NCBI GenBank assembly: GCA_017621815.1 | Contig: JAGASK010000039.1 | Coordinates: 62,001 to 126,000, forward strand | DNA length: 64,000 nt | From: Lachnospiraceae bacterium | Lineage (GTDB): Bacteria; Bacillota; Clostridia; Lachnospirales; Lachnospiraceae | Direction: 5' to 3' | Shown: one piece after another, positions 1-64,000 of the stretch | How positions within the stretch are numbered: position 1 is the stretch's first letter | Layout: every line of letters starts with the position of its first letter | Made by a program: the position numbers and the translations under genes | The notes under the pieces: model-generated | Databases searched by the model: none | What the model was told of the DNA's origin: nothing | What the model saw: only the letters and a program-made list of their open reading frames with translations

Positions 1-534
1 CGCAATTTTACTCAGCCTGTGCATTTCGCCAAAATCACTGATTCCCATTTCAAGCACTGCAGCCTCATGCTCCTGCCTGATTTGCAGGACGGTAAGCGGC
101 AGCCCAATTTCATTGTTAAAATTTCCTTCTGTTTTCAGAGTACGGAATCCTTCCGAAAGAACACCTGCTATCATTTCCTTCGTACTGGTTTTTCCCACGC
201 TTCCTGTAATTCCCACTATGGGAATCGAAAGCTGCTGTCTGTAATATTCCGCTATATCCTTCAGCGCCTGAAAAGAATCCTTTACCAGAATATATGGTAC
301 TCCACAGTCATCGGGTATTTTTTCGCATACAACTCCAAGAGCACCTTTTTCCTTCATCTGGGGGATAAAATCATGCCCGTCTGCTCTTTCTCCTCTGGCT
401 GCAATAAAGACTCCGCCTTCTTCCATTTTTCTGGAATCAATTACCACACAGGAAGCCTCTCTGCTGCTTCCCTTATCCTCCAAAAGCTTCCCGCCGCAGG
501 CCTTGGCTATGTTTACAAGGGTCATGTTCTTCAT
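1..534 (-). CDS. murF: MurF, UDP-MurNAc-tripeptide:D-Ala-D-Ala ligase (partial, 3' end outside window)
   Basis: The 178 N-terminal residues are present; the reading frame is open to the window edge. MurF adds the D-Ala-D-Ala dipeptide made by Ddl to the UDP-MurNAc-tripeptide in the cytoplasm, finishing the peptidoglycan precursor. Visible are the N-terminal substrate domain (residues about 1-100, with VVIDSRK near 30-36) and the Mur-ligase P-loop GITGSVGKTSTKEM at about 108-121. The start ATG at 534 lies 4 bases after the ddl stop, and its Shine-Dalgarno AGGAGG is formed by the last two Arg codons of ddl, so the two genes are almost certainly co-translated. Not split or frameshifted in the visible part. 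Confidence 0.93.
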   Translation of the reverse strand, partial: MKNMTLVNIAKACGGKLLEDKGSSREASCVVIDSRKMEEGGVFIAARGERADGHDFIPQMKEKGALGVVCEKIPDDCGVPYILVKDSFQALKDIAEYYRQQLSIPIVGITGSVGKTSTKEMIAGVLSEGFRTLKTEGNFNNEIGLPLTVLQIRQEHEAAVLEMGISDFGEMHRLSKIA

Positions 535-538
535 GTTT

Positions 539-1567
539 CTACCTCCTGACGGCTGCCCTGAGAATCTTCTCACACAATTCCTCAAAACTCATTCCCTCTG
601 CTGCCGCTTCCTGGGGGAGAAGAGATGTAGGCGTCATTCCGGGCAGAGTGTTAGCTTCCAGACAGTAAATATCACCCTTTTCTCCCATCATAAAATCCAT
701 CCTTGCATAGTTCTTTAACCTGAGGGCTTTAAAAGCGGCCTCCGCATAGCCCTGCATTTCCTTTGTTTTCTCTTCAGAAAGCTCCGCAGGACAGGTTTCA
801 ATGGTAGAACCGGCCTGATATTTATTTTTATAATCATAAAAACCCTGAAGAGGCGCGATTTCTATAACAGGAAGCGCCTTTCCGTCCATTACTCCCACTG
901 AAAATTCACGTCCCTTTATATACTGTTCAACAATGACCTCATCATCATAGCGGAAAGCCTCTGCCAGGGCTCCTGCATATTCTTCCTCTTTAGCCGCAAT
1001 GCTGACACCTACACTGGAACCGCCGCAGCAGGCCTTTACAATGCAGGGAAAAGGCACTTTCTTAGCAGGGTTTTCTCCTTTTTTCAGGCGGATTCCCGCC
1101 GGAGTGGGTATTCCGTGGCAGGCAAAGATATCCTTTGACAATCCTTTATCCATGCACAAAGCCGAACTGACATAATCGGTACCCGTATATGTAATTCCCA
1201 TTAAATCAAAGCATGCCTGAATTTTTCCGTTTTCCCCGTTTTCTCCATGAAGCGCCATGAATACCGCATCTGCAGCCTGACAGATAGCAATGACATTGGG
1301 GCCGAAAAAGTTCTTATCTCCGTCAGAGCGCATGGCTTTTATCTGCTCTATATCAGGATTACTCTCGGAAATGGCTCCCATTTCCTTCGCCCAGTCCTCT
1401 TCTTTTTCAAATATGACACCCGCGTCATCTCCTGTATATCCCAAATAAACATCTAACAGAATTGCCTTATGACCGTTTTTCTTCAGTGCCCTGTATATCA
1501 TAACACCGGAGCTTAGGGAAACATCCCTCTCCGTGCTGATTCCTCCTGCCAAAACCACAATTTTCAT
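539..1567 (-). CDS. ddl: D-alanine--D-alanine ligase
   Basis: ATP-grasp enzyme that joins two D-alanines in the cytoplasm for peptidoglycan synthesis; 342 residues, normal for the family. The N-terminus MKIVVLAGGISTERDVSLSSG is the typical Ddl opening, ALHGENGENGKIQACFDLMG is the substrate/omega region, and YARMDFM with EANTLPGMTPTSLLP near the C-terminus holds the metal/ATP-binding residues. The frame is open 34 codons further upstream, but the ATG at 1567 has GGAAGGAG just in front and starts the conserved domain. It is followed immediately by murF, its pathway partner. The 124-bp gap upstream shows no clear promoter. Confidence 0.95.
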   Translation of the reverse strand: MKIVVLAGGISTERDVSLSSGVMIYRALKKNGHKAILLDVYLGYTGDDAGVIFEKEEDWAKEMGAISESNPDIEQIKAMRSDGDKNFFGPNVIAICQAADAVFMALHGENGENGKIQACFDLMGITYTGTDYVSSALCMDKGLSKDIFACHGIPTPAGIRLKKGENPAKKVPFPCIVKACCGGSSVGVSIAAKEEEYAGALAEAFRYDDEVIVEQYIKGREFSVGVMDGKALPVIEIAPLQGFYDYKNKYQAGSTIETCPAELSEEKTKEMQGYAEAAFKALRLKNYARMDFMMGEKGDIYCLEANTLPGMTPTSLLPQEAAAEGMSFEELCEKILRAAVRR

Positions 1568-1691
1568 ATCACATATTTCTCCTTCCACCCGTAAGTCCGT
1601 TACTAAATTGACACTTAAATTGTACAACTGCATTTTTTTGTCATAAAGGGAATAATATGCCGCTGTCATTGCAAAAAATGCTGTTTACCGC

Positions 1692-3248
1692 TTACTGCGT
1701 TTTACTGATAATTTCACTGAGCATAAATATCAGCTTGCTGTCCGCATCAAACTGCTTCATAATTCCCAGACTGCTGTCTATTCTTTCATAATTGTTTTCA
1801 CCCGCATTATCTATGTAGCTGATTGCCTTACTGTTTCTGCCGAGAAAATAATGAAGGTAATTTTCTATTATCGTTTCATATTCATGATTGGAGATAATAT
1901 GGTTTACCACCGTAAGATACATCATCTCCAGAAGCATATCATTATTATTATCCTGCTGCGTATTACCGGAAGTAAAATAAGATGATTTTCTGGCATTCTC
2001 CGCAATATCTTCCGCATACATCATAAGCATTTTCATGATATCTTCGCATAGTTCCATCGTAACCGGCTGCTTGGTGGCTATATAAGTCACACATCCCAGC
2101 AGTACAATTTCATCCATCTGTGACTGGTAATCACTATCTCTCAAATAATCCGCAATATATTTATGATAACTGACCTGGCCTGCTGCCCGGTACAATTCCG
2201 CTGCGGCTGCAAATTCCCACTTATCAAGTTTCCCGTCATCGTGTAGCTGGGAATGCTTCCAGGCTCTGTCCGCTGCTTTCAGACAATCGGTAGCATACTC
2301 TGTATCATAATCCTGATAAAGATAACTGAACTTGGCAAGTGCCATGGCAAATGCACTTTCGGCCTCCGGAGTTGCCGGCTCCACATAGCTTCCTGATGTT
2401 TTCACCGGATTATTTCCATTCTGCATATATACCGTTATCCCGGAATATACTGCTCCCGTTTCCTGATTCTGCATTTTCAGCATCCATTCCACTTCATATT
2501 TAATTTCATCCAGTAAATCGGGTATGCCGTTTCCGCTTTCCGGAATACCGGTATCATCCCCAAAAGCATTTCCATACAGTTCATAGGAAAGCAGCATGAC
2601 AGACATGGCTTTTGCCGCTGCCACTACATCCTTTTGACCTCTTTCATCCTGATGCCAGCCTCCCGATACGTCCGCGCTCACGGAAATTTCTTCCCGCAGC
2701 ACTGCCTTTCCTGTATGGCAGGCATTATGGGCTTTCCCTTTTGCATATTCCTCTGTCAGCGTCATGCCGCAGCGATTATAATAATACTGCTTACATGCTT
2801 CATTAAAAATAGTGTCATAAACTGAATCACCTATTGTAAACTGATAAGACCTTCCGAGCACAGGCGCTTCTATGTAATAGGTTCCGGGCACCTGAAGCTC
2901 CGAAAAATCTCCATAGCCAATATATTCATCATATTCCCCGTCATATCCCTTTTCTTCCGGGAAACCGGTAAACACGGTTTTTCCGTTTTCCGCATCTATT
3001 ATACAGAACAGTTCGGGTATTTCATTGCCTTTAAATACAACTGTTTTTGTACTGTCCGTGATATATCCCAGCTGATTAATAAGTATGCCCGGAGTACTGA
3101 CGGGAACCTCATAGGAAAGCACAGGTTCTTCCTCCATACTGGTAAAGCTTATGCCGCTCTGCTGCGCAGTTTCTTCCGGGGGTACTCTATTACATCCTGA
3201 AAGCAATATCATGCAAAAAAGGACAGTTATGGCCGTTAATTTCTTCAA
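1692..3248 (-). CDS. GH9-like lipoprotein, catalytic residues replaced
   Basis: 518 residues from a TTG start at 3248, chosen because AGGAGG sits 7 bases before it; it gives a classic lipoprotein signal peptide (MKKLTAITVL... LLSGC, lipid-accepting Cys19). An ATG 18 bases further upstream would place the Shine-Dalgarno inside the gene. After the signal comes a cellulase N-terminal Ig-like domain (ILINQLGY at about 55-62) and an alpha-helical GH9-type domain from about 145. The GH9 block DVSGGWHDAGD appears as DVSGGWHQDER (about 193-203), so both DAGD aspartates, including the catalytic base, are gone. The C-terminal acid region (family NEVAIDxN) reads IMKQFDAD. The protein is predicted to be an anchored extracytoplasmic carbohydrate-binding or scaffold protein, not a hydrolase. 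Function unknown. Confidence 0.8.
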   Translation of the reverse strand: MKKLTAITVLFCMILLSGCNRVPPEETAQQSGISFTSMEEEPVLSYEVPVSTPGILINQLGYITDSTKTVVFKGNEIPELFCIIDAENGKTVFTGFPEEKGYDGEYDEYIGYGDFSELQVPGTYYIEAPVLGRSYQFTIGDSVYDTIFNEACKQYYYNRCGMTLTEEYAKGKAHNACHTGKAVLREEISVSADVSGGWHQDERGQKDVVAAAKAMSVMLLSYELYGNAFGDDTGIPESGNGIPDLLDEIKYEVEWMLKMQNQETGAVYSGITVYMQNGNNPVKTSGSYVEPATPEAESAFAMALAKFSYLYQDYDTEYATDCLKAADRAWKHSQLHDDGKLDKWEFAAAAELYRAAGQVSYHKYIADYLRDSDYQSQMDEIVLLGCVTYIATKQPVTMELCEDIMKMLMMYAEDIAENARKSSYFTSGNTQQDNNNDMLLEMMYLTVVNHIISNHEYETIIENYLHYFLGRNSKAISYIDNAGENNYERIDSSLGIMKQFDADSKLIFMLSEIISKTQ

Positions 3249-3284
3249 AGCCCTTCCTCCTGACATGCCAATGTCTGCTTTTGA

Positions 3285-4532
3285 TTATACCTGTTTTTTT
3301 CCTTCCGGTAAAGGAATATTGCTTCCGGTAAACGCATCATCGCAATAAACAATCTCTCCGTCTATCAGGGTACACATGGTTTTCGTGGATATTTCCAAGG
3401 GATTTCCGTTAAAGATGGCAATATCGGCATCCTTCCCTTTTTTCAGGCTTCCCACCCTTTTTTCCACGCCGCAGATTTGAGCAGGATATATGGTAATGGA
3501 TTTAAGCGCCTCTTCTTCCTCCATTCCTGATTTTACCGCCAGTCCGGCACAAATAGGCAGTGCCTGTATCAGGCTCACCGGATGGTCTGTGGTAACAGCA
3601 GTTTTTACCCCTTCTTTATTCAGGATTCCCACCGTTTTAAAAGCCATATTCTGCACTTCAATTTTACTTCTGCTGGCAAGGTCCGGTCCTACAATGGCAG
3701 GAAATCCTGACTCCTTTACTTCTTTCGCTATCAGATGTCCCTCACTGCAATGGTCAAGGGTCATCAGCAGATGATATTCCTTTGCAATTCTTATTGCGGT
3801 TAAAATATCGTCTGCCCGGTGAACATGGGCTTTTAAAGGAATTTTTCTCTCAAGGACGGGAAGCCAGCACTCATATTTAAAATCCATTTCATCCGGTTCC
3901 ATTCCCTCTTTCCTTTTCTCCGCATACCGGGCAGCCTTAAAAAGCTCTTCCCTGAGCATGGCGGCTATTGCCATTCTGGTAGAAGGCGACTTCCCCTGTC
4001 CGCTGTAATTAACCTTGGGGTTTTCCCCAAAAGCAATTTTCATGGCGGCGGGATTTTTAACAATCAGCTTATCTATGCTTCTTCCATGAGTCTTTACAAA
4101 GGCAAAGGTTCCCCCTACCACATTGGAACTTCCCGGTCCTATCATGGCAGAGGTAATACCTGCCCGAACTGCATCATCAAAAGCAGCGTCCATGGGATTA
4201 ATTGCATCAATGGCACGAAGGTAAGGAGTAATGGGATTTACTGTTTCATTGCAGTCATCTCCTTCCATACCCTTCTTTTCCTCAGTGATTCCCATATGAC
4301 AATGGGCTTCTATTAAACCGGGCATCACAATACAGCCTGATGCATCAATTATCTGCACCGGCTCATGGAGCTTCTCTCCTTTTTCTCTATCCTGCATAAA
4401 AGAATCCGGAACCGGAGTCCGGCTTTCCATAGGCCCCAGTTCCTTGATGATACCATTTTCAATGCAGATATATCCTCTTTCCCATGTACTTCCTTCCATG
4501 GTAATGACTTTTCCGCCGATTATATATAACAT
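3285..4532 (-). CDS. Amidohydrolase, imidazolonepropionase-like
   Basis: 415-residue metal-dependent hydrolase of the amidohydrolase superfamily, cytosolic, no signal peptide. The N-terminal beta domain (IIGGKVITMEGS) is followed by the first metal motif IEAHCHMG (about 75-81), a further His in KAHVHRADD, a His in LDHCSEGH and the C-terminal metal Asp in VTTDHPVS. The end (GSLKKGKDADIAIFNGNP) is the usual closing beta-sandwich. Substrate cannot be read from the sequence; imidazolonepropionase-like cyclic amidohydrolases and related deacetylases share this plan. It lies 21 bases after the spoIIQ-like gene and 36 bases before the lipoprotein gene on the same strand, so it is probably cotranscribed with them. 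Confidence 0.85.
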   Translation of the reverse strand: MLYIIGGKVITMEGSTWERGYICIENGIIKELGPMESRTPVPDSFMQDREKGEKLHEPVQIIDASGCIVMPGLIEAHCHMGITEEKKGMEGDDCNETVNPITPYLRAIDAINPMDAAFDDAVRAGITSAMIGPGSSNVVGGTFAFVKTHGRSIDKLIVKNPAAMKIAFGENPKVNYSGQGKSPSTRMAIAAMLREELFKAARYAEKRKEGMEPDEMDFKYECWLPVLERKIPLKAHVHRADDILTAIRIAKEYHLLMTLDHCSEGHLIAKEVKESGFPAIVGPDLASRSKIEVQNMAFKTVGILNKEGVKTAVTTDHPVSLIQALPICAGLAVKSGMEEEEALKSITIYPAQICGVEKRVGSLKKGKDADIAIFNGNPLEISTKTMCTLIDGEIVYCDDAFTGSNIPLPEGKKQV

Positions 4533-4553
4533 CTGCTGCTTAACACCTTTCCG

Positions 4554-5420
4554 TTAATTCAGTCTTGACATGGGATTCACCGGCTCCCCGTCCTTAGTCA
4601 GTTTAAAATAGACATTGGTTCCTTCCACACTGTAATACTTGGTAGGTGCAGCAACCTGGGCAATCATATCTCCCATGGACACATAGCTTCCTTCTGAAAC
4701 AAGAATATTATTCAGCTGTCCATAGGTAACTTCATAACCATTTCCCAAATCCATGGTGATTCCGTTTCCTATCTGCGCATCTTCAAATACGGAAGTCACC
4801 TTTCCTGCCGCAGCTGCAGTTATCATATCTCCTTCATTTGCCTGTATGATAATGGCAGGATTGTATTTGTACTGTTCAAGAGTAGGAAAGTAAACTGTTT
4901 TATCCATGCTGTAATTTACCAGGACGTTTCCCACAACCGGCCATACAAGCGGGTCGTTGTCCCCGAAAGAAAGTGTAGGCTGCATTGCCGTTGATATGGC
5001 AGGAGTATCCGCTTCTTCCTGCGCAGCATCCTCATTTACAGACTCTCCTGATGGTGTTTGGCTGCCTTTTGTTCCGGATTCATCGCTTCCCTCCGACATG
5101 CTTTTGCTTTCCGATACATCAGGATTTTCCACATTGCCGGAGTTTGTTTCCTGAAAATACGGGTCATAATCCAAATCATCTGCAGGCACTGAATTTTCCG
5201 TCACGTTTTCTGCAACCTTCAATTCCTCATTATCTGCCATACCTGCTGCCGTGCTATTTTCAATCTGGCTTAAATCCACTATATAACCATCGTCCTGAGT
5301 ACTGTCATCTGCGCGCAGCCAAAGACCTGTGGCCGTAAGGGCACCTAATACAATTATAGAGGACGCAGCCATAACTATGCGTTCCTTTGAAAAGGTTTTT
5401 CTTCTCACTTTTCTTCTCAT
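4554..5420 (-). CDS. spoIIQ: SpoIIQ-like M23 (LytM) protein, zinc ligands absent
   Basis: 288 residues from ATG 5420 (GGAGAG 7 bases upstream; an in-frame ATG 11 codons earlier lacks a site). A basic N-terminus and one membrane segment (about 17-36) are followed by an acidic Ser/Glu-rich linker and a C-terminal LytM domain (from about 160). The three LytM zinc motifs are altered: the HxGxD region reads PAIIIQANEGD, the YxHL region reads VTYGQLNN, and the HLHFE region reads NVYFKL, so no metal site is visible. SpoIIQ is the forespore partner of the SpoIIIA channel and often has a degenerate LytM fold. Position directly after spoIID matches the clostridial spoIID-spoIIQ order, which is the main basis for the name; spoIIID does not follow here. 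Confidence 0.75.
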   Translation of the reverse strand: MRRKVRRKTFSKERIVMAASSIIVLGALTATGLWLRADDSTQDDGYIVDLSQIENSTAAGMADNEELKVAENVTENSVPADDLDYDPYFQETNSGNVENPDVSESKSMSEGSDESGTKGSQTPSGESVNEDAAQEEADTPAISTAMQPTLSFGDNDPLVWPVVGNVLVNYSMDKTVYFPTLEQYKYNPAIIIQANEGDMITAAAAGKVTSVFEDAQIGNGITMDLGNGYEVTYGQLNNILVSEGSYVSMGDMIAQVAAPTKYYSVEGTNVYFKLTKDGEPVNPMSRLN

Positions 5421-5539
5421 ATTATCTCTCTCCAATCTTCTTGCTTTCAACATATAAAGAATACTTCTTGCCTGGCATTCTTCTTATGGATAGTTTTGCC
5501 CTTTTTTTCTACTTTATTCAAAAGATTGGATATTCCGGA

Positions 5540-6565
5540 TTACTCTGCCTTCGTCAGCGCTGTTCCCGAAAAAAAATATTCCAGAATTTCAGGAAATTCG
5601 CTTCCTTCCGCCGCCATTTCATTTGCTGCAAACTGGCTCATCCCCAGTCCGTGTCCTGTGCCCTTCACAGTAAAAACCAGTGTCTCATCCTCTTTTCTTA
5701 TTTCAAAATCCGAAGAAGGAAGATGAAGTTCATAACGCAGTTCCTCACAGGCTATCCATTTTTCATGGTATTTTAAAAAAAGAGAATAGCCTGCATGGTC
5801 TCTGATAACCGTCATTTCTGTCTTCTCATCTTCTATTACATTTTCACTTATAAATTCCTGTATTTCCTCTTCCTTCTCCGGCTTTAATTTATCCCATATT
5901 TTTTCAAATTCCTCTATTGAATATTCCATTTCATTTAAATATTCTTCAGATAAAAAATCCCTGCTGCATACCACCTCCGATAAATAGGGATAATCATCTG
6001 TCTTTAACACTTCCTTTGCGCTTCTGGTTTTCCCATTGCTGACAAGAAAATACGCCCCGTAAATGGGATTTCCCTCATATTCCAGATAAATCCCCCTGGT
6101 TTCGGATACGGCACGAAAGCATTCCTGCGGCACATTTTTACTTCCGTATTGCCCGTCATTTACGATAACCTCTTTATCATCCTGTAACATTAAATTCGTG
6201 CGGATTAACACCGCCTGGGCCTTTAACGCCTCCATTTCATATCCTTCTTCCATAGTTCTGGAAAGCATGTCGGCCACGTAAATTTCAAGTGGAATTCTTT
6301 CCAGTCCCAATGCAGTTTTATTGATTACTGTATAGCTGCCCTCCTTTAGCTGCTCTTTTATCATTTCACCTACACCGGCATCTGAAGCTTCCCTGCTCAT
6401 ATTGCCAAACAGAAAAGTTATAATATAAGGAATCAATAATAACAGCAAAAGAACCGTACCAAGATTTTTAACTGAAATCCTGATGCGGTTCTTTTGCATG
6501 AAACTGCCGGACGAACTGCGGCAGCGTTTACTTTTGACATTTTGGAAGACTCTAAGTTTTTTCAT
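5540..6565 (-). CDS. spoIID: SpoIID/LytB-family sporulation protein
   Basis: 341 residues from ATG 6565 (AGAGGTG in front; the longer frame to 6613 has no site). It has a basic N-terminus, one membrane anchor at about 35-54, then the SpoIID domain with MEALKAQAVLIRTN (about 111-124) and the C-terminal block GTGHGLGMSQFAANEMA. In sporulating bacteria SpoIID is a lytic transglycosylase acting with SpoIIM and SpoIIP in engulfment. The family catalytic Glu (the E of a SEMP-like motif) aligns with Thr104 in YVADMLSRTM, so activity is doubtful. Tandem with the SpoIIQ-like gene 119 bases downstream; the gap contains an AAGAAT...ATTCTT dyad. Confidence 0.85.
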   Translation of the reverse strand: MKKLRVFQNVKSKRCRSSSGSFMQKNRIRISVKNLGTVLLLLLLIPYIITFLFGNMSREASDAGVGEMIKEQLKEGSYTVINKTALGLERIPLEIYVADMLSRTMEEGYEMEALKAQAVLIRTNLMLQDDKEVIVNDGQYGSKNVPQECFRAVSETRGIYLEYEGNPIYGAYFLVSNGKTRSAKEVLKTDDYPYLSEVVCSRDFLSEEYLNEMEYSIEEFEKIWDKLKPEKEEEIQEFISENVIEDEKTEMTVIRDHAGYSLFLKYHEKWIACEELRYELHLPSSDFEIRKEDETLVFTVKGTGHGLGMSQFAANEMAAEGSEFPEILEYFFSGTALTKAE

Positions 6566-6642
6566 ACGGCACCTCTTACACATCCTATGCAAGAATGCCT
6601 GTTCTTTATTCAACTATCACATAATTTATATAAAAATACATT

Positions 6643-7821
6643 TTAAACAGCCTGATTGTACTTAACCACATCCACATGCTGGACGCTTCCTGCTGCTCCG
6701 TTTTCATACAGGAAAAATCCCGTATTGCGAATTGCTCCGCGGGTACTGTTATCCTGGCCAGTCAAGGTAAAATCGGTAGCTATATTTTGCAAGCAGATAG
6801 CTCCCACTCCTTTTTCCGCTAAGGATACCAGCTGTTCATTTCCATTTTCATCCATGGTCCAGATTTTCAACTTGCTCCAGATTTCATCGCCCTCATCAAT
6901 AAAGCCGTTGCCGTCACTGTCATAGGCTGCAAGGTCGGCAAATCCATTTCCTGACTGGGTTCCAAAAAGCTCATTACCGTCATTGATAATGCCGTCGCCG
7001 TTTTTATCAAGGGCCAGATAACCGCTTCCTGCTGCAAGCCTGCTGATTTCATCCTTTTCTCCGTCCCCGTCGATATCAAAATAGAAGGTCTGATCGGAAA
7101 GCTCCGCAATATTACCATCTAAATTGATAACAAGAGGGTCGCACATAGAAGCATTTATTGCAGCATAATTTTCTTCATAATACTCCTCAAAACTGCGGCT
7201 CATAGCCAGATTCAAATTGAAATTAATTTCCCTGCCGTCTGCGCATTTAACGGTACCCTGGGTAGTAAATGTTGTATTCTCTGTTTCTTCATAATAGTAT
7301 TGTCTGCTGAAGGTAAAGGTCTTCAGACTGGCAGTCCGCAAGGGAACTGCAGTTATGTTCAAAAGCTTATCCGCTGCGTTTTCAAAGCTTTCCTCACCTG
7401 AACCCATACTTTCCTCTGTACCTTCCGCAATACTTTCCGATGTGCTTCCGGAATAGTTTTGGCTTTCCAGCCCTCTCCTTCTCCAGAACAAAATATCCAT
7501 TAGAAAATTCAGACATTGCAGCTTAATGTTGTTAAGCTGCTTCCTCGTTTCCTCAATTTCAGATGTCCTGATATTTCTGGTGCGCAATACCTGTTTAGAG
7601 TTCATTTCCTCCAGGGCTTTTGCCAGATATTCTTCAGTACTTCCCTTTTTAGCCTGCCCGGTTCCATCCTCTTCAGGCTGCAACAGATTTCCAAACAGGC
7701 TGCCGGTTCCGTCCGCAATCCCCTGTCCTACATCTGTTATCGTAACTTTCGTCATTCTTCCTGCTGTGGAAGAATATGTTCTTTCGGATTCCATTCCTAT
7801 TACGCTGGAATCAATTCGCAT
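6643..7821 (-). CDS. Calcium-loop (EF-hand/hemolysin-type) protein, function unknown
   Basis: 392 residues; ATG 7821 has AAGGAGG 5 bases upstream. No signal peptide or membrane segment. The N-terminal half is polar with many Glu/Ser; the C-terminal half carries three Asp/Asn-rich loops: DIDGDGEKDE, DKNGDGIINDGNE and DSDGNGFIDEGDE (about 250-310), matching the DxDxDG calcium-loop pattern. The closing region KIWTMDENG ... LAEKGVGAI is a conserved part of a family found in Clostridia and Proteobacteria as the C-terminus of calcium-binding surface or VCBS-like proteins. The role is not known to me. A branched hairpin with a U-tract lies 64-137 bases upstream in the same orientation. Confidence 0.8.
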   Translation of the reverse strand: MRIDSSVIGMESERTYSSTAGRMTKVTITDVGQGIADGTGSLFGNLLQPEEDGTGQAKKGSTEEYLAKALEEMNSKQVLRTRNIRTSEIEETRKQLNNIKLQCLNFLMDILFWRRRGLESQNYSGSTSESIAEGTEESMGSGEESFENAADKLLNITAVPLRTASLKTFTFSRQYYYEETENTTFTTQGTVKCADGREINFNLNLAMSRSFEEYYEENYAAINASMCDPLVINLDGNIAELSDQTFYFDIDGDGEKDEISRLAAGSGYLALDKNGDGIINDGNELFGTQSGNGFADLAAYDSDGNGFIDEGDEIWSKLKIWTMDENGNEQLVSLAEKGVGAICLQNIATDFTLTGQDNSTRGAIRNTGFFLYENGAAGSVQHVDVVKYNQAV

Positions 7822-8164
7822 TTAGCCTCCTTTGCTGTTTACACCCTGTTTTCTGATATCTTTTCACGTGCACGGGAAAACAAAACGGATGGTATTCCTT
7901 AAGCGCTATGCTTACCAAACGGCGGACGAACTGCGAACCGCCTTATTGGGAAAATACCATCCGTGGCTAAACTGTATTCATTCTTGTTTCAAAGACTGCT
8001 GTCCGGCCCTGACAACTGCCTTTGTAAACTATATATCGGACACTCCTAAAAAATCTTTAGTTTGTTTACATAAAATTTCGTTACATGAACAGCCCGTTTA
8101 TGACAGCTTTTATGCATCTCATTACATTTATCCTGCCTGCCGCTGTCCGCTAAACTTCCAGCTC
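7822..8164. other. Gene-free stretch between the aconitase-family gene and the calcium-loop gene
   Basis: 343 bases with no credible ORF. It holds the branched hairpin described separately (7885-7964) and a smaller dyad TGTCCG (8000-8005) with CGGACA (8037-8042). The rest is A+T-rich and presumably contains the 3' end of the upstream transcript and the promoter of the calcium-loop gene, but no promoter could be picked with confidence. Confidence 0.6.
7885..7964 (-). terminator. Branched hairpin with 12-bp outer stem, terminator or structured leader
   Basis: The outer arms ACGGATGGTATT (7885-7896) and AATACCATCCGT (7953-7964) pair perfectly over 12 bp. Inside are two further hairpins: AAGC/GCTT around 7901-7913 and GGCGG/CCGCC (7921-7925 with 7938-7942), giving a three-way-junction shape. 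On the minus strand the outer stem is followed by TTTTGTTTT, as in an intrinsic terminator. It could end the aconitase-family transcript or act as a regulated leader of the calcium-loop gene that starts 64 bases later. It matches no riboswitch consensus that I know. Confidence 0.6.
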
Positions 8165-10456
8165 CTATTTAACTCTGTTATAATTAATCAGGCAGCCGTC
8201 CAGAATAATCTGACGTTCCTCATCCGTTAATTCGCCCAGTTTTACAGTGAACTCCGTCAGGGAATCTTCTCCTACCTTATAGCCTTTAATTTCCTCAGCT
8301 TTTTCTTCTACCGCCTTTCTGATTCCCGGGAAGAATAAATAATCCTTATTCTTAAAAGGAAGCTCACCTTCTTCAATCAGGAAAGGAAGCATACCCCAGT
8401 TAATCAGGTTGGAGCGGTATCTCTTGGTAGCGTATTCATTGGCAATGTTTGCCCAGCCTCCGAGCACCTTCTGGCAGGATGCTGCCTGCTCCCTCGCAGA
8501 ACCATCGCCGGGTTTTACGGCAAAAATGGTAGAACCGAAACCGATATTTCCTTCTCCTGCTTCAGGATAAGCCTTCTGAATCACTTCCATAACAGGTTTT
8601 AACTCCGGTTTAGCCTCTAAAGGACATTTTCCTTCCATAACCGCCTTCTGGGCAACCTGAATATCCTTTGCAAGACCTACATAAGCAGGGTCTTTTCTGG
8701 ATAAGGTAAACTCTGCCAGCCCTAAGGGATTAGAGCGGTAAGAAGAGGTTTCTCCTGAAGGAATCAGTTCATCCGTGGTGGTTACCGGGTCATGAATTTC
8801 AGATACCACGCGAAGTACCATATTTTCAGGAAGCTCTGTCATAGCAGGCCAGTCCTTAATGTTGGGACCAAACTGAATCTCCACTGAGGGGTCTGCCACA
8901 CCATGGGAATCAAACACACGGTTTTCATATATTTTGGAGTCAAAATGATATTTATACTTGCCGATTGTACCGTCAAAATCCGTTGCTGCGGTAAGAACTC
9001 CCTTATTTGCTGCTGTTGCCGCAATGGAACGTGCATCCATAAGCGCCACGGAAGCAATCTGTCCGCTCTGCAGCTTGGAACCTTCCCTGTTAGGGAAGTT
9101 TCTTGTTGAATGACGGATACTGAATGCATTATTAGCAGGGGTGTCGCCTGCACCAAAGCAGGGTCCGCAGAAGGCTGTCTTCATGACTGCGCCTGTTTCC
9201 ATCAAAGCTGCCGCGCAGCCGTTTTTAATCAGTTCCATATAAACAGGCATGGAAGCAGGATATACACTTAAGGTAAAGCCGTCCGCACCAATGTAGCTTC
9301 CCTTCATGATATCCGCTGCCGCACAGATATTTTCAAAACCGCCGCCTGCACAGCCTGCAATAATACCCTGGTCAACCATGAGTTTTCCGTTTACTACTTT
9401 ATTTTTCAAAGTAAAATCCACTGCTCCGTCTAAGGAAACAGCTGCTTTCTTTTCCACATCATTTAGAATATCCAGAAGATTGGCATTCAACTCTTCAATG
9501 GTATAGGTGTTGCTGGGATGGAAAGGCATCGCAATCATAGGCTTAATGGTACTTAAATCAATCGTAATCATACCGTCATAATAAGCCACATCTGCAGGAT
9601 TTAATTCCTTATAATCACCGCTTCTTCCATGAATATCATAAAATTCCTTTATTTCATCATCTGTCTTCCATATAGATGACAGACAGGTGGTTTCGGTAGT
9701 CATTACATCAATGCCGATACGGAAATCCGCACTTAAGGAGGATACACCGGGTCCTACAAATTCCATAACCTTATTCTTAACATAGCCGCTGGCAAATACT
9801 TCTCCGATAATGGCAAGCGCCACGTCCTGAGGTCCTACTCCCTTTACAGGAGCGCCTGTCAGATAAATGCCTACCACGCCGGGCATATTGATATCATAAG
9901 TCTGGTTTAAAAGCTGCTTTACAAGCTCCGGTCCTCCTTCTCCCATTGCCATGGTTCCAAGGGCGCCGTAGCGGGTATGGGAATCGGAGCCTAAAATCAT
10001 CTTTCCGCCGCCTGCAAGCATTTCCCTTGCAAACTGGTGAATAACTGCCTGATGAGGAGGTACATAAACACCGCCGTACTTTTTCGCACAGGTAAGACCA
10101 AACATGTGGTCATCCTCATTGATAGTTCCTCCAACGGCACAAAGGGAATTGTGACAGTTGGTAAGTACATAGGGAACAGGAAACTTTTCAAGCCCTGACG
10201 CCCTTGCCGTCTGAATGATTCCTACAAAGGTAATGTCATGTGAGGTAAGCTTATCAAATTTAATTTTAAGCTTTTCCATATTTCCCGATGTATTGTGAGA
10301 CTCTAAAATCCCGTAAGCAATGGTTCCTTTCTTTGCTTCCGCAGCAGAAACTTCCTTTCCTGTTTTGCTTTTTACCGCCAAGAGCGCCTCAGGTCCGTCA
10401 GGAATCACTTCCGTGCCGTTTATGAGATATGCGCCGCTGTTAAGTACTGATACCAT
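8165..10456 (-). CDS. Aconitase-family hydratase (YbhJ-like)
   Basis: 763 residues; ATG 10456 preceded by AAGGAGGAG. The aconitase plan is clear: [15 protein letters not shown] (about 159-173), the three iron-sulfur cysteines as IIAGCAGGG and [10 protein letters not shown], and a C-terminal swivel domain with [19 protein letters not shown]. The sequence differs from AcnA/AcnB and resembles the E. coli YbhJ group annotated as hydratase, so citrate/isocitrate may not be the substrate. Cytosolic [4Fe-4S] dehydratase by family. It has its own promoter (10525-10553) directly downstream of two tandem dyads, and a probable terminator at 7885-7964, suggesting a monocistronic, regulated gene. Confidence 0.9.
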
Positions 10457-10524
10457 GTGACTGCTCCTCCTTATATGTTTTATAATAATTTTTCAATCAT
10501 TTACGAAAAAACCTATCGTGAATT

Positions 10525-10553
10525 ATTATAAAGTAAAAAGTACAGGTTTGCAA
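10525..10553 (-). promoter_or_regulatory. Sigma-A type promoter of the aconitase-family gene
   Basis: On the minus strand TTGCAA (10548-10553) and TATAAT (10525-10530) are separated by exactly 17 bases, about 70 bases upstream of the start codon. The tandem repeat at 10555-10588 ends 2 bases upstream of the -35 box. Confidence 0.75.
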
Positions 10554-10554
10554 T

Positions 10555-10588
10555 CATTCATTCTCATGAACACATTCATTCTCATGAA
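10555..10588. repeat. Two tandem 16-bp copies, operator candidate
   Basis: The sequence CATTCATTCTCATGAA occurs at 10555-10570 and 10573-10588, an 18-bp period. On the minus strand each copy contains the dyad TTCAT-N4-ATGAA. The copies lie immediately upstream of the -35 box of the aconitase-family promoter and overlap the last codons and stop of the MFS gene. An activator-binding pair is plausible; no regulator is identified. Confidence 0.6.
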
Positions 10589-11766
10589 TGTATCTTTCGG
10601 GCATTATGCATGTGATTTAATTTTTCATGCATGAATATCATACAAACCAGAACCACCATCAGATAAACAGGCAGCAGTGCCACACTGATATGATTGGCAA
10701 TCAGTCCGAACAGCGGCGGCATAAGGCAGGTGCCCACATATGCGCTTGCCATCTGTACACCGATGATAGCCTGGGATTTGTCCGCTCCGAAATGCATGGG
10801 TATGGAATGGATAATACAAGGATAAACAGGCGCACACCCAAGTCCTATTAAAATAAGGCCTGCCATTGCTGCACTGCTTTTCACGGGCAGCAGCATAAAT
10901 ACGATGCCTGCAATTATAATTACCTGTCCCAGACGAATCATTTTTGTGTCATTCAGCTTTATAGTCAAAAAGCCGCTCACTGCTCTGCCAAACGTAATTC
11001 CCATGTAAAACAGACTGGCATATTTTGCGGCAGTTTCCGCTGACAGTCCGCTTTTCGCCACCAGATAGCTGCTTGCCCATAATCCTGTGGTCTGCTCCAA
11101 TGCACAATAGCAGAAAAAAGTAACCATAATTGCTTTTGCGCCCGGGGTTTTCATTATTGCCGGCAGAGTAAGGGGTTTATCAGAATCTCCCTTATCTGAA
11201 TCATCGCTGTCCTCAGACCTTTGCTGTTTCCACAGGGGAAGACTGAACAATAAAATTGCAGTAAGCACAATCTGCAGAATCCCGATATACCGGTATCCCA
11301 TATTCCAGCCCTGTCCGCCTGCCAGTGCATACCCCATAATACAGGGGGCAAGGGATGCCCCTACACCCCACATACAATGGAGCCAGCTCATATGCCGGCT
11401 GGCATAATGAAGCGCCACATAATTATTCAGGGAAGCATCCACACTTCCGGCGCCAAGTCCGTAAGGAATTGCCCATAAGCAGAGCGCCCAGAAAGAATGA
11501 CTGACTGAAAAGCCAAACAGTGCCGCTGCAGTCATTGCCACGCTGATAAAGGTCACTTTGCCTGTCCCCAGCTTTTTCGTCAGCCGGTCGCTTTGCAGAC
11601 TGGAAACTACAGTACCGACAGCAATAATCATGGATATCACGCCTGCATAGGAAACAGGCACTCCGAATTCAGGATACATGGAAGGCCAGGCTGAACCCAA
11701 AAGGGAATCCGGCAGACCAAGACTGATGAATGCCAGATAAATAATGACTAACAGAATATGAACCAT
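10582..11766 (-). CDS. MFS transporter
   Basis: 394 residues, about 12 hydrophobic helices, major facilitator superfamily inner-membrane transporter. The start ATG 11766 is preferred because AAGGAG lies 8 bases before it and the following segment (MVHILLVIIYLAFISLGLPD) is the first helix; the frame is open 23 codons further up without a site. The loop SDRLTKKLGTGK after helix 2 is the MFS signature region. LPD in helix 1 and the general plan resemble the fucose/sugar:proton symporter-like group, but the substrate is not readable. Divergent from the cupin-AraC gene; the shared 106-bp region contains TATAAT on the minus strand. Its stop codon lies within the tandem repeat that precedes the hydratase promoter. 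Confidence 0.85.
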   Translation of the reverse strand: MVHILLVIIYLAFISLGLPDSLLGSAWPSMYPEFGVPVSYAGVISMIIAVGTVVSSLQSDRLTKKLGTGKVTFISVAMTAAALFGFSVSHSFWALCLWAIPYGLGAGSVDASLNNYVALHYASRHMSWLHCMWGVGASLAPCIMGYALAGGQGWNMGYRYIGILQIVLTAILLFSLPLWKQQRSEDSDDSDKGDSDKPLTLPAIMKTPGAKAIMVTFFCYCALEQTTGLWASSYLVAKSGLSAETAAKYASLFYMGITFGRAVSGFLTIKLNDTKMIRLGQVIIIAGIVFMLLPVKSSAAMAGLILIGLGCAPVYPCIIHSIPMHFGADKSQAIIGVQMASAYVGTCLMPPLFGLIANHISVALLPVYLMVVLVCMIFMHEKLNHMHNARKIHS

Positions 11767-11872
11767 ATTGTTTTTCTCCTTCATTTTTGATATGATTATA
11801 TCATCTGAAATGAGAGACAAATAGAACTTTTTCATCCAATTAATGCAATAAAACCTTCAAAGGAGACTTCAA

Positions 11873-12760
11873 ATGGCATTATCTATATGCAATACCACAA
11901 CAGATGAACAGGGCAGAGAGCTATTGGAACATGGAACAGCCCTATTTCCCATTGCCTGCTATCATGATGATTTACAATATGAGTCCGTGCCATGGCACTG
12001 GCATGACGAGCTGGAGGCAGCCATCGTTACGGAAGGAGAGGCGGTTGTTGCTGTGGACTCTGAAAAACATTTGTTGAAACAGGGTGATGGCTTTTTTATT
12101 AATACCGGGGCATTACATACTGTGTGGAATGTGAATACCTCTCCCTGCAGGCTCCATTCCATTGTATTTCATTCCCGCCTGGTGGGCGGCAGCATGGACA
12201 GTGTTTTCTGGCAAAACTACATTCAACCGCTGTTATCCAACACAACCTTAAAAATACTCTGCTTCCGCCGGGGAACGGACTGGGCGGAGGATTCTCTTGG
12301 CTCCATAGAAAATGCATGGCAGAATTGTGTGAATGAACCTGCGGGATATGAATTCCAGGTACGGAACGCTCTGTCACAACTGGTTTTCCTTTTAGACAGC
12401 CACTATCCTTCCGTACAAAAATACCCCACGGAAAAAGAATTAAGAAACGGAAGACGGATTAAGAAAATGCTCGAATATATTCATAAGCATTATTTTGAAG
12501 ATTTGAACACTGAACAGATTGCCAAAAGCATTATGGTCAGCCCAAGCGAATGCCTGCGGTGTTTCCATAATACTATCGGCACAACTCCGATTCAATATGT
12601 AAAACAATACCGGGTGCAGAAGGCTGCCCTGCTGCTTCAGACAACCTCCTTAAAAATTTCCGATATCGGCGCACAATGCGGCTTCCAGGAAATGAGCTAT
12701 TTTGCAAAGGCGTTCCGGGAGATTCAGGGCTGTACGCCCTCGGAATACAGAAACCAATAG
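11873..12760 (+). CDS. AraC-family regulator with cupin sensor domain
   Basis: 295 residues; AAGGAG precedes ATG 11873. The N-terminal cupin (about 30-130: PWHWHDELEA, EGEAVVAVDS, GDGFFINTGALHTVWN) is a small-molecule sensing domain. Residues about 195-293 form the double helix-turn-helix of AraC/XylS regulators, ending in SDIGAQCGFQEMSYFAKAF and GCTPSEYRNQ. Divergent from the MFS transporter, which makes that gene its likely target (inference). It converges with the 154-residue gene, with 33 bases between the stops and no obvious terminator. Confidence 0.92.
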   Translation: MALSICNTTTDEQGRELLEHGTALFPIACYHDDLQYESVPWHWHDELEAAIVTEGEAVVAVDSEKHLLKQGDGFFINTGALHTVWNVNTSPCRLHSIVFHSRLVGGSMDSVFWQNYIQPLLSNTTLKILCFRRGTDWAEDSLGSIENAWQNCVNEPAGYEFQVRNALSQLVFLLDSHYPSVQKYPTEKELRNGRRIKKMLEYIHKHYFEDLNTEQIAKSIMVSPSECLRCFHNTIGTTPIQYVKQYRVQKAALLLQTTSLKISDIGAQCGFQEMSYFAKAFREIQGCTPSEYRNQ

Positions 12761-12793
12761 ATTGCACACTTTGCGAATAATTATTATCCTGAA

Positions 12794-13258
12794 TCAAAAT
12801 CTTGATTTATCATAATTATAGGGAATACTTGTGCCCTCCACTACATCCTCAATCTTTTCGATCATCAGCCAATCATCCATATTTCCCTGATGGTCAAAAG
12901 AAAGTGCCGGAATTTCCTGGACGTTTTCAAATTCTACAAGACACAGGCACTTTTTATGCCAGCGCTGCTTTTGCTTTTCCGTCAGGTTCAGTTTACCCTG
13001 ATTATCAGCCAAAACCGCAGAAATTTCTCCATCAGTTAATTTCACGAAATTTTCCACATTTTTTACAACAGCCCTTGCGGTTATTCTGGCTGTTCCTTTT
13101 TCCATAAAATAAAGCATTTCTCCTGCAAACACTCTGCTGTGGGGTATTTTTCTGCCGGCTGCTCCCCTTACAACCATAGTTTTACTTCCTGCCAGTATTT
13201 TATCAAGATCCTTTTCTCCCTTTTTTCCTGCGTTGTCACAGTAAACCAAATGTACCAT
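12794..13258 (-). CDS. Small protein with possible PUA/ASCH-like fold
   Basis: 154 residues of unknown function. Its ATG directly follows the TGA of the AraC/GyrI gene (TGAATG), indicating translational coupling. Sequence features: YCDNAGKKGEKDLDKILAGSK near the N-terminus, a basic GAAGRKIPHSRV patch, and alternating hydrophobic strands (GEMLYFMEKGTARITARAVV) that recall PUA-like or ASCH domains binding nucleic acids or nucleotides. That fold reading is tentative. No signal peptide or membrane segment. The pairing with a ligand-sensing regulator suggests a shared response. Confidence 0.75.
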   Translation of the reverse strand: MVHLVYCDNAGKKGEKDLDKILAGSKTMVVRGAAGRKIPHSRVFAGEMLYFMEKGTARITARAVVKNVENFVKLTDGEISAVLADNQGKLNLTEKQKQRWHKKCLCLVEFENVQEIPALSFDHQGNMDDWLMIEKIEDVVEGTSIPYNYDKSRF

Positions 13259-14131
13259 TCACTTTTCCTCCAAAATAATCGGTATCCATATTTGACTTAA
13301 ATAGTCATTATAAAAAGAGTTTCCATCACTGTACCATTCCACTTCAGGAAGCGGTGCATGCTTAAAGGGATACTTCACCAACCATTCCTCATTCAGATAT
13401 TTCCATCCTTTTTGAATCGCTTCAGGAACCGCTCCCCGACAATCAAAAACAGCCCATGAAGCTTCAGGTATCCTGATTTCACAAAAGCCTTCCGGCACTT
13501 CGCCTTCTGCTGTTACCATAATGGAATATTCCATCTCATAAGTCTTATCATCAAAGCTTCCAAATACTCCCATGACTCCCTCAGGCATACCTGTATCCAT
13601 GGCAATCAGCCGGGCATAAATCCCGTTTCTTTGACATTCATTCCAAAACTCAGGTATCTTTACCGCCTGAAGATTGTCCCTGCAGGAAATCCTGATACTT
13701 TTTCCAATTAACCGCATTTCCGGTTTTGATTCAATCCGCCAGGAATACTCCTGCTTTCCGGTAACCTGCATTTTGGGAAAAACCTGCAGCTTAACTTCCG
13801 CGTTTCGCGCTTCTTTGGGTGAAATCCCATGAAACTGCTGAAAAGCCTTTGTAAATGATGTGGGAGAATCATAGCCATATTTATAACTTAAATCCACCAC
13901 TTTAATATCAGAACTTTTCAAATCATAACCTGCCAGCGTCATTTTCCGAAAACGAATATATTCTGCAAGGCTGATGCCGTTCATATAGGAAAAAACCTTC
14001 AAAAAGAAATCATAAGAGCAGCCTGCAATCCGCACAATTTCATCCATATCAACAGGCTCTTCTTTTCTTTGCAGGTGATTTTCTATATAGTCAATAATTT
14101 TCTGCAGTTTCTCATCCCAATTCATATTCAC
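13259..14131 (-). CDS. AraC-family regulator with GyrI-like effector domain
   Basis: 290 residues. The DNA-binding domain is N-terminal: helix-turn-helix pairs in DEIVRIAGCSYDFFLKVFSYM and VDLSYKYGYDSPTSFTKAFQQFHG (about 28-110). The C-terminal part (about 125-290) is a GyrI/SOUL-like small-molecule domain with repeated FWNECQRNG, MGVFGSF and the closing VEWYSDGN. Such proteins bind hydrophobic drugs or dyes in characterised relatives. It is followed without a gap by the 154-residue gene. A long imperfect hairpin (14148-14192) lies 16 bases upstream of the start. Confidence 0.9.
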   Translation of the reverse strand: MNMNWDEKLQKIIDYIENHLQRKEEPVDMDEIVRIAGCSYDFFLKVFSYMNGISLAEYIRFRKMTLAGYDLKSSDIKVVDLSYKYGYDSPTSFTKAFQQFHGISPKEARNAEVKLQVFPKMQVTGKQEYSWRIESKPEMRLIGKSIRISCRDNLQAVKIPEFWNECQRNGIYARLIAMDTGMPEGVMGVFGSFDDKTYEMEYSIMVTAEGEVPEGFCEIRIPEASWAVFDCRGAVPEAIQKGWKYLNEEWLVKYPFKHAPLPEVEWYSDGNSFYNDYLSQIWIPIILEEK

Positions 14132-14147
14132 TGTTCCTTTATGAAAT

Positions 14148-14192
14148 ATACCGCCCTCTGTAAGGAAAACTTTTCTTAACAGAAGACGGTAT
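14148..14192. terminator. Long imperfect hairpin between the phosphotransferase and AraC/GyrI genes
   Basis: ATACCG (14148-14153) pairs with CGGTAT (14187-14192); inner TCTGT/ACAGA and AAGGAAAA/TTTTCTT continue the stem with a few mismatches. On the minus strand it lies 110 bases after the phosphotransferase stop and 16 bases before the next start, so it may be a terminator or affect initiation. The U-tract is weak. Confidence 0.45.
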
Positions 14193-14301
14193 TATTTTAC
14201 CATTGTCCTGGGGTTACTTCAGCTCATTTTAAGTACTGTGGGGATAGCTGATATATTCTTGCAAACAAAAATTTTGATTTTTCCTGACTTAAAAGTAACA
14301 A

Positions 14302-15768
14302 TCATAACACCTTTTGAAGCTCTTCAATCACTATTTTAAGTGCCTTGATTCTGGCATATTTCTTATCCACTGACTCCAGAATATGCCAGGGTGCGTAAGA
14401 GGTACTGGTCTTTTGAATCATTTCATTCACCGCCATCTCATAAGCATCCCATTTCTCACGGTTTCGCCAGTCTTCATCCGTTATTTTCCACCTCTTTTCA
14501 GGGGTATTCTGGCGGTCTGTAAAGCGTTCCAGCTGGGTATCCTTATCAATCTGAACCCAGAATTTAATGATAACTGCGCCCCAGTCGTGAAGCTCTTTTT
14601 CAAATTCATTCATTTCATTATAGGCTCTTTTCCAGTCATTTTCACTGCAAAAGCCTTCCAGCCGTTCCACCATCACACGCCCGTACCAGCTTCTGTCAAA
14701 AATGGCAATATGGCCTGTCTTCGGAAGCCTTGTCCAGAAGCGCCACAGATAATGCCTTGCCTTTTCATGGGGTTCAGGACTGGCAATGGGATGTACTTCA
14801 AAGCCCCTTGGATCCAGGGCCTCGGTAATGCGCTTGATATTTCCGCCCTTCCCGGCTGCATCCCATCCCTCATATACAATAACTACGGGAACCTTCTTTC
14901 TGTACAGCCTGTTATGCAGTTCCTTTAACTGATTCTGAAGCTTATCCAGTTCTTCCTTATATTCACTTTCCTCTATTGCCAGGTCAAGGGCAATTTCCGA
15001 AAGCTTCGGCATTTTAACAAGAGGAAATACATTCTGCAGAAGAGGCACTGCCAGACTTTGATTCTGCAAAGCAATTTCGATTCCCTGAGTCAGTGTCTCA
15101 AGGGCCTGCAGCGCCGCCCATTTTCTGGACCTGGCATCAATGATATACCAAGGAGCGGAGGGTGTATTGGTATCTTCCAGATAACGGTCAAATACGCTCA
15201 GGCATTTTTCATAATGCTTATTCTGCCATTTATCATTTTCACTGACACGCCACCTGGTATCAATATCATCAAGCAGCCCTTCAATTCTCTTCTTCTGTTC
15301 CTTTTCGCTGATATGGCAGAAGAACTTCATAACAAGATATCCGTTATCCGTCAGCTGCCTTTCAAAGCGTCTGATGCTGTCAATGCGCTGTTCATAGATT
15401 TTCTGGTCCATTTCTCCATGGACACGTGTTCTCACCACTTCATCCATCCAGCCTGAATCAAGAAACATGAATTTCCCCGCCTCCGGTATTTTAGCAAAAT
15501 GGCGGCAAAGAAACGGCTTCCTGCTTTCTTCTTCTGTGGGACTGTCCATAGTTGCCACCTTAAAAAATCTGGGGTCAATATTCTGAATCATCTGACCGAT
15601 AAGACTGCCTTTTCCCGCCGTTCCCCATCCTTCTACAAGCACAAGAACAGGAATCTTATGCTCCTTAATCTGCATCTGCAAAGCAGCCAGCTTTTCCCTT
15701 GCCGCTTTCAATCTTGCCTTCAATTCATCCTCTTCCGGTTTTTCTGTAAAGTTTACGTTTTTTAACAT
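14302..15768 (-). CDS. pap: Polyphosphate:AMP phosphotransferase (two PPK2 domains)
   Basis: 488 residues from ATG 15768 (AAAGGGGAAAG upstream; the longer frame is not needed). Two PPK2 domains in tandem are visible, each with a P-loop: VEGWGTAGKGSLIG (about 45-58) and YEGWDAAGKGGNIKR (about 290-304). The second has the lid RSWYGR, while the first has the variant DSGWMDEVVRTR, as in class II double-domain enzymes in which the C-terminal half is catalytic. The enzyme makes ADP from AMP and polyphosphate in the cytosol. It stands alone: the next gene downstream is 170 bases away. Confidence 0.9.
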   Translation of the reverse strand: MLKNVNFTEKPEEDELKARLKAAREKLAALQMQIKEHKIPVLVLVEGWGTAGKGSLIGQMIQNIDPRFFKVATMDSPTEEESRKPFLCRHFAKIPEAGKFMFLDSGWMDEVVRTRVHGEMDQKIYEQRIDSIRRFERQLTDNGYLVMKFFCHISEKEQKKRIEGLLDDIDTRWRVSENDKWQNKHYEKCLSVFDRYLEDTNTPSAPWYIIDARSRKWAALQALETLTQGIEIALQNQSLAVPLLQNVFPLVKMPKLSEIALDLAIEESEYKEELDKLQNQLKELHNRLYRKKVPVVIVYEGWDAAGKGGNIKRITEALDPRGFEVHPIASPEPHEKARHYLWRFWTRLPKTGHIAIFDRSWYGRVMVERLEGFCSENDWKRAYNEMNEFEKELHDWGAVIIKFWVQIDKDTQLERFTDRQNTPEKRWKITDEDWRNREKWDAYEMAVNEMIQKTSTSYAPWHILESVDKKYARIKALKIVIEELQKVL

Positions 15769-15966
15769 ATAACTTTCCCCTTTCATAAACAAAACCTTCT
15801 CTCCTGATTATAGTATACAGCTTTTAATCTAAAATACAAAGAAACTTTCAGCACTTCATGTAACTATTTTTACCACTTATGCTAAAACAAAAGAAAAAAA
15901 ATATTTCTTGTGCTATATTTTCATTATCGATATCGACAAAATTATGAGGAAGGGATGTGACAACCT

Positions 15967-16407
15967 TTGAGAATTGAAATGCATGTATCCTCAGATATAA
16001 CAGAGCCTTATGCAGTAATTCATACCTGCGAAATCACTCCGCAGCTCCAAAAGCTTGCTTCCTATATTCAGAATATGGAAGTGTCTGCTGCTGCAATTGC
16101 TGTTTATGATGAGGATAATATTGTAATTTTAAACCCGGAAGAAATTTATATGATAGTCTCCCAGGGCCGCTCCGTAAATGTTTACTGTAAAGACAAGGCA
16201 TATTTATCTAAAAAATGTCTCTATGAATTTGAAAATATCCTGCGAAATGACTTTATACGAATTTCAAAGACGACCTTAATTAATTTACAGCAAATCAAAA
16301 GAGTGGAACCCTCATTTAACGGAATGCTCGCCGTTATGAAAAACGGTCAAAAGGACTATATATCAAGAAAATATCTGCCTGATTTTAAAAAGTATTTAGG
16401 ATTATAA
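15967..16407 (+). CDS. LytTR DNA-binding regulator (stand-alone)
   Basis: 146 residues starting at TTG 15967; AGGAAGGG lies 12 bases before it and the N-terminus MRIEMHV matches the family opening. An ATG four codons later lacks a closer site. The C-terminal half (about 45-146) is a LytTR domain: PEEIYMIVSQGRSVNVYC, FIRISKTTLINLQQIKRVEP and GMLAVMKNGQKDYISRKYLP. No receiver domain is present. It is followed after 14 bases by a DUF3021 membrane protein; such LytTR/membrane-protein pairs behave as inhibitor systems in streptococci and clostridia, the membrane protein restraining the regulator. A TCGATATCGA palindrome lies about 30 bases upstream. Confidence 0.9.
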   Translation: MRIEMHVSSDITEPYAVIHTCEITPQLQKLASYIQNMEVSAAAIAVYDEDNIVILNPEEIYMIVSQGRSVNVYCKDKAYLSKKCLYEFENILRNDFIRISKTTLINLQQIKRVEPSFNGMLAVMKNGQKDYISRKYLPDFKKYLGL

Positions 16408-16421
16408 GAAAGGATGATTTT

Positions 16422-16847
16422 ATGAAAATATTAAAATTAACATTAAACGGAATCGCATGGGGATGTACTGTCTGCACCTTTGTTTTGATGATTGGCGCCA
16501 TGATCGCAGGAGATTCTTTTTTACCCACCAGCGCCGGTTCATTTATCAAACAGTCCATTGCTTCCATGATTGTGGGCATCGGATTTGTTGTTCCTACCCT
16601 TATTTATGAAAAAGAAAACTTAAGCAGGGGAATACAGACTCTCATTCACATGGGAATAGGATTCTTAATTTATTTTCCCATAGCTTTTTATATGAACTGG
16701 CTTCCTGTGGATTCAGGCTGGCTGATGGTGCTTTTAAGTATTTTTATAGCCGTTGCTGTTTCCTTTATTATTTTATCAGCTTATTATCTTTACTATAAGA
16801 AAGAAGCTGAAAGGATAAATAAGAAAATAAGCGCTTCAAACCGATAG
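16422..16847 (+). CDS. DUF3021 membrane protein, partner of the LytTR regulator
   Basis: 141 residues with four predicted membrane helices (about 8-30, 42-62, 74-92, 98-122) and a short charged C-terminus. AAGGATG precedes the ATG. By position and family it is the membrane partner of the LytTR regulator 14 bases upstream, probably controlling its activity. It ends 11 bases before a strong terminator hairpin. Confidence 0.88.
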   Translation: MKILKLTLNGIAWGCTVCTFVLMIGAMIAGDSFLPTSAGSFIKQSIASMIVGIGFVVPTLIYEKENLSRGIQTLIHMGIGFLIYFPIAFYMNWLPVDSGWLMVLLSIFIAVAVSFIILSAYYLYYKKEAERINKKISASNR

Positions 16848-16857
16848 AATAATTTTC

Positions 16858-16885
16858 AGGGCTGCCAAACAAGCAGCCCTTTTTA
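16858..16885. terminator. Intrinsic terminator between convergent genes
   Basis: AGGGCTGC (16858-16865) pairs with GCAGCCCT (16873-16880), loop of 7, followed by TTTTTA on the plus strand. It ends the LytTR-DUF3021 unit and lies just after the stop of the convergent permease gene. Confidence 0.85.
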
Positions 16886-16898
16886 CTTTCTATCCGTT

Positions 16899-19247
16899 TT
16901 ACTGCCAGGATATAATATCGGCAACGGACATATTGCGTATCTCTTCTGCCGGCTTAATAATAGCCAGCAAAACAGCAAAAACTACAATTAAAATAATAAT
17001 TCCCAACGAAGAAAGCGGAATATACCACTGCTCTCCCCATCGCTGTGTCACCAGATACTGATATAAGAATCTGTTTACAGGCAATCCAAGAATACATCCT
17101 GATATTATTCCGGATACTCCGTAAGTAATTGCTTCTGCAGCAATCATTTTCAGCAGCTGCATACTGTCCATTCCAATAGCTGTCATAGCTCCATATTGCT
17201 TCATTCTTGCGTAAACACTCATGGCAATGCTGTTAATAATATTGAAAACAGCTATCATTGCTATTACTGCCAGAAATCCATAAACAAATAATGCAAATGC
17301 CAGTGATGCTCCCCTGGCCTGTGCATTATCCATTCTCATATCGGATAATTGAACATTCTTACCTGCCAAAGCCCTTATTTCATCAGAAATTCCATCATCT
17401 GCATTCTTTTTAAGCTGTAAATCAATAATGGTATAATCCTTTTCTCCTGTCATACTTCGGAACAAAGCTTCTGAGCAAATTAAAATTCCCTCTCCTTCTT
17501 CCACATTAAACGGACAGTCGCTAAGTACACCGGAGACGGTAATTTTCCTGACTCCATTCCCAAAATCTGCTGTTATTTTTTCCCCTGGTTTTATAGGATT
17601 TGACTGATTATAAACTGTCAGAACCCCATTGCCGTTTACTGCTTCTTTCAATGAACCCTCTATCAGCGAATCTTCTGCCCAACCAAATTGAAGTTCTTCA
17701 TAAGAAATTAAATTTACTGTCATTTCTCCCTTTGCCGTCTGCGCCGGAATATCATAAGCAAACATTCTTCCGTACACTCTTTTTATATCGGGAATCCCTG
17801 TCAGCTTTTTTACCAGCTCATTGTCTATGGACAGGGTATTGTTTTCGCTTACCAGCGAAATATCCGGATTATAAGGCCTTAAAGGAGTTATGGCATGATT
17901 CATAAAATCAACCATAGTTGTAAAGGCTAAAAATAATATAATGCTAAAAGCGAAGGAACCTGACATCAAAATGAAATTTTTTCGTCTTCCCATGGCATGA
18001 TGTACGCCGAGAGCCGTATCAATCTTAAAAAATCTTGTATTTGCAGCTTTTCTGATTATTACTTGGGAATCAGCATTTCCTGAGACTGCAGTAAGCGGAG
18101 AGACTTTTGCTGCCCGCCTTGCCGGGGCCAGTGCCGCCAGAATAACTGTCAATACACCTATTACGGCACCGCATATAATGCCGATAATGCTGATTCCAAA
18201 ATCCGGCATTCCCACAAAATACCTGGGGCTTAATACTTTAAGTGCGGCACATAAAATCCATACTACCACTGTTCCTGCAATAAGTCCTATGGGAACAGCG
18301 CTTTTACACCAGCTTAATGCTTCTTTTCTTACAAACCGGGTCACCTGCTTCTTCGTAGCCCCCAGGCAACGAAGCATTCCAAAAAATTCTGTTCTCTGTG
18401 CTATATTACTGTTAAGACTGCCGGTTATCATCAGGCTTCCGGCGATTGATACCAGCACTGCCAAAACGCCTGCTGCAGTATAAAAATATATGATTGTTGA
18501 ATCCCTGCTCTGTGCCATAGTCGCAAGCAGTATTTCATTTCGGGTAATTTTGTCATCCGGAAGCTGAAACTGATTCTGTATTTTACTGATGGTTTTTTGT
18601 ATATTGCACCAGGGCAGAAATCGGATATACAAAATGCTGTCATAATTATCTTCTGCATTCTTCAGGGATAATTGCCTGAAATCATCCATATTCATCATCA
18701 AACCATAAACATCCCGCTTCATCAACAAAGGGAAATTTTCCGTAATACCGGAAATACTGTAGATTTTCTCAGTATTTTCCGGTGTTTTCAGAGTAATCTT
18801 ATCCCCAATGGACAAAGTAAGCTGTTTTCTCATATTGTCGTCAACCAGCACTTCCCCCGGAGCTGACGGAAACCCGCCCTCCATAATCTTCATTGAAGGA
18901 AAAATATCCAGTGCACTTTCATCCAGTCCCGCTATCACCGCTTTCTTACCTTCTACCTTGTAATCAAGGCCAAGACGGTAATTTAAAGTATCATATCTTG
19001 TACTGGCAAAAACTTCGGGCCACATGGAAATCATTTCCGCCTGCTCATCATCCATTCCTTTTAATGCGGCATGCCACTCTCCGTAATTCCATTTCGCCTG
19101 CACATTCTGACTGCGTATCTCCATATCGGCCATTCCGAAAATAGCCGTTATAAGAAATACGGCAAGTATAATACAAAAACGTGTCATCAGGCTCTGTTTT
19201 TTGTGTACCTTATAAGATATGGGAATTAAATCAAGATAACTTCTCAT
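16899..19247 (-). CDS. ABC transporter permease with two FtsX domains
   Basis: 782 residues, cytoplasmic membrane. One N-terminal helix (about 22-42) and a large extracytoplasmic MacB-like domain (about 45-245) are followed by three helices (FtsX block, about 255-380). A second copy follows: a helix at about 425-445, a domain to about 640, and three more helices to about 770. Eight helices in all. It overlaps the upstream ATPase gene by four bases (ATGA), so the two are coupled. FtsX-type exporters usually move lipoproteins or peptides or give resistance to antimicrobial peptides; the linked two-component system supports the latter idea. Confidence 0.92.
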   Translation of the reverse strand: MRSYLDLIPISYKVHKKQSLMTRFCIILAVFLITAIFGMADMEIRSQNVQAKWNYGEWHAALKGMDDEQAEMISMWPEVFASTRYDTLNYRLGLDYKVEGKKAVIAGLDESALDIFPSMKIMEGGFPSAPGEVLVDDNMRKQLTLSIGDKITLKTPENTEKIYSISGITENFPLLMKRDVYGLMMNMDDFRQLSLKNAEDNYDSILYIRFLPWCNIQKTISKIQNQFQLPDDKITRNEILLATMAQSRDSTIIYFYTAAGVLAVLVSIAGSLMITGSLNSNIAQRTEFFGMLRCLGATKKQVTRFVRKEALSWCKSAVPIGLIAGTVVVWILCAALKVLSPRYFVGMPDFGISIIGIICGAVIGVLTVILAALAPARRAAKVSPLTAVSGNADSQVIIRKAANTRFFKIDTALGVHHAMGRRKNFILMSGSFAFSIILFLAFTTMVDFMNHAITPLRPYNPDISLVSENNTLSIDNELVKKLTGIPDIKRVYGRMFAYDIPAQTAKGEMTVNLISYEELQFGWAEDSLIEGSLKEAVNGNGVLTVYNQSNPIKPGEKITADFGNGVRKITVSGVLSDCPFNVEEGEGILICSEALFRSMTGEKDYTIIDLQLKKNADDGISDEIRALAGKNVQLSDMRMDNAQARGASLAFALFVYGFLAVIAMIAVFNIINSIAMSVYARMKQYGAMTAIGMDSMQLLKMIAAEAITYGVSGIISGCILGLPVNRFLYQYLVTQRWGEQWYIPLSSLGIIILIVVFAVLLAIIKPAEEIRNMSVADIISWQ

Positions 19248-19927
19248 GCCCTTTTTCCTCCCATATCCATAAGGTGCCCGTCAGTTACCCGAAGCACCCT
19301 GTCCACATCAGTAGTAAGATTTCTGTTATGGGTAATCATCAAAATTGTCTGCTGATATTGCCTTGAAGCCTTCATCAGCAATTCCATAACATCCCGGCTG
19401 TTTGCAGAATCCAGATTTCCGGTCGGTTCATCTGCCAATATCAATATGGGCTGTGTAATTAAAGCCCTGCCTATTGCCACTCTTTGCTGCTGTCCTCCGG
19501 AAAGCTGACAGGGCAGATGTTTTCTTCTTTCATAAAGACCAAGCACATTTAACAGTTCATCTACCTTCTCCATATCCGGTTTTTGATAATCCAAAAGCAG
19601 CGGAAAGATAATATTCTGTTCCACACTTAATTCTTCCACCAGATGAAATGCCTGAAAAATAAAACCAATATTTTTTCTTCTGAAAATAGTCCTTTTCTTT
19701 TCACTCAGCGAGAATATATCTTCCTGATTCAGAAATACCTTACCTTCTGTGGGAACATCCAATCCTCCAATACAATTCAGCAGTGTACTTTTTCCCGAAC
19801 CGGACTCTCCCACAACTGCTGCAAACTCACCTTTTTCCATGGAAAAACTTGCATTTGTAAGGGCTCTGACCTGATTTTCGCCTTTTCCGTATACTTTGCT
19901 CAAATTCTGTACATTTACAATTTCCAT
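19244..19927 (-). CDS. ABC transporter ATP-binding protein (MacB/LolD type)
   Basis: 227 residues with all nucleotide-binding motifs: Walker [13 protein letters not shown] (about 39-50), Q-loop in FIFQAFHLV, signature [15 protein letters not shown] (about 142-156), Walker [13 protein letters not shown] and the switch His in ITHNRN. The ABC partner of the FtsX permease, which begins inside its last codon. It starts 88 bases after the kinase gene, and the dyad at 19997-20012 lies in that gap, pointing to separate control of the transporter genes. Confidence 0.95.
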
Positions 19928-19996
19928 AAGCTTACCATCCTTTCTTATACTATAAAAAAGAATATCAACTGCACCTTACAATCCCATGAATAACAG

Positions 19997-20012
19997 CTTA
20001 CAGATTTGTAAG
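19997..20012. promoter_or_regulatory. TTACA-N4-TGTAA dyad, likely response-regulator site
   Basis: CTTACA-GATT-TGTAAG is a perfect dyad immediately after the kinase stop codon and 70 bases before the ATPase gene. It fits the TNACA-N4-TGTAA pattern reported for BceR-type OmpR-family regulators that control peptide-sensing ABC transporters. A related half (ATTGTAAGG on the minus strand) occurs about 20 bases further on. Confidence 0.65.
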
Positions 20013-20015
20013 AAT

Positions 20016-21242
20016 CTACTGCATAAAAGTAATTATGAATATTGCTCCCTCGCCCTCCTCGCTTTCAACTGTTAACATTCCTCCCTGACTTTCTATAATG
20101 GACTTGGCCAGAGGCAGCCCCAGGCCTGTCCCTATAGAACCTTTATTACCATGTGAAACCCTGTAAAAACGCTTGAAAATATGATAGATATCTTCCTGCG
20201 CTATTCCGCATCCATTATCGGAAACCAATATTCGTATCTTATCCGGAAATTTCTCCCATGAAACAGTAACAATTCCTCCCTCTTTTGTGTAATCAAGTGC
20301 ATTTTTAACAAGATTTGAAACAGCTTCTCCTGTCCACTGCAAATCACATTCCAGCATAATTTCCTCAAAACCTTCCAACAAAATCCGTTTTCCTTCTTTT
20401 GCAGCACGCACTTTTAAATCCTGCACAGCCCTTTCCACTATATCTGCAATGGGATAATTTTGTATTTCAAAAGAAATGGCACCCGCATCCAACCGCGTAA
20501 TTTTCAGTAATAATTGTATTAAATTCTCTATTCTGGCAAGCGCAGCTGCAGTTTTTTCGGAAAAGCAGCGAACCGATTTTTCATTTTCCGCTTCTTCCAG
20601 AATAATCTCATTATACATGCTAATCGCTGCAAGCGGTGTTTTAAGCTGATGGGAAATATCTGAAATGGTATTCTTTAAAAATTCTTTTGTCGGCTGTACT
20701 GTTTCCTTTTGAGAAAAAAGCATATTTGCCAGATTGTCGATACTTTGATACAAACGGTACAACTCACCTTCCCGGAGACTGGGAAGGTGTTCGGAATAGT
20801 TCCCTTCTGTAAAATTTTCCACTACTTTTACAGCCCGGCGGTAGTTTTGTTCCCGCCTCTTTAAAAAAATCACCGTACCGGCAAAAAGGCCTCCTGTCAA
20901 AAATATTCCCCATACCACTGCCTGCACCGCCATCCTTTTCTCCGTATAAAGAACCTCCGGAATAAAATAAGCTTTTGTTGATTCATCCATCCCCAAATCC
21001 GCCAAAAACTCTTTTCCGCCTTCTGAAACATCCGTATTAGAAAGAACCTTCACAATAATTTCCCTGCTCACTCCTTGTTCAAGAAGCGAGGATGCGGCCA
21101 ACTGTTTTTGCAGAAGATATTGCTGCTTACTTAATTTACCAAAATTCCCGCAGAGCATTATCTGAAACAAAATAATGCATAATCCGATGCACAGAATAAA
21201 TACGGAAAAATTTTTATATTGTCTGTCCCTTAAAAAATCCAT
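20016..21242 (-). CDS. Sensor histidine kinase (VncS-like)
   Basis: 408 residues. Two membrane helices (about 11-33 and 107-128) flank an extracytoplasmic loop of about 70 residues; then a HAMP-like stretch, the phosphoacceptor box SDISHQLKTPLAAISMYNEI (about 195-214), N box NLVKNALDYT, and ATP-binding DNGCGI and GIGTGLGLPLAKSI. The loop is longer than in BceS-type intramembrane kinases, so it may sense ligand directly. It sits between its response regulator (19 bases upstream) and the FtsX transporter genes. Confidence 0.93.
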   Translation of the reverse strand: MDFLRDRQYKNFSVFILCIGLCIILFQIMLCGNFGKLSKQQYLLQKQLAASSLLEQGVSREIIVKVLSNTDVSEGGKEFLADLGMDESTKAYFIPEVLYTEKRMAVQAVVWGIFLTGGLFAGTVIFLKRREQNYRRAVKVVENFTEGNYSEHLPSLREGELYRLYQSIDNLANMLFSQKETVQPTKEFLKNTISDISHQLKTPLAAISMYNEIILEEAENEKSVRCFSEKTAAALARIENLIQLLLKITRLDAGAISFEIQNYPIADIVERAVQDLKVRAAKEGKRILLEGFEEIMLECDLQWTGEAVSNLVKNALDYTKEGGIVTVSWEKFPDKIRILVSDNGCGIAQEDIYHIFKRFYRVSHGNKGSIGTGLGLPLAKSIIESQGGMLTVESEEGEGAIFIITFMQ

Positions 21243-21261
21243 TTTGCAGCCTCCTGAATTT

Positions 21262-21951
21262 TCAGTTTTTCCAACTATACCCGAATCCTCTTACTGTAAT
21301 CAAATGCTCCGGTTCCGAAGGGTTTACTTCAATCTTTTCCCGCAGCCGCCTGATGTAAACAGAAAGAGTATTATCATCCACGAAATTTCCTGAACCATCC
21401 CATAATTCATTAAGTATTACGTCTCTGGTAATAATATTTCCGGCAGCCCTCACCAATAAGCACAGCAGCCTGTATTCCATCCCGGTAAGCTCCAGCTTTT
21501 TACCATGAAGCAACACTTTACTTGCCGCCAAATCTATTTCCAAATCACCGCTGACTAATCTGGCACTTTCTTCCTCCTTTTTTATTCCTGCCCTGCGCAG
21601 CAATGCGTGAATGCGTGAGAGCAGCTCCCCCAACTTAAAAGGTTTGGTAATATAATCATCCCCGCCGCTGTCCAGGCCTCTGATAATGTTTATTTCTTCA
21701 TCGGAAGCTGTCAGAAAAATAATCGGTACCTGATTCTTTCTTTTCCTTACCATTTCACAGATTTCAAAACCTGTTCCGTCAGGAAGCGTGACATCTAAAA
21801 TCAACAGATTGTATAAATTTTTCTGCAGATATTCCACTGCCTCCTTTATACTTCCTGCTGTTTCCACCTGATATCCGTTTTTCTTCAAAGAATAACACAG
21901 TCCATCTACCAGACTGCTGTCATCTTCCAACAATAAAATTTTAATTTCCAT
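21262..21951 (-). CDS. OmpR-family response regulator
   Basis: 229 residues from ATG 21951 (MEIKILLLEDD); an ATG 4 codons earlier has its Shine-Dalgarno only one base away, so the inner start is preferred. The receiver domain has acidic pair LEDD, phosphoacceptor in LLILDVTLPDG (about Asp51) and the switch Lys in ITKPF. The C-terminal winged helix ends GNFVDDNTLSVYIRRLREKI ... VRGFGYSW. It probably controls the downstream FtsX transporter through the dyad at 19997-20012. Confidence 0.95.
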   Translation of the reverse strand: MEIKILLLEDDSSLVDGLCYSLKKNGYQVETAGSIKEAVEYLQKNLYNLLILDVTLPDGTGFEICEMVRKRKNQVPIIFLTASDEEINIIRGLDSGGDDYITKPFKLGELLSRIHALLRRAGIKKEEESARLVSGDLEIDLAASKVLLHGKKLELTGMEYRLLCLLVRAAGNIITRDVILNELWDGSGNFVDDNTLSVYIRRLREKIEVNPSEPEHLITVRGFGYSWKN

Positions 21952-22042
21952 TTTTCCTCTCATTCCTCCGCTGCCGCAGCCTTAAAACAGAAGCGGCAAA
22001 TTTACTCCCCCGCAGCATTTTATAGTTTCATATTATAGCGAA

Positions 22043-22068
22043 AGGCGGCATGTTTTACCATGCCGCCT
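22043..22068 (-). terminator. Hairpin terminator after glgP
   Basis: AGGCGGCATG (22043-22052) pairs perfectly with CATGCCGCCT (22059-22068) with a 6-base loop. On the minus strand it lies 18 bases after the glgP stop and is followed by only a short TTTC, so it is a strong stem with a weak U-tract. Confidence 0.7.
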
Positions 22069-22086
22069 GAAATTCATTTATGATTT

Positions 22087-24576
22087 TTATTTTACATTCT
22101 TCTTAGGTAATGTCACCTTATCCAGATGCCAGATTTCATCCACATATTCCTGAATGGTTCTGTCGGATGTGAACTTACCGCAGCAAGCTACGTTTAAGAT
22201 AGCGCTTCTTGCCCATCTCTTTTCATCACGGTAAGCTGCTTCCACCTTCTTCTGTGCCTCAGCATACGCCTTGAAGTCCTTTAAGATGAAATAAGTATCA
22301 GCCTTAGATGTACTTATCGTATTGAGCAGTGAATTATACAGCGTTCTGAACCTGTCAGGGTCATTGGGAGCAAAGGTTCCGTTAATCAGCTGCATCAGCA
22401 CTCTTCTTACATCAGGGTCATTATTGAAGATTTCGGTAGGATCATAGCCTCCGAAGTTTTCATACTTAATAACCTCATCAGAAGAAAGCCCGAAGATAAA
22501 TGCATTTTCTTCCCCAACCTCTTCTACGATTTCCACATTAGCGCCGTCCATGGTTCCAAGGGTAAGGGCGCCGTTTAACATAAATTTCATGTTGCCGGTT
22601 CCTGAAGCTTCCTTACTTGCCGTAGAAATCTGCTCGGAAACATCAGCTGCCGCAAAAATCATTTCCGCATTGGAAACTCTGTAGTTTTCAATAAATACAA
22701 CCTTAATCTTGCCATTAATAGCAGGATCGTTATTTACTACATCAGCCACTGAATTAATCAGCTTAATGGTCATCTTCGCATTATAATAACCTGCTGCTGC
22801 CTTAGCGCCGAAAATAAAGGTCCTGGGATAGAAATCCATTTCCGGATTGTCCTTTAACACATTATATAAGTGCATAACATGCAGGATATTCAGAAGCTGA
22901 CGCTTATATTCATGAAGTCTCTTAACCTGTACATCAAAGATGGAACGAGGGTCAACTTCAATGCCGTTATGCTCCAGAATATATTCAGCCAGGCGGACTT
23001 TATTCTGATACTTGATGTTCATGAATTCCTGCTGCGCTTTCTCATCATCAGCATAAACCTTTAATTTGTTGATCTTAGGAAGGTCCGTAATCCAGTCACT
23101 TCCAACATGTGCGGTTACCCAGTCTGCCAGCAGCGGGTTGCCGTGAAGGAGGAAACGTCTCTGAGTGATACCGTTTGTCTTATTATTAAACTTCTCAGGC
23201 ATCATCTCGTAGAAATCCTTCAGTTCCTGATGCTTTAAAATTTCCGTATGTAATCTTGCAACACCGTTTACAGAATATCCGGCTGCAATTGCAAGGTGTG
23301 CCATTTTAACCTGACCGTCATAAATGATAGCCATTTTACGAATCTTTTCCTGATTACCGGGATACATTTCCTGAATTCTGATAATGAATCTGCGGTTAAT
23401 TTCCTCAATAATCTGATAAATTCTGGGGAGCAGCCTTGAGAACAGTTCAATAGGCCATTTCTCCAATGCTTCCGACATAATGGTATGATTGGTATATGCA
23501 CAGGTCTTAGTGGTAACTTCCCACGCTTCATCCCATGTAAGATAATACTCATCCATTAAAATTCTCATTAATTCCGCAACAGCTACGGTAGGATGGGTAT
23601 CATTTAACTGGAAAGTAACCTTCTCATAGAATTTATGAATATCATCATGCTTACGCATATACTTGGCAACAGCCTCCTGTACGGAAGCGGAAATAAAGAA
23701 ATACTGCTGTTTTAAACGCAGCTCCTTACCGGCATAATGATTGTCATTAGGATAAAGCACTTCTACAATATTTCTTGCCAGATTTTCCTGTTCAACAGCC
23801 TTCTGATAATCACCCTTATCAAAAGAATCCAGCTTAAAGCATTCTACTGCTTCAGCATCCCAGATACGAAGAGTATTCACAATTCCGTTTCCGTATCCTA
23901 CAATAGGCAGGTCATAGGGAATTGCTTTAACACTCTGATAGCCTTCCTGAACGAAATTGCTTCTGCCTTTTTCATCCACATGCACATTAACGTATCCGCC
24001 AAACTTAACTTCTTTGGCATATTCAGGTCTTCTCAGTTCAAAAGGATTGCCGTCAACAAGCCAGTTATCCGGCACTTCCACCTGATATCCGTCTCTGATT
24101 TCCTGCTTAAACATACCATAACGATATCTGATACCACAGCCATATGCCGCATATCCCAGGGTTGCAAGGGAATCAAGGAAGCAGGCTGCCAGTCTTCCGA
24201 GACCGCCGTTACCAAGAGCTGCATCAGGCTCCTGATCCTCGATTACATTGAGGTCAAGTCCCAGCTCGTCAAGAGCTTCCTTAACAGGCTTATATGCCTG
24301 TAAATTGATAATATTATTTCCGAGAGCACGACCCATTAAAAATTCCATGGAAAGATAGTAAACCATCTTAGGATCCTGCTTGTCATATTCTTTCTGCGTA
24401 TTCAACCAGTTATCAACCACAACATCCTTGATTGCATAAGCAACTGCCTGAAAAATCTGCTGCTGGCTTGCTTCTTCCAGAGTCTTTCTGTATAATGTCT
24501 TGACATTATACAGCACGCTTCTTTTAAACAGCTCTTTATCAAAGGTTAATGTTGCAGGTGTCGCCTTTTTTGCCAT
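22087..24576 (-). CDS. glgP: Glycogen/starch phosphorylase
   Basis: 829 residues from ATG 24576 (GGAGGAG 6 bases upstream). The enzyme releases glucose-1-phosphate from alpha-1,4-glucans in the cytosol using pyridoxal phosphate. Visible: YYLSMEFLMGRALGNN (about 77-92), EPDAALGNGGLGRLAACFLDS, QLNDTHPTVAVAELMR, the RVSNAEMIFAAADVSEQIS loop and the PLP-lysine region TASKEASGTGNMKFMLNG. Length is normal. Flanked by its own promoter (24642-24670) and a terminator (22043-22068), so it is monocistronic. No other glycogen gene is nearby. Confidence 0.97.
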   Translation of the reverse strand: MAKKATPATLTFDKELFKRSVLYNVKTLYRKTLEEASQQQIFQAVAYAIKDVVVDNWLNTQKEYDKQDPKMVYYLSMEFLMGRALGNNIINLQAYKPVKEALDELGLDLNVIEDQEPDAALGNGGLGRLAACFLDSLATLGYAAYGCGIRYRYGMFKQEIRDGYQVEVPDNWLVDGNPFELRRPEYAKEVKFGGYVNVHVDEKGRSNFVQEGYQSVKAIPYDLPIVGYGNGIVNTLRIWDAEAVECFKLDSFDKGDYQKAVEQENLARNIVEVLYPNDNHYAGKELRLKQQYFFISASVQEAVAKYMRKHDDIHKFYEKVTFQLNDTHPTVAVAELMRILMDEYYLTWDEAWEVTTKTCAYTNHTIMSEALEKWPIELFSRLLPRIYQIIEEINRRFIIRIQEMYPGNQEKIRKMAIIYDGQVKMAHLAIAAGYSVNGVARLHTEILKHQELKDFYEMMPEKFNNKTNGITQRRFLLHGNPLLADWVTAHVGSDWITDLPKINKLKVYADDEKAQQEFMNIKYQNKVRLAEYILEHNGIEVDPRSIFDVQVKRLHEYKRQLLNILHVMHLYNVLKDNPEMDFYPRTFIFGAKAAAGYYNAKMTIKLINSVADVVNNDPAINGKIKVVFIENYRVSNAEMIFAAADVSEQISTASKEASGTGNMKFMLNGALTLGTMDGANVEIVEEVGEENAFIFGLSSDEVIKYENFGGYDPTEIFNNDPDVRRVLMQLINGTFAPNDPDRFRTLYNSLLNTISTSKADTYFILKDFKAYAEAQKKVEAAYRDEKRWARSAILNVACCGKFTSDRTIQEYVDEIWHLDKVTLPKKNVK

Positions 24577-24641
24577 AATATTCTCCTCCACTTACGTATA
24601 GTACTTATGTACACTATCTATTTTTTTACACATACATGGGT

Positions 24642-24670
24642 ATTATACTACAAGTATCTGCAAATCTCAA
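24642..24670 (-). promoter_or_regulatory. Sigma-A type promoter of glgP
   Basis: On the minus strand TTGAGA (24665-24670) and TATAAT (24642-24647) are 17 bases apart, about 65 bases upstream of the glgP ATG. Confidence 0.75.
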
Positions 24671-24706
24671 GGTAAAAGACCTCTTACTTATCTAAAAAAT
24701 GAGTAA

Positions 24707-24746
24707 AAATGCTTCTTCTATGGTCCATTACACAGAAGAAGCATTT
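24707..24746 (-). terminator. Intrinsic terminator of ileS
   Basis: AAATGCTTCTTCT (24707-24719) pairs with AGAAGAAGCATTT (24734-24746), 13 bp. On the minus strand it begins 14 bases after the ileS stop and is followed by TTTTTA-like bases. Confidence 0.85.
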
Positions 24747-24759
24747 AAAATCCGTACAA

Positions 24760-27700
24760 CTATTTACATTTTTCCACGCCGATAGTTACTTTTTCACCAT
24801 TGACATTCCATTCTTTGCTCACAGCAAGCTCAGCATCTGTCAGGATATCATCCGCCAATACCTTTTCAGAAATAGTCTCTTTATTATTATTTACTACTTC
24901 TGCAATCTTTTCATTGCCGTTAATTGCCACTTTGATGTGATCCATAACCTCAAAATCCGCTTCCTTACGCATAGTCTGAATCTTGCTGATTACTTCAAAT
25001 ACAAAACCTTCTTCAATCAGTTCAGGCGTTAAGTTAGTATCAAGAACTACGGTTACATAGTTATCGGCTTCTGTTACAAATCCTGCTTTCTGTGCCACAT
25101 CAATCAGCAAATCTTCCTCTGCAAGGGATATTTCCACGCCGTTCACTTCAAATTTAAGCGCTCCCTCCGCTTTCAGCTGCTTCATGGCCTGCGTACCGTC
25201 CACTGATGAAAGGTATTCCCTGATGCCTCCAAGCTGCTTGCCGTACTTAGGTCCCACTGTCTTTAACTGGGGTTTGAAGCTGTAGCTTGTAAGATCGCTG
25301 ACATCTTCTTTAAATACCACTTCTTTTACATTTAATTCATCCTCGATGATATTCTTAAAGTATTCATCCAGCGTATGGGCTGCTTTCACATACATAGTGC
25401 CGATAGGCTGACGGTTCTTAATGTTGGCTGCATTACGTGCCGCACGTCCCATAACAACAATATCAAGAGATTCCTCCATGCTCTCTTCCAGCTTCCTGTC
25501 AATCATACGCTCATCTGCTACAGGGAAATCACATAAATGAATACTCTCAGGGGCATTCTTATCCACGCTTCTTACCATGTTCTGGTAAATCTCTTCTGTC
25601 ATGAAAGGAACCATGGGTGCCGCGCACTTGCAGATTTCTACCAAAGCAGTATAAAGCGTCATATAAGCGTTAATCTTATCCTGCTCCATGCCTTTTGCCC
25701 AGAAACGCTCACGGCAGCGGCGCACATACCAGTTGCTCATTTCATCCACAAAGTTGTCAAGCACTCTTGCTGCTTCGGGAATCCTGTAATTTTCAAGGTT
25801 TGTATCCACTTCCTTAATAGCTGTGTTCAGCTTGGAAAGCAGCCATTTATCCATAACCGGAAGTTTATCATATTCTAATGTATATTTTGTCGCATCAAAT
25901 TCATCAATATTTGCATACAGGATAAAGAAAGCATAAGTATTCCAGAGGGTACCCAGGAATTTACGCTGTCCTTCCTGTACGGCCTTTCCATGGAAACGGT
26001 TGGGCAGCCAGGGAGCGGAATTGATATAGAAATACCAGCGGATCGCATCTGCTCCATAGGTAGCCAGCGCTTCAAAGGGGTCAACCGCATTTCCTTTGGA
26101 CTTACTCATCTTCTGTCCGTTTTCATCCTGAACGTGTCCCAGAACAATAACATTTTCATAAGGCGCTTTATTAAACAACAGAGTGGATTCAGCCATCAGG
26201 GAATAGAACCATCCTCTTGTCTGATCTACCGCTTCTGAAATAAACTGTGCCGGGAACTGCTGTTCAAATAACTCTTTGTTTTCAAAAGGATAATGATGCT
26301 GCGCAAACGGCATTGCTCCTGAATCGAACCAGCAGTCAATTACCTCAGGCACTCTCTTCATGGTCTTGCCACATTCAGGGCAGGTACAGGTAATTTCATC
26401 AATATAAGGTCTGTGCAGCTCTACAGTCTTTGCTGCAGGATTTCCGCTTAATTTTTCCAGCTCTTCCCTGGAACCCACAGCTTCCTGATGTCCGCAGTCT
26501 TCACATTCCCAGATATTTAAAGGAGTACCCCAGTAACGGTTACGGGAAACACCCCAGTCCTGAATATTCTCAAGCCAGTTGCCGAAACGTCCTTCACCGA
26601 TGGATTCAGGAATCCAGTTAACAGTCTTATTGTTGCGTACAAGGTCATCTCGGACTGCTGTCATCTTAATGAACCAGGATTCTCTTGCATAGTAAATAAG
26701 AGGCGTATCGCATCTCCAGCAGAAAGGATAATCATGCTCGAACTTAGGAGCGGAAAAAAGCTTTCCTTCCTTATCAAGGTCGACAAGCACGTCAGGGTCA
26801 GCATCCTTGACAAATTTGCCGGCATAAGGAGTTTCCTCCGTCATATTACCTTTACCGTCTACAAACTGTACAAAAGGAAGGTCATATTTCCGTCCCACCT
26901 GGGCATCATCTTCACCGAATGCAGGCGCAATATGAACGATACCGGTACCGTCTGTCATGGTAACATAGCTGTCACAGGTTACAAAATGTCCCTTCTTATG
27001 CTGCTTTGCAGCTGCTTCTCCCGCACAGGCAAATAAAGGTTCATATTCTTTATATTCAAGGTCTTTGCCGGTATAAGTTTCAAGTACTTCATAAGCAGGC
27101 TTTCCTTCTTCTTCCAGGGAACCCAGCACACTGTCAAGCAGTGCCTGTGCCATATAGTAGGTATAACCGTCTGCTGCCTTTACTTTTACATAAGTCTCGT
27201 CAGGATTTACGCAAAGAGCCACATTAGAAGGCAGTGTCCAGGGAGTGGTGGTCCATGCCAGGAAATAAGCATCTTCACCGATTACCTTAAAACGAACTAC
27301 TGCTGAGCGCTCCTTAACAGCCTTGTACCCCTGCGCAACTTCATGAGAGGAAAGAGGGGTTCCGCATCTCGGACAGTAAGGCACGATCTTAAAGCCTTTG
27401 TATAACAAGCCCTTATCCCAAATCTGCTTCAGCGCCCACCATTCAGATTCAATAAAATCATCATGATAAGTTACATAAGGGTCATCCATATCAGCCCAGA
27501 AACCAACAGTACCTGAGAAATCCTCCCACATACCCTTGTATTTCCACACGCTTTCCTTACACTTGGTGATAAAGGGATCCAGACCATATTCTTCAATCTG
27601 TTCCTTACCGTCAAGTCCAAGTAATTTTTCCACTTCCAGCTCTACAGGAAGACCGTGGGTATCCCAACCTGCTTTTCTGGGAACCATGTATCCCTTCATA

Positions 27701-27918
27701 GTACGGTATCTGGGAATCATATCCTTTATAACACGGGTAAGCACATGCCCGATGTGAGGTTTTCCGTTAGCTGTAGGAGGACCGTCATAAAAGGTATAAG
27801 TAGGTCCTTCCTTACGGTTTTCCATACTCTTTTTGAAAATGTCGTTTTCACGCCAGAAGACTTCAACTTCTTTTTCCCGGTCTACAAAATTAAGGTCGGA
27901 GTTTACTTTCTGATACAT
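24760..27918 (-). CDS. ileS: Isoleucyl-tRNA synthetase (long form)
   Basis: 1052 residues from ATG 27918 (AAGGAAG upstream). The frame stays open 84 codons further up, but that part runs through the T-box terminator and leader repeats and is not coding. Class I motifs: PTANGKPHIGHVL near residue 50-62 and KMSKSKGNAVDPF near 590. The CP1 editing domain includes the region TTTPWTLPSN, and zinc-type cysteines appear in CEDCGHQ and CTCPECGKTM. The length and C-terminal extension resemble the eukaryote-like type 2 enzymes, some of which tolerate mupirocin; that class assignment is an inference. Controlled by a T-box (28137-28437). Confidence 0.97.
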   Translation of the reverse strand: MYQKVNSDLNFVDREKEVEVFWRENDIFKKSMENRKEGPTYTFYDGPPTANGKPHIGHVLTRVIKDMIPRYRTMKGYMVPRKAGWDTHGLPVELEVEKLLGLDGKEQIEEYGLDPFITKCKESVWKYKGMWEDFSGTVGFWADMDDPYVTYHDDFIESEWWALKQIWDKGLLYKGFKIVPYCPRCGTPLSSHEVAQGYKAVKERSAVVRFKVIGEDAYFLAWTTTPWTLPSNVALCVNPDETYVKVKAADGYTYYMAQALLDSVLGSLEEEGKPAYEVLETYTGKDLEYKEYEPLFACAGEAAAKQHKKGHFVTCDSYVTMTDGTGIVHIAPAFGEDDAQVGRKYDLPFVQFVDGKGNMTEETPYAGKFVKDADPDVLVDLDKEGKLFSAPKFEHDYPFCWRCDTPLIYYARESWFIKMTAVRDDLVRNNKTVNWIPESIGEGRFGNWLENIQDWGVSRNRYWGTPLNIWECEDCGHQEAVGSREELEKLSGNPAAKTVELHRPYIDEITCTCPECGKTMKRVPEVIDCWFDSGAMPFAQHHYPFENKELFEQQFPAQFISEAVDQTRGWFYSLMAESTLLFNKAPYENVIVLGHVQDENGQKMSKSKGNAVDPFEALATYGADAIRWYFYINSAPWLPNRFHGKAVQEGQRKFLGTLWNTYAFFILYANIDEFDATKYTLEYDKLPVMDKWLLSKLNTAIKEVDTNLENYRIPEAARVLDNFVDEMSNWYVRRCRERFWAKGMEQDKINAYMTLYTALVEICKCAAPMVPFMTEEIYQNMVRSVDKNAPESIHLCDFPVADERMIDRKLEESMEESLDIVVMGRAARNAANIKNRQPIGTMYVKAAHTLDEYFKNIIEDELNVKEVVFKEDVSDLTSYSFKPQLKTVGPKYGKQLGGIREYLSSVDGTQAMKQLKAEGALKFEVNGVEISLAEEDLLIDVAQKAGFVTEADNYVTVVLDTNLTPELIEEGFVFEVISKIQTMRKEADFEVMDHIKVAINGNEKIAEVVNNNKETISEKVLADDILTDAELAVSKEWNVNGEKVTIGVEKCK

Positions 27919-27952
27919 AATTTTCTTCCTTTCTTTTCTTTTTCTCTCCTTG

Positions 27953-28131
27953 ACTAAGCAGATTCGAAATGCTCCGCTTTTCCTGCAGCTGCCTCTCCAA
28001 TATCTGACTCTTTCCTGTCTAAGCAGACTCGAAATGCTTCGCATTTCTCGTTCGCGTTGCTCGTCATATATTGTACCGGCATCCTGCAGGTAAACCTGCA
28101 GCTGCCTCTCCAATATCTGACTCTGCTTAGT
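27953..28131. repeat. Repeats in the ileS leader downstream of the T-box terminator
   Basis: A 30-bp sequence is repeated exactly at 27982-28011 and 28096-28125 (period 114). A second unit, CTAAGCAGAYTCGAAATGCT, occurs at about 27956 and 28019 with two differences, and GACTAAGCAGA at 27953 is the inverse of TCTGCTTAGTC ending at 28131. Two strong short hairpins lie between: CTGCAGGTTTACCTGCAG and GAAATGCGAAGCATTTC. The repeats separate the T-box terminator from the ileS ribosome binding site. Confidence 0.75.
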
Positions 28132-28136
28132 CGCGC

Positions 28137-28437
28137 AAAAAACCCTCGTCCGTAAAAAGGACGAGGGCATATTCCACGTTAACCACCTGTTTACATCATA
28201 CGCACCAAATTGCTTTCACTGACTGTATATCCTGTATACAGCTGCAAAGACCATCGGTTTAATATGGCTTCCCATAACGGAGGAACTCCGGCAAGACTTA
28301 CTTTGGAATTTCCTTTTCAGCCCGCAGCTCGGAAGTGATATTCACTGATTCTTTTACTGATGCCGGTTCACACCCTTCCCGGCTCTCTGGAACGTTCAAA
28401 AAATAGCTACTGTCTTCGTCATTGCCTTTACTTTTTA
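28137..28437 (-). promoter_or_regulatory. T-box leader of ileS (isoleucine, AUC specifier)
   Basis: On the minus strand the leader starts just after the promoter. Stem I carries AGAGAG and the specifier region GTGAATATCACTTCC, with the Ile codon ATC at 28337-28339. The T-box sequence AGGTGGTTAACGTGG covers 28174-28188; its UGGU bulge would pair with the ACCA end of uncharged tRNA-Ile. The terminator CCCTCGTCC/GGACGAGGG (28143-28151 with 28159-28167) is followed by a run of T. Uncharged tRNA-Ile is expected to favour the antiterminator and raise ileS expression. Confidence 0.92.
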
Positions 28438-28438
28438 A

Positions 28439-28468
28439 AAAGTACACCATTAGTGTGTATTTTGTCAA
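28439..28468 (-). promoter_or_regulatory. Promoter of the ileS T-box transcript
   Basis: On the minus strand a perfect TTGACA (28463-28468) and TACTTT (28439-28444) are separated by 18 bases, directly upstream of the T-box leader. Confidence 0.8.
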
Positions 28469-28469
28469 G

Positions 28470-28945
28470 TATTTGCTTGATTTTTATGCTCATTCTTATT
28501 ACTGTTCACTCCGTTCACAGTAACATTCGCAAATCCATCCTATATTCGCTTCGCGAATGGGATTTGCTCACACATGAATCATATTCTCACGCCTCAAACA
28601 GCAAGTGTTTGAGGCTGTTGTGAACCAATGTCATTACTATTCATTCTGTTCACTACCTATAGACGTTCCAGTAACACAATCCTTACTTTTGCAGGTTGGT
28701 ACGCATGTTGATACTGACGATAAATTGTTTTATATAATGTGTATTCTGATTTTTGAGCTTTTCCCCTTATTTTTTATCTTTCAAACTGATGTGAAAATCA
28801 CAAAAATGTGCTCATCCCATTATTTGCTTCTAAAAAACATTATAGGAAATTACAGGAATCTCACCATTCCCCTAAGAATTTACACCATATGCCCGTTGAA
28901 TGAATATCCAAAAGAGTGTCCTGTCTGAAATCATTCCAGCTAAAA
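28470..28945. other. Gene-free stretch with a hairpin cluster
   Basis: 476 bases without a credible gene; the plus-strand frames here have no ribosome binding site and no recognisable protein. The first 155 bases contain four to five consecutive hairpins, listed separately. The remaining 290 bases are A+T-rich with nothing I can name. Confidence 0.6.
28499..28653. repeat. Cluster of consecutive hairpins, possible intergenic repeat or small RNA
   Basis: Four dyads follow each other. TTACTGT (28499-28505) pairs with ACAGTAA (28517-28523). GCAAATCC (28529-28536) pairs with GGATTTGC (28560-28567), enclosing ATTCGC/GCGAAT. GCCTCAAACA (28591-28600) pairs perfectly with TGTTTGAGGC (28606-28615). 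GTGAAC near 28620 pairs with GTTCAC near 28648. None is followed by a good U-tract, so simple termination does not explain the group. Confidence 0.55.
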
Positions 28946-29668
28946 TCATTGGAGTAACTCCTTACCACCATCAGGTGGTAAAACACCCGCAGACATACTG
29001 TATATTGCAGTGGTATCAGAAGATGGTCTGATTGAAGCTTCCTGCTCTGTTTTGGCTGCTTCTTCCATTTCCTGATTTGCGCTTGCAAGTGTATTCATCT
29101 GTGAAGCTTTGACATCCATTGCCTTCTTCTCTACTTCCGCAAGTTCCGCTTCCTTTGCTTCTGTATTTCCTCCTCTTGATGCGTCCAGTTTTATTTCTGC
29201 CTCTAAAACACCTGCCCTGCCTTCCATTTTTGCAGCAACACTGCCCTGTATCTGAGCCTGTTTCGTGTAACCGTCAGCTGAAATCATGACCTGCATGCTT
29301 GCCTGTGATAAACCGCTTTCCCTGCCGCCTGTCTTTGCTGTTCCTGCCTTCTGGCTGCTCCCTTGCATATTGTCCATGGAAGAACCTTTAGACTGCTGTT
29401 CTTTCCTCTGCTCAATCTGATGCTGCCTTAACTGCTGGTTCAGATTAGTAATCTCCTGTTGAATTTCCTGTCTTCTCTTCATTTTTTCTTCCGGTGCCAT
29501 ATCCTTATTGGAAGAAAGCTCTTGAAGCTGCTTTTGCGCATTCGCTATCCGGTTCTGAATATTCCTGCTGACAGAATCTGTCTGCATATTCATATTGGAA
29601 TACCCCGTCTGCATATTGCTATTTGCCTTCTGGAGTGCTGTTCCGCTTATACTGCCTATTGTCATCAT
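28946..29668 (-). CDS. FlxA-like coiled-coil protein
   Basis: 240 residues from ATG 29668 (AAGGAG 9 bases upstream); the longer frame to 29992 overlaps the kinase gene and is discarded. Highly polar, Gln/Met/Ser-rich. Residues about 40-95 form a strong coiled coil (NRIANAQKQLQEL, PEEKMKRRQEIQQEITNLNQQL), matching the FlxA-like family, which is widespread in Clostridia and of unclear function. A second helical part (about 150-215) ends in a short tail with PPDGG. No signal peptide or membrane segment. It stands after the LytTR/GHKL system with a 158-bp gap; no flagellar genes are near. Confidence 0.8.
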   Translation of the reverse strand: MMTIGSISGTALQKANSNMQTGYSNMNMQTDSVSRNIQNRIANAQKQLQELSSNKDMAPEEKMKRRQEIQQEITNLNQQLRQHQIEQRKEQQSKGSSMDNMQGSSQKAGTAKTGGRESGLSQASMQVMISADGYTKQAQIQGSVAAKMEGRAGVLEAEIKLDASRGGNTEAKEAELAEVEKKAMDVKASQMNTLASANQEMEEAAKTEQEASIRPSSDTTAIYSMSAGVLPPDGGKELLQ

Positions 29669-29826
29669 AATTTTGGTCTCCTTTCCGAACTCCTTACATC
29701 CATGTGCTGGCTTTTTTGAGTAAGTATATCCTTTATCCATACTCATTGATTGTTTCGGAGCTTTATTTCGCAGGATAAACCAATATGTTGTGGAACGGCC
29801 TTTTTCTGATATAAAAGATATTTTTA

Positions 29827-31194
29827 TTACTCCAGTATCAACATTACAGTAAGACAGAATTCTCCGCCCTCCAGGGCAATGTCTATATCCCCAGAATATT
29901 TCCTCGCTATCCTTTGGATATTGCATAATCCGTAGCCATGACCGCCCGCCTTTTCTTTTGATGTAACAGGCAGTCCGGTTTCTGTATCCCACCGCAAAGC
30001 ACCTGTGAAACTGTTTCTTATCTCTATCATATAAGCATTATTCCTGCGATAAGAAAGAATGAAAATATATGATGTTTCACTTGCTTCTGTATTTTCAAGT
30101 GCATTTTGCAAAGCATTATTTAATATTACACTGACATCAAAGGCATTAACATCAGTGCCTGCAGGATAATAAAACTCTGAGTGAAAACGGATTTTCTTTT
30201 CCTCTGCTTCGTTTTTTAGTTCCTGCAAAATCACATCAGTCACGGGATTCCCACTTTTTATTTCTCCTGTCATTTGTGCAAGAGCGGCTTTCAGGTCTGT
30301 GCTGTAGGCTCTGGCCTCTTCTGCTTTATTTCCTTCATAAAGCCTTTCCAATGTAAGAATATGGTTTGCCATATCATGTCTGATACCTCGAATATCATGA
30401 TACAGATTTTCCACCTGTGCAATATGCTGCCTGATTCTGTCCATTTCCGCCGCCAATAATTCATTCTGCAGCTTTTCTTCCTGCTGTGTCCTGATGCCTT
30501 GATATAACACAATAACCACCACAATAGCAATAACTGCTGCCATATAATACAATAATGCCAGCATATCATAAATACCGGGAGTTTTTCCGCTTTCTCCTAT
30601 GTAAAAACTGCGGTAGTACCACATAATTTCATACCCCACTACTCCCATGAGGGAAGGAATAACCATCACAAGCAGTTCCTTTTTTGCCATATGAGCATAC
30701 TTATATTTATAAGCCTTTAAAATACACCGGATTCCGATTATGGTAAACAGAAAACCTAAAAGTAAATAAAACAGACATACCCCCACATATAAAGCAAACC
30801 ACATATTCAAATGTTCTGCCATATAATCCGTATTTTCAGCAAAACTGTATAATTTATCATATAAGATTTCTGCCATTGCAAAAGTAAACCAACGCAAAGA
30901 GAAAAACGTTACTGCAATAAAAATCTTCTGTTCGTAATTTCTCCTGTCTGTCCGGCACATCACAAGAAACGCGCTCAAAATGCCAATGCTGTGTGCCACA
31001 AAATAATCAAAATGCAGGGGTATCATATAAAGCACCAGCATAGTCAGAACATATACCGCTCCGGAACAGAACGCTCCTCTTTTGTCTTCCATAAACGGCC
31101 TTGCGAAACGATACAAACAGTATCCCACGATAAGCAGCTCGGCTATGGGCAGTAAATAAGATATGTCCGCCCAATATATTTCATTATCTATCAT
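29827..31194 (-). CDS. GHKL sensor histidine kinase (AgrC-like)
   Basis: 455 residues. Six to seven membrane helices fill about 1-240, then a coiled stretch (EEKLQNELLAAEMDRIRQH) leads to the phosphoacceptor in YHDIRGIRHDMANHILTLE (about 268-286). The GHKL ATPase has NNALQNALENTE and GGHGYGLCNIQRIA. Such kinases answer to peptide signals or membrane stress and work with LytTR regulators. Its start overlaps the end of the regulator gene by 11 bases, so the two are co-translated. The natural target genes are not evident; the FlxA-like gene follows. Confidence 0.92.
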   Translation of the reverse strand: MIDNEIYWADISYLLPIAELLIVGYCLYRFARPFMEDKRGAFCSGAVYVLTMLVLYMIPLHFDYFVAHSIGILSAFLVMCRTDRRNYEQKIFIAVTFFSLRWFTFAMAEILYDKLYSFAENTDYMAEHLNMWFALYVGVCLFYLLLGFLFTIIGIRCILKAYKYKYAHMAKKELLVMVIPSLMGVVGYEIMWYYRSFYIGESGKTPGIYDMLALLYYMAAVIAIVVVIVLYQGIRTQQEEKLQNELLAAEMDRIRQHIAQVENLYHDIRGIRHDMANHILTLERLYEGNKAEEARAYSTDLKAALAQMTGEIKSGNPVTDVILQELKNEAEEKKIRFHSEFYYPAGTDVNAFDVSVILNNALQNALENTEASETSYIFILSYRRNNAYMIEIRNSFTGALRWDTETGLPVTSKEKAGGHGYGLCNIQRIARKYSGDIDIALEGGEFCLTVMLILE

Positions 31195-31915
31195 TTTTTC
31201 TTTCCTTTTTCCGGTTATATCTCAAATAACATTTTACAAAGTCCCGGTAATTCTGCTTTGCCATAAGCGCCTGACCTTTTTTCAAATAAATTGTCGCAGA
31301 ATCATATTTAATGATAAAATTAAAATTTACAAGATATGCCCTGTGGGTACGATAAAAATCCTCCCCTGCCTTTGTCTGCAATTCTTTCATTTGCCCATAA
31401 TATTCTATATCTTCATTCATTGTATGAATGATTACCTTCCGGTTAAACACCTCCGCATACACGATGTCCTTCAAATTGACAATAATATGCTTGCCTGCGG
31501 AAGTTATCATTAATTTAGGCTGTTCGCCTTTTGCTTCTGCGGCTTCCAAACCTTTCATGTCCTCAATCTGTTCTACTGCTTTCTCCAATACTTCTGTAAA
31601 TTTCTTATCATCAAAAGGCTTTACCAGATAATGAAATGCTCCTACATCAAATGCCTGAAATACATAATCCTCCAGGACTGTTACAAAAATAAGAACTGCC
31701 CTTTTATTGTTCCTGCGAAAGTCCCTTGCTGTTTCCATTCCATTTTTGCCCGGCATCTGAATGTCCAGAATAAGAATATCCGGCTGTCCGCCTGATAAAA
31801 GCAGGTCATCTCCTGACGAATATAATAACAAATCTGCCTTTGGACAAAGCATTTGTATTTTTTCCGCAAACATATCTCTGATTTCTTTATCATCATCACA
31901 TACTGCTATCTGCAC
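31184..31915 (-). CDS. LytTR-family response regulator
   Basis: 243 residues from GTG 31915, which has AAAGGAAG 7 bases upstream and opens the receiver motif VQIAVCDDDKEI; the ATG 16 codons earlier lacks a site. The receiver has its phosphoacceptor in ILILDIQMPGKNG (about Asp57) and switch Lys in LVKPFDD. The C-terminal LytTR domain includes LKDIVYAEVFNRKVIIHT, YRTHRAYLVNFNFI and KYDSATIYLKKGQ. Pairs with the GHKL kinase whose gene overlaps its end. Confidence 0.93.
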   Translation of the reverse strand: MQIAVCDDDKEIRDMFAEKIQMLCPKADLLLYSSGDDLLLSGGQPDILILDIQMPGKNGMETARDFRRNNKRAVLIFVTVLEDYVFQAFDVGAFHYLVKPFDDKKFTEVLEKAVEQIEDMKGLEAAEAKGEQPKLMITSAGKHIIVNLKDIVYAEVFNRKVIIHTMNEDIEYYGQMKELQTKAGEDFYRTHRAYLVNFNFIIKYDSATIYLKKGQALMAKQNYRDFVKCYLRYNRKKERKNDR

Positions 31916-32082
31916 GTTTTCACTTCCTTTGCATTTTATGTCTGTTATATCGGCATAAGCCATAAGCCGGGATAATTAAATGCTGTGAAACGGACATTTT
32001 ATGATGTAAAATATTGCCTGTTCTCTTTATTTTGCCGCAATGGCTCTTTCATATCTTTCTTCTGTTTTTTCACCTATTAATC

Positions 32083-32778
32083 CTACACATAAAAGCACTG
32101 ATAATCATCAAGCCTGATACAGCCTAATCTGTTTTTACCAAATGCTTCAGCCCTGTATCCATTAGCGCAGTCAATGCATATTACATTTTTCTTCCGGTTA
32201 TACCAGACAGTATTCTCTTTCTCACTTGCTTCACCCAAGACTTCCCGAATAGCATCAACGGGCGTATGTCCGATAATCGATACATATCCTTCAATTCCAT
32301 TTTTCAGGAAATCAATGTAATCTCTATTATCCTTCGCTCCCATTAAATGATAATGCAAGTCCGCGTCCGCATCCGGCAGAGAGGTCTGGGCATGAGCCAA
32401 AAGAAACTGTTTTCCGGAAGCATTTACTGTAAGCTGAACATCGAGATTGTATATCCAGCTGATAAGATTGGACATATCCACTTCCGTTATCCTCTTTTTA
32501 AGCAGCTCAATCGTGTTGTAATAATATCCTTTATATCTGCCATTAACATAATAATGCAAATGCTCAGCTACCCACGCATCATGATTTCCGCACAGGCATA
32601 TTATATTTTTCTCATATTTCAAAATTTCATAATATAATTCCAGAGGTTTCTCTCCCCTGTCAAAAATATCGCCAACAATATACATTTTATCTTTTTCTGA
32701 AAACTGTATCAGCTTCAGCATCCTGACAAAACTATCATAATCATTATGAATGTCAGAAATGCAATAGGTATATCCCAT
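32083..32778 (-). CDS. PPP-family metallophosphoesterase (PrpE/PphA-like)
   Basis: 231 residues from ATG 32778 (GAGGAAGG upstream; the ATG five codons earlier has its site too close). Phosphoprotein-phosphatase motifs: SDIHND (about 7-12), VGDIFDRGEK (about 36-45), CGNHDAW (about 63-69), LLAHAQTS and IIGHTPVD. The first motif has the D-x-H pair of the metal centre. It could act on phosphoproteins or on dinucleoside polyphosphates. It is the last of a run of minus-strand genes that includes the vWA/pseudokinase/PurA-like module, so a link to that module is possible but not shown; gaps here are 39-46 bases. Confidence 0.9.
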   Translation of the reverse strand: MGYTYCISDIHNDYDSFVRMLKLIQFSEKDKMYIVGDIFDRGEKPLELYYEILKYEKNIICLCGNHDAWVAEHLHYYVNGRYKGYYYNTIELLKKRITEVDMSNLISWIYNLDVQLTVNASGKQFLLAHAQTSLPDADADLHYHLMGAKDNRDYIDFLKNGIEGYVSIIGHTPVDAIREVLGEASEKENTVWYNRKKNVICIDCANGYRAEAFGKNRLGCIRLDDYQCFYV

Positions 32779-32817
32779 ATTATCCTTCCTCATTTTCCTC
32801 TTTTTGAAGCCTTTTTA

Positions 32818-33198
32818 TCAGTCCCAAATCACAATACAAAAGGGGTGTCCTTCCGGGTCTGTCAAAGTAACCCATTCGCCATCACCATACTGCTCCTTAG
32901 CCACTAATGCACCTAATCTGACAGCTTTATCAACCGCCTTTTGTAATTCAGCTTTATTTTTCACGCCAAAATCCAAATGCGCCATTATCTGTTGTTTTCC
33001 CGCTTCTGCAGGCCAAACCGGCGCCACATAATCTTCAGCATATTGAACCGCAATACCCATTTCATTTTCAGGAGACTGTATTCTGACAAAGTCGTCTTCT
33101 TCATAAACAACAGGCCAGTCCAAAAACTTTGAGTAAAAATCAATCAGGCATTCCATGTTTTTACACTCTAATATTACAGTTTTTAATGCTATATTCAT
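32818..33198 (-). CDS. VOC (glyoxalase/bleomycin-resistance fold) protein
   Basis: 126 residues from ATG 33198 (AGGAAG 8 bases upstream; a TTG two codons earlier is too close). Two beta-alpha-beta modules of the vicinal-oxygen-chelate fold: MNIALKTVILECKNMECLIDFYSKFLDWP and AHLDFGVKNKAELQKAVDKA ... LTDPEGHPFCIV. The closing DPEGHPFC is the standard second-module motif. Substrate unknown. Probably cotranscribed with the phosphatase 39 bases downstream. Confidence 0.88.
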   Translation of the reverse strand: MNIALKTVILECKNMECLIDFYSKFLDWPVVYEEDDFVRIQSPENEMGIAVQYAEDYVAPVWPAEAGKQQIMAHLDFGVKNKAELQKAVDKAVRLGALVAKEQYGDGEWVTLTDPEGHPFCIVIWD

Positions 33199-33244
33199 AT
33201 TCAATACTTCCTGATGTTCAATCTATGTGTTTATAACTCATATC

Positions 33245-34234
33245 TCATTTTTTGCATCTGTTAAGTTCACAAATTTCTTTAAATGGCAGTTCAAATAATT
33301 TGCATAAAATGTCATTTGTTTCTGCCTTTTTTATTCTCAATACTAATTCATTCTCTCTTTCTTCCAATGCTGCATTTATGCTTTTTAAATATTTTTTTAC
33401 ATCTTCCGTAAACGTATTCTGGGAAATGCTGAAAAAATCTATTGGCTCACACAGCTCATTACTGTTATTAACAAAAGAGTTAAAACAATTTATATCAACA
33501 AATTGCTTCCACCCCTTTTGTCCTTTTCCAAAGCTTTCTGCCCAATCCCTGTAATGTTTATCCACTGATTCTATCAATTTGCATGAACTCAAATTATTTT
33601 CCACGAAATATTGATACATAACTTTCAGAAACACCTGCAGGCTGTCCATAAACATTACTTTTCTGTTCCCTCCAATTTTAATTCCTCCTACCCGCAATAC
33701 CCCCTTTTTCTGATTCAAAGATTCCTTTGCTGTCAGAAATGGAATCGGATAAAAATTTCCAATTCCATAGCATAGTTTAACATGCTTCTCTATTAATTCT
33801 TTCAATTCGGGCTCTTCCTCAAAGCTCTTTATAATCCCTTCCCTAACAGCATTGATCTCATATGCATATACTCTTTTCTTTAATGTAAAGCTGGCTATCT
33901 GCACCAGGATACTCATGCAATTTACCGCCGTATCACCACGTACCGTAAATGATTCTAACCCCTGTACCCTTTTCATTTCATATTTATATTTGCATCTATC
34001 CTGCAATGTTAACTCTGTATTTTCATTAACTATTATATTTTCGTAACATGTGCCATAAACAAACATATTATACAAAGAAACATCAATATCAATTCCATCA
34101 GACTTAGCATCTCCCTTATAATATAAAAACAATTCCAAGGGATTGTTTTCTTCTTTTCCTTTATACATTTCCTGTAAAAGAAAAGGTCTGTTTATCATTA
34201 TCTCTCTGATTTCACTAAACAAGTATTTCCCCAA
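33245..34234 (-). CDS. Unrecognised 329-residue protein
   Basis: No family recognised with confidence. TTG 34234 is chosen since GGGGAGA lies 7-8 bases before it; ATG 34198, twelve codons later, has only a weak AGAGAG. Predicted soluble, alpha/beta, Lys/Glu-rich, with CYGIGNFYPIPFL (about 155-167) followed by GGIKIGGNRKVMFMDSLQVFL and a C-terminal helical stretch (INAALEEREN ... RIKKAE). The frame is A+T-richer than its neighbours. It is 167 bases after the PurA-like gene, behind a hairpin, so it may have its own transcript. Confidence 0.7.
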   Translation of the reverse strand: MGKYLFSEIREIMINRPFLLQEMYKGKEENNPLELFLYYKGDAKSDGIDIDVSLYNMFVYGTCYENIIVNENTELTLQDRCKYKYEMKRVQGLESFTVRGDTAVNCMSILVQIASFTLKKRVYAYEINAVREGIIKSFEEEPELKELIEKHVKLCYGIGNFYPIPFLTAKESLNQKKGVLRVGGIKIGGNRKVMFMDSLQVFLKVMYQYFVENNLSSCKLIESVDKHYRDWAESFGKGQKGWKQFVDINCFNSFVNNSNELCEPIDFFSISQNTFTEDVKKYLKSINAALEERENELVLRIKKAETNDILCKLFELPFKEICELNRCKK

Positions 34235-34344
34235 AGCCTATTCTCCCCTGAATTTTTATTGTAATTCCACCATTTTACGGACGTTCTTGAAAACAATGAA
34301 TTTATCGCAATGGACCGCCTTATCCCTTTATATACGGATACCTG

Positions 34345-34375
34345 ATTATCGGATTCATGAAGCGGTTCCGATAAT
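34345..34375 (-). terminator. Hairpin after the PurA-like gene
   Basis: ATTATCGGA (34345-34353) pairs with TCCGATAAT (34367-34375), 9 bp, 13-base loop. On the minus strand it lies 27 bases after the PurA-like stop. The U-tract is poor, so termination may be partial. Confidence 0.5.
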
Positions 34376-34401
34376 ATATTTTTTATCAGGCGCTGAACCT
34401 G

Positions 34402-35637
34402 TTAATTGCACTTCCCCTGCCTTTCAAAAACATGAAACGCAATCCCCTGCTTTTCACATTCATCCGCAACTTCTTCCAGGGCTCTGGTTTTATCTGCAAA
34501 AATCACCTTATCTCCTGTTTCATCAACATGAGTCAGCCAAAGTGTTATCCTCGTCTGCAATCTATCCTTATTGTCCTTAAGCAGGGTCTCCAGTACTTGC
34601 AAATCCTTCCTGATATACCGGAAAAATTCTTCTCCCCACGGATGCTTTCCATAGCGCAGGGAATCCTGCCATGCATTCGGGACATTAGTAGCATCCTGCA
34701 TATGTGGATTGATATCCGCTTTATCACACTCATAATCCAGTCTTCCTGCACCATGGCGGGTCACATAGGTTCGGGAGATATATGCAATTTCCAAAGACCC
34801 TGAAGCCTCTATTTCCTGCAAAAGCTCCGCTGCATTTGTAAGTCCCGTATGGGAAGGCGTTAAATGAGGATAATATTCCATGTTGCCCATATCCAGCATC
34901 AGTCCCTGGGCATTTTCAAAAACTATGGTATCATATTGTCCTGCCAGCTGTTTCCAATCTGCAAGCACTATATATTTCTTAAAATTATCACACATTCTCA
35001 GGGCTGCATTCCACAAAATATTCTCATCTGCTATCAGTTCCAGCCACTTTTGAATCTCCTGCCGTTCCCACTGCTCCTGATTGCCGGCATGAAGTTCCCT
35101 GATACGCTTACATACATATTCATCTCTTATTTTTAATAATCTGTCCGCAATATCTTCTGTTTCAGCATTTATAAAATCCTTTAAATACAATGCATACTGT
35201 CCATCCCCGGTGCGGCGCAGAGTTTCATATATTCCCATGCCGCAGGAACCATGCTTTTTGCTTCCCCTGACCTGCTCTGTCAAACTGTTCAGAAGCACAT
35301 CGTAAACAGTGGCACAGGCGCAGTCAGAGTGCGCATAAATTTTCACAGAAGCCCCCGCCTTACCTGCCATAACTTTAAAACTCTCTATTTCCTCAGAAAG
35401 CTTCAGCAAATCAGGTATAAAAGTATGGCTCCAATAGGTTGATGCACCTCTCAGGCTGCCACTTCCCAGCTGATGAAAAACAAAACGAAAGCTTCCCTCT
35501 TCCACAGTATGCCCCGCCTGGGCTCCCCCGTTATGGCGCACCACAAGAGCCCTTTTTCCCCGGCAGAACCTGTCAACTGCTGCACCTTTTCCTTCATCTC
35601 CGAAATTTTTACCGATTACCACTTTAATTTCTTTCAT
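34402..35637 (-). CDS. Divergent adenylosuccinate synthetase-like protein
   Basis: 411 residues; TAGGAAAG precedes ATG 35637. The N-terminal GTP-binding loop GKNFGDEGKG (about 9-18) with the catalytic Asp14 and NGGAQAGHT with His43 match PurA. YVTRHGAGRLDYE corresponds to the aspartate-loop region and LTHVDETG to the guanine-specificity part. The IMP/phosphate region, THGSTGRGIGPAYEDK-like in PurA, reads SKKHGSCGMGIYETLRR, and the protein is shorter and irregular elsewhere. It is therefore probably a paralogue using a different acceptor, not the housekeeping enzyme. It is 11 bases after the vWA gene and co-oriented with the zinc-ribbon pseudokinase, not with purine genes. Confidence 0.8.
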   Translation of the reverse strand: MKEIKVVIGKNFGDEGKGAAVDRFCRGKRALVVRHNGGAQAGHTVEEGSFRFVFHQLGSGSLRGASTYWSHTFIPDLLKLSEEIESFKVMAGKAGASVKIYAHSDCACATVYDVLLNSLTEQVRGSKKHGSCGMGIYETLRRTGDGQYALYLKDFINAETEDIADRLLKIRDEYVCKRIRELHAGNQEQWERQEIQKWLELIADENILWNAALRMCDNFKKYIVLADWKQLAGQYDTIVFENAQGLMLDMGNMEYYPHLTPSHTGLTNAAELLQEIEASGSLEIAYISRTYVTRHGAGRLDYECDKADINPHMQDATNVPNAWQDSLRYGKHPWGEEFFRYIRKDLQVLETLLKDNKDRLQTRITLWLTHVDETGDKVIFADKTRALEEVADECEKQGIAFHVFERQGKCN

Positions 35638-35648
35638 GGCATACTTTC

Positions 35649-36575
35649 CTAAAAGAACAGGAAACGCTTTTTCTCTGCTTTCTTTTCAGAAACAGGTCCC
35701 ATTTCCTGCAAAATATGTTTAACTACCTCTGCCGCTTTTCCCTTCCACTGAGCCGTAATGTCAGCAATATCCGCTCCCCTGGCATACTGCATCAGGCTGA
35801 CAAAAATTTCCGGCAGCACATCTAAATCCTCAGGAGCCAGTTCGATTGCTCTGCTGCCGATAAGTTCCCGCCACTTTTCTCCGCTGTGCTGATTCTTATA
35901 AGCCCCCGCTTTCATGACAATATGGAAAATTTCATACTTCAAAGAGGCTTTTTCATAAAGCGCTCTGGCACTGCAGGCATGACTGTTATCTCCAAAAACA
36001 CGCTGAATTTCCTGGAAAGACAGGGAATCATGACAGCACTCATCCCCGATAGTGAAAAGAAAACCTTTTTCCTTTCTCTTATCATAACAATCTATCTTCG
36101 TGTGCTTATCCGCAAAATACCACGAAAGTAAATAAGATTCTCCGCCGTTTCCTCCGCCTCTTCCCTCAAAATATACGTCTAAAAGCTGTTCCGCTATACG
36201 GATATCCGCCTCAAACTGCGTGGTCTGAAGAGGCGCCTGGTCTGTTTTGGAATCCCCGATTGCCTGAAACATAATGTGCGGATTTGTTACCGGTACCTTA
36301 TCATAAATTTCCAGCATTGTCCTGTTTAGTGCACCTTTTGCTATTTCCTCGGATAAATATCCCATAGAACCGGTTACATCCAGTCCGAAAATAACAGCTG
36401 TGGATGCCGGATTATCCATGGAATCGCAGGACTCCCTGTATTTGATCCCATAGGGATTTAAATAATCCTTCATTTGCCTGGATTTGTATAAATCCTGTAC
36501 TGTAGACTGGCTGTTAATATTCCGCGCCGCCCTTAAATTATCCCAATCCTTGCTTTGATAGCTTCCATGTCCCAT
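35649..36575 (-). CDS. vWA-domain protein
   Basis: 308 residues from ATG 36575 (GGAGGG 7 bases upstream; an upstream in-frame ATG overlaps the previous stop region and has no site). The von Willebrand A domain has a MIDAS motif DVTGSMG (Asp66, Thr68, Ser70) after a hydrophobic strand, a Gly-rich loop GRGGGNGGES and FTIGDECCHDSLS. A basic C-terminal tail ends KKAEKKRFLFF. No membrane segment, so the domain is cytosolic, as in the TerY-type vWA proteins of Ter stress clusters. It is bracketed by the pseudokinase gene (24 bases upstream) and the PurA-like gene (11 bases downstream). Confidence 0.88.
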   Translation of the reverse strand: MGHGSYQSKDWDNLRAARNINSQSTVQDLYKSRQMKDYLNPYGIKYRESCDSMDNPASTAVIFGLDVTGSMGYLSEEIAKGALNRTMLEIYDKVPVTNPHIMFQAIGDSKTDQAPLQTTQFEADIRIAEQLLDVYFEGRGGGNGGESYLLSWYFADKHTKIDCYDKRKEKGFLFTIGDECCHDSLSFQEIQRVFGDNSHACSARALYEKASLKYEIFHIVMKAGAYKNQHSGEKWRELIGSRAIELAPEDLDVLPEIFVSLMQYARGADIADITAQWKGKAAEVVKHILQEMGPVSEKKAEKKRFLFF

Positions 36576-36599
36576 TTTTATTCCCTCCGCTTTCATTAT

Positions 36600-37631
36600 T
36601 TATTTTCTTCCGCTGTATATTTCTTCCTCGGTTACGGAAAGTGGAATAAACTTCCGTTCTCCGTAGGATTCTGTTAATACCTTGTCCCATTTTCTGAAAT
36701 CCGCCCTTGCATCCGCTTCCGGCGGAGTAAGAAGGAATTTTCGGAAGGGTGCCGGCAGGAGTTTATCCGCCTTCAACATTTCCCTGTCAGAATACCCTAA
36801 TAAGGCTGACGCTGTCACCCTGATACCTTCAAGGTCCGTCCGGTAACTGTTTCTGCTGCGCTTATCAGCCTGCCTGAATAACAGCCGCCCTTTGGCATTT
36901 TCCAGATAAGGTTTCACATCTGCGGAGGCCCCTGAAATTTCTGCACCGCAAAAACCGGCGAACCACCATCCGCCGTACAAATAAATCTGATGATTTACCG
37001 GATCCGCAAAAAGATTGTCTGCCGTCAGTCCGTTCAGCACCATATCGTTATAATGAAGCAGGCAGCAAAGATTTTCCAGCCTGCTGATTACCCATGCCAC
37101 GTGCCTGTCTAAAAGGATGCCAAGCATCCTTATGGGGTAGGTTCCCTCCCTTTTTTCAATGGCAATAAAAATGCTTCCATCCTCTAATCTGCAGTCTGTT
37201 ACATATTTCGGAACATAGTTTCTTAATTCCTTTTCCATTTCTTCATTGGGATAAGCAATTTTGCCTGTCATATCCAGATAATTCATGGCATACTTTTCAT
37301 ACTGCTTTTCAAATATGTAAATCACATTTTTCCTGGTCACATACATGGTGCAGATATCTGTTTTTCGTTTCGTAAGATAATTGACTTCTATGGTTTCTCC
37401 GTCATTCCGAAGAAACTCTTCCCTGCTTGCTTCCACGAAGAAACCTTCTTCAGGCGCTTTTTTTATCTCCTGATTTAATAAAGCAGAAAACATATTCTGA
37501 AACTGCTCATATAATTTTCTGTCCTGTTCAAATACTGTAGATTTGCTTCCGCAATAGGAACAGACTGCCAGATTTTGCGCCTTATCATAATCCATGGTTC
37601 CTCCGCACATTTTACATTTCAGAATTGCCAT
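36600..37631 (-). CDS. Zinc-ribbon protein with degenerate protein-kinase fold
   Basis: 343 residues; GGGGAGGA precedes ATG 37631. A zinc ribbon is formed by Cys6/Cys9 and Cys24/Cys27. The rest resembles a protein kinase in order: a beta-rich small lobe, a hinge-like IAIEKREGTYPIRML, a helix, then VLNGLTADNLFAD (about 198-210) where kinases have HGxLxPxN, and IYLYGGWW where kinases have DFG. SYRTDLEGIRVTASALLG fits the kinase helix-F region. The catalytic HRD aspartate and the DFG aspartate are missing, so it is predicted to be a pseudokinase. First gene of the compact three-gene unit with vWA and PurA-like proteins. The kinase reading is by pattern only. Confidence 0.75.
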   Translation of the reverse strand: MAILKCKMCGGTMDYDKAQNLAVCSYCGSKSTVFEQDRKLYEQFQNMFSALLNQEIKKAPEEGFFVEASREEFLRNDGETIEVNYLTKRKTDICTMYVTRKNVIYIFEKQYEKYAMNYLDMTGKIAYPNEEMEKELRNYVPKYVTDCRLEDGSIFIAIEKREGTYPIRMLGILLDRHVAWVISRLENLCCLLHYNDMVLNGLTADNLFADPVNHQIYLYGGWWFAGFCGAEISGASADVKPYLENAKGRLLFRQADKRSRNSYRTDLEGIRVTASALLGYSDREMLKADKLLPAPFRKFLLTPPEADARADFRKWDKVLTESYGERKFIPLSVTEEEIYSGRK

Positions 37632-37754
37632 ATTGCGGTCCTCCCCTTCCTGTAGATTATAAGAAATATTATATTCTACTTTTGGGAATTATGAAAGCAT
37701 CTCCTGATAAAGGATTTCTCTTTGTAACAGTTCAACCATGCTGAACCGTTCCCT

Positions 37755-38564
37755 TTAATTTCCCGAGCTTTTGTAAAATCTCAGGCTGTATTTCCAGAAT
37801 CCATATGCCAGCATATACAATGTAATTCCGATAATTGGCGTAATGTACATATAAACCGCCGGATACTGCGCCATATCCGGCTTACGCAGTAAGTATTGGG
37901 CAGGGAAATAATTCACAAAAGCAAACGGAACTACATATATCATACATATCTGAATTACTTTATGAAAAATGCTGATGGGGTATCCGGCAAATTTTCTCAT
38001 ATTCCAATAAAACAACTCTTTTAAGCTGTTTGTCTCGAAAAGATAAATATTTAAAGCTGCAAGCAGCAAAAAAATTGCCCCCTGAATCAGCACTCCGCCG
38101 ATTACCGTAAATATACAATAGACAATATTCCTTAAGTTCCATTCTATCCCTACCTCACCGGCAGTGATAATAAACAGCGCAACTCCCAGTCCCCCATGTC
38201 CAACTGCTGCAAACCAGTCTGCATTTGTAAATATCACCTGAAAAAGCAATCCTCTTGGACGTAAGATAAATCTGTCAAATCCTCCGTTTCTGACTGTCTT
38301 TCCAAAATCCCTAAGACCGGTAAAAAAGATAATCATAATGCCATAAGTCAAAAACAGAAGGCTGAACAGAAACAGCAGTTCATAAATATTCCATCCGCCC
38401 AAATTTCCAAACTTAAGCAGTGTAAAATAAATAACAATAATCCCTGTGGCTTCCCGAAAGAAAACCGTCAGAGAACTAAGCAAGGCATCTGTCCTGTATT
38501 GAAACCATGCCTTCATAATCGTTTTCGTATAAACCGCCATCACATGTAATGTATCACTTTTCAT
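37755..38564 (-). CDS. ABC-2 family permease (DUF990 type), second of pair
   Basis: 269 residues with about six membrane helices; matches the ABC-2-like permeases with the motif region TGLRDFGKTVRNGGFDRFILRPRGLLFQ (about 82-110, cytoplasmic loop), typical of exporters with paired permeases. Follows its sister permease after 6 bases and ends the six-gene unit; a GTTCA/TGAAC hairpin lies just after it (about 37728-37747). Probably exports a lipid, peptide or antibiotic in complex with the two upstream ATPases. Confidence 0.9.
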   Translation of the reverse strand: MKSDTLHVMAVYTKTIMKAWFQYRTDALLSSLTVFFREATGIIVIYFTLLKFGNLGGWNIYELLFLFSLLFLTYGIMIIFFTGLRDFGKTVRNGGFDRFILRPRGLLFQVIFTNADWFAAVGHGGLGVALFIITAGEVGIEWNLRNIVYCIFTVIGGVLIQGAIFLLLAALNIYLFETNSLKELFYWNMRKFAGYPISIFHKVIQICMIYVVPFAFVNYFPAQYLLRKPDMAQYPAVYMYITPIIGITLYMLAYGFWKYSLRFYKSSGN

Positions 38565-38570
38565 TTACCC

Positions 38571-39383
38571 TTAACCTCCCTGTACCACCAGCTTTTTCTG
38601 TCCTTTTTTCCAAAGCAATGTACCCAGAAGATAAATCAGCCAAATCCACACAAGCTGTATTCCGCACTGCTGCAGAATCTGCCGATACGAAAGCTGTCCT
38701 AAGTAAATCTGCACAGGAGTAAAATAAATATAGGGAAAAGGGGTCAGTTTCAAAGCCTCATAAAGCCATTCCGGCATAAACCATAACGGAATCATAGTTC
38801 CGGAAAGCACATTAACAAACACATCCTTCAAAGTTGATAAACTCCATATATTTATTGCCCAGAAAGCAGCGGCCTGCACGGCAAAGCTGATTCCCCACAA
38901 AACACCGTAGCCTAATATTGCGCTGAGAAGAAACAACAGCAGCATTACAATGTTCTCAGGCGGATAAATGCCGATGACCACAGCCGATATTATCAATGCC
39001 GGCAAAAAATGAAAAATAACATTAAATGCCGCATTTCCCATATTTTCAGCAAGCATCCTTCCCCTGAAGCTGACCGGCCTTAAAAATTCATTTGCAATAC
39101 TGCCGTCCCATACCTTAGACGGCAGAAAATAATCATCTACACAAAAAACTGCTTTCAGCCCCATGGAAAGAACAAAATTGGTGGATACCATTGATATAGT
39201 AATTCCGTCTACCTCACTCCTGCCGTTATAGAGCGCTATGTAAATCCCCGCAAAAATAAATATCTGCAAACATGTATTTAAAATGCTCATAAAGTGCTCA
39301 AACCTGTATGCACTTCGTCCTAAAAAACTTTTCTTTGCAAAGGCGAAATATGGTGCAATAAACATATCAGGATGCCTCCCCAT
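38571..39383 (-). CDS. ABC-2 family permease (DUF990 type), first of pair
   Basis: 270 residues, six predicted helices. The conserved loop LPSKVWDGSIANEFLRPVSFRGRML (about 86-110, only its type matters) matches the same position in the sister protein. It overlaps the upstream ATPase gene by 17 bases, indicating translational coupling. Likely forms a heterodimeric channel with the 37755-38564 product. Confidence 0.9.
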   Translation of the reverse strand: MGRHPDMFIAPYFAFAKKSFLGRSAYRFEHFMSILNTCLQIFIFAGIYIALYNGRSEVDGITISMVSTNFVLSMGLKAVFCVDDYFLPSKVWDGSIANEFLRPVSFRGRMLAENMGNAAFNVIFHFLPALIISAVVIGIYPPENIVMLLLFLLSAILGYGVLWGISFAVQAAAFWAINIWSLSTLKDVFVNVLSGTMIPLWFMPEWLYEALKLTPFPYIYFTPVQIYLGQLSYRQILQQCGIQLVWIWLIYLLGTLLWKKGQKKLVVQGG

Positions 39384-40362
39384 TATAAATTTTTCTTATG
39401 ATTCCTTCTATCTCCGGCTCGGAAATATTAATATCCCTCACGTCATAATTTGTCAGAAGATGATTCATCAGTTCATTGATTTGCACTTCCTTATTTTCAA
39501 AAACAAAACGCTTTTTTCTGCCGTCTGAATGATCCAGTTCCCTGATTTCAACCTTTTCGATGGACTTTATTTCACACCTTGAAGAAAATTCCACATCCAA
39601 TTGCCGTGTTGTTCCGTATTTCTCCCGGATTCCCAAAAGAGAACCGTCATAAACCTTAGTTCCATCATCAATAATAATCAGCCGTTTACAGGTCTTTTCA
39701 ATGTCCTGCATATCATGAGTAGTAAAAATCATTGTAACCCTGTCCTTTTCATTCAGTTCCCTGATGAAATCCCTTATACTTTCCTTTCCCACCACATCCA
39801 CACCAATGGTAGGCTCATCAAAAAACACGATTTCCGGTGAATGCAGAAGTGCTGCCACAATATCGGCTCTCATGCGCTGTCCCAAAGATAACTGCCTCAC
39901 AGGCTGGTTTAAAAAGCTGCCCATATCCAGCATGTCCGTAAATCTTTCCAGGTTTTTCCTGTACCTGTCCTCCGGCACCCTGTAAATCGCCTTCAGAAGC
40001 TCAAAGCTGTCAATTACCGGCAAATCCCATTGTAATTGCGATTTCTGTCCGAACACAACCCCGATGCTTCCCACATATTCTTTTCTTTGCTTATAGGGAA
40101 TATATCCATTGACCTTTATGTCACCCTTATCCGGATACAGAATACCGGAAAGCATTTTAATTGTGGTTGATTTACCGGCTCCGTTGGGACCGATAAATCC
40201 TACCATTTCTCCTCTTTCAATATGGAAGCTTATATCTTTCACTGCCTGCCTTTTTTCATATTCAGGTGCCACAAGATTGGCAATCATTCCGCTTACACCT
40301 GCTGCCCGCTTATTTACTTTAAACGTCTTGCTGATATTTTTCACATCTATAAAACTTCCCAT
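39367..40362 (-). CDS. ABC transporter ATP-binding protein (exporter, longer paralogue)
   Basis: 331 residues. Walker A GFIGPNGAGKSTTIKM (about 56-71), signature LSLGQRMRADIVAALL, Walker B IVFFDEPTIGVD, switch His in FTTHDMQD. The N-terminal insertion (NKRAAGVSGMIANLVAPEYEKRQAV) and C-terminal extension (about 240-331) are those of the ATPases that work with DUF990 permeases. Overlaps the first ATPase gene by 16 bases and the first permease by 17. Confidence 0.94.
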   Translation of the reverse strand: MGSFIDVKNISKTFKVNKRAAGVSGMIANLVAPEYEKRQAVKDISFHIERGEMVGFIGPNGAGKSTTIKMLSGILYPDKGDIKVNGYIPYKQRKEYVGSIGVVFGQKSQLQWDLPVIDSFELLKAIYRVPEDRYRKNLERFTDMLDMGSFLNQPVRQLSLGQRMRADIVAALLHSPEIVFFDEPTIGVDVVGKESIRDFIRELNEKDRVTMIFTTHDMQDIEKTCKRLIIIDDGTKVYDGSLLGIREKYGTTRQLDVEFSSRCEIKSIEKVEIRELDHSDGRKKRFVFENKEVQINELMNHLLTNYDVRDINISEPEIEGIIRKIYNGEAS

Positions 40363-41258
40363 TTCTCCGTCCCTTTCTTTTTCAACTGAATAATAATATC
40401 TCCTAAATCCGGTTTTCTCATTTTCACTTCCTTCACCTCTGACTGCTGCATAATCAGATTTATTACTTCCGCCGCTGTTACATAATTATCGTTATATTCT
40501 ATACAAAGCCTGTTATCATTGACCACATATCTGACAACAGGTAAATCTTCCAAATCCGGTATTTTATCTGAAAATTCCAGTAAAATCTTATTAATCGGCG
40601 CAAATTTTTTCCTTAATTGCTCCTCCTCTCCGTAATAACGAATCCTGCCTTCATCAATCAGCGCAATCCTGCCGCATACTTTAGATACTTCCGCCATATC
40701 ATGAGAGGTAAAAACCACCGTAACACCTTCTTTCTCCCTCTCCTTAAGCAATTCATAAAAAACCTGTTTTGCATTTTCATCCAATCCCACTGTAGGCTCA
40801 TCCAAAAGGAGCAGCTTTGGGCGGCTCACAAATGCTGCCCCGATTTCTGACCGTCTCCTTTGCCCCAATGACAAATTCTTCACCATCTGGTTTTCAAAAG
40901 CTGCAAATCCAAGTCTCTCCGATAAATCCTTATAATCCGCCCGGAATTTTTCTTTATTTATTCCGTATACTTTTTGCATCAATTCAAAATTTCCCGCAAC
41001 CGTATCATCCATTTTCAAAGCGGAAATATCAGTAAAAAGAATACCCAGCATTTTTCCCAGCTGCTTTCGCTCTTTCTCCGGCTGTAACCCTATAGTGCGT
41101 ACAGTACCGCTTTCGGGGGACAGCAAACCGCATGCCAGCTTTATAAATGTGGTTTTTCCTGCACCGGAAGCCCCAATCAGCCCCACTGTTTTTCCTTCCG
41201 GTACATAAATACTTATATCAGACAGGACAAATTTACTCACATTTTCAAAACTAATCAT
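40347..41258 (-). CDS. ABC transporter ATP-binding protein (exporter, shorter paralogue)
   Basis: 303 residues with Walker A GLIGASGAGKTTFIKL (about 31-46), signature LSLGQRRRSEIGAAFV, Walker B LLLLDEPTVGLDE and switch His in FTSHDMAE. It shares the C-terminal extension (about 215-300) with the downstream ATPase, so the transporter probably uses an ATPase heterodimer. Separated from the kinase gene by 71 bases holding a hairpin (41286-41314). Confidence 0.94.
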   Translation of the reverse strand: MISFENVSKFVLSDISIYVPEGKTVGLIGASGAGKTTFIKLACGLLSPESGTVRTIGLQPEKERKQLGKMLGILFTDISALKMDDTVAGNFELMQKVYGINKEKFRADYKDLSERLGFAAFENQMVKNLSLGQRRRSEIGAAFVSRPKLLLLDEPTVGLDENAKQVFYELLKEREKEGVTVVFTSHDMAEVSKVCGRIALIDEGRIRYYGEEEQLRKKFAPINKILLEFSDKIPDLEDLPVVRYVVNDNRLCIEYNDNYVTAAEVINLIMQQSEVKEVKMRKPDLGDIIIQLKKKGTEKWEVL

Positions 41259-41285
41259 TTCAAAGCAGCCTCCTATAATGAAAAT

Positions 41286-41314
41286 ATCCCTTGCAAAATC
41301 TGATTACAAGGGAT
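41286..41314 (-). terminator. Hairpin between kinase and ABC exporter genes
   Basis: ATCCCTTG (41286-41293) pairs with CAAGGGAT (41307-41314), 13-base loop, with ATATTTTC after it on the minus strand. It could stop part of the transcription from the regulatory genes into the exporter genes. A weak promoter (TTGTAA, 17 bases, TATTTT) overlaps it. Confidence 0.45.
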
Positions 41315-41329
41315 TGGGATAAACAACAA

Positions 41330-42058
41330 TTATTCAGGGATAAACACACTGGCACAGAAAAAACCTGCCTCCTCATGGAAATCACACATGCCCTGATATT
41401 TTTCTGCAATTTCCTTCGTCTGCAAAATGCCCATACCATGTTTTTCGCTTTCTTCTTTTGAAGAAAAAAGCTGCGGATTTTGCTGTAAAACCGATTTTCC
41501 GATTCTGTTTTTTACGCATATTATTTCATATCCGCATTTTTGATAAATATTTATAATTATTTCCTTTTTTACATCATTCTCTTTTTCTGATGCCTCAATG
41601 GCATTATCAAGTATATTGGTCAACATGGATGAAAAATCCATACTCTTCATCTTTTCAAAAGATAAGGTTTCTATTTCTGCTTTAATCAATATTCCTTTCC
41701 GGCGGGCGGCTTCAAATTTTTCATTTACAATGTGGTTTAGCAGAGAGTTACCCGTTTCTATGTAACTATGCACCGCATTCAGCTTATCCAGAATTTCTGA
41801 AGTATATTCTTTGGCGGAATCATAATCCTTTCCGTTGATATAAGAACCAATTATCATCAAATGATTTTTCATATCATGCTTCAGGCGTCTGATGCTTTGA
41901 TGCAGAGTCCTGATTTGTGCATCCTGTTCCTGCACATGTTCCCTTTCATCTTTAAGCTTCATAAATTCATATTCCAGCTCCGACTTCTCTGCAAACAGCT
42001 TCCTGTATTTTTCATCCAGCGCATCATATTCTTTTTTCAAATCTCTATACTTTTTCAT
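41330..42058 (-). CDS. Soluble GHKL histidine kinase
   Basis: 242 residues and no membrane helix, unlike most AgrC-like kinases. A coiled coil (about 1-45) leads to the phosphoacceptor in IRRLKHDMKNHLMIIG (about 56-71), N box TNILDNAIEASEKEN and the ATP lid with EKHGMGILQTKEIA. The start overlaps the regulator stop by four bases (ATGA). Lack of a sensor domain suggests that it senses a cytoplasmic cue or takes its signal from another protein, perhaps the exporter. Co-oriented with the two ATPases and two permeases downstream. Confidence 0.9.
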   Translation of the reverse strand: MKKYRDLKKEYDALDEKYRKLFAEKSELEYEFMKLKDEREHVQEQDAQIRTLHQSIRRLKHDMKNHLMIIGSYINGKDYDSAKEYTSEILDKLNAVHSYIETGNSLLNHIVNEKFEAARRKGILIKAEIETLSFEKMKSMDFSSMLTNILDNAIEASEKENDVKKEIIINIYQKCGYEIICVKNRIGKSVLQQNPQLFSSKEESEKHGMGILQTKEIAEKYQGMCDFHEEAGFFCASVFIPE

Positions 42059-42744
42059 TTCAGCATATACCTCATAAGCTGTACCTTAGCCTTTTCCCCA
42101 TAATTTCTTCCGATGGGAATCTTCGTCCCTGTTACCAGTTCTGCTTCATCCATGCCCAAACTCTTCACTGCCTGCTGGTTCACCAGAAAACCACGGTGAA
42201 AACGAATGAAACCTTTTCCGGAAAGAGTTTCCTCCATGGCTGCTATGGTATTCCTGATACGGTATACCTGCCCTGACGCGTATAATTTCAGATAATTACC
42301 TTCACTTTCAAGATAAAGAATTTCTGAAACCTTTAATCTTATGTTTTCACTGCCGCTTTTGAAAGTAAAATAGTTCTCTTTTCGGCACAATTCACGCTGG
42401 CAGTCATTCAATACTTTTTCAAGTTCATCCTTAAGGCAGCTTTTTCGTATAAATCCAAAGGGATGAAACATCAGACTGTCATAAACCAGTTCATCATGGC
42501 TTGTTACAAATACAAGCAGCGGCCTCTCTGACAGCAGATTGAGCTGCCTGGCAATATCCAGCCCTCCCAGCCCCGGCATATCAATATCAAGAAGCAGAAT
42601 CTCACATTTCAATACTCTTAACTTTTCCAACAATTTCTCACTATCTGTAAACTCCGCTACTGTACAATCCGGTAAAATTATTTTTACTCTCTCAGAAATA
42701 TTTTTCACAATTTGCGGCTCGTCATCACAAATAAATACTTTCAT
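42055..42744 (-). CDS. LytTR-family response regulator
   Basis: 229 residues. Receiver: acidic FICDDEPQ at the start, phosphoacceptor in EILLLDIDMPGLGG (about Asp57), switch Lys in FIRKSCLKDEL (position differs from usual KPF: RKS). LytTR part: VSEILYLESEGNYLKLYA, GFIRFHRGFLVNQQAVKSL. First gene of the regulator-kinase-ABC unit. Two direct repeats TGACAGGAT (42752-42790) overlap its leader and ribosome binding site and may be its own binding sites. Confidence 0.93.
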   Translation of the reverse strand: MKVFICDDEPQIVKNISERVKIILPDCTVAEFTDSEKLLEKLRVLKCEILLLDIDMPGLGGLDIARQLNLLSERPLLVFVTSHDELVYDSLMFHPFGFIRKSCLKDELEKVLNDCQRELCRKENYFTFKSGSENIRLKVSEILYLESEGNYLKLYASGQVYRIRNTIAAMEETLSGKGFIRFHRGFLVNQQAVKSLGMDEAELVTGTKIPIGRNYGEKAKVQLMRYMLK

Positions 42745-42753
42745 TTTCCCTGC

Positions 42754-42788
42754 ATCCTGTCACTTTACAATTCTCCGGTATCCTGTCA
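42754..42788 (-). repeat. Two direct repeats in front of the LytTR regulator gene
   Basis: On the minus strand TGACAGGATACCGG and TGACAGGATGCAGG occur 26 bases apart, the second running into the Shine-Dalgarno of the regulator gene. Paired direct repeats are how LytTR regulators bind, so autoregulation is plausible. The region is shared with the divergent acetyltransferase gene. Confidence 0.5.
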
Positions 42789-42888
42789 TAAAAAATATTA
42801 ACACAAATCCTGATATAAGGTGTAAAATATTTATCAGAAAGCAGCACCCATTTCATTTTTCTTTTGTTTTAAGAAAGGCTTTATTATT

Positions 42889-44136
42889 ATGGAAAACAAA
42901 CAAAGTGAATATATTTATCTCGAAACAGACGGAGATTTCAAAATGCGGGAGCTTGATAAAAGCGACTTGGAGCAGTTCAATGCCCTGCTTCAATATGCAT
43001 TTCAGGTAACCTCCTATGATTTGTTCCAGACCGGATGGCAGCAGGATGAAATCAAATATGCCAAACGTCCCATTCTGGAGGAAGCCTATGTTCTGGGATG
43101 GTTTTATAAGGAAAGGCTGGCTTCCATGATTGTGGTTTATTCCATGAAAGTGAATATCCATGACGAAATCATGGATATGGGCGGCATTACCGGAGTTGCC
43201 ACCTATCCCGAATACACCGGAAGAGGATTAATTCATTCCCTTATGAAGCATGTCATTAATTACATGCACGAAAAAGAAATGCCCATTTCATTTCTTTACC
43301 CCTATTCCATTCCTTTTTACCGGAAAATGGGATGGGAAATTGTTTCCGATAAACTTACCTTTACCGTCAAAGATACACAGCTTCCCAAAGCCCGGCCTGT
43401 AGGAGGCATGGTGGAACGCGTCAGCCTGGATTCAGAAGATTACCACAATGTACATTCTTATTTTGCCCTGCAGCGTCACGGCGCTTTAATCAGGGATTCT
43501 TTATCCTGGGAAGAATATTGGCGCTGGGACAATGACGATATGATAGCAGCCGTCTACTACAATAAGGAGCATAAGCCCTTAGGCTACGTGGTATATTATA
43601 TTGCCAATGAAATTTTTCACATTAAAGAAATGGTATATTTGAATATTGAAGCCAATTACGGATTATGGAATTATATCAGCGCCCATTTTTCCATGATTAC
43701 CCAGGTACAGGGGGATAATTACTCCGGCGAACCCATGGCATACCTGTTTGAGGACAGTGAAATCACCGAAACCATTTCCCCTTACATCATGGCAAGGATT
43801 ATCAATGTGCGTGATTTTCTTGAATATTATCCTTATCAGGTACAGCCCGAAGACTTCAAGATTCACTTCAAGGTGCACGATGAAATGGCCCCCTGGAATG
43901 AAGGGGATTACATGGTTTCCTGGCATGACGGAGAAACTGCCTGCGAGCAGGTGGAGGATAATCAGTCCATCAACGTTGTGGAACTGGATATCAATACCCT
44001 TACCACCATGCTCATGGGCTATAAGCGTCCTTCTTACTTATACGAACATGAAAAAATTAAGACCGAATATTATATGCTGACCTGGCTGGAACGGTTGATT
44101 GCCGTGGAAAAACCGTATTTTTCAGATTATTTTTAA
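42889..44136 (+). CDS. Eis-like GNAT N-acetyltransferase
   Basis: 415 residues with the three-part Eis plan. The N-terminal GNAT domain (about 18-150) includes MGGITGVATYPEYTGRGLIHSLM, where the acetyl-CoA loop YTGRGL is clear. A second GNAT-like region follows (about 170-290), and a C-terminal SCP2-like domain (about 300-415). The protein ends in PYFSDYF, consistent with the family, in which the C-terminal carboxylate takes part in catalysis. Eis proteins acetylate aminoglycosides, peptides or polyamines; the natural substrate here is unknown. Divergent from the LytTR exporter operon, which could reflect shared antibiotic response (inference). Confidence 0.9.
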   Translation: MENKQSEYIYLETDGDFKMRELDKSDLEQFNALLQYAFQVTSYDLFQTGWQQDEIKYAKRPILEEAYVLGWFYKERLASMIVVYSMKVNIHDEIMDMGGITGVATYPEYTGRGLIHSLMKHVINYMHEKEMPISFLYPYSIPFYRKMGWEIVSDKLTFTVKDTQLPKARPVGGMVERVSLDSEDYHNVHSYFALQRHGALIRDSLSWEEYWRWDNDDMIAAVYYNKEHKPLGYVVYYIANEIFHIKEMVYLNIEANYGLWNYISAHFSMITQVQGDNYSGEPMAYLFEDSEITETISPYIMARIINVRDFLEYYPYQVQPEDFKIHFKVHDEMAPWNEGDYMVSWHDGETACEQVEDNQSINVVELDINTLTTMLMGYKRPSYLYEHEKIKTEYYMLTWLERLIAVEKPYFSDYF

Positions 44137-44255
44137 TTCAGGAATATACTTTCAAACGAAAGCGAATCTCGGTTATAAAACATATAAGACATATTTAGCA
44201 AAAAATATCCTCATAATACTTTATTTCTCTTGTAAAGAAAGGAATTGATTCTAAA

Positions 44256-44417
44256 ATGAGACCTTATAATCAATATGAATATAAAGTGAAGTTCATTACT
44301 ATGCTTATTTTGAATATTTTTTACGAATCTGTAAAAAATATTCAAAAAGATTTGCATCCTGCATCTGAGAGATGTATATTGAATAAAATAGGCGAATCCG
44401 TAAAAAATGTTCAATAA
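44256..44417 (+). CDS. Small ORF (53 residues) with internal duplication, upstream of the AAA ATPase
   Basis: Starts at ATG 44256 with AAAGGAA about 12 bases upstream, ends TAA 44415-44417, and is followed 12 bases later by the ATPase start. Two related blocks, ILNIFYESVKNIQ and ILNKIGESVKNVQ, are encoded by a 36-base sequence repeated 69 bases apart (44310 and 44379). The first copy is also a perfect inverted repeat (44308-44324 with 44331-44347). It may be a small partner protein of the ATPase, a leader peptide, or a chance frame across a repeat; the last is not excluded. Confidence 0.45.
   Translation: MRPYNQYEYKVKFITMLILNIFYESVKNIQKDLHPASERCILNKIGESVKNVQ
44308..44347. repeat. Perfect 17-bp inverted repeat with 6-base loop
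   Basis: TTTTGAATATTTTTTAC (44308-44324) is the exact reverse complement of GTAAAAAATATTCAAAA (44331-44347). A second copy of the right arm, GTAAAAAATGTTCAA (44400-44414), lies next to the ATPase ribosome binding site. It is A+T-rich and could be a binding site, an RNA hairpin or only part of the small ORF. Confidence 0.7.
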
Positions 44418-44429
44418 AGGAGAGGGGTT

Positions 44430-45683
44430 ATGGGTATCAAGAGAGATAAATATCTGAATGATTTGGTTAACCGTATGCATAATGGAATGATAAAGGTTGT
44501 AACTGGCATCAGAAGATGTGGAAAATCGTATCTTATATTTAATATTTTCAAGAACTATTTGTTAGGGCAGGGAGTGGCGGCGTCTCATATAATTGAGATT
44601 GAACTGGATCAACGTAAAAATAAAAAGTATCGTGATCCGGATACAATATTAGATTATATTGAATCCTTGATAGAAGATGATGAGCAATATTATGTCTTGC
44701 TTGATGAAGTGCAAATGTTACGAGAGTTTGAGGAAGTTTTAAATTCACTGCTCCATATCAGAAATGCAGATATATATGTAACAGGAAGTAACTCTAAATT
44801 TCTATCCAAAGATGTAATTACTGAATTTAGAGGAAGAGGCGATGAAATTCATATTTACCCATTATCGTTCAAGGAATTTATGGAAGCCTATGACGGTGAT
44901 ATGTACCGCGGATGGGCAGAGTATGTTGTATACGGCGGTCTTCCGCTTACCGTAACAATGAAAACTGAAGAACAGAAAATTAACTATTTGACCAATCTCT
45001 TCAAAGAAACTTATTTGAAGGATATTATTGAAAGACACCATATTGAAAAAAAACAGGAGTTAGAAGATTTAGTTAATATTCTGGCTTCTGCTGTTGGTTC
45101 GTTGACAAATCCACCGAGAATTGAAGCCACATTTAAAAGTGCGATTCAGTCAACAATCAGTTTAAATACAATCAGACAGTATATTGAATATTTGGAAGAT
45201 GCCTTTATTATCAATAAGGCAAATCGGTATAATGTAAAGGGCAGAAAGTACATCGGTACGCCGTTGAAATATTATTTTGAAGATGTGGGATTAAGGAATG
45301 CAAGATTAGGATTCAGACAGGTGGAAGAAACACATTTAATGGAAAATATCATTTATAACGAATTGCGAAGCAGAGGTTACTCCGTAGATGTTGGTGTTGT
45401 AGAAAAGCGTGGAACAGATGAAAATGGGAAAGAGTACAAAAATCAGTTGGAAATTGATTTTGTAGCAAACCTCGGTAGTAAACGCTATTATATTCAATCA
45501 GCGTTCAGCATGCCGACAGAAGAAAAACGTATTCAGGAAAAGGCTTCCCTTGTCAATGTAAACGATTCTTTTAAGAAGATTATCATTGTTAAGGATGTTG
45601 TGAATGTTACAAGAGATGAAGACGGAATTACAACCATGAGTATCTATGACTTTTTATTAAAAGAAAATAGTTTAGAACTGTAA
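44430..45683 (+). CDS. AAA ATPase with DUF4143 domain
   Basis: 417 residues; AAAGGAGAGGGG precedes ATG 44430. The AAA_14 domain has Walker A TGIRRCGKSYLIFN (about 25-38), Walker B YVLLDEVQM (about 91-99) and the sensor-1 type YVTGSNSKFL, then EFRGRGDEIHIYPLSFKEF. The C-terminal DUF4143 part (about 205-417) includes VYGGLP and a YFEDVGLRNA block, with a nuclease-like LEIDFVANLGSKRYYIQ segment. Proteins of this kind are common, often transferred, and of unknown function. Codon use is A+T-richer than in the neighbours, suggesting import with the convergent protease pair. Confidence 0.92.
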   Translation: MGIKRDKYLNDLVNRMHNGMIKVVTGIRRCGKSYLIFNIFKNYLLGQGVAASHIIEIELDQRKNKKYRDPDTILDYIESLIEDDEQYYVLLDEVQMLREFEEVLNSLLHIRNADIYVTGSNSKFLSKDVITEFRGRGDEIHIYPLSFKEFMEAYDGDMYRGWAEYVVYGGLPLTVTMKTEEQKINYLTNLFKETYLKDIIERHHIEKKQELEDLVNILASAVGSLTNPPRIEATFKSAIQSTISLNTIRQYIEYLEDAFIINKANRYNVKGRKYIGTPLKYYFEDVGLRNARLGFRQVEETHLMENIIYNELRSRGYSVDVGVVEKRGTDENGKEYKNQLEIDFVANLGSKRYYIQSAFSMPTEEKRIQEKASLVNVNDSFKKIIIVKDVVNVTRDEDGITTMSIYDFLLKENSLEL

Positions 45684-45779
45684 GAATATTTTAATAAGTT
45701 TGATATGCAGACGTTACAATGATAAGGTATTCCTAGTACATTTTTATCCAGTCTCTCTTATAAAAATATTGTATATTTA

Positions 45780-46313
45780 TTATTCTGCAATTTTTGCCTT
45801 TTTAAAAGATGTGATGATGGTTTCAATGTTGGATTCTTGAATATGGCAAATCCCATCATAACCACGATATTTACAGATTAAATCATTATTAATACATTCT
45901 TTCTGAATCAGATAAGAATACTTTTGGGTATTCAGGCTTTTGTTGCGTAGATATTCTCGGAGCAGACAAGTTTCTCCTTCCTGCTGATTAGTTTTATAAA
46001 AGATCTGTGTTTGCATCCCGAACATGCCACAGATATCCGAGATTACGCCCTTTGTAAGTGTAATATCGAGGAGACGTGCAATAATAAGCAGTAACCCTTT
46101 GGATAGATTGATGTAATACTGTCCCTCTTTATATACGAGTTCTTCCCCTGAAGGAGTATTTAAAGCAATACAGCCAAATTCAGGAGTATTTTCATGATAA
46201 GTAGCTGCCAAAAAATCAAATATCTTTTTTGCATCGGTATCGCTGACAGATATTGCAGAGATAATACTTTCTTCGATTTTTTTGCGAGTTCCGATATTGG
46301 TAATACTATTCAT
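45780..46313 (-). CDS. 177-residue unknown, partner of the metalloprotease
   Basis: Start ATG 46313 (TGGAG in front) lies inside the last codons of the protease gene, overlapping by 8 bases, so translation is coupled. No family recognised. A long N-terminal helix region (KKIEESIISAISVSDTDAKKIFDFLA) is followed by a beta-rich core (FGCIALNTPSGEELVYKEGQYYINL), a hydrophobic helix (LLLIIARLLDI) and a Cys-containing C-terminus. The role, for instance substrate, inhibitor or regulator of the protease, cannot be read from the sequence. A+T-rich. Confidence 0.75.
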   Translation of the reverse strand: MNSITNIGTRKKIEESIISAISVSDTDAKKIFDFLAATYHENTPEFGCIALNTPSGEELVYKEGQYYINLSKGLLLIIARLLDITLTKGVISDICGMFGMQTQIFYKTNQQEGETCLLREYLRNKSLNTQKYSYLIQKECINNDLICKYRGYDGICHIQESNIETIITSFKKAKIAE

Positions 46314-47370
46314 TGTTTTTTCTCCAGTATTCTTCAATTATTTTTGAAAAGAAGGTTTGTATGACATACCATTCTTGAATTTCGTTTTCCATAAATACGT
46401 CGTGTGGAATCCCTAAAATATCCGAAAAGAACTTTGCAAATAGTTGTTGAACAGTATTTTGTCGGAGCTTTACGGGCGGGTGTGTACTTGATATTTTTTT
46501 GTATAGTCCGGAACCTAATTCTTCCATCGCAGTTAATCCATAGTATAATCCTATTGCGATGTAACATTGTTTTGTACATTGCTTATTAGCGCAGTCCTGA
46601 CGGCTGTTTTTTGTAAATACTAATATTGCTATATAATCTGCAATAATTTCCTCAGTCCATGCAGCAAATATTTGCTGATTTGCTACAATATATTCTTTTG
46701 TATATTGTTTTTGCAATATATCAAATACTTGTTTGTGGTACGCATTTTTCCAATCATCTGTAAAGCGAGCATACTGCCAGTGTCCGAATTCATGCAGAAA
46801 TATTAATTTTAAAATATCATATGTATAACCAGAATACTTTTTCGTCTGGAGAACATCCGCATTCCATGTTGCATACAGTTTGTTGTTTTCTACGACAAAA
46901 GATGTTTCTTTTCGGGAACTGATGTCCTTGATATATCGTTCAACCATGCGTGTATTATTGCTGGCATTAATCCATTTAGATGCTTTTTTCATTGCTTCTG
47001 AGGTTGTAATGCTTTCTGGCTGACTTAATAAATCTAATAGTTCTGTCATCACTGTCATATTATTTGCCGCTACCATTGTAAACAGATGGAGAATAATCCA
47101 GTTATGGTAGACATCAACGCTTGCATTTACAGTTGGAAACAGATCGATACAATAGTCTATATGGAGCATGTCGTATTCCACAGCCGAAATATCAGCTTTA
47201 TAATAATCATCATGAAACAGGAATAGGGATTCCCTGATTATGCTTGTAATCATATCTGTATAGGCTTCTTTGATTTTATTATCATTAATCGGATCATTAG
47301 AAAAAGTGTCACTAAAATGTATATGCTCTTTTAAGAAATTGATAGTCAATGATATTAATCGCTCCTTCAT
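46306..47370 (-). CDS. HEFGH zinc metalloprotease-like protein
   Basis: 354 residues from ATG 47370; a TTG five codons upstream (47385) has a slightly better AAGAGA-like site, so the start is uncertain. The zinc motif LHEFGHWQ (about 192-199) gives two His ligands and the catalytic Glu, and EEIIADYIA (about 240-248) supplies a third-ligand Glu. STHPPVKLRQ near 300 resembles the tHP..R pattern after the active site in M48-like families. No signal peptide or clear membrane helices, so probably cytosolic. The N-terminal 150 residues are helical and unrecognised. Coupled to the 177-residue gene; located downstream of the SNF2 gene on the same strand. Confidence 0.85.
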   Translation of the reverse strand: MKERLISLTINFLKEHIHFSDTFSNDPINDNKIKEAYTDMITSIIRESLFLFHDDYYKADISAVEYDMLHIDYCIDLFPTVNASVDVYHNWIILHLFTMVAANNMTVMTELLDLLSQPESITTSEAMKKASKWINASNNTRMVERYIKDISSRKETSFVVENNKLYATWNADVLQTKKYSGYTYDILKLIFLHEFGHWQYARFTDDWKNAYHKQVFDILQKQYTKEYIVANQQIFAAWTEEIIADYIAILVFTKNSRQDCANKQCTKQCYIAIGLYYGLTAMEELGSGLYKKISSTHPPVKLRQNTVQQLFAKFFSDILGIPHDVFMENEIQEWYVIQTFFSKIIEEYWRKNNE

Positions 47371-47473
47371 GTGTGAATGCAGCAAAGAAATTCTCTTGTA
47401 ACCAGTTCCTTATAACGTTTACAAAGTTATCTTAAGACAGATCAAATGATATTGTCAAGGCAGGCTTTTTCGT

Positions 47474-50400
47474 CTATCTCAAAAGCTCCAGAAGTTCTTC
47501 TTTCGTAAAGCTTCCGCTTCCCATATCCTCTCCGGAAAGAATGCTGTCTGCCAGCTCTTTTTTCTTCGTTTGCAGCTTTACAATATTTTCTTCAATCGTA
47601 TCCTTCATAATCAATTTATAAACTGTTACTACATTCTGCTGTCCGATTCTGTGGGCTCTGTCCGTTGCCTGGTTCTGCACAGCCAAATTCCACCATGGGT
47701 CATAATGTATTACGATATCAGCCGAAGTCAGATTCAGGCCCGTTCCTCCTGCCTTTAGGGAGATACAGAATACGGAGGTTTCATCATGATTAAAGGCTTC
47801 CACCATCTGACTTCGCTTTTCCTTAGGGGTGGCTCCTGTAAGAGTATAGTAAGAAATTCCCGCCTCGTTCATCTTTTCCTGCAGTTTTTCCAACATGGAG
47901 GTAAACTGTGAAAACAAAAGAATTTTATGTCCGCCCTCAATGGCATTATGCAAAAGATCCAGGCACATATCCGTCTTGGCTGAAGAAGCGTTAAAATTCT
48001 CATATACCAGCGCCGGATTACAGCATAATTGTCTCAGTCTCGTCAATTCGGATAAAATCTGGATTTTGGAATTTTTGAACTCTTCCTCTGTCTGCTTATC
48101 CAGCATCAGCTTCATTCTTTTCACATGGGCATCATAAAGCTGTTTCTGCTCACCTTCCATTCCTGCAAACATATTTTCCTCCAGTTTATCCGGCAAATCC
48201 TTCAGTACATCCTTTTTCAGACGCCTTAAAACAAACGGCTTTATCATTCTGCGAAGCCTTTCCATTGCCTTTTCATCCTGATTTTGTACTACCGGAAGCT
48301 CTATTTCACTTCGGAACCTCTGATAAGCAAACAAAAAGCCCGGCATCAGATAATCAAATATGCTGTGCAGTTCGCTGAGTCTGTTTTCTACCGGAGTACC
48401 CGTCAGGGCAAAACGGCATGACGATGTGATTTCCTTTACTGCTTTCGCAGCCTGGGTATTGTGATTTTTAATATACTGGGCTTCATCCAGTATCTGGCAG
48501 TAAAAAGGAATTCCTTCATAAGCCTCCAAATCTCTTTTCAGCAAATCATAAGAAGTAATTAAAATATCTCTGCTTTGGGATTCCTTCACCCTCTGCTTTC
48601 TTTCCTCCGCCTGCCCCGTAATCATCTTTACCGGCAAAACCGGAGCAAATCTCTGGAATTCATTATTCCAGTTAAACACTAAAGATGCAGGCGTTACTAT
48701 CAGGCACCGTCTGTTATCATTACTTCCCGCTTCCAGAAATTCCGACAGCAGAAAAGCTATTACCTGCAGCGTTTTTCCAAGGCCCATATCATCTGCCAGG
48801 ATACCTCCGAATCCATTGCCCGCAATCGTCTTAAGCCACAAAAATCCCTTTTTCTGATAATCCCTGAGTATATCCTCTAAACTGGCAGGAATCTCATAAT
48901 CGGCTTCTTCCGCCGACTTCATATTATGTACCAGCCTGTGAAACTGTTCATCCTTTGCAACTCTGAATTCATCGGTTTCTTTCACCTCATCCAGATAAAC
49001 AGCCCTGTATCTGGGAAGCTGCGCCTTTCCCCTGCGAAGCTGCGTCTCCGATAAACCCAGACTGTCTTTAAGCTCCAGCATGGGCTCCAGCTTTTCTTCA
49101 TCCACATTTACAAAATCTCCGTTTTTTAAACGGTAATATTTTTTCTTCTTTTCATACCTTGAAAGAATCTCTGCCAGCTGCTCCATGGACATCTCTTCTG
49201 CAGAAACCTTAAGCTCCAGCAATTCACCGGAAAGTGAAACACCCATTTCCACTCTGGGCGTGGATACCACCCGGATTCTTTTCAGGGCATCTGATACATA
49301 TACTTCTGCCTCCGCCTGAAAACGCGGAATCCCTTCCACTAACAGCCCATACAGTTTTTCATCATCCTCTGCCAGCGCCATTTGACTTCCTTGTTCATCA
49401 TAAGCATTAAAATAGGAGGACACAAACTCCTTCATCTGCATTTCAGCCGCCGTATCCCTTGCAAGATTTGGTCCCTGCTTCCTGTTTTCAAAAAGATTCC
49501 ATTTCTGCTCCCCATAAACCGCCATAAGCCTGCAGGTAATAAAATCCTTTTGAGGCGCATCCAGATATATCTCAAAGGAAACCGGGCAAATGCCGTAATC
49601 CTTTATATCAAAGCTTTCATTGGTGCATTCATAAAACTTCTCCAGCACCGGAAGAAGTTCTCTTCCAAACACCGGCACATCTCTCTTATCGATGTAGACC
49701 TGCCTCTCCGGTATCTCCGCCATACAGGAAAGAAAATCAGCAATAGGAGCAAGGGCTTCTTTATCCTCAAGGTAAATAAGCCCATCCACAAAATAAATAT
49801 AAAATCTGCTGCCCTGATATCCGAATAATTTGCCGATAGAGAGGGTAATTCCATGTTCCTTTCCGGTTATTTTCATGGTTCGAATGAGCTTCTGAGCCGT
49901 AACTGACCATTCTCTTTCTCCCGTTCCGTTCACATTTGCCGTAAAACTCCGGCTCCCCAATGCCATCAGAAATTTTTCCAGATCAGCTGCCGAAAGAGAA
50001 ATTTTTCTGATCTTCGGAAGCTCCTGATGGTAAGAATACCCATAATATTGATGCTGCAGATAAGATTTGCCGTTGTCAGCTGCCCATTGCTGCAGAAACT
50101 GCACCAGTTTCACCGAATCCTCATGAAAGGCTTCCGGCACGTGAAGAAACCCAAGCTTCCGTCCGTAAGAATATTCATTTCCTTCCTGCAGATTTTTACA
50201 GAATCCGAAAACATCTTTCAGTACATACATCTGGGAAATCCCAATTTTAAATTCCAGTGTTATCGCCCCTGCCGTACATTCCAGATAAGGCTCCAGCCTG
50301 ACGCTTCCATAGACTTCTTTGCTTTTCAGTGGAAGAAGTCTTTTGGCATTCTGTCTTTGCAGAAGTTTTTTTATCGCAGGAGTAGTTACAGGAAGTCCGT

Positions 50401-50821
50401 AATCCTGGAATACACTGCCCGGCGCCTCGCTTCTCCTGGAGACAAATCTTCTTCCGCTGCCGCTCTGGTATTTATTCTCATCTTCTTTTGAAGCCATATA
50501 TCCCCAAATTGTTTCCTGACGTCCTTCATACTCTTCATATTCAAGCAGCGCTGCCACACAATGCTTACAAATGCCCGAATAAGTGTAAAAGGCCGGGCAT
50601 TCACAGAAGCTTTCACTTAAATCTTCATAAAAGGAGTTATAAACAAGCTCTACCTCATATTTATTTCTTCCGCTTCCTTTCACTAATGCATGGATGCGTA
50701 CTTCTTCCTCTTCCATTTCTTCAACCCGGAATTCCTGCACTTTATCCTGCTCGTATAAATCGAGCCCTCTGCTGTAGACTGTGGAATTAGCAAGTTTTTT
50801 TATCTGTCGTTTATTTATCAT
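47474..50821 (-). CDS. SNF2-family helicase with SWIM zinc finger
   Basis: 1115 residues; AAGGAG precedes ATG 50821. The SWIM finger is at about 71-88 (FCECPAF ... GICKHCV: Cys-x-Cys and Cys-x-His). A central region of unknown fold (about 100-620) is followed by the Snf2 motor: LADDMGLGKTLQ, LITSYDLLKRD, LDEAQYIKNHNTQAAK, LTGTPVENRLSE, and the C-terminal FCISLKAGGTGLN, DPWWNLAVQNQATDRAHRIGQ. It uses ATP to move on double-stranded DNA; SWIM fingers bind DNA or protein. Such proteins occur as a chromosomal gene in many Lachnospiraceae and also in defence systems. The nearby protease pair makes a defence link possible but unproved. Confidence 0.93.
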   Translation of the reverse strand: MINKRQIKKLANSTVYSRGLDLYEQDKVQEFRVEEMEEEEVRIHALVKGSGRNKYEVELVYNSFYEDLSESFCECPAFYTYSGICKHCVAALLEYEEYEGRQETIWGYMASKEDENKYQSGSGRRFVSRRSEAPGSVFQDYGLPVTTPAIKKLLQRQNAKRLLPLKSKEVYGSVRLEPYLECTAGAITLEFKIGISQMYVLKDVFGFCKNLQEGNEYSYGRKLGFLHVPEAFHEDSVKLVQFLQQWAADNGKSYLQHQYYGYSYHQELPKIRKISLSAADLEKFLMALGSRSFTANVNGTGEREWSVTAQKLIRTMKITGKEHGITLSIGKLFGYQGSRFYIYFVDGLIYLEDKEALAPIADFLSCMAEIPERQVYIDKRDVPVFGRELLPVLEKFYECTNESFDIKDYGICPVSFEIYLDAPQKDFITCRLMAVYGEQKWNLFENRKQGPNLARDTAAEMQMKEFVSSYFNAYDEQGSQMALAEDDEKLYGLLVEGIPRFQAEAEVYVSDALKRIRVVSTPRVEMGVSLSGELLELKVSAEEMSMEQLAEILSRYEKKKKYYRLKNGDFVNVDEEKLEPMLELKDSLGLSETQLRRGKAQLPRYRAVYLDEVKETDEFRVAKDEQFHRLVHNMKSAEEADYEIPASLEDILRDYQKKGFLWLKTIAGNGFGGILADDMGLGKTLQVIAFLLSEFLEAGSNDNRRCLIVTPASLVFNWNNEFQRFAPVLPVKMITGQAEERKQRVKESQSRDILITSYDLLKRDLEAYEGIPFYCQILDEAQYIKNHNTQAAKAVKEITSSCRFALTGTPVENRLSELHSIFDYLMPGFLFAYQRFRSEIELPVVQNQDEKAMERLRRMIKPFVLRRLKKDVLKDLPDKLEENMFAGMEGEQKQLYDAHVKRMKLMLDKQTEEEFKNSKIQILSELTRLRQLCCNPALVYENFNASSAKTDMCLDLLHNAIEGGHKILLFSQFTSMLEKLQEKMNEAGISYYTLTGATPKEKRSQMVEAFNHDETSVFCISLKAGGTGLNLTSADIVIHYDPWWNLAVQNQATDRAHRIGQQNVVTVYKLIMKDTIEENIVKLQTKKKELADSILSGEDMGSGSFTKEELLELLR

Positions 50822-50896
50822 GATAATCTCCTTAAAGTTATAATAGTATTCTACAGTGCTTTTATCTCCTGTTCAATAATTATTTCTCTGTCTTGT

Positions 50897-50915
50897 CACC
50901 TGTAAAAATCAGGTG
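50897..50915. promoter_or_regulatory. CACCTG/CAGGTG dyad upstream of pncB
   Basis: CACCTG (50897-50902) and CAGGTG (50910-50915) are separated by 7 A/T-rich bases, 57 bases before the pncB start. It could be a repressor operator or a small hairpin. A niacin-responsive repressor would suit the gene, but I cannot confirm the motif. Confidence 0.4.
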
Positions 50916-50971
50916 TATAGTTAAAAAAAGAAATCTGCACACCAGATTATGCAAATAGAAGGAGAATTCTC

Positions 50972-52426
50972 ATGGACAGACAAAACCTGACCCTGCTCAC
51001 CGATTTATACGAGCTTACCATGATGCAGGGATATTTCAAGCACAAGGACCGCAACGAAACTGTTATTTTTGATGCTTTTTACAGAACTAATCCCTGTGAT
51101 GGCGGCTATGCCATTGCCGCCGGTTTGGAGCAGCTTATCAAATACATCAAGGAGCTGCATTTTTCCGGACAGGATATCGAATATCTTGCAGGGCTCGGCA
51201 TTTTTGACAAAGACTTCCTCGATTATCTTGCTGATTTCAAATTCTCCGGTGATATCTATGCGATTCCCGAAGGAACTGTTATTTTCCCGAGAGAGCCTCT
51301 TGTAAAAGTGATTGCTCCCATTATGGAAGCACAGTTAGTGGAAACAGCTATTTTAAATATTATTAATCACCAAAGCCTGATTGCCACCAAAGCTGCCCGG
51401 GTATGCTATGCAGCAAAGGGTGACGGAATAATGGAATTCGGGCTTCGGCGTGCCCAGGGACCGGATGCCGGCATTTACGGCGCCCGTGCTGCCATGATAG
51501 GCGGCTGCATCGGTACTTCCAATGTTCTTTGCGGCCAGCTTTATGATGTTCCCGTAAAGGGAACCCATGCTCACAGCTGGATTATGAGCTTTCCCGATGA
51601 ATATACCGCTTTTAAGACTTATGCAGAGATGTATCCTTCTGCCTGCATTTTACTGGTGGATACCTATGATACCCTGAAATCCGGCGTCCCCAATGCAATC
51701 CGTGTTTTCAGTGAAATGCGCAAGGCAGGCATTCCTTTGACCTACTACGGCATCCGCCTCGACAGCGGCGACCTTGCTTATCTTTCCAAAAAAGCACGTA
51801 AAATGCTGGATGCGGCAGGATTCCCCGATGCTGTTATTTCTGCTTCCAACGATTTGGACGAATATCTGATTGAAAGCTTAAAAGCCCAGGGAGCTGCCAT
51901 TACCTCATGGGGAGTGGGAACCAATTTGATTACCGCTAAAGATAATCCCGCTTTCGGCGGCGTTTATAAGCTTGCTGCCGTAATGGGCTCCGATGGAGAA
52001 TTCATTCCCAAAATCAAGCTTTCCGAAAATACGGAAAAAGTTACTAACCCCGGCAATAAAACAATTTACCGTGTTTATGAAAAAGAAAGCGGCAAAGTAA
52101 AAGCCGATTTAATTTGTCTTGTGGGGGAAACCTTCGATGAAAATGAGCCTTTATTGCTCTTTGATCCCTTAGAGCCCTGGAAGAAAACAAAGCTGCCCGG
52201 CGGTTCTTATACTTTACGTGAACTGCTGGTACCCGTATTCAAAAATGGAGAATGCTGCTATGAATCTCCCAGGGTTATGGATATCAGAGCTTACTGCGAA
52301 AAAGAGAAAAATACACTCTGGGATGAAACAAAACGTTTTGTCAATCCTCATCAGATATATGTGGATTTATCCAAAAAATTATATGATATCAAGCTGCAGC
52401 TGCTTGATCAAATGAGTGAAAAATAA
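50972..52426 (+). CDS. pncB: Nicotinate phosphoribosyltransferase
   Basis: 484 residues; GAAGGAG precedes ATG 50972. The enzyme makes nicotinate mononucleotide from nicotinate and PRPP with ATP in the NAD salvage pathway. Visible: LTDLYELTMMQGYF near the start, the substrate block FGLRRAQGPDAGIYGARAAMIGG (about 151-173 in part), GTHAHSWIMSF and the PRPP region ITSWGVGTNLITAKDNPAFGGVYKL. Length is normal for the longer clostridial form. Divergent from the SNF2 gene; a dyad lies upstream and a two-way terminator downstream. Confidence 0.96.
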   Translation: MDRQNLTLLTDLYELTMMQGYFKHKDRNETVIFDAFYRTNPCDGGYAIAAGLEQLIKYIKELHFSGQDIEYLAGLGIFDKDFLDYLADFKFSGDIYAIPEGTVIFPREPLVKVIAPIMEAQLVETAILNIINHQSLIATKAARVCYAAKGDGIMEFGLRRAQGPDAGIYGARAAMIGGCIGTSNVLCGQLYDVPVKGTHAHSWIMSFPDEYTAFKTYAEMYPSACILLVDTYDTLKSGVPNAIRVFSEMRKAGIPLTYYGIRLDSGDLAYLSKKARKMLDAAGFPDAVISASNDLDEYLIESLKAQGAAITSWGVGTNLITAKDNPAFGGVYKLAAVMGSDGEFIPKIKLSENTEKVTNPGNKTIYRVYEKESGKVKADLICLVGETFDENEPLLLFDPLEPWKKTKLPGGSYTLRELLVPVFKNGECCYESPRVMDIRAYCEKEKNTLWDETKRFVNPHQIYVDLSKKLYDIKLQLLDQMSEK

Positions 52427-52460
52427 CAGAGTTCCACTCGCAGACTTTTTATAATCCGTA

Positions 52461-52506
52461 AAAAAATGTCTCAAAATAACTGCTTTCGTTATTCTGAGAC
52501 ATTTTT
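52461..52506. terminator. Bidirectional terminator between pncB and the GH5 gene
   Basis: TGTCTCA (52467-52473) pairs with TGAGACA (52495-52501), with AATAAC/GTTATT continuing the stem inside. A run of A precedes and a run of T follows, so it can end transcription from both convergent genes. Confidence 0.88.
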
Positions 52507-52516
52507 CTACTGTTTT

Positions 52517-53842
52517 TTACACACCGGAGCAGCGGCGTAAAATATCCAAAAAGGTTTCATCAATTTTACAATTCTTCAATTTGAAATCTTCTGGATATTC
52601 CTTCATTTCCTCCCACGGAATTTTCTTCAGTTCCGCCTGAAGAATGTAGACTGCCTGCAGCTCATATAAAATTGCCCGTACCCGGAAAGACAGCTTGTAC
52701 TCCATCTCCTCCTGCATAATCGGATACCTCAGCTTTCTGCATAATGCCAACACTTCCGCCGCCTCAGCCTTTTCTTTATCCTGTGACCAGGAGCTTCCTG
52801 TATCTTCTGCGAATTTCATCCATTTTGAATTCTCTGCAGCGGTTGTAAGCCCCATATCTCCCAAATCTTTATAAGTCCATATCACCCAGCTTAATCCATA
52901 TTCTTCAAAAAGCTTTATCGTATCCTCCATCCGGGTATACATAACAGCAGGTTCCTCTGTTCCTCTTTCAAAACCAAATTCTCCGCAGAAGCAAGGTTTA
53001 TTAAATTTTTTACACTGCTCCAGAATTTCCTGCAGCACTTTCCTGAAAAGCCCGTTGAACTCTTTCCGTGTACAGTCAGGCTCTGAAAGCCGGGGATACC
53101 AGCAAACCGGATAAAAATGAAATCCGATACATATCTGCGAATCCTCAAACTGCTCCAGTCCTCCGAACTCCATGGCAAAATGCTCTCCGCCCAGCGCTAT
53201 CAGGTGACAGGAATCATACCTTCGTATTTCCGCTATTGTCTCATGGTAAAATTCATTCAAAACTTCCCATCCGCACATTGCCGGCTCATTCAGCAGATCA
53301 TACCCGAATAAATACTCTCTCCCGCCGTAACGCCTTGCAATTTCTCCCCATAACCTGGTAATTTGCCTGCGGAACAGCCGGAATTCCCAAAACTGGGAAA
53401 TACCGGTTCTGTTATCACTGTGCCAGTCCGGGTTTTGTCCTCCCGGAGCCGTATGCAAATCCAGCAGCACATAAATTTCATATTCGTCACACAAATCCAG
53501 TAAATAAGTCAGATACGCAAAACCGCTTTCCTTCCAGCCCTCCTTATTATCATCGATAAGCAGCCGGTAGTTAAAGGGCACTCTCAATAAATTTATTCCA
53601 CTCTTTTTTATTAAGGCAATATCTTCCCTTTGTATGAAATTATAAACATAATTGTCCCAAAATTTTTCTGCATTTTCTACGCCGTATACCTTCTCAAAAC
53701 TATCGCGGATCATACAATCGGGAGTTGGCATTCCTATCATATAATGTTCCAGATTCAGCCAGGATCCAATCCCAATGCCTTTGAATCTGACTTCCTCATT
53801 TCCCACCGCAAACTTTCCGTTTTTATTCTGAACATACTTCAT
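52517..53842 (-). CDS. Glycoside hydrolase family 5, intracellular
   Basis: 441 residues, AAGGAAA upstream of ATG 53842, no signal peptide, so it acts in the cytosol on imported oligosaccharides. GH5 motifs: LLRVPFNYRLL (about 82-92), LDLHTAPGGQNPDWHSDN, the acid/base Glu in GYDLLNEPAM (about 178-187) and the nucleophile Glu in CFCGEFGFERG (about 287-297), IWTYKDLG. Resembles exo-beta-1,3-glucanase or beta-glucosidase type GH5 enzymes; linkage not readable. A C-terminal 60 residues extend past the barrel. Last gene of a unit with two sugar permeases and the binding protein. Confidence 0.9.
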   Translation of the reverse strand: MKYVQNKNGKFAVGNEEVRFKGIGIGSWLNLEHYMIGMPTPDCMIRDSFEKVYGVENAEKFWDNYVYNFIQREDIALIKKSGINLLRVPFNYRLLIDDNKEGWKESGFAYLTYLLDLCDEYEIYVLLDLHTAPGGQNPDWHSDNRTGISQFWEFRLFRRQITRLWGEIARRYGGREYLFGYDLLNEPAMCGWEVLNEFYHETIAEIRRYDSCHLIALGGEHFAMEFGGLEQFEDSQICIGFHFYPVCWYPRLSEPDCTRKEFNGLFRKVLQEILEQCKKFNKPCFCGEFGFERGTEEPAVMYTRMEDTIKLFEEYGLSWVIWTYKDLGDMGLTTAAENSKWMKFAEDTGSSWSQDKEKAEAAEVLALCRKLRYPIMQEEMEYKLSFRVRAILYELQAVYILQAELKKIPWEEMKEYPEDFKLKNCKIDETFLDILRRCSGV

Positions 53843-53853
53843 AATTATTTTCC

Positions 53854-54687
53854 TTAACCTTTTAACCCTGAATGTGCAACACCTTCCACCAGATATTTCT
53901 GTGCAATGCAGAAGATAATCAGTATAGGCAGCAGTGCACAGACAGAACCGGCCATCAATAATCCATACTCCGTTTTATACATCGTCCTGAAAGAAGCCAG
54001 TCCTATCTGAATTGTTTTCAGTTTATCATTGTCCAGGTAAATCATTGGCGCCAGATAATCATTCCACATATAATTAAAAGTAAAAACTGTTAATGTTGCC
54101 AGTCCCGGCCTGCACAGCGGCATAATAATCTCCGCATATGTCCTAATTTCACTGCAGCCGTCAATTCTTGCAGCTTCCGAAAGCTCCTCCGGTATTCCCA
54201 GCATAAACTGGCGGAGTACAAATACTCCAAAAGCGCTGAACAGATTAATTAATATCAACGACCAGTGGGTATTATAAAGCCCCAGTTTTCTCACCACCAT
54301 AAACTGCGGAATCATAATCGCCTGCCACGGCACCATCATCGTTCCCAGATAAACAAGAAACAACTTATCCCTTCCCGGATAATGCAGCTTTGAAAAGGAA
54401 TAGGCAGCCAGAGAGCATACCAGCAGCTGTCCTGCTGTAACGACTACAGATAATTTCAGTGAATTAAAAAAATAGGTGGGAAACGGAATCTGTGTCCAAA
54501 CTGTTATGTAATTTTCCCATCGAAAGGCTTCCGGTATCCATTTAATCGGATAGGAGAATATTTCCGTATTGTATTTAAAGGATGAGGACAGCATCCATGC
54601 AAACGGAATCGCCATAATAACAGCCACCGCCAGTACTACCACAAAAATAACTGCTCTGGAAACACGCTTTTTTATTTTTTTCACCAT
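53854..54687 (-). CDS. Carbohydrate ABC transporter permease (MalG type)
   Basis: 277 residues with six helices; the ATPase-docking EAA loop reads EELSEAARIDGCSEIRTYAEIIMPLCRPGLA (about 175-200 region, type CUT1). The site before ATG 54687 is a weak GGGGGCAGG. It follows its partner permease by 13 bases. No ATPase gene is in the unit, so a shared MsmK-like ATPase encoded elsewhere is needed (inference from this family in Firmicutes). Confidence 0.94.
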   Translation of the reverse strand: MVKKIKKRVSRAVIFVVVLAVAVIMAIPFAWMLSSSFKYNTEIFSYPIKWIPEAFRWENYITVWTQIPFPTYFFNSLKLSVVVTAGQLLVCSLAAYSFSKLHYPGRDKLFLVYLGTMMVPWQAIMIPQFMVVRKLGLYNTHWSLILINLFSAFGVFVLRQFMLGIPEELSEAARIDGCSEIRTYAEIIMPLCRPGLATLTVFTFNYMWNDYLAPMIYLDNDKLKTIQIGLASFRTMYKTEYGLLMAGSVCALLPILIIFCIAQKYLVEGVAHSGLKG

Positions 54688-54700
54688 TATTGCCTGCCCC

Positions 54701-55624
54701 CTATTCCGTTACCCATTTATTCTGCAGCTTAAACTGAATAATAGTAAGAATCATCACAACCAGAAACAGGAAATAAGCAATCGCAGAGGCATAGCCAAAG
54801 TGGGAATTTTTAAACCCCTCCTGATAAATACGGAATACCAGAACATTTGTCGCCGTACCCGGTCCTCCTCCCGTCATAATAGCAATCAGGTCATACACCT
54901 GAAACGATCCTATTATGGCTAAAACCATCACCATAAACATTGTGGAGGAAAGCATGGGCAGCGTAATTTTGAAAAATTTTGCAAAAACACCCGCTCCGTC
55001 CATTTCAGCCGCTTCATAAAGATGTCTGGGTATACCCTGCAGTCCTGCAAGCAGCATAATCATAAAATAGCCCGTCTGCTTCCAGATTGCTACCAGCATA
55101 ATTGCCCATAAAGCCCATTTAGAGGATTGCAGCCAGATGGGAACATTCTGCGCTCCCAAGGAGCGCAGAAAAGAATTAATCAGTCCGTTTTCGCTGAAAA
55201 TGATTCCCCAAACAATTCCTACTGCCACATAAGAACACACCTGCGGGAAGAAAATCATTGCCTTAAACACCCCCGCCCCCTTTATTCCCTGATTAATCAC
55301 AACCGCCAAAAACAGCGCAAAAATAATGGTCAGCGGAACGGTTACAACCATATAAACAATATTATTTTTCAACGAAACTCTAAAATAATCATCACTGAAC
55401 ATCGTTATATAATTCCGCAGTCCCACAAAATCGCATTTCTCCAATCCATTATAGTTTGTCAGGGATAAGTAAAAACCATATATTATGGGAATCAGCATAA
55501 ATACTGCAAATCCAAGAAAACTCGGTAAAACAAACAAATATCCCGTAATAACGCTTCGCACTTTTTTCTTTCTTCTCATCCGGATAATATCTCTGTTATC
55601 TTCTATACTCATACTTTTCTGCAT
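54701..55624 (-). CDS. Carbohydrate ABC transporter permease (MalF type)
   Basis: 307 residues. A positively charged N-terminus (RMRRKKKVR) precedes six helices; the EAA loop is in RHLYEAAEMDGAGVFAKFFKITLPML. GAGGCG stands before ATG 55624. Forms the membrane channel together with the MalG-type partner for the sugar captured by the 55649-56956 lipoprotein. Confidence 0.94.
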   Translation of the reverse strand: MQKSMSIEDNRDIIRMRRKKKVRSVITGYLFVLPSFLGFAVFMLIPIIYGFYLSLTNYNGLEKCDFVGLRNYITMFSDDYFRVSLKNNIVYMVVTVPLTIIFALFLAVVINQGIKGAGVFKAMIFFPQVCSYVAVGIVWGIIFSENGLINSFLRSLGAQNVPIWLQSSKWALWAIMLVAIWKQTGYFMIMLLAGLQGIPRHLYEAAEMDGAGVFAKFFKITLPMLSSTMFMVMVLAIIGSFQVYDLIAIMTGGGPGTATNVLVFRIYQEGFKNSHFGYASAIAYFLFLVVMILTIIQFKLQNKWVTE

Positions 55625-55648
55625 GCAGTGCGCCTCTTTCTCAAAAAT

Positions 55649-56956
55649 TTATTTATTCAGAATTGAATTACGCTGATTAATAAATTTTTCCATACACTCC
55701 TCCAGGCTCGTTTCATTGAGAAGATAAAGGTCCGCATTTTCCACATACGCCTGCTTAATTTCTCCATAGCCCTCATCCACAGGCTGTTCCTGTATTTTTT
55801 TAGATTCAAAGAATACGGAAACAGTATCATTATCGGTAGCTTCCTTATATGCTGCAATTACGTCTGCGGAAGAATATGCATGAATAATACCGTCCTTCGA
55901 ATAACTTTCCGCTCCCGATTCACCTGCCAGATAAGTTAAAAAGTCAAAACTTTCTTCCTTATGCTTTGAATATGCGCTGATTCCCACATACTGAAAATCT
56001 CCAAAGGTTGTATAATCCTCAGCCCCTTCCGGTATTGGCATATAGGTCACTCCCCAGTTCACATCCGCCTTGCCTGCCGCAACATCTTCCAGAAACATAT
56101 TTACCATCCATTCTCCGTTCGGCATCAGCGCAGCCTTACCGTTTTCAAAATCGGCAAGGTAATCGAAATCGGTAGCATTAATCTGTGTATAGCTGTAACA
56201 CGATTCGCGGCTGTAAATATCCTTGCTCATTTCCAGCCCCTCCTTGATGGAATCCGTATCATCCGAGTTCAGATACACTCCCTTTTGTATCGAGTAATAA
56301 TCCATCACCCAGTTTACCAGCATTCCTCCTTTTACCTCGGAACCGTCTGCGGCAGTAATCCCCTTTTCTTTACAGGTCTGATAAATCACATCGCACAAAT
56401 CCGCATATTCTTTCCAAGTCAGCTGCTTTGAAGGATATTCAATTCCGGCTTTATCCAGAAGATCTTTATTGTAATACAATACCCAGCAGGTTGTTCTCGT
56501 AGGCAGGGCATAAAAATTTCCCCCTACCGCACTGGAATCCCACATAGGACCATAGCTTGAAACATCCAGTGAGTTATTGGAAAGCATATCAGTTATATCC
56601 TGAAGCGCTCCCCCGTTTGCCAGCTCTGACAGCTGGGCGGTTCCTCTTAAATCCACCAAGTCCACGCTGTCATCCTTAGCCGCAAACAACATCTGCAGCT
56701 TTTCTTCATAATCCGTATTTTCCCCCGAAACAACGGTGAGCTCAACCTCCACATTCTCATGGGTTTTCTCATATTCATCAATTACCTTCTGAATATAAGC
56801 CTCCTCAGAGTTCCAGACATAAAAACTAAGTGTTACCTTTTCCTCTTCACTTTCGGCACTGTTATTAACAGTATTTTCACCATCGCTCCCACATCCGGTC
56901 AGCATGGAAAGCACCATGGCAGCAACTAAAACGACAAAGCAGATTTTCCTTCTCAT
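55649..56956 (-). CDS. Carbohydrate ABC transporter substrate-binding lipoprotein
   Basis: 435 residues; AAGGAGG 6 bases before ATG 56956. Lipoprotein signal MRRKICFVVLVAAMVLSMLTGC with lipid-accepting Cys22, then a type 1 solute-binding fold (SFYVWNSEEAYIQKVIDEYEK; ALPTRTTCWVLYYNKDLLD; LMPNGEWMVNMF). Anchored outside the membrane, it binds the oligosaccharide and delivers it to the permease pair. Substrate unknown, probably a beta-glucan or xylan fragment given the GH5 enzyme and esterase. Confidence 0.94.
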   Translation of the reverse strand: MRRKICFVVLVAAMVLSMLTGCGSDGENTVNNSAESEEEKVTLSFYVWNSEEAYIQKVIDEYEKTHENVEVELTVVSGENTDYEEKLQMLFAAKDDSVDLVDLRGTAQLSELANGGALQDITDMLSNNSLDVSSYGPMWDSSAVGGNFYALPTRTTCWVLYYNKDLLDKAGIEYPSKQLTWKEYADLCDVIYQTCKEKGITAADGSEVKGGMLVNWVMDYYSIQKGVYLNSDDTDSIKEGLEMSKDIYSRESCYSYTQINATDFDYLADFENGKAALMPNGEWMVNMFLEDVAAGKADVNWGVTYMPIPEGAEDYTTFGDFQYVGISAYSKHKEESFDFLTYLAGESGAESYSKDGIIHAYSSADVIAAYKEATDNDTVSVFFESKKIQEQPVDEGYGEIKQAYVENADLYLLNETSLEECMEKFINQRNSILNK

Positions 56957-57028
56957 AGTAATCCTCCTTACAATATTTAATATTTATACAGCATTGCCTT
57001 ACCGCTTCAGTATATTAAAATCTCACCG

Positions 57029-57892
57029 TTATAAACAGGTTGATTTTTTATCATCCGGCATCTGTTTAGCCTGTGTCCCGTCAATCCATTTCTCCAGCCA
57101 TAAATGCACCAGATTTATCCATTCTGCAGCCGAATCCTCTACCTCCACTCTCAACCCCGTCTGTGTTAAGCGATTGGCAAGAGCCAGACCATGTCCGCCC
57201 CTTTCAAACATATGAAATTCCACCGGTATTTTCTGCCGCACCAATTCATTGACCAACAGCAGTGAATTTTGCACGGGCACCACCGAATCTTCATAGGTAT
57301 GCCATATAAAGGTCCGGGGCGTCTGGCTATTAACACAATGTTCTATGGATACGCTCTCCTTCTTTTCCTCATATTCCTTTCCCAATAATTTTCTGAAAGA
57401 ATCATCATGGGCAAATTCCCCGGAAGTAATTACCGGATAGCATAATATCATTGCATTGGGCCGGAGCACTTCCGGTTCTGCATCCAGCTTTGCACAAACG
57501 AAATCCCGGCTCCAAAACACACCGTAACCTGCCGCCAGATGTCCTCCGGCAGAAAATCCAGATACCACAATCTTCTCTTCATCAATATTCCATTTCTCCG
57601 CATTATTTCTCAGCAGCATTACCGACTTGCCAAGTTCCAAAAGAGCCGTCGGAAAGACAGCGGGACTTGTCGAATACTTAAGCACTGCGGCATGGTATCC
57701 CATTGCAGCATACTGTATTGCAATAATCTCCGCCTCCCTGTCAGATAAATACTTATATCCTCCTCCGGGGCAGATAACAATAACCGGTCTTTTGTGGATT
57801 TCCATCTCGGGCGAATCATCCAGCAGATACAGAAGCAGCTGTGCAGATTCTATTGAATTTTCATTTCTGATATCACATATCTTATAGTTCAT
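57029..57892 (-). CDS. Alpha/beta-hydrolase, carbohydrate-esterase-like (BD-FAE type)
   Basis: 287 residues, no signal peptide. Oxyanion region VIVICPGGGYKYLSDREAE (about 37-55), nucleophile elbow VSGFSAGGHLAAGYG (about 110-124, Ser113-Ala-Gly-Gly), acid in HTYEDSVVPVQNS and His in RGGHGLAL. This plan is typical of intracellular xylan/feruloyl or acetyl esterases. It is the first gene of the sugar unit, 72 bases before the binding-protein gene, and probably removes ester groups from the imported oligosaccharide (inference). Confidence 0.88.
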   Translation of the reverse strand: MNYKICDIRNENSIESAQLLLYLLDDSPEMEIHKRPVIVICPGGGYKYLSDREAEIIAIQYAAMGYHAAVLKYSTSPAVFPTALLELGKSVMLLRNNAEKWNIDEEKIVVSGFSAGGHLAAGYGVFWSRDFVCAKLDAEPEVLRPNAMILCYPVITSGEFAHDDSFRKLLGKEYEEKKESVSIEHCVNSQTPRTFIWHTYEDSVVPVQNSLLLVNELVRQKIPVEFHMFERGGHGLALANRLTQTGLRVEVEDSAAEWINLVHLWLEKWIDGTQAKQMPDDKKSTCL

Positions 57893-58076
57893 ACTTCCTC
57901 ATGCCTCCTCTATTTTTTTATATGACCTTTACTATTCTGCTAAAGCTGAAGGATTTTTGCAATAATTTGAAGCAGAGTTTATAAAAAATCAACCCGGAAA
58001 GCAGTTGCTTTTAAAAACCATTACTGTATACTGAAATGTAATATTGCGAATTCTATCAGAATGAAGGGAGAATATC

Positions 58077-59594
58077 ATGTTTTACTGTTTGCTTTTTTTT
58101 CTGATTCTAATATCGATATTGTGCGTGCTCAATATAAAAAATCACTGGGCAAAACCACTGATTTTTCTGATAATTTCCTATTTTCTGGCAATTTGCTGCA
58201 TGATAATTTATATATCAAAACACACTTACTATTACAATGTCATTACTAATTATTTTGTGCTGCCGAAATTCCTCTGGAAGAAGCTGTTCTTTTTATCCAT
58301 AGACCGCTTTCACCTTATCCGCATTTTAAACTGGTCCTGCAGCGCCATTGTATTATTCAGCGTCTATTTCACCTTTTCAATCCTAAAACCGGCAAAGGAC
58401 AGGGCTGAGAAATTAATCATCTATGGGATTGCCCTTTATTTTCTTATCATAAATATTTTATATGATCCCGGTATTAGCATAAAAATATACTATCACCTGT
58501 ACCCGGCTGTTTTTACCGTGCGCGAATATGCGGCTGCCCAAAATATATTCCACCGCATAACGCAGGGAATTAATTATTTTATTCTTATCGCTACCCTGAT
58601 AGCGCTTCTGCATTACTGCATAAATGCGGCCCCCGTAAAAGTCATGCGAATTCATCTGCTGATAATTGTTGTAAGCTACTGCGTTATGTGTATCTGTTAT
58701 TTTACCTTTTTATCCTTCGCCCCAAACTGGTACTTGACCATATCAAAAACAGCCGGAACCTATTATTATCAGCCAATCCGTCTCTCAACAAATACTCTGA
58801 AATATCAGCTGTCCCCATTTTTACTGGTGTTTGCAGCTATTATAATATCTGTATTTTATTTACAATACTCAAACTATATAAAAAGAATTGAAAACGCCAA
58901 CTTATCCATTTCCAGGCAAATTGACGCTGCTGAAACCACCTCCAAGGTCTTCTGCCACTTTATTAAAAACGAACTGCTGAATATTCAGTCGGAAATTGCC
59001 GTACTGCCGGCTTCCACTGAGAATGAACAGCAAATCCGTTTGCTTCTGGAACACTGCCGACTTTTATACAACCGGATTGACTCCATACACAGGAGTACGA
59101 AAACCTCCAAACTGTATTTGAAAAAAAGTTCCATTCAAAATATACTGCACTCCACCTTAAAGCTGTTTGCTTCCGAATTGAAGCAGATAACGGTTGTAAA
59201 AAGCTTTCCCCAGAAAGAGGTTTATATTTTTGCGGATGAACAGTATTTAGAACAGGCCTTGCATAACCTGATACGCAATGCCATTACTGCACTGCTGGAT
59301 AAAGAAAAAACATCCTCATTTTTTCCCACTCTGACTTTTCGGCTTTATCAGACAGGAAAATGGATTATTTTCACAGTGGAGGACAACGGCATCGGTATTT
59401 CCGAAAAAAACCTTTCCCAAATATTTACACCGTTTTTCTCCTCCAAACCCTTTTCTGAACACTGGGGAATCGGACTTTCACTTACACATAAAATAATATC
59501 CGCACATGATGGTCAGATACAGGTCGAAAGCACACCAGGTATGGGAACTTGTTTTAAAATCCTTCTACCCAATGTTTATCATATTAATTTTTAA
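58077..59594 (+). CDS. Sensor histidine kinase with multi-helix membrane domain
   Basis: 505 residues; GAAGGGAG precedes ATG 58077. About eight membrane helices occupy 1-270, with little outside the membrane. The phosphoacceptor region is KVFCHFIKNELLNIQSEI (about 297-314), with N box NLIRNAITALLDKE, DNGIGISEKNL and GIGLSLTHKII as the ATP-binding core. It is divergent from the sugar uptake genes, with about 180 bases between starts, and is paired with a NarL-type regulator 10 bases downstream. Likely senses a sugar-related or membrane signal and controls the sugar unit; that is an inference from position. Confidence 0.9.
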   Translation: MFYCLLFFLILISILCVLNIKNHWAKPLIFLIISYFLAICCMIIYISKHTYYYNVITNYFVLPKFLWKKLFFLSIDRFHLIRILNWSCSAIVLFSVYFTFSILKPAKDRAEKLIIYGIALYFLIINILYDPGISIKIYYHLYPAVFTVREYAAAQNIFHRITQGINYFILIATLIALLHYCINAAPVKVMRIHLLIIVVSYCVMCICYFTFLSFAPNWYLTISKTAGTYYYQPIRLSTNTLKYQLSPFLLVFAAIIISVFYLQYSNYIKRIENANLSISRQIDAAETTSKVFCHFIKNELLNIQSEIAVLPASTENEQQIRLLLEHCRLLYNRIDSIHRSTKTSKLYLKKSSIQNILHSTLKLFASELKQITVVKSFPQKEVYIFADEQYLEQALHNLIRNAITALLDKEKTSSFFPTLTFRLYQTGKWIIFTVEDNGIGISEKNLSQIFTPFFSSKPFSEHWGIGLSLTHKIISAHDGQIQVESTPGMGTCFKILLPNVYHINF

Positions 59595-59604
59595 GGAGGG
59601 AATT

Positions 59605-60309
59605 ATGTCAGAAAAAAATGTAGCTGAAATCAAAGTACTTGTAGCAGAAGATATGGAATCCCTTTGCAAATATTACACGCAGATATTAAATCAGGATCCT
59701 GATATCACCGTTGTTGCCAGCGTTTCAGACGGACCATCCGCTGTCAGAGAGGCACTGCGCCTTATACCAGACGTCATCTTAATGGACATCGAAATGGATA
59801 CCAGGGAAGCCGGACTGCTTGCCTCAAAAGAAATTCTAACCCGGCTTCCAGAAACGAAAATTATCATTCTTACTGTGTATGAAGAAGATGATCTCATCTC
59901 TTCCGCTTTCGTTTTAGGAGCATGTGATTATATGCTGAAAAACTCATCCCCGGAAGAAATCCTCAAGGGCGTTAAGGATGCCTATCAGGGCAAATCACCC
60001 ATACGTCCTGAGATAGCCCCAAAACTGCGTTCTGAATTCAAGCGGGTCAAATCCTACGAATCCAGTTTTCTGTACGCCTTAAACATGCTGACGCTTTTAA
60101 CCTCAACAGAAATCGATATCCTGTATTTGTTATCACAAAACAATTCCCGTTCGGATATCTGTAAAATCAGATGTGTTGAAATGTCCACTGTCAAAACGCA
60201 GATTCACAATATTCTGCAGAAAACAGGAAAGAAATCCATTGCGGAGGTTCTAAGCCCGATAGAAGATCAAAATGTCTGGGAGCTAATACTAAATGCACGA
60301 AGCAGATAG
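59605..60309 (+). CDS. NarL/FixJ-family response regulator
   Basis: 234 residues from ATG 59605 (AAGGAGGG 6 bases upstream; a longer frame overlaps the kinase). Receiver with VAEDMESL, phosphoacceptor in VILMDIEMD (about Asp57) and switch Lys in DYMLKNSSPEE. C-terminal LuxR-type helix-turn-helix LTSTEIDILYLLSQNN ... VEMSTVKTQIHNILQKT. Its 3' end overlaps the convergent M20 gene by 21 bases, with no terminator between. Confidence 0.93.
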   Translation: MSEKNVAEIKVLVAEDMESLCKYYTQILNQDPDITVVASVSDGPSAVREALRLIPDVILMDIEMDTREAGLLASKEILTRLPETKIIILTVYEEDDLISSAFVLGACDYMLKNSSPEEILKGVKDAYQGKSPIRPEIAPKLRSEFKRVKSYESSFLYALNMLTLLTSTEIDILYLLSQNNSRSDICKIRCVEMSTVKTQIHNILQKTGKKSIAEVLSPIEDQNVWELILNARSR

Positions 60310-61425
60310 GCTGTCAAACATCAATTCCGCCAAATATTCTGCCGTAGGCAGAATCACACTTTCATCCACTTTAAATCCCGGCTGATGAATCAACTGACCC
60401 TTTCCGGTTCCCACCTTGATATAGCAGCCGGGGATTTTTTCTTCAAAAAAGGCAAAGTCGTCCCCTCCCATGGAGCTTTCTTCCGGCACCACCGAAAATC
60501 CGCACTTATCAGCCGTTTTCATGCTGTGGATTACCATTTCCCCGTCATTATATGTTGCAGGAGGACCGGCAATCCAATTAATCTCTGCCTCCGCTCCAAA
60601 TGCGGCTGCCGTATGTTTTGCAATCTCTGCAAGTTTTTTTTCAAAAAGCTCTCTGTCTTTTTTATCCATAGTACGGACAGTTCCTTCAAGCTCCGCTGTT
60701 TCGGGAATCACATTCCAGGTGTTTCCTGCCTGAATTCTTGTAACGCTGATTAAAGAAGGATGAAAAGCATTGATATTTCTGGTAACAATGGTCTGCAGCG
60801 CCTGCACCACAGCCGCTGCCACGGGTATAGGGTCTATGCCGTCGTCAGGGTGAGCGCCATGACAGCCCACTCCTTTTATCTTAATTATAAACCGGTCAAC
60901 TGCCGCCGTTACATAACCTTCCCGGATTCCAAGCACTCCTGCTTCATTGGTAGGGTCTGCATGCAGTCCCCATATTCTTTCCACGTCCTCCATGACATCC
61001 GTTTCCAGTATTTTAAGTGCACCAAGAGAAGATTCCTCCGCAGGCTGAAAAATAATCTTCACCGTGCCGGAAAGCTCTTCTTTTTTCTCATTTAACAGAA
61101 TCGCACAGCCGATTCCCGACACAATATGAAAATCATGCCCGCAGGCATGCATTTTCCCCTCACATTCCGAAGCATAGGAAAGGCCCGATTCTTCCCCGAT
61201 GGGCAATGCGTCAATGTCGCAGCGAAGAGCCTGTACCGGTCCCTTCTTCTCTCCCCTTATTACGGCAACAAGCCCCGTCTTAAGCTCACAGGGAAGAATT
61301 TCTACTCCTGCCTCAAGCAATATTTCCCTGATTTTATTTGTAGTTTCATATTCCTCATAGGACAGCTCCGGATGCCTGTGAAACCACTCAAAATACTCCG
61401 TCAATTTTTCTCTAAGACCTTCCAT
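60289..61425 (-). CDS. M20-family amidohydrolase/peptidase
   Basis: 378 residues; AAGGAGCGG precedes ATG 61425. Motifs of the hippurate-hydrolase/N-acetyl-diaminopimelate deacetylase group: WFHRHPELSYEEYET (about 14-28), RCDIDALPIGEESGLSY, GKMHACGHDFH (about 90-100), FQPAEESSLGA, and the C-terminal metal region SSMGGDDFAFF. Cytosolic. It hydrolyses an N-acyl amino acid or a short peptide; substrate not readable. Close to a peptide ABC transporter of the same orientation, from which it is separated by the MITE-like element. Confidence 0.93.
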   Translation of the reverse strand: MEGLREKLTEYFEWFHRHPELSYEEYETTNKIREILLEAGVEILPCELKTGLVAVIRGEKKGPVQALRCDIDALPIGEESGLSYASECEGKMHACGHDFHIVSGIGCAILLNEKKEELSGTVKIIFQPAEESSLGALKILETDVMEDVERIWGLHADPTNEAGVLGIREGYVTAAVDRFIIKIKGVGCHGAHPDDGIDPIPVAAAVVQALQTIVTRNINAFHPSLISVTRIQAGNTWNVIPETAELEGTVRTMDKKDRELFEKKLAEIAKHTAAAFGAEAEINWIAGPPATYNDGEMVIHSMKTADKCGFSVVPEESSMGGDDFAFFEEKIPGCYIKVGTGKGQLIHQPGFKVDESVILPTAEYLAELMFDSLSASCI

Positions 61426-61453
61426 ATCCCGCTCCTTTTTATTTACCGTAACC

Positions 61454-61666
61454 TAGGTAATTGCGAAACTCATAAACTCATAGAATATTCAGACAATATT
61501 TCTATGAAAAGCCTTATACGCTATGCAGATGAGACTCATAAAAACGTGGAAGCCTTTGCTGAACGCGTTTTTAATCTCTGAGGCTCGTCGGAATGCCCAG
61601 CGTAACAGGATTTGAATGGAAATATTGCCTGAATATTTCCACAGTTTTGTGTTTCGCAATTACCTA
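61454..61666. mobile_element. MITE-like element with 16-bp perfect terminal inverted repeats
   Basis: TAGGTAATTGCGAAAC (61454-61469) and GTTTCGCAATTACCTA (61651-61666) are perfect inverted repeats. Further in, GAATATTCAGACAATATTTC (from about 61486) has a near-perfect partner (GAAATATTGCCTGAATATT, from about 61618), so the ends are about 55 bp long. The outer TA on each side may be a TA target duplication as made by IS630/mariner elements. Inside is only a 25-codon frame (MKSLIRYADETHKNVEAFAE) that may be a transposase remnant. The element has no transposase and must be mobilised in trans, if at all. Confidence 0.75.
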
Positions 61667-61701
61667 TTACAGTCACTGCTTCCGGTGCCATAAATTAACT
61701 C

Positions 61702-62589
61702 CTACCTGCTGTTTGGGTCTAACGCATCCCGCAGCGCATCTCCCACAAAATTAATCGCCATAACAAGCACTATAATAAGCACCCCCGGCGGCACCCAGAG
61801 CCACGGCTGCTTTGTAAGTACCGTAAGTGACTCGGCACCGTTTAACATATTTCCCAGGCTTGCCGTAGGCGGCTGGACACCCATACCAAGGAAACTTAAT
61901 GCCGCTTCGTCCAGCATGGACAGCGCCAGAACCGATGTGGCATACACAAGTATGGGCGCCACCGTATTGGGAAGAATTTCCGAAAATAAAATATGCGAAA
62001 GGGGCATTCCTGCCACAAGGTTGCTTTTAATAAAATTAGTCTCCCGAAGATTCAATACGTTGCCCCGCACCAGCCTGGCAATTCCCGGCCAGTCCACAAA
62101 CCCGAGAATCAATATGATACTCCACAACCCGGGCTTAAAAATGGAGGCAGCCACCAGCACCAGCAAAATATACGGAAAAGACATTACCATATCCGTAAAA
62201 CGCATGATAACCATATCAGCAGCACCTCCGAAGTAGCCTGCTATCAGGCCAAGAATCACTCCGATTACAGTAGAAATCAAAGTCGCCATAATTCCCACCA
62301 GAAGGGAAATTCTCATGGCATATAAAAGCCTGCTCAGAACATCCCTGCCTATCTGGTCAGTGCCAAGCCAGAATTCTTTGCTTGGCGCCCCGCTGAAGGG
62401 TCCTACAATTTCATTGGGGTCATGAGGTGCAATGAAAGGCGCAAAAAGCGCTGCTGCGCCTAATATAATCAATATAACCAGACTGACCGCTGCCAGACGA
62501 TGATGCTTAAAACGCCTGAAAACTGTCTGCAAATAGCTCTCATTGACAATATCTATTTTTTTATTATTATTTTTCTTTTTATCTGCCAT
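61702..62589 (-). CDS. Peptide ABC transporter permease (DppC/OppC type)
   Basis: 295 residues with about six helices. A basic, Asn/Lys-rich N-terminus precedes the first helix; WLGTDQIGRDVLSRLLYAMRISL (about 70-95) is the OppC signature and VAGMPLSHILFSEILPNTVAPIL contains the EAA loop. It is 9 bases after the DppB-type gene. Imports di- or oligopeptides, or nickel in some relatives. Confidence 0.94.
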   Translation of the reverse strand: MADKKKNNNKKIDIVNESYLQTVFRRFKHHRLAAVSLVILIILGAAALFAPFIAPHDPNEIVGPFSGAPSKEFWLGTDQIGRDVLSRLLYAMRISLLVGIMATLISTVIGVILGLIAGYFGGAADMVIMRFTDMVMSFPYILLVLVAASIFKPGLWSIILILGFVDWPGIARLVRGNVLNLRETNFIKSNLVAGMPLSHILFSEILPNTVAPILVYATSVLALSMLDEAALSFLGMGVQPPTASLGNMLNGAESLTVLTKQPWLWVPPGVLIIVLVMAINFVGDALRDALDPNSR

Positions 62590-62598
62590 GTGCCCCTC

Positions 62599-63546
62599 CT
62601 AATCAAGCTGAATTGTAGGGTCTACCAGCGCATACAGAATATCCGTAATTAAATTGGCCGCCAGAACAACCACCGCCGACAATAAACATACTCCCATAAT
62701 CACGGGATAATCACGGCTGGTAATGGCGCTCATGGTCATGAGCCCAAGCCCCGGCCAGGAAAAAACCTGTTCAATAATAACCGCCCCGCCGAATAAAACG
62801 GGGATTTCCATTCCGATTACCGTCACAATGGGTACCAGTGCATTGCGCAGGGCATGCTTATAAATCACTTTAAATCTTCCGATTCCCTTGGCCCTTGCCG
62901 TTCTTAAATAGTCCTGCTGAAGTATTTCCAACACCGCGCTTCTGATATATCTGATATTGCTCCCTGCCATAGAGGTTGCCAGTACCAGAACCGGCATAAC
63001 CATATGCTTCGCCACATCCGCGGCTCCGCCCTCAGTTCCCAGTGTAGTCATTCCGCTTGACGGCAGCCAGCCAAGCTTTATGGTAAAAACATAAATCAGT
63101 AAAAGCGACAGGAAAAATCCGGGTATGCTGCTTCCAAGAAAGGAAAGTGTAACAACCGTATAGTCACCCTTGGAATACTGGTGAATCGCGCTGTAAATAC
63201 CTGCGGGCACCGCCATAAGAAGGCTTACAATCAGTGAAACACCCATAAGCAGCAGAGTAGGTCCCAAATGACTTGCTATCATGCTGCTGACAGACTGATA
63301 GGATTTAATGGAATATCCCATATTTCCCTGAAGAAGCTGCCCCAGCCAGATAAAATACTGTACATAAAAGGGCTTATCAAGCCCCAGCGCAATTTTCTTT
63401 GCTTCTACAGCCGCTTCCGATACTCTTGGTCCCTGCAGCATTTCCAGCGGACTTCCCGCCAGACACATAATGGCATAATCAATAATGGTAATGCCGATAA
63501 GTACGGGAATGGCAATCAGGATTCGCTTAATAATATATTTACTCAT
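62599..63546 (-). CDS. Peptide ABC transporter permease (DppB/OppB type)
   Basis: 315 residues from ATG 63546 ([18 protein letters not shown]); the longer frame to 63663 overlaps the ATPase gene and is discarded. The start overlaps the ATPase stop by four bases (ATGA). Six helices; [26 protein letters not shown] and the EAA-loop region [25 protein letters not shown] are characteristic. Partner of the DppC-type permease. Confidence 0.94.
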
Positions 63547-64000
63547 GACTGCTTGTCCTCCTTTAGCATGATAATAGGACAGGCTGCAAAATGGCCGCTG
63601 GAAACAGCAGTCTCCTGCAGCTGCGGCTCCTTCTGCCTGCATATTTCCGTGGCATAGGGACATCTTGGGTGAAACCTGCAGCCCTGGGGAGGATTCGTAC
63701 TGCTGCCGATTTCCCCCTGTAAAAGCCCTCTCTTTATCCCTTTTTCCTCCGGATCCGGTACCGGAACTGCGTTTAAGAGCGCCCTGGTATACGGATGGAC
63801 AGGATTGTTAAATATTTCCCTGGCTTCTCCTGTTTCCACGATTTTCCCAAGATACATAACCGCAATCCTGTCGCTGACATAATTCACAGCCCCCAGCCCG
63901 TGTCCTACAAAAAGCAGTGTCAGATTCAGTTCTTTCTGCAAGCTACGCAGCAGATTTAATATCTGCGCCTGAATAGAAACATCCAATGCGCTGACAGGTT
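63543..64000 (-). CDS. Peptide ABC transporter ATP-binding protein (OppF/DppF type), 5' end outside window
   Basis: About 152 C-terminal residues. The visible frame begins at [13 protein letters not shown], just after the Walker B/D-loop, then the switch His in [11 protein letters not shown] and the C-terminal peptide-transporter motif [15 protein letters not shown] followed by an iron-sulfur-like [14 protein letters not shown] stretch typical of OppD/OppF. The TTG at 63986 is an internal codon, not a start. Coupled to the permease gene by a four-base overlap. Confidence 0.93.

Follow-up and report, generated by a model that had tools for sequence, protein, structure and literature searches.

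A conserved cassette of a pseudokinase, a vWA-like protein and a PurA-like ligase in Clostridia, plasmids and phages

The window analyzed here, a stretch of 64,000 nucleotides from a Lachnospiraceae genome, raises the question of whether three adjoining genes for a zinc-ribbon pseudokinase (gene 1), a vWA-like protein (gene 2) and a ligase resembling adenylosuccinate synthetase, PurA (gene 3), work together, and on what (Table 1). The earlier note on this DNA had described three co-oriented genes with gaps of 24 and 11 bases, and the open reading frames reproduced this layout with gene 2 taken from its conserved start MGHGSY, the ATG of which lies at 36575; the longer frame of gene 2 extends to 36596 and comprises 315 aa.

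Table 1. Coordinates of the cassette genes and their sequence features in the window
Feature	Position	Strand	Evidence
Gene 1, zinc-ribbon pseudokinase, 343 aa	36600..37631	-	ORF, kinase-fold model, homologues
Zinc ribbon at the N-terminus of gene 1 (C6, C9, C24, C27)	37542..37625	-	Alignment
Pseudokinase domain of gene 1, residues about 70-338	36618..37424	-	Model and residue comparison
Gene 2, vWA-like protein, 308 aa from conserved start	35649..36575	-	ORF and alignment
MIDAS motif DVTGS of gene 2	36366..36380	-	D66, T68 and S70 invariant
Gene 3, PurA-like ligase, 411 aa	34402..35637	-	ORF, tree, full-length PurA fold
GDEGKG loop of gene 3	35584..35601	-	Holds the equivalents of E. coli Lys16 and catalytic Asp13
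HNGGAQAGHT segment of gene 3	35506..35535	-	Equivalent of catalytic His41 retained; Asn/Gln in place of PurA Gln34/Asn38

The gene set and its order are conserved beyond chance. A gene-neighbourhood search, proposed in the earlier note, returned a conserved three-gene unit: all three genes were present with their order kept in 20 of 22 Clostridia loci that had been found with the vWA protein alone. The PurA-like gene adjoined the vWA gene in 14 of the 15 family genomes carrying the latter, and the fifteenth locus lay at a contig edge. With the pseudokinase as query, 34 of 299 genomes of the family sample were listed, 11 of them with the full protein; the other 23 matches were short or confined to the zinc ribbon and were left out of the count. 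The full cassette was also identified in the cultured gut bacterium Hungatella effluvii DSM 24995 (L033). In the phylum sample the cassette was sparse outside the family, occurring in one of 398 genomes, the window's own. An empty-site comparison revealed little DNA common to the window locus and a genome of the same genus (G264).

The strict core of the cassette consists of the vWA and PurA-like genes, a pair common in phages, and the pseudokinase is exchangeable. A search of IMG/VR with the vWA alignment gave 422 candidate stretches, 395 of which encode the vWA protein; in the best 80 of these 395, the PurA-like gene was located within 4 kb of the vWA gene in 77 contigs. Of 68 pairs measured on ORFs, 40 had the two genes no more than 50 bases apart or overlapping. 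The pair can do without the pseudokinase, because 29 of the 80 viral loci carried neither known third gene; a viral search with the pseudokinase as sole query gave no match. In addition, the full trio was found in mycobacteriophage Drazdys and in seven of the nine plasmid loci read, and the vWA gene in 188 records of Mycobacterium phages, almost all of them from laboratory M. smegmatis. Relatives of the unit occur in distant bacteria as well.

The Clostridia cassettes had no flanking family in common. Among the 25 of 101 Pfam families listed for their 76 nearest neighbours, none was present in more than four neighbours and PP2C was absent, and no PADLOC family matched these 76 genes more than twice at E 1e-10. 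A PPP phosphatase, placed at 32083-32778 and four genes away in the earlier note, had been suggested to complete the unit. Its ORF runs from 32083 to 32793 with only two genes before the PurA-like gene, and tblastn at E 1e-3 detected no relative of it in the flanks stored for the 20 intact cassettes, which speaks against this suggestion. The glyoxalase-like gene (32818) and the unknown gene (33245) likewise had no relative there, and the ABC and response-regulator genes of the window matched at scattered, unrelated positions; none of these was retained as a part of the cassette. A phosphatase link may exist in phages: a calcineurin-like phosphoesterase, forming a cluster separate from the window PPP, lay near the pair in 6 of the 80 viral loci, and the annotation of Rhizobium phage TM30 has one upstream.

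Gene 1 had been read as a zinc-ribbon protein of kinase-like layout without the HRD and DFG aspartates, and both parts of this reading were borne out. Cysteines C6, C9, C24 and C27 are each kept in at least 90% of 31 sequences. The window protein carries LNG at the HRD site and YGG at the DFG region, and among 40 homologues the HRD column held Asp in three, the DFG column in one, and both columns in none. Structure prediction of the product, another check named in the note, yielded a two-lobed kinase fold, the best Foldseek match of which was the human pseudokinase VRK3 (E 1.6e-7); in sequence comparison, VRK3 remained at chance level (E 0.15). In L003, L006, L007 and most plasmid and phage homologues, a J-domain-like segment with HPD takes the place of the ribbon, although the family J-domain search gave no Pfam DnaJ match for L006 and L007, both of which carry HPD. 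For gene 2, the MIDAS motif noted earlier as intact proved to be conserved, with D66, T68 and S70 invariant in 35 sequences; in a wider set of 23 sequences D66 and S70 were invariant and T68 nearly so. Matches to vWA family profiles were weak, no solved vWA structure appeared among the profile matches, and hhalign to YeaH produced an alignment spanning the motif only. The motif and the weak matches thus tentatively suggest a vWA-like protein.

These two partners recall TerY-P, which combines the TerY vWA protein and PP2C with a Ser/Thr kinase that bears a zinc ribbon at its C-terminus (PMC11090510, partial text), and actinobacterial GAP1-N2 systems, which likewise link kinase, zinc ribbon, vWA and PP2C (PMC7159879, partial text). 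The cassette could accordingly be a stress or defence switch of this type, with the vWA/kinase pair as a sensor of metal or infection that switches a nucleotide signal, and the recurrence of a Nudix regulator, described below, fits such a role. However, in the flanks and among the neighbour families listed the Clostridia cassettes show no conserved phosphatase such as PP2C, the kinase is inactive and the ribbon is N-terminal, so the kinship with TerY-P proposed in the earlier note was not upheld. PADLOC returned two chance-level matches for gene 1 (E 0.03) and none for genes 2 and 3, and no PADLOC family recurs more than twice among the neighbours. We regard such a switch as unlikely.

Gene 3 was anticipated to be a diverged adenylosuccinate-synthetase-like enzyme, and it is: it matched PF00709 at 8e-33, yet reached 93.3 bits against the 402 bits demanded by the NCBIfam purA equivalog, below the cut-off. 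Its predicted structure has the PurA fold along the whole chain. In a 30-row tree with PurA and PurZ, the PurA-like sequences formed a separate clade of 23 rows (support 100/99), in all of which the counterparts of D13, K16 and H41 are kept. The changes lie at the IMP-pocket residues Q34, N38, T129 and V273 and in the TTGR aspartate loop. Q34/N38 are exchanged and T129 is replaced by Cys in 22 of the 23 members, and V273 by His and the loop by (W/Y/F/H)Q(G/D/E) in all 23. The four pocket residues are unchanged in all four PurA compared, as are N38, T129 and V273 in all three PurZ. The loss of the guanine-site residue Lys331 from the clade is uninformative on the NTP used because two of the four ordinary PurA lack it too.

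PurA yields the AMP precursor, and PurZ serves to rewrite phage DNA; both roles were considered for gene 3. First, the full-length fold in the model and the retained catalytic residues would suit a second adenylosuccinate synthetase that raises AMP in stress or infection, with the vWA protein and pseudokinase as dedicated chaperones. Such an auxiliary purine supply is decidedly improbable, as throughout the clade other residues stand at the pocket and loop positions shared by the four PurA, and the window's genome already has a canonical purA elsewhere. Second, the enzyme could make a modified purine deoxynucleotide for phage DNA, the bacterial copies being captured phage genes. PurZ, found in phages, belongs to this superfamily too, most PurA-like sequences gathered are viral, and the 12 from Clostridia form a single group nested among the viral ones. 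However, the PurZ hallmark, Asp13 to Ser (PMC12884076, partial text), seen in all three PurZ/PurZ0 compared, is absent from the clade, which has Asp in 23 of 23 members and is separate from PurZ in the tree. Furthermore, the nearest neighbours of the Clostridia cassettes share no common family, and a J-domain pseudokinase has no obvious part in dNTP synthesis; we hold DNA modification to be very doubtful.

Neighbours linked to NAD or ADP-ribose are recurrent around the cassette, not universal. By similarity, an NrtR-like Nudix gene adjoins it in seven of nine plasmid loci and two of 20 Clostridia loci; in the other 18 of these 20, neither the NrtR-like nor the NADAR query matched. NrtR-type regulators sense ADP-ribose (PMC9503650, partial text). 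Among six of these genes scanned, NrtR_WHD was above the cut-off in L041, L045, L055 and L066 and weak in L056 and L057 (E 0.01-0.05), and NUDIX was above it in five and below it in L066. In the window's whole genome, the NrtR-like query found only a 68-residue NUDIX stretch, located elsewhere. In the best 80 of the 395 viral loci, NAMPT was assigned in nine, NMNAT-NUDIX in six and NADAR in three, together 11 loci; the assignments came from clustering, and a single representative each of NAMPT and NMNAT-NUDIX was checked in Pfam. The NAMPT loci fall into three or more parts of the PurA-like tree; NAMPT was present in 8 of 13 viral loci of the Met-rich variant versus 0 of 38 of the pseudokinase variant.

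Host immune systems can act on nucleotides by deaminating those of adenine (RADAR) or by depleting NAD. The ligase might act in phage counter-defence, repairing immunity-damaged purine or NAD-type nucleotides beside NAMPT/NMNAT salvage, with domesticated copies in bacteria. The wide occurrence of the vWA/PurA-like pair in viral stretches and the 11 viral loci with adjoining NAD genes point in this direction, whereas the Clostridia cassettes stand alone without a common neighbour and NAMPT was never found beside the pseudokinase variant. This explanation seems improbable to us.

Instead, we tentatively favor a reading of the three genes as one functional unit, a nucleotide-ligase module shared by phages, plasmids and chromosomes, in which a neofunctionalised PurA-family ligase is accompanied by non-catalytic partners. 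This reading builds directly on the gene set and order, the modelled folds of genes 1 and 3, the retained catalytic residues, the lost kinase residues, the separate clade of gene 3 and the recurrent NAD/ADP-ribose neighbours. Gene 3 would very likely keep the PurA chemistry, in which the 6-oxygen of a 6-oxopurine nucleotide is phosphorylated at the expense of an NTP and then replaced by an amine, on a substrate pair other than IMP and aspartate. Its substrate would most likely come from among the nucleotides of NAD/ADP-ribose metabolism or be a signal going with such metabolism. Genes 1 and 2 would be non-catalytic, and the Mg-dependent vWA-like protein and the zinc-ribbon/J-domain pseudokinase may form a chaperone-like or scaffold complex that would hold, mature or switch the ligase. 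Control of the PurA-like enzyme by the vWA/pseudokinase pair is an inference, as are the formation of a complex, the proposed substrate and the direction in which control would run.

A bolder and rather unlikely extension would place the clade beside PurA and PurZ as a third functional branch of their superfamily. This ligase, spread by phages, would aminate or amino-acylate the 6-oxopurine of a nucleotide derived from NAD or ADP-ribose, would be held and switched by the vWA protein and a J-domain or zinc-ribbon pseudokinase, and would take part in an arms race over NAD between phages and hosts; ADP-ribose-sensing regulators would stand over the cassette in bacteria, and NAD-salvage genes would lie alongside it in phages. 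If the clade is indeed a widespread third branch that conserves the catalytic residues and has a changed pocket, an unrecognised purine nucleotide is implied. Its product is open to direct search, because the vWA gene occurs in M. smegmatis phages and the full cassette in the cultured H. effluvii. In addition, a conserved bacterial pseudokinase with a likely partner enzyme makes the role of bacterial pseudokinases testable, and inherited phage labels of adenylosuccinate synthetase, such as the '2-aminooxy adenylosuccinate synthetase' of PHROG 1211, may need re-explaining.

As the earlier note had supposed, the literature searched held no description of this pseudokinase/vWA/PurA-like set. An adenylosuccinate synthase and a VWA protein are named for Vi01-like phages in separate tables, not as neighbours (PMC10892097, partial text). 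ARG systems share with some of our neighbourhoods a Nudix-sensor NrtR-like regulator and a vWA gene in an ADP-ribose context, and the available portion of their description is free of the terms 'adenylosuccinate', 'PurA' and 'pseudokinase' (PMC9503650). No ADP-ribosylglycohydrolase was noticed around the present cassette. VRK3, an animal protein, resembles gene 1 in fold only. With respect to PurA, gene 3 is a diverged second family copy, apart in the tree and altered at the pocket and loop. PurZ and PurZ0, the phage 2-amino-adenylosuccinate synthetases, are likewise PurA-superfamily ligases carried by phages, but the gene 3 clade keeps Asp13 and does not group with them; 365 of the 767 sequences in PMC12884076 (partial text) fall, by subtraction (767-251-151), outside its PurA and PurZ groups. 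Finally, TerY-P also unites vWA-like and kinase-fold proteins and a zinc ribbon in one operon, whereas the present cassette, with no conserved PP2C, joins a dead kinase bearing an N-terminal ribbon or J-domain to a PurA-like ligase.

The compact, co-oriented unit described in the earlier note was borne out: the genes for a zinc-ribbon pseudokinase (gene 1), a vWA-like protein (gene 2) and a PurA-like ligase (gene 3) lie head to tail in this order, with intergenic gaps of 24 and 11 bases. Gene 3 scored 112.3 bits against PF00709, versus 543.9 bits for a normal purA on another contig of the same genome, and with that normal purA present, gene 3 does not encode the housekeeping copy. The MIDAS motif noted in gene 2 (DVTGS) also held up, its three positions being invariant across 35 sequences. 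Profile matches of gene 2 to DUF444/YeaH were weak, and no solved vWA structure was matched in the profile search; the designation of gene 2 as putatively vWA-like rests on the motif and these weak matches.

Coordinates of the cassette genes (window positions) and of features at homologous loci (locus positions after the handle)
Feature	Position	Strand
Gene 1, zinc-ribbon pseudokinase (343 aa)	36600-37631	minus
Gene 2, vWA-like protein (308 aa counted from conserved start)	35649-36575	minus
Gene 3, PurA-like ligase (411 aa)	34402-35637	minus
Cassette remnant	L051:7727-8763	
Cassette remnant	L052:7881-8289	
Gene annotated 'TonB-dependent receptor' with vWA-like start	L067:6001-7029	
Genes upstream of pair, Rhizobium phage TM30	L054:270-4269	
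Met-rich protein	L088:2456-3022	
Met-rich protein	L089:1012-1476	
Met-rich protein	L090:1015-1596	
Met-rich protein	L053:6222-6935	
Met-rich protein	L054:5741-6568	
Met-rich protein	L059:6495-7103	

Querying a collection of genomes with the vWA protein recovered 22 loci, 20 of which carried all three genes in conserved order, which upholds the trio as a recurrent unit. These intact cassettes came from records named Lachnospiraceae, Clostridiaceae, Oscillospiraceae or Clostridia; the other two loci, L051 and L052, are decayed remnants retaining pieces of all three genes, from which the cassette seems to have been lost in place in relatives. The gene downstream of the remnants also occurs at a similar distance in the Lachnospiraceae locus L031. 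Among the stored flanks of the intact cassettes, no sequence cluster occurred in more than 8 of 20 loci, and among the matches listed no Pfam family occurred in more than 4 of the 76 nearest neighbours. Across 13 Lachnospiraceae loci (L031-L041, L044, L045), gene 2 was the most conserved of the trio (74-79% identity), followed by gene 1 (57-66%) and gene 3 (47-59%). Two or three tandem vWA genes per cassette were found in 3 of the 20 intact loci; such tandem arrangements were seen at L047, L049, L050 and L080/L091.

In the family sample, 15 of 299 genomes carried the vWA gene, adjoined by the PurA-like gene in 14 and interrupted by a contig end in the fifteenth; the third gene was the pseudokinase in 11, a protein with a methionine-rich tail (Met-rich protein) in three and neither in one. 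The only cassette among 398 genomes of the phylum sample was that of the window's own genome. Zinc ribbons resembling that of gene 1 (~40-50% identity over ~40 residues) were also observed in large ORFs at L013, L014, L015, L018 and further places in other genomes of the family, several copies lying near one another.

On plasmids, the vWA gene was present in 21 of 72,556 records, and the PurA-like gene accompanied it in 20 of these 21 when counted by organism (15 of 21 listed by accession). Of nine plasmid loci inspected, seven held the complete trio, and the pseudokinase and the PurA-like gene were each present in eight. The Rhodovulum locus was without the PurA-like gene, and in the Methylorubrum locus the vWA gene was truncated and no pseudokinase was matched. 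At L067, a gene annotated 'TonB-dependent receptor' begins with a vWA-like frame and ends in what appears to be the tail of a TonB receptor. The search matched no PurA-like gene in its vicinity, and the cassette at this locus therefore seems disrupted.

Among 50,697 phage records, 206 contained the vWA gene: 188 for Mycobacterium, 10 for Rhizobium, 6 for Vibrio and 2 others. The PurA-like protein was matched in 225, some of these matches being to ordinary PurA or PurZ. The two genes adjoin in all four phage loci inspected, with one small gene between them in Drazdys (Bixzunavirus Bxz1), where the order is 'serine/threonine kinase', vWA, small gene, PurA-like. No pseudokinase was found in the whole records of Vibrio phage Va1, Rhizobium phage TM30 and the faecal phage; the Met-rich protein lies directly upstream in Va1 and the faecal phage and one gene further upstream in TM30. 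This protein is conserved and occupies the pseudokinase position before the vWA gene, and none of the three examples scanned matched Pfam over the cut-off.

The IMG/VR scan gave 395 vWA-bearing loci, and the viral counts rest on the best 80 of them. In 77 of the 80 the PurA-like gene lay within 4 kb of the vWA gene, and on ORFs 40 of 68 measured pairs were at most 50 bases apart or overlapping. As third gene, 38 loci had the pseudokinase and 13 had the Met-rich protein. The stored flanks of the remaining 29 (e.g., L111, L119, L124, L125) contained neither, and a further partner of the pair may be yet to be discovered there; 17 of the 29 form one clade. In a FastTree phylogeny of 103 PurA-like sequences, in which many deeper supports were low, 12 Clostridia sequences grouped together (0.99) within a set of 25 (0.99) otherwise viral, and the third-gene types were scattered over the tree. 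Most probably, phages have spread a vWA and ligase pair whose third partner can be exchanged, and the Clostridia cassettes represent one lineage of this pair. Calcineurin-like phosphoesterases lay near the pair in six of the 80 viral loci (L102, L107, L114, L138, L139, L141), five of which also had an ATP-dependent DNA ligase. DNA ligases likewise recurred in six of the 80, so some neighbour recurrence may reflect ordinary phage gene order.

Genes related to NAD or ADP-ribose recurred beside the cassette, and none (NrtR-like Nudix, NADAR, NAMPT etc.) was seen in the window. By similarity, seven of the nine plasmid loci (4/5 Alphaproteobacteria, 3/3 Actinomycetes, 0/1 Betaproteobacterium) have an NrtR-like Nudix gene next to the cassette. 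Such a gene lies directly upstream and co-directional in two of 20 Clostridia loci (L041, L045). Neither the NrtR-like nor the NADAR query matched in the other 18, a result that, like the absence of these genes from the window, weighs against the NAD/ADP-ribose link. The NrtR winged helix exceeded the cut-off in four of six genes scanned (L041, L045, L055, L066) and was weak in L056 and L057. Clustering assigned NAMPT to 9, NMNAT-NUDIX to 6 and NADAR to 3 of the 80 viral loci (11 loci combined), and one NAMPT and one NMNAT-NUDIX protein were checked in Pfam. Eight of the nine NAMPT loci were of the Met-rich type and none of the pseudokinase type, and they spread over at least three parts of the PurA-like tree. 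In Va1, a NADAR gene (PF08719, 1e-48) immediately precedes the Met-rich gene. Upstream of the pair in TM30 lie metallophosphatase, annotated HAD-type hydrolase, PRTase_3 and NUDIX genes, a group reminiscent of the nucleoside-biosynthesis module in Ter clusters.

Genes 2 and 3 are the core of the unit. Most economically, gene 3 would be a PurA-type ligase working on a new substrate pair, and a non-catalytic vWA/pseudokinase complex would run or maintain it. We favour a chaperone-like role for this putative complex because a J-domain-like segment (HPD) replaces the zinc ribbon in some gene 1 homologues and because vWA domains have been viewed as Mg-dependent peptide-binding chaperones (PMC9503650). 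The NAD/ADP-ribose neighbours suggest which ligase substrates to try first.

A study that found 481 viral PurA homologues described one PurA and one PurZ group (PMC12884076), and the gene 3 clade is absent from the text of its section 24. The PHROG 1211 label '2-aminooxy adenylosuccinate synthetase', also found in some RefSeq phage records, covers this clade, which keeps Asp13. Conserved genes of C1 mycobacteriophages include a 'serine/threonine kinase' and a 'PurA-like adenylosuccinate synthetase', without further comment at that place in the paper (PMC9476963). No earlier description of the three-gene set was found in the open-licence papers searched; we do not rank the set as categorically new, since each recognised part falls in a known superfamily.
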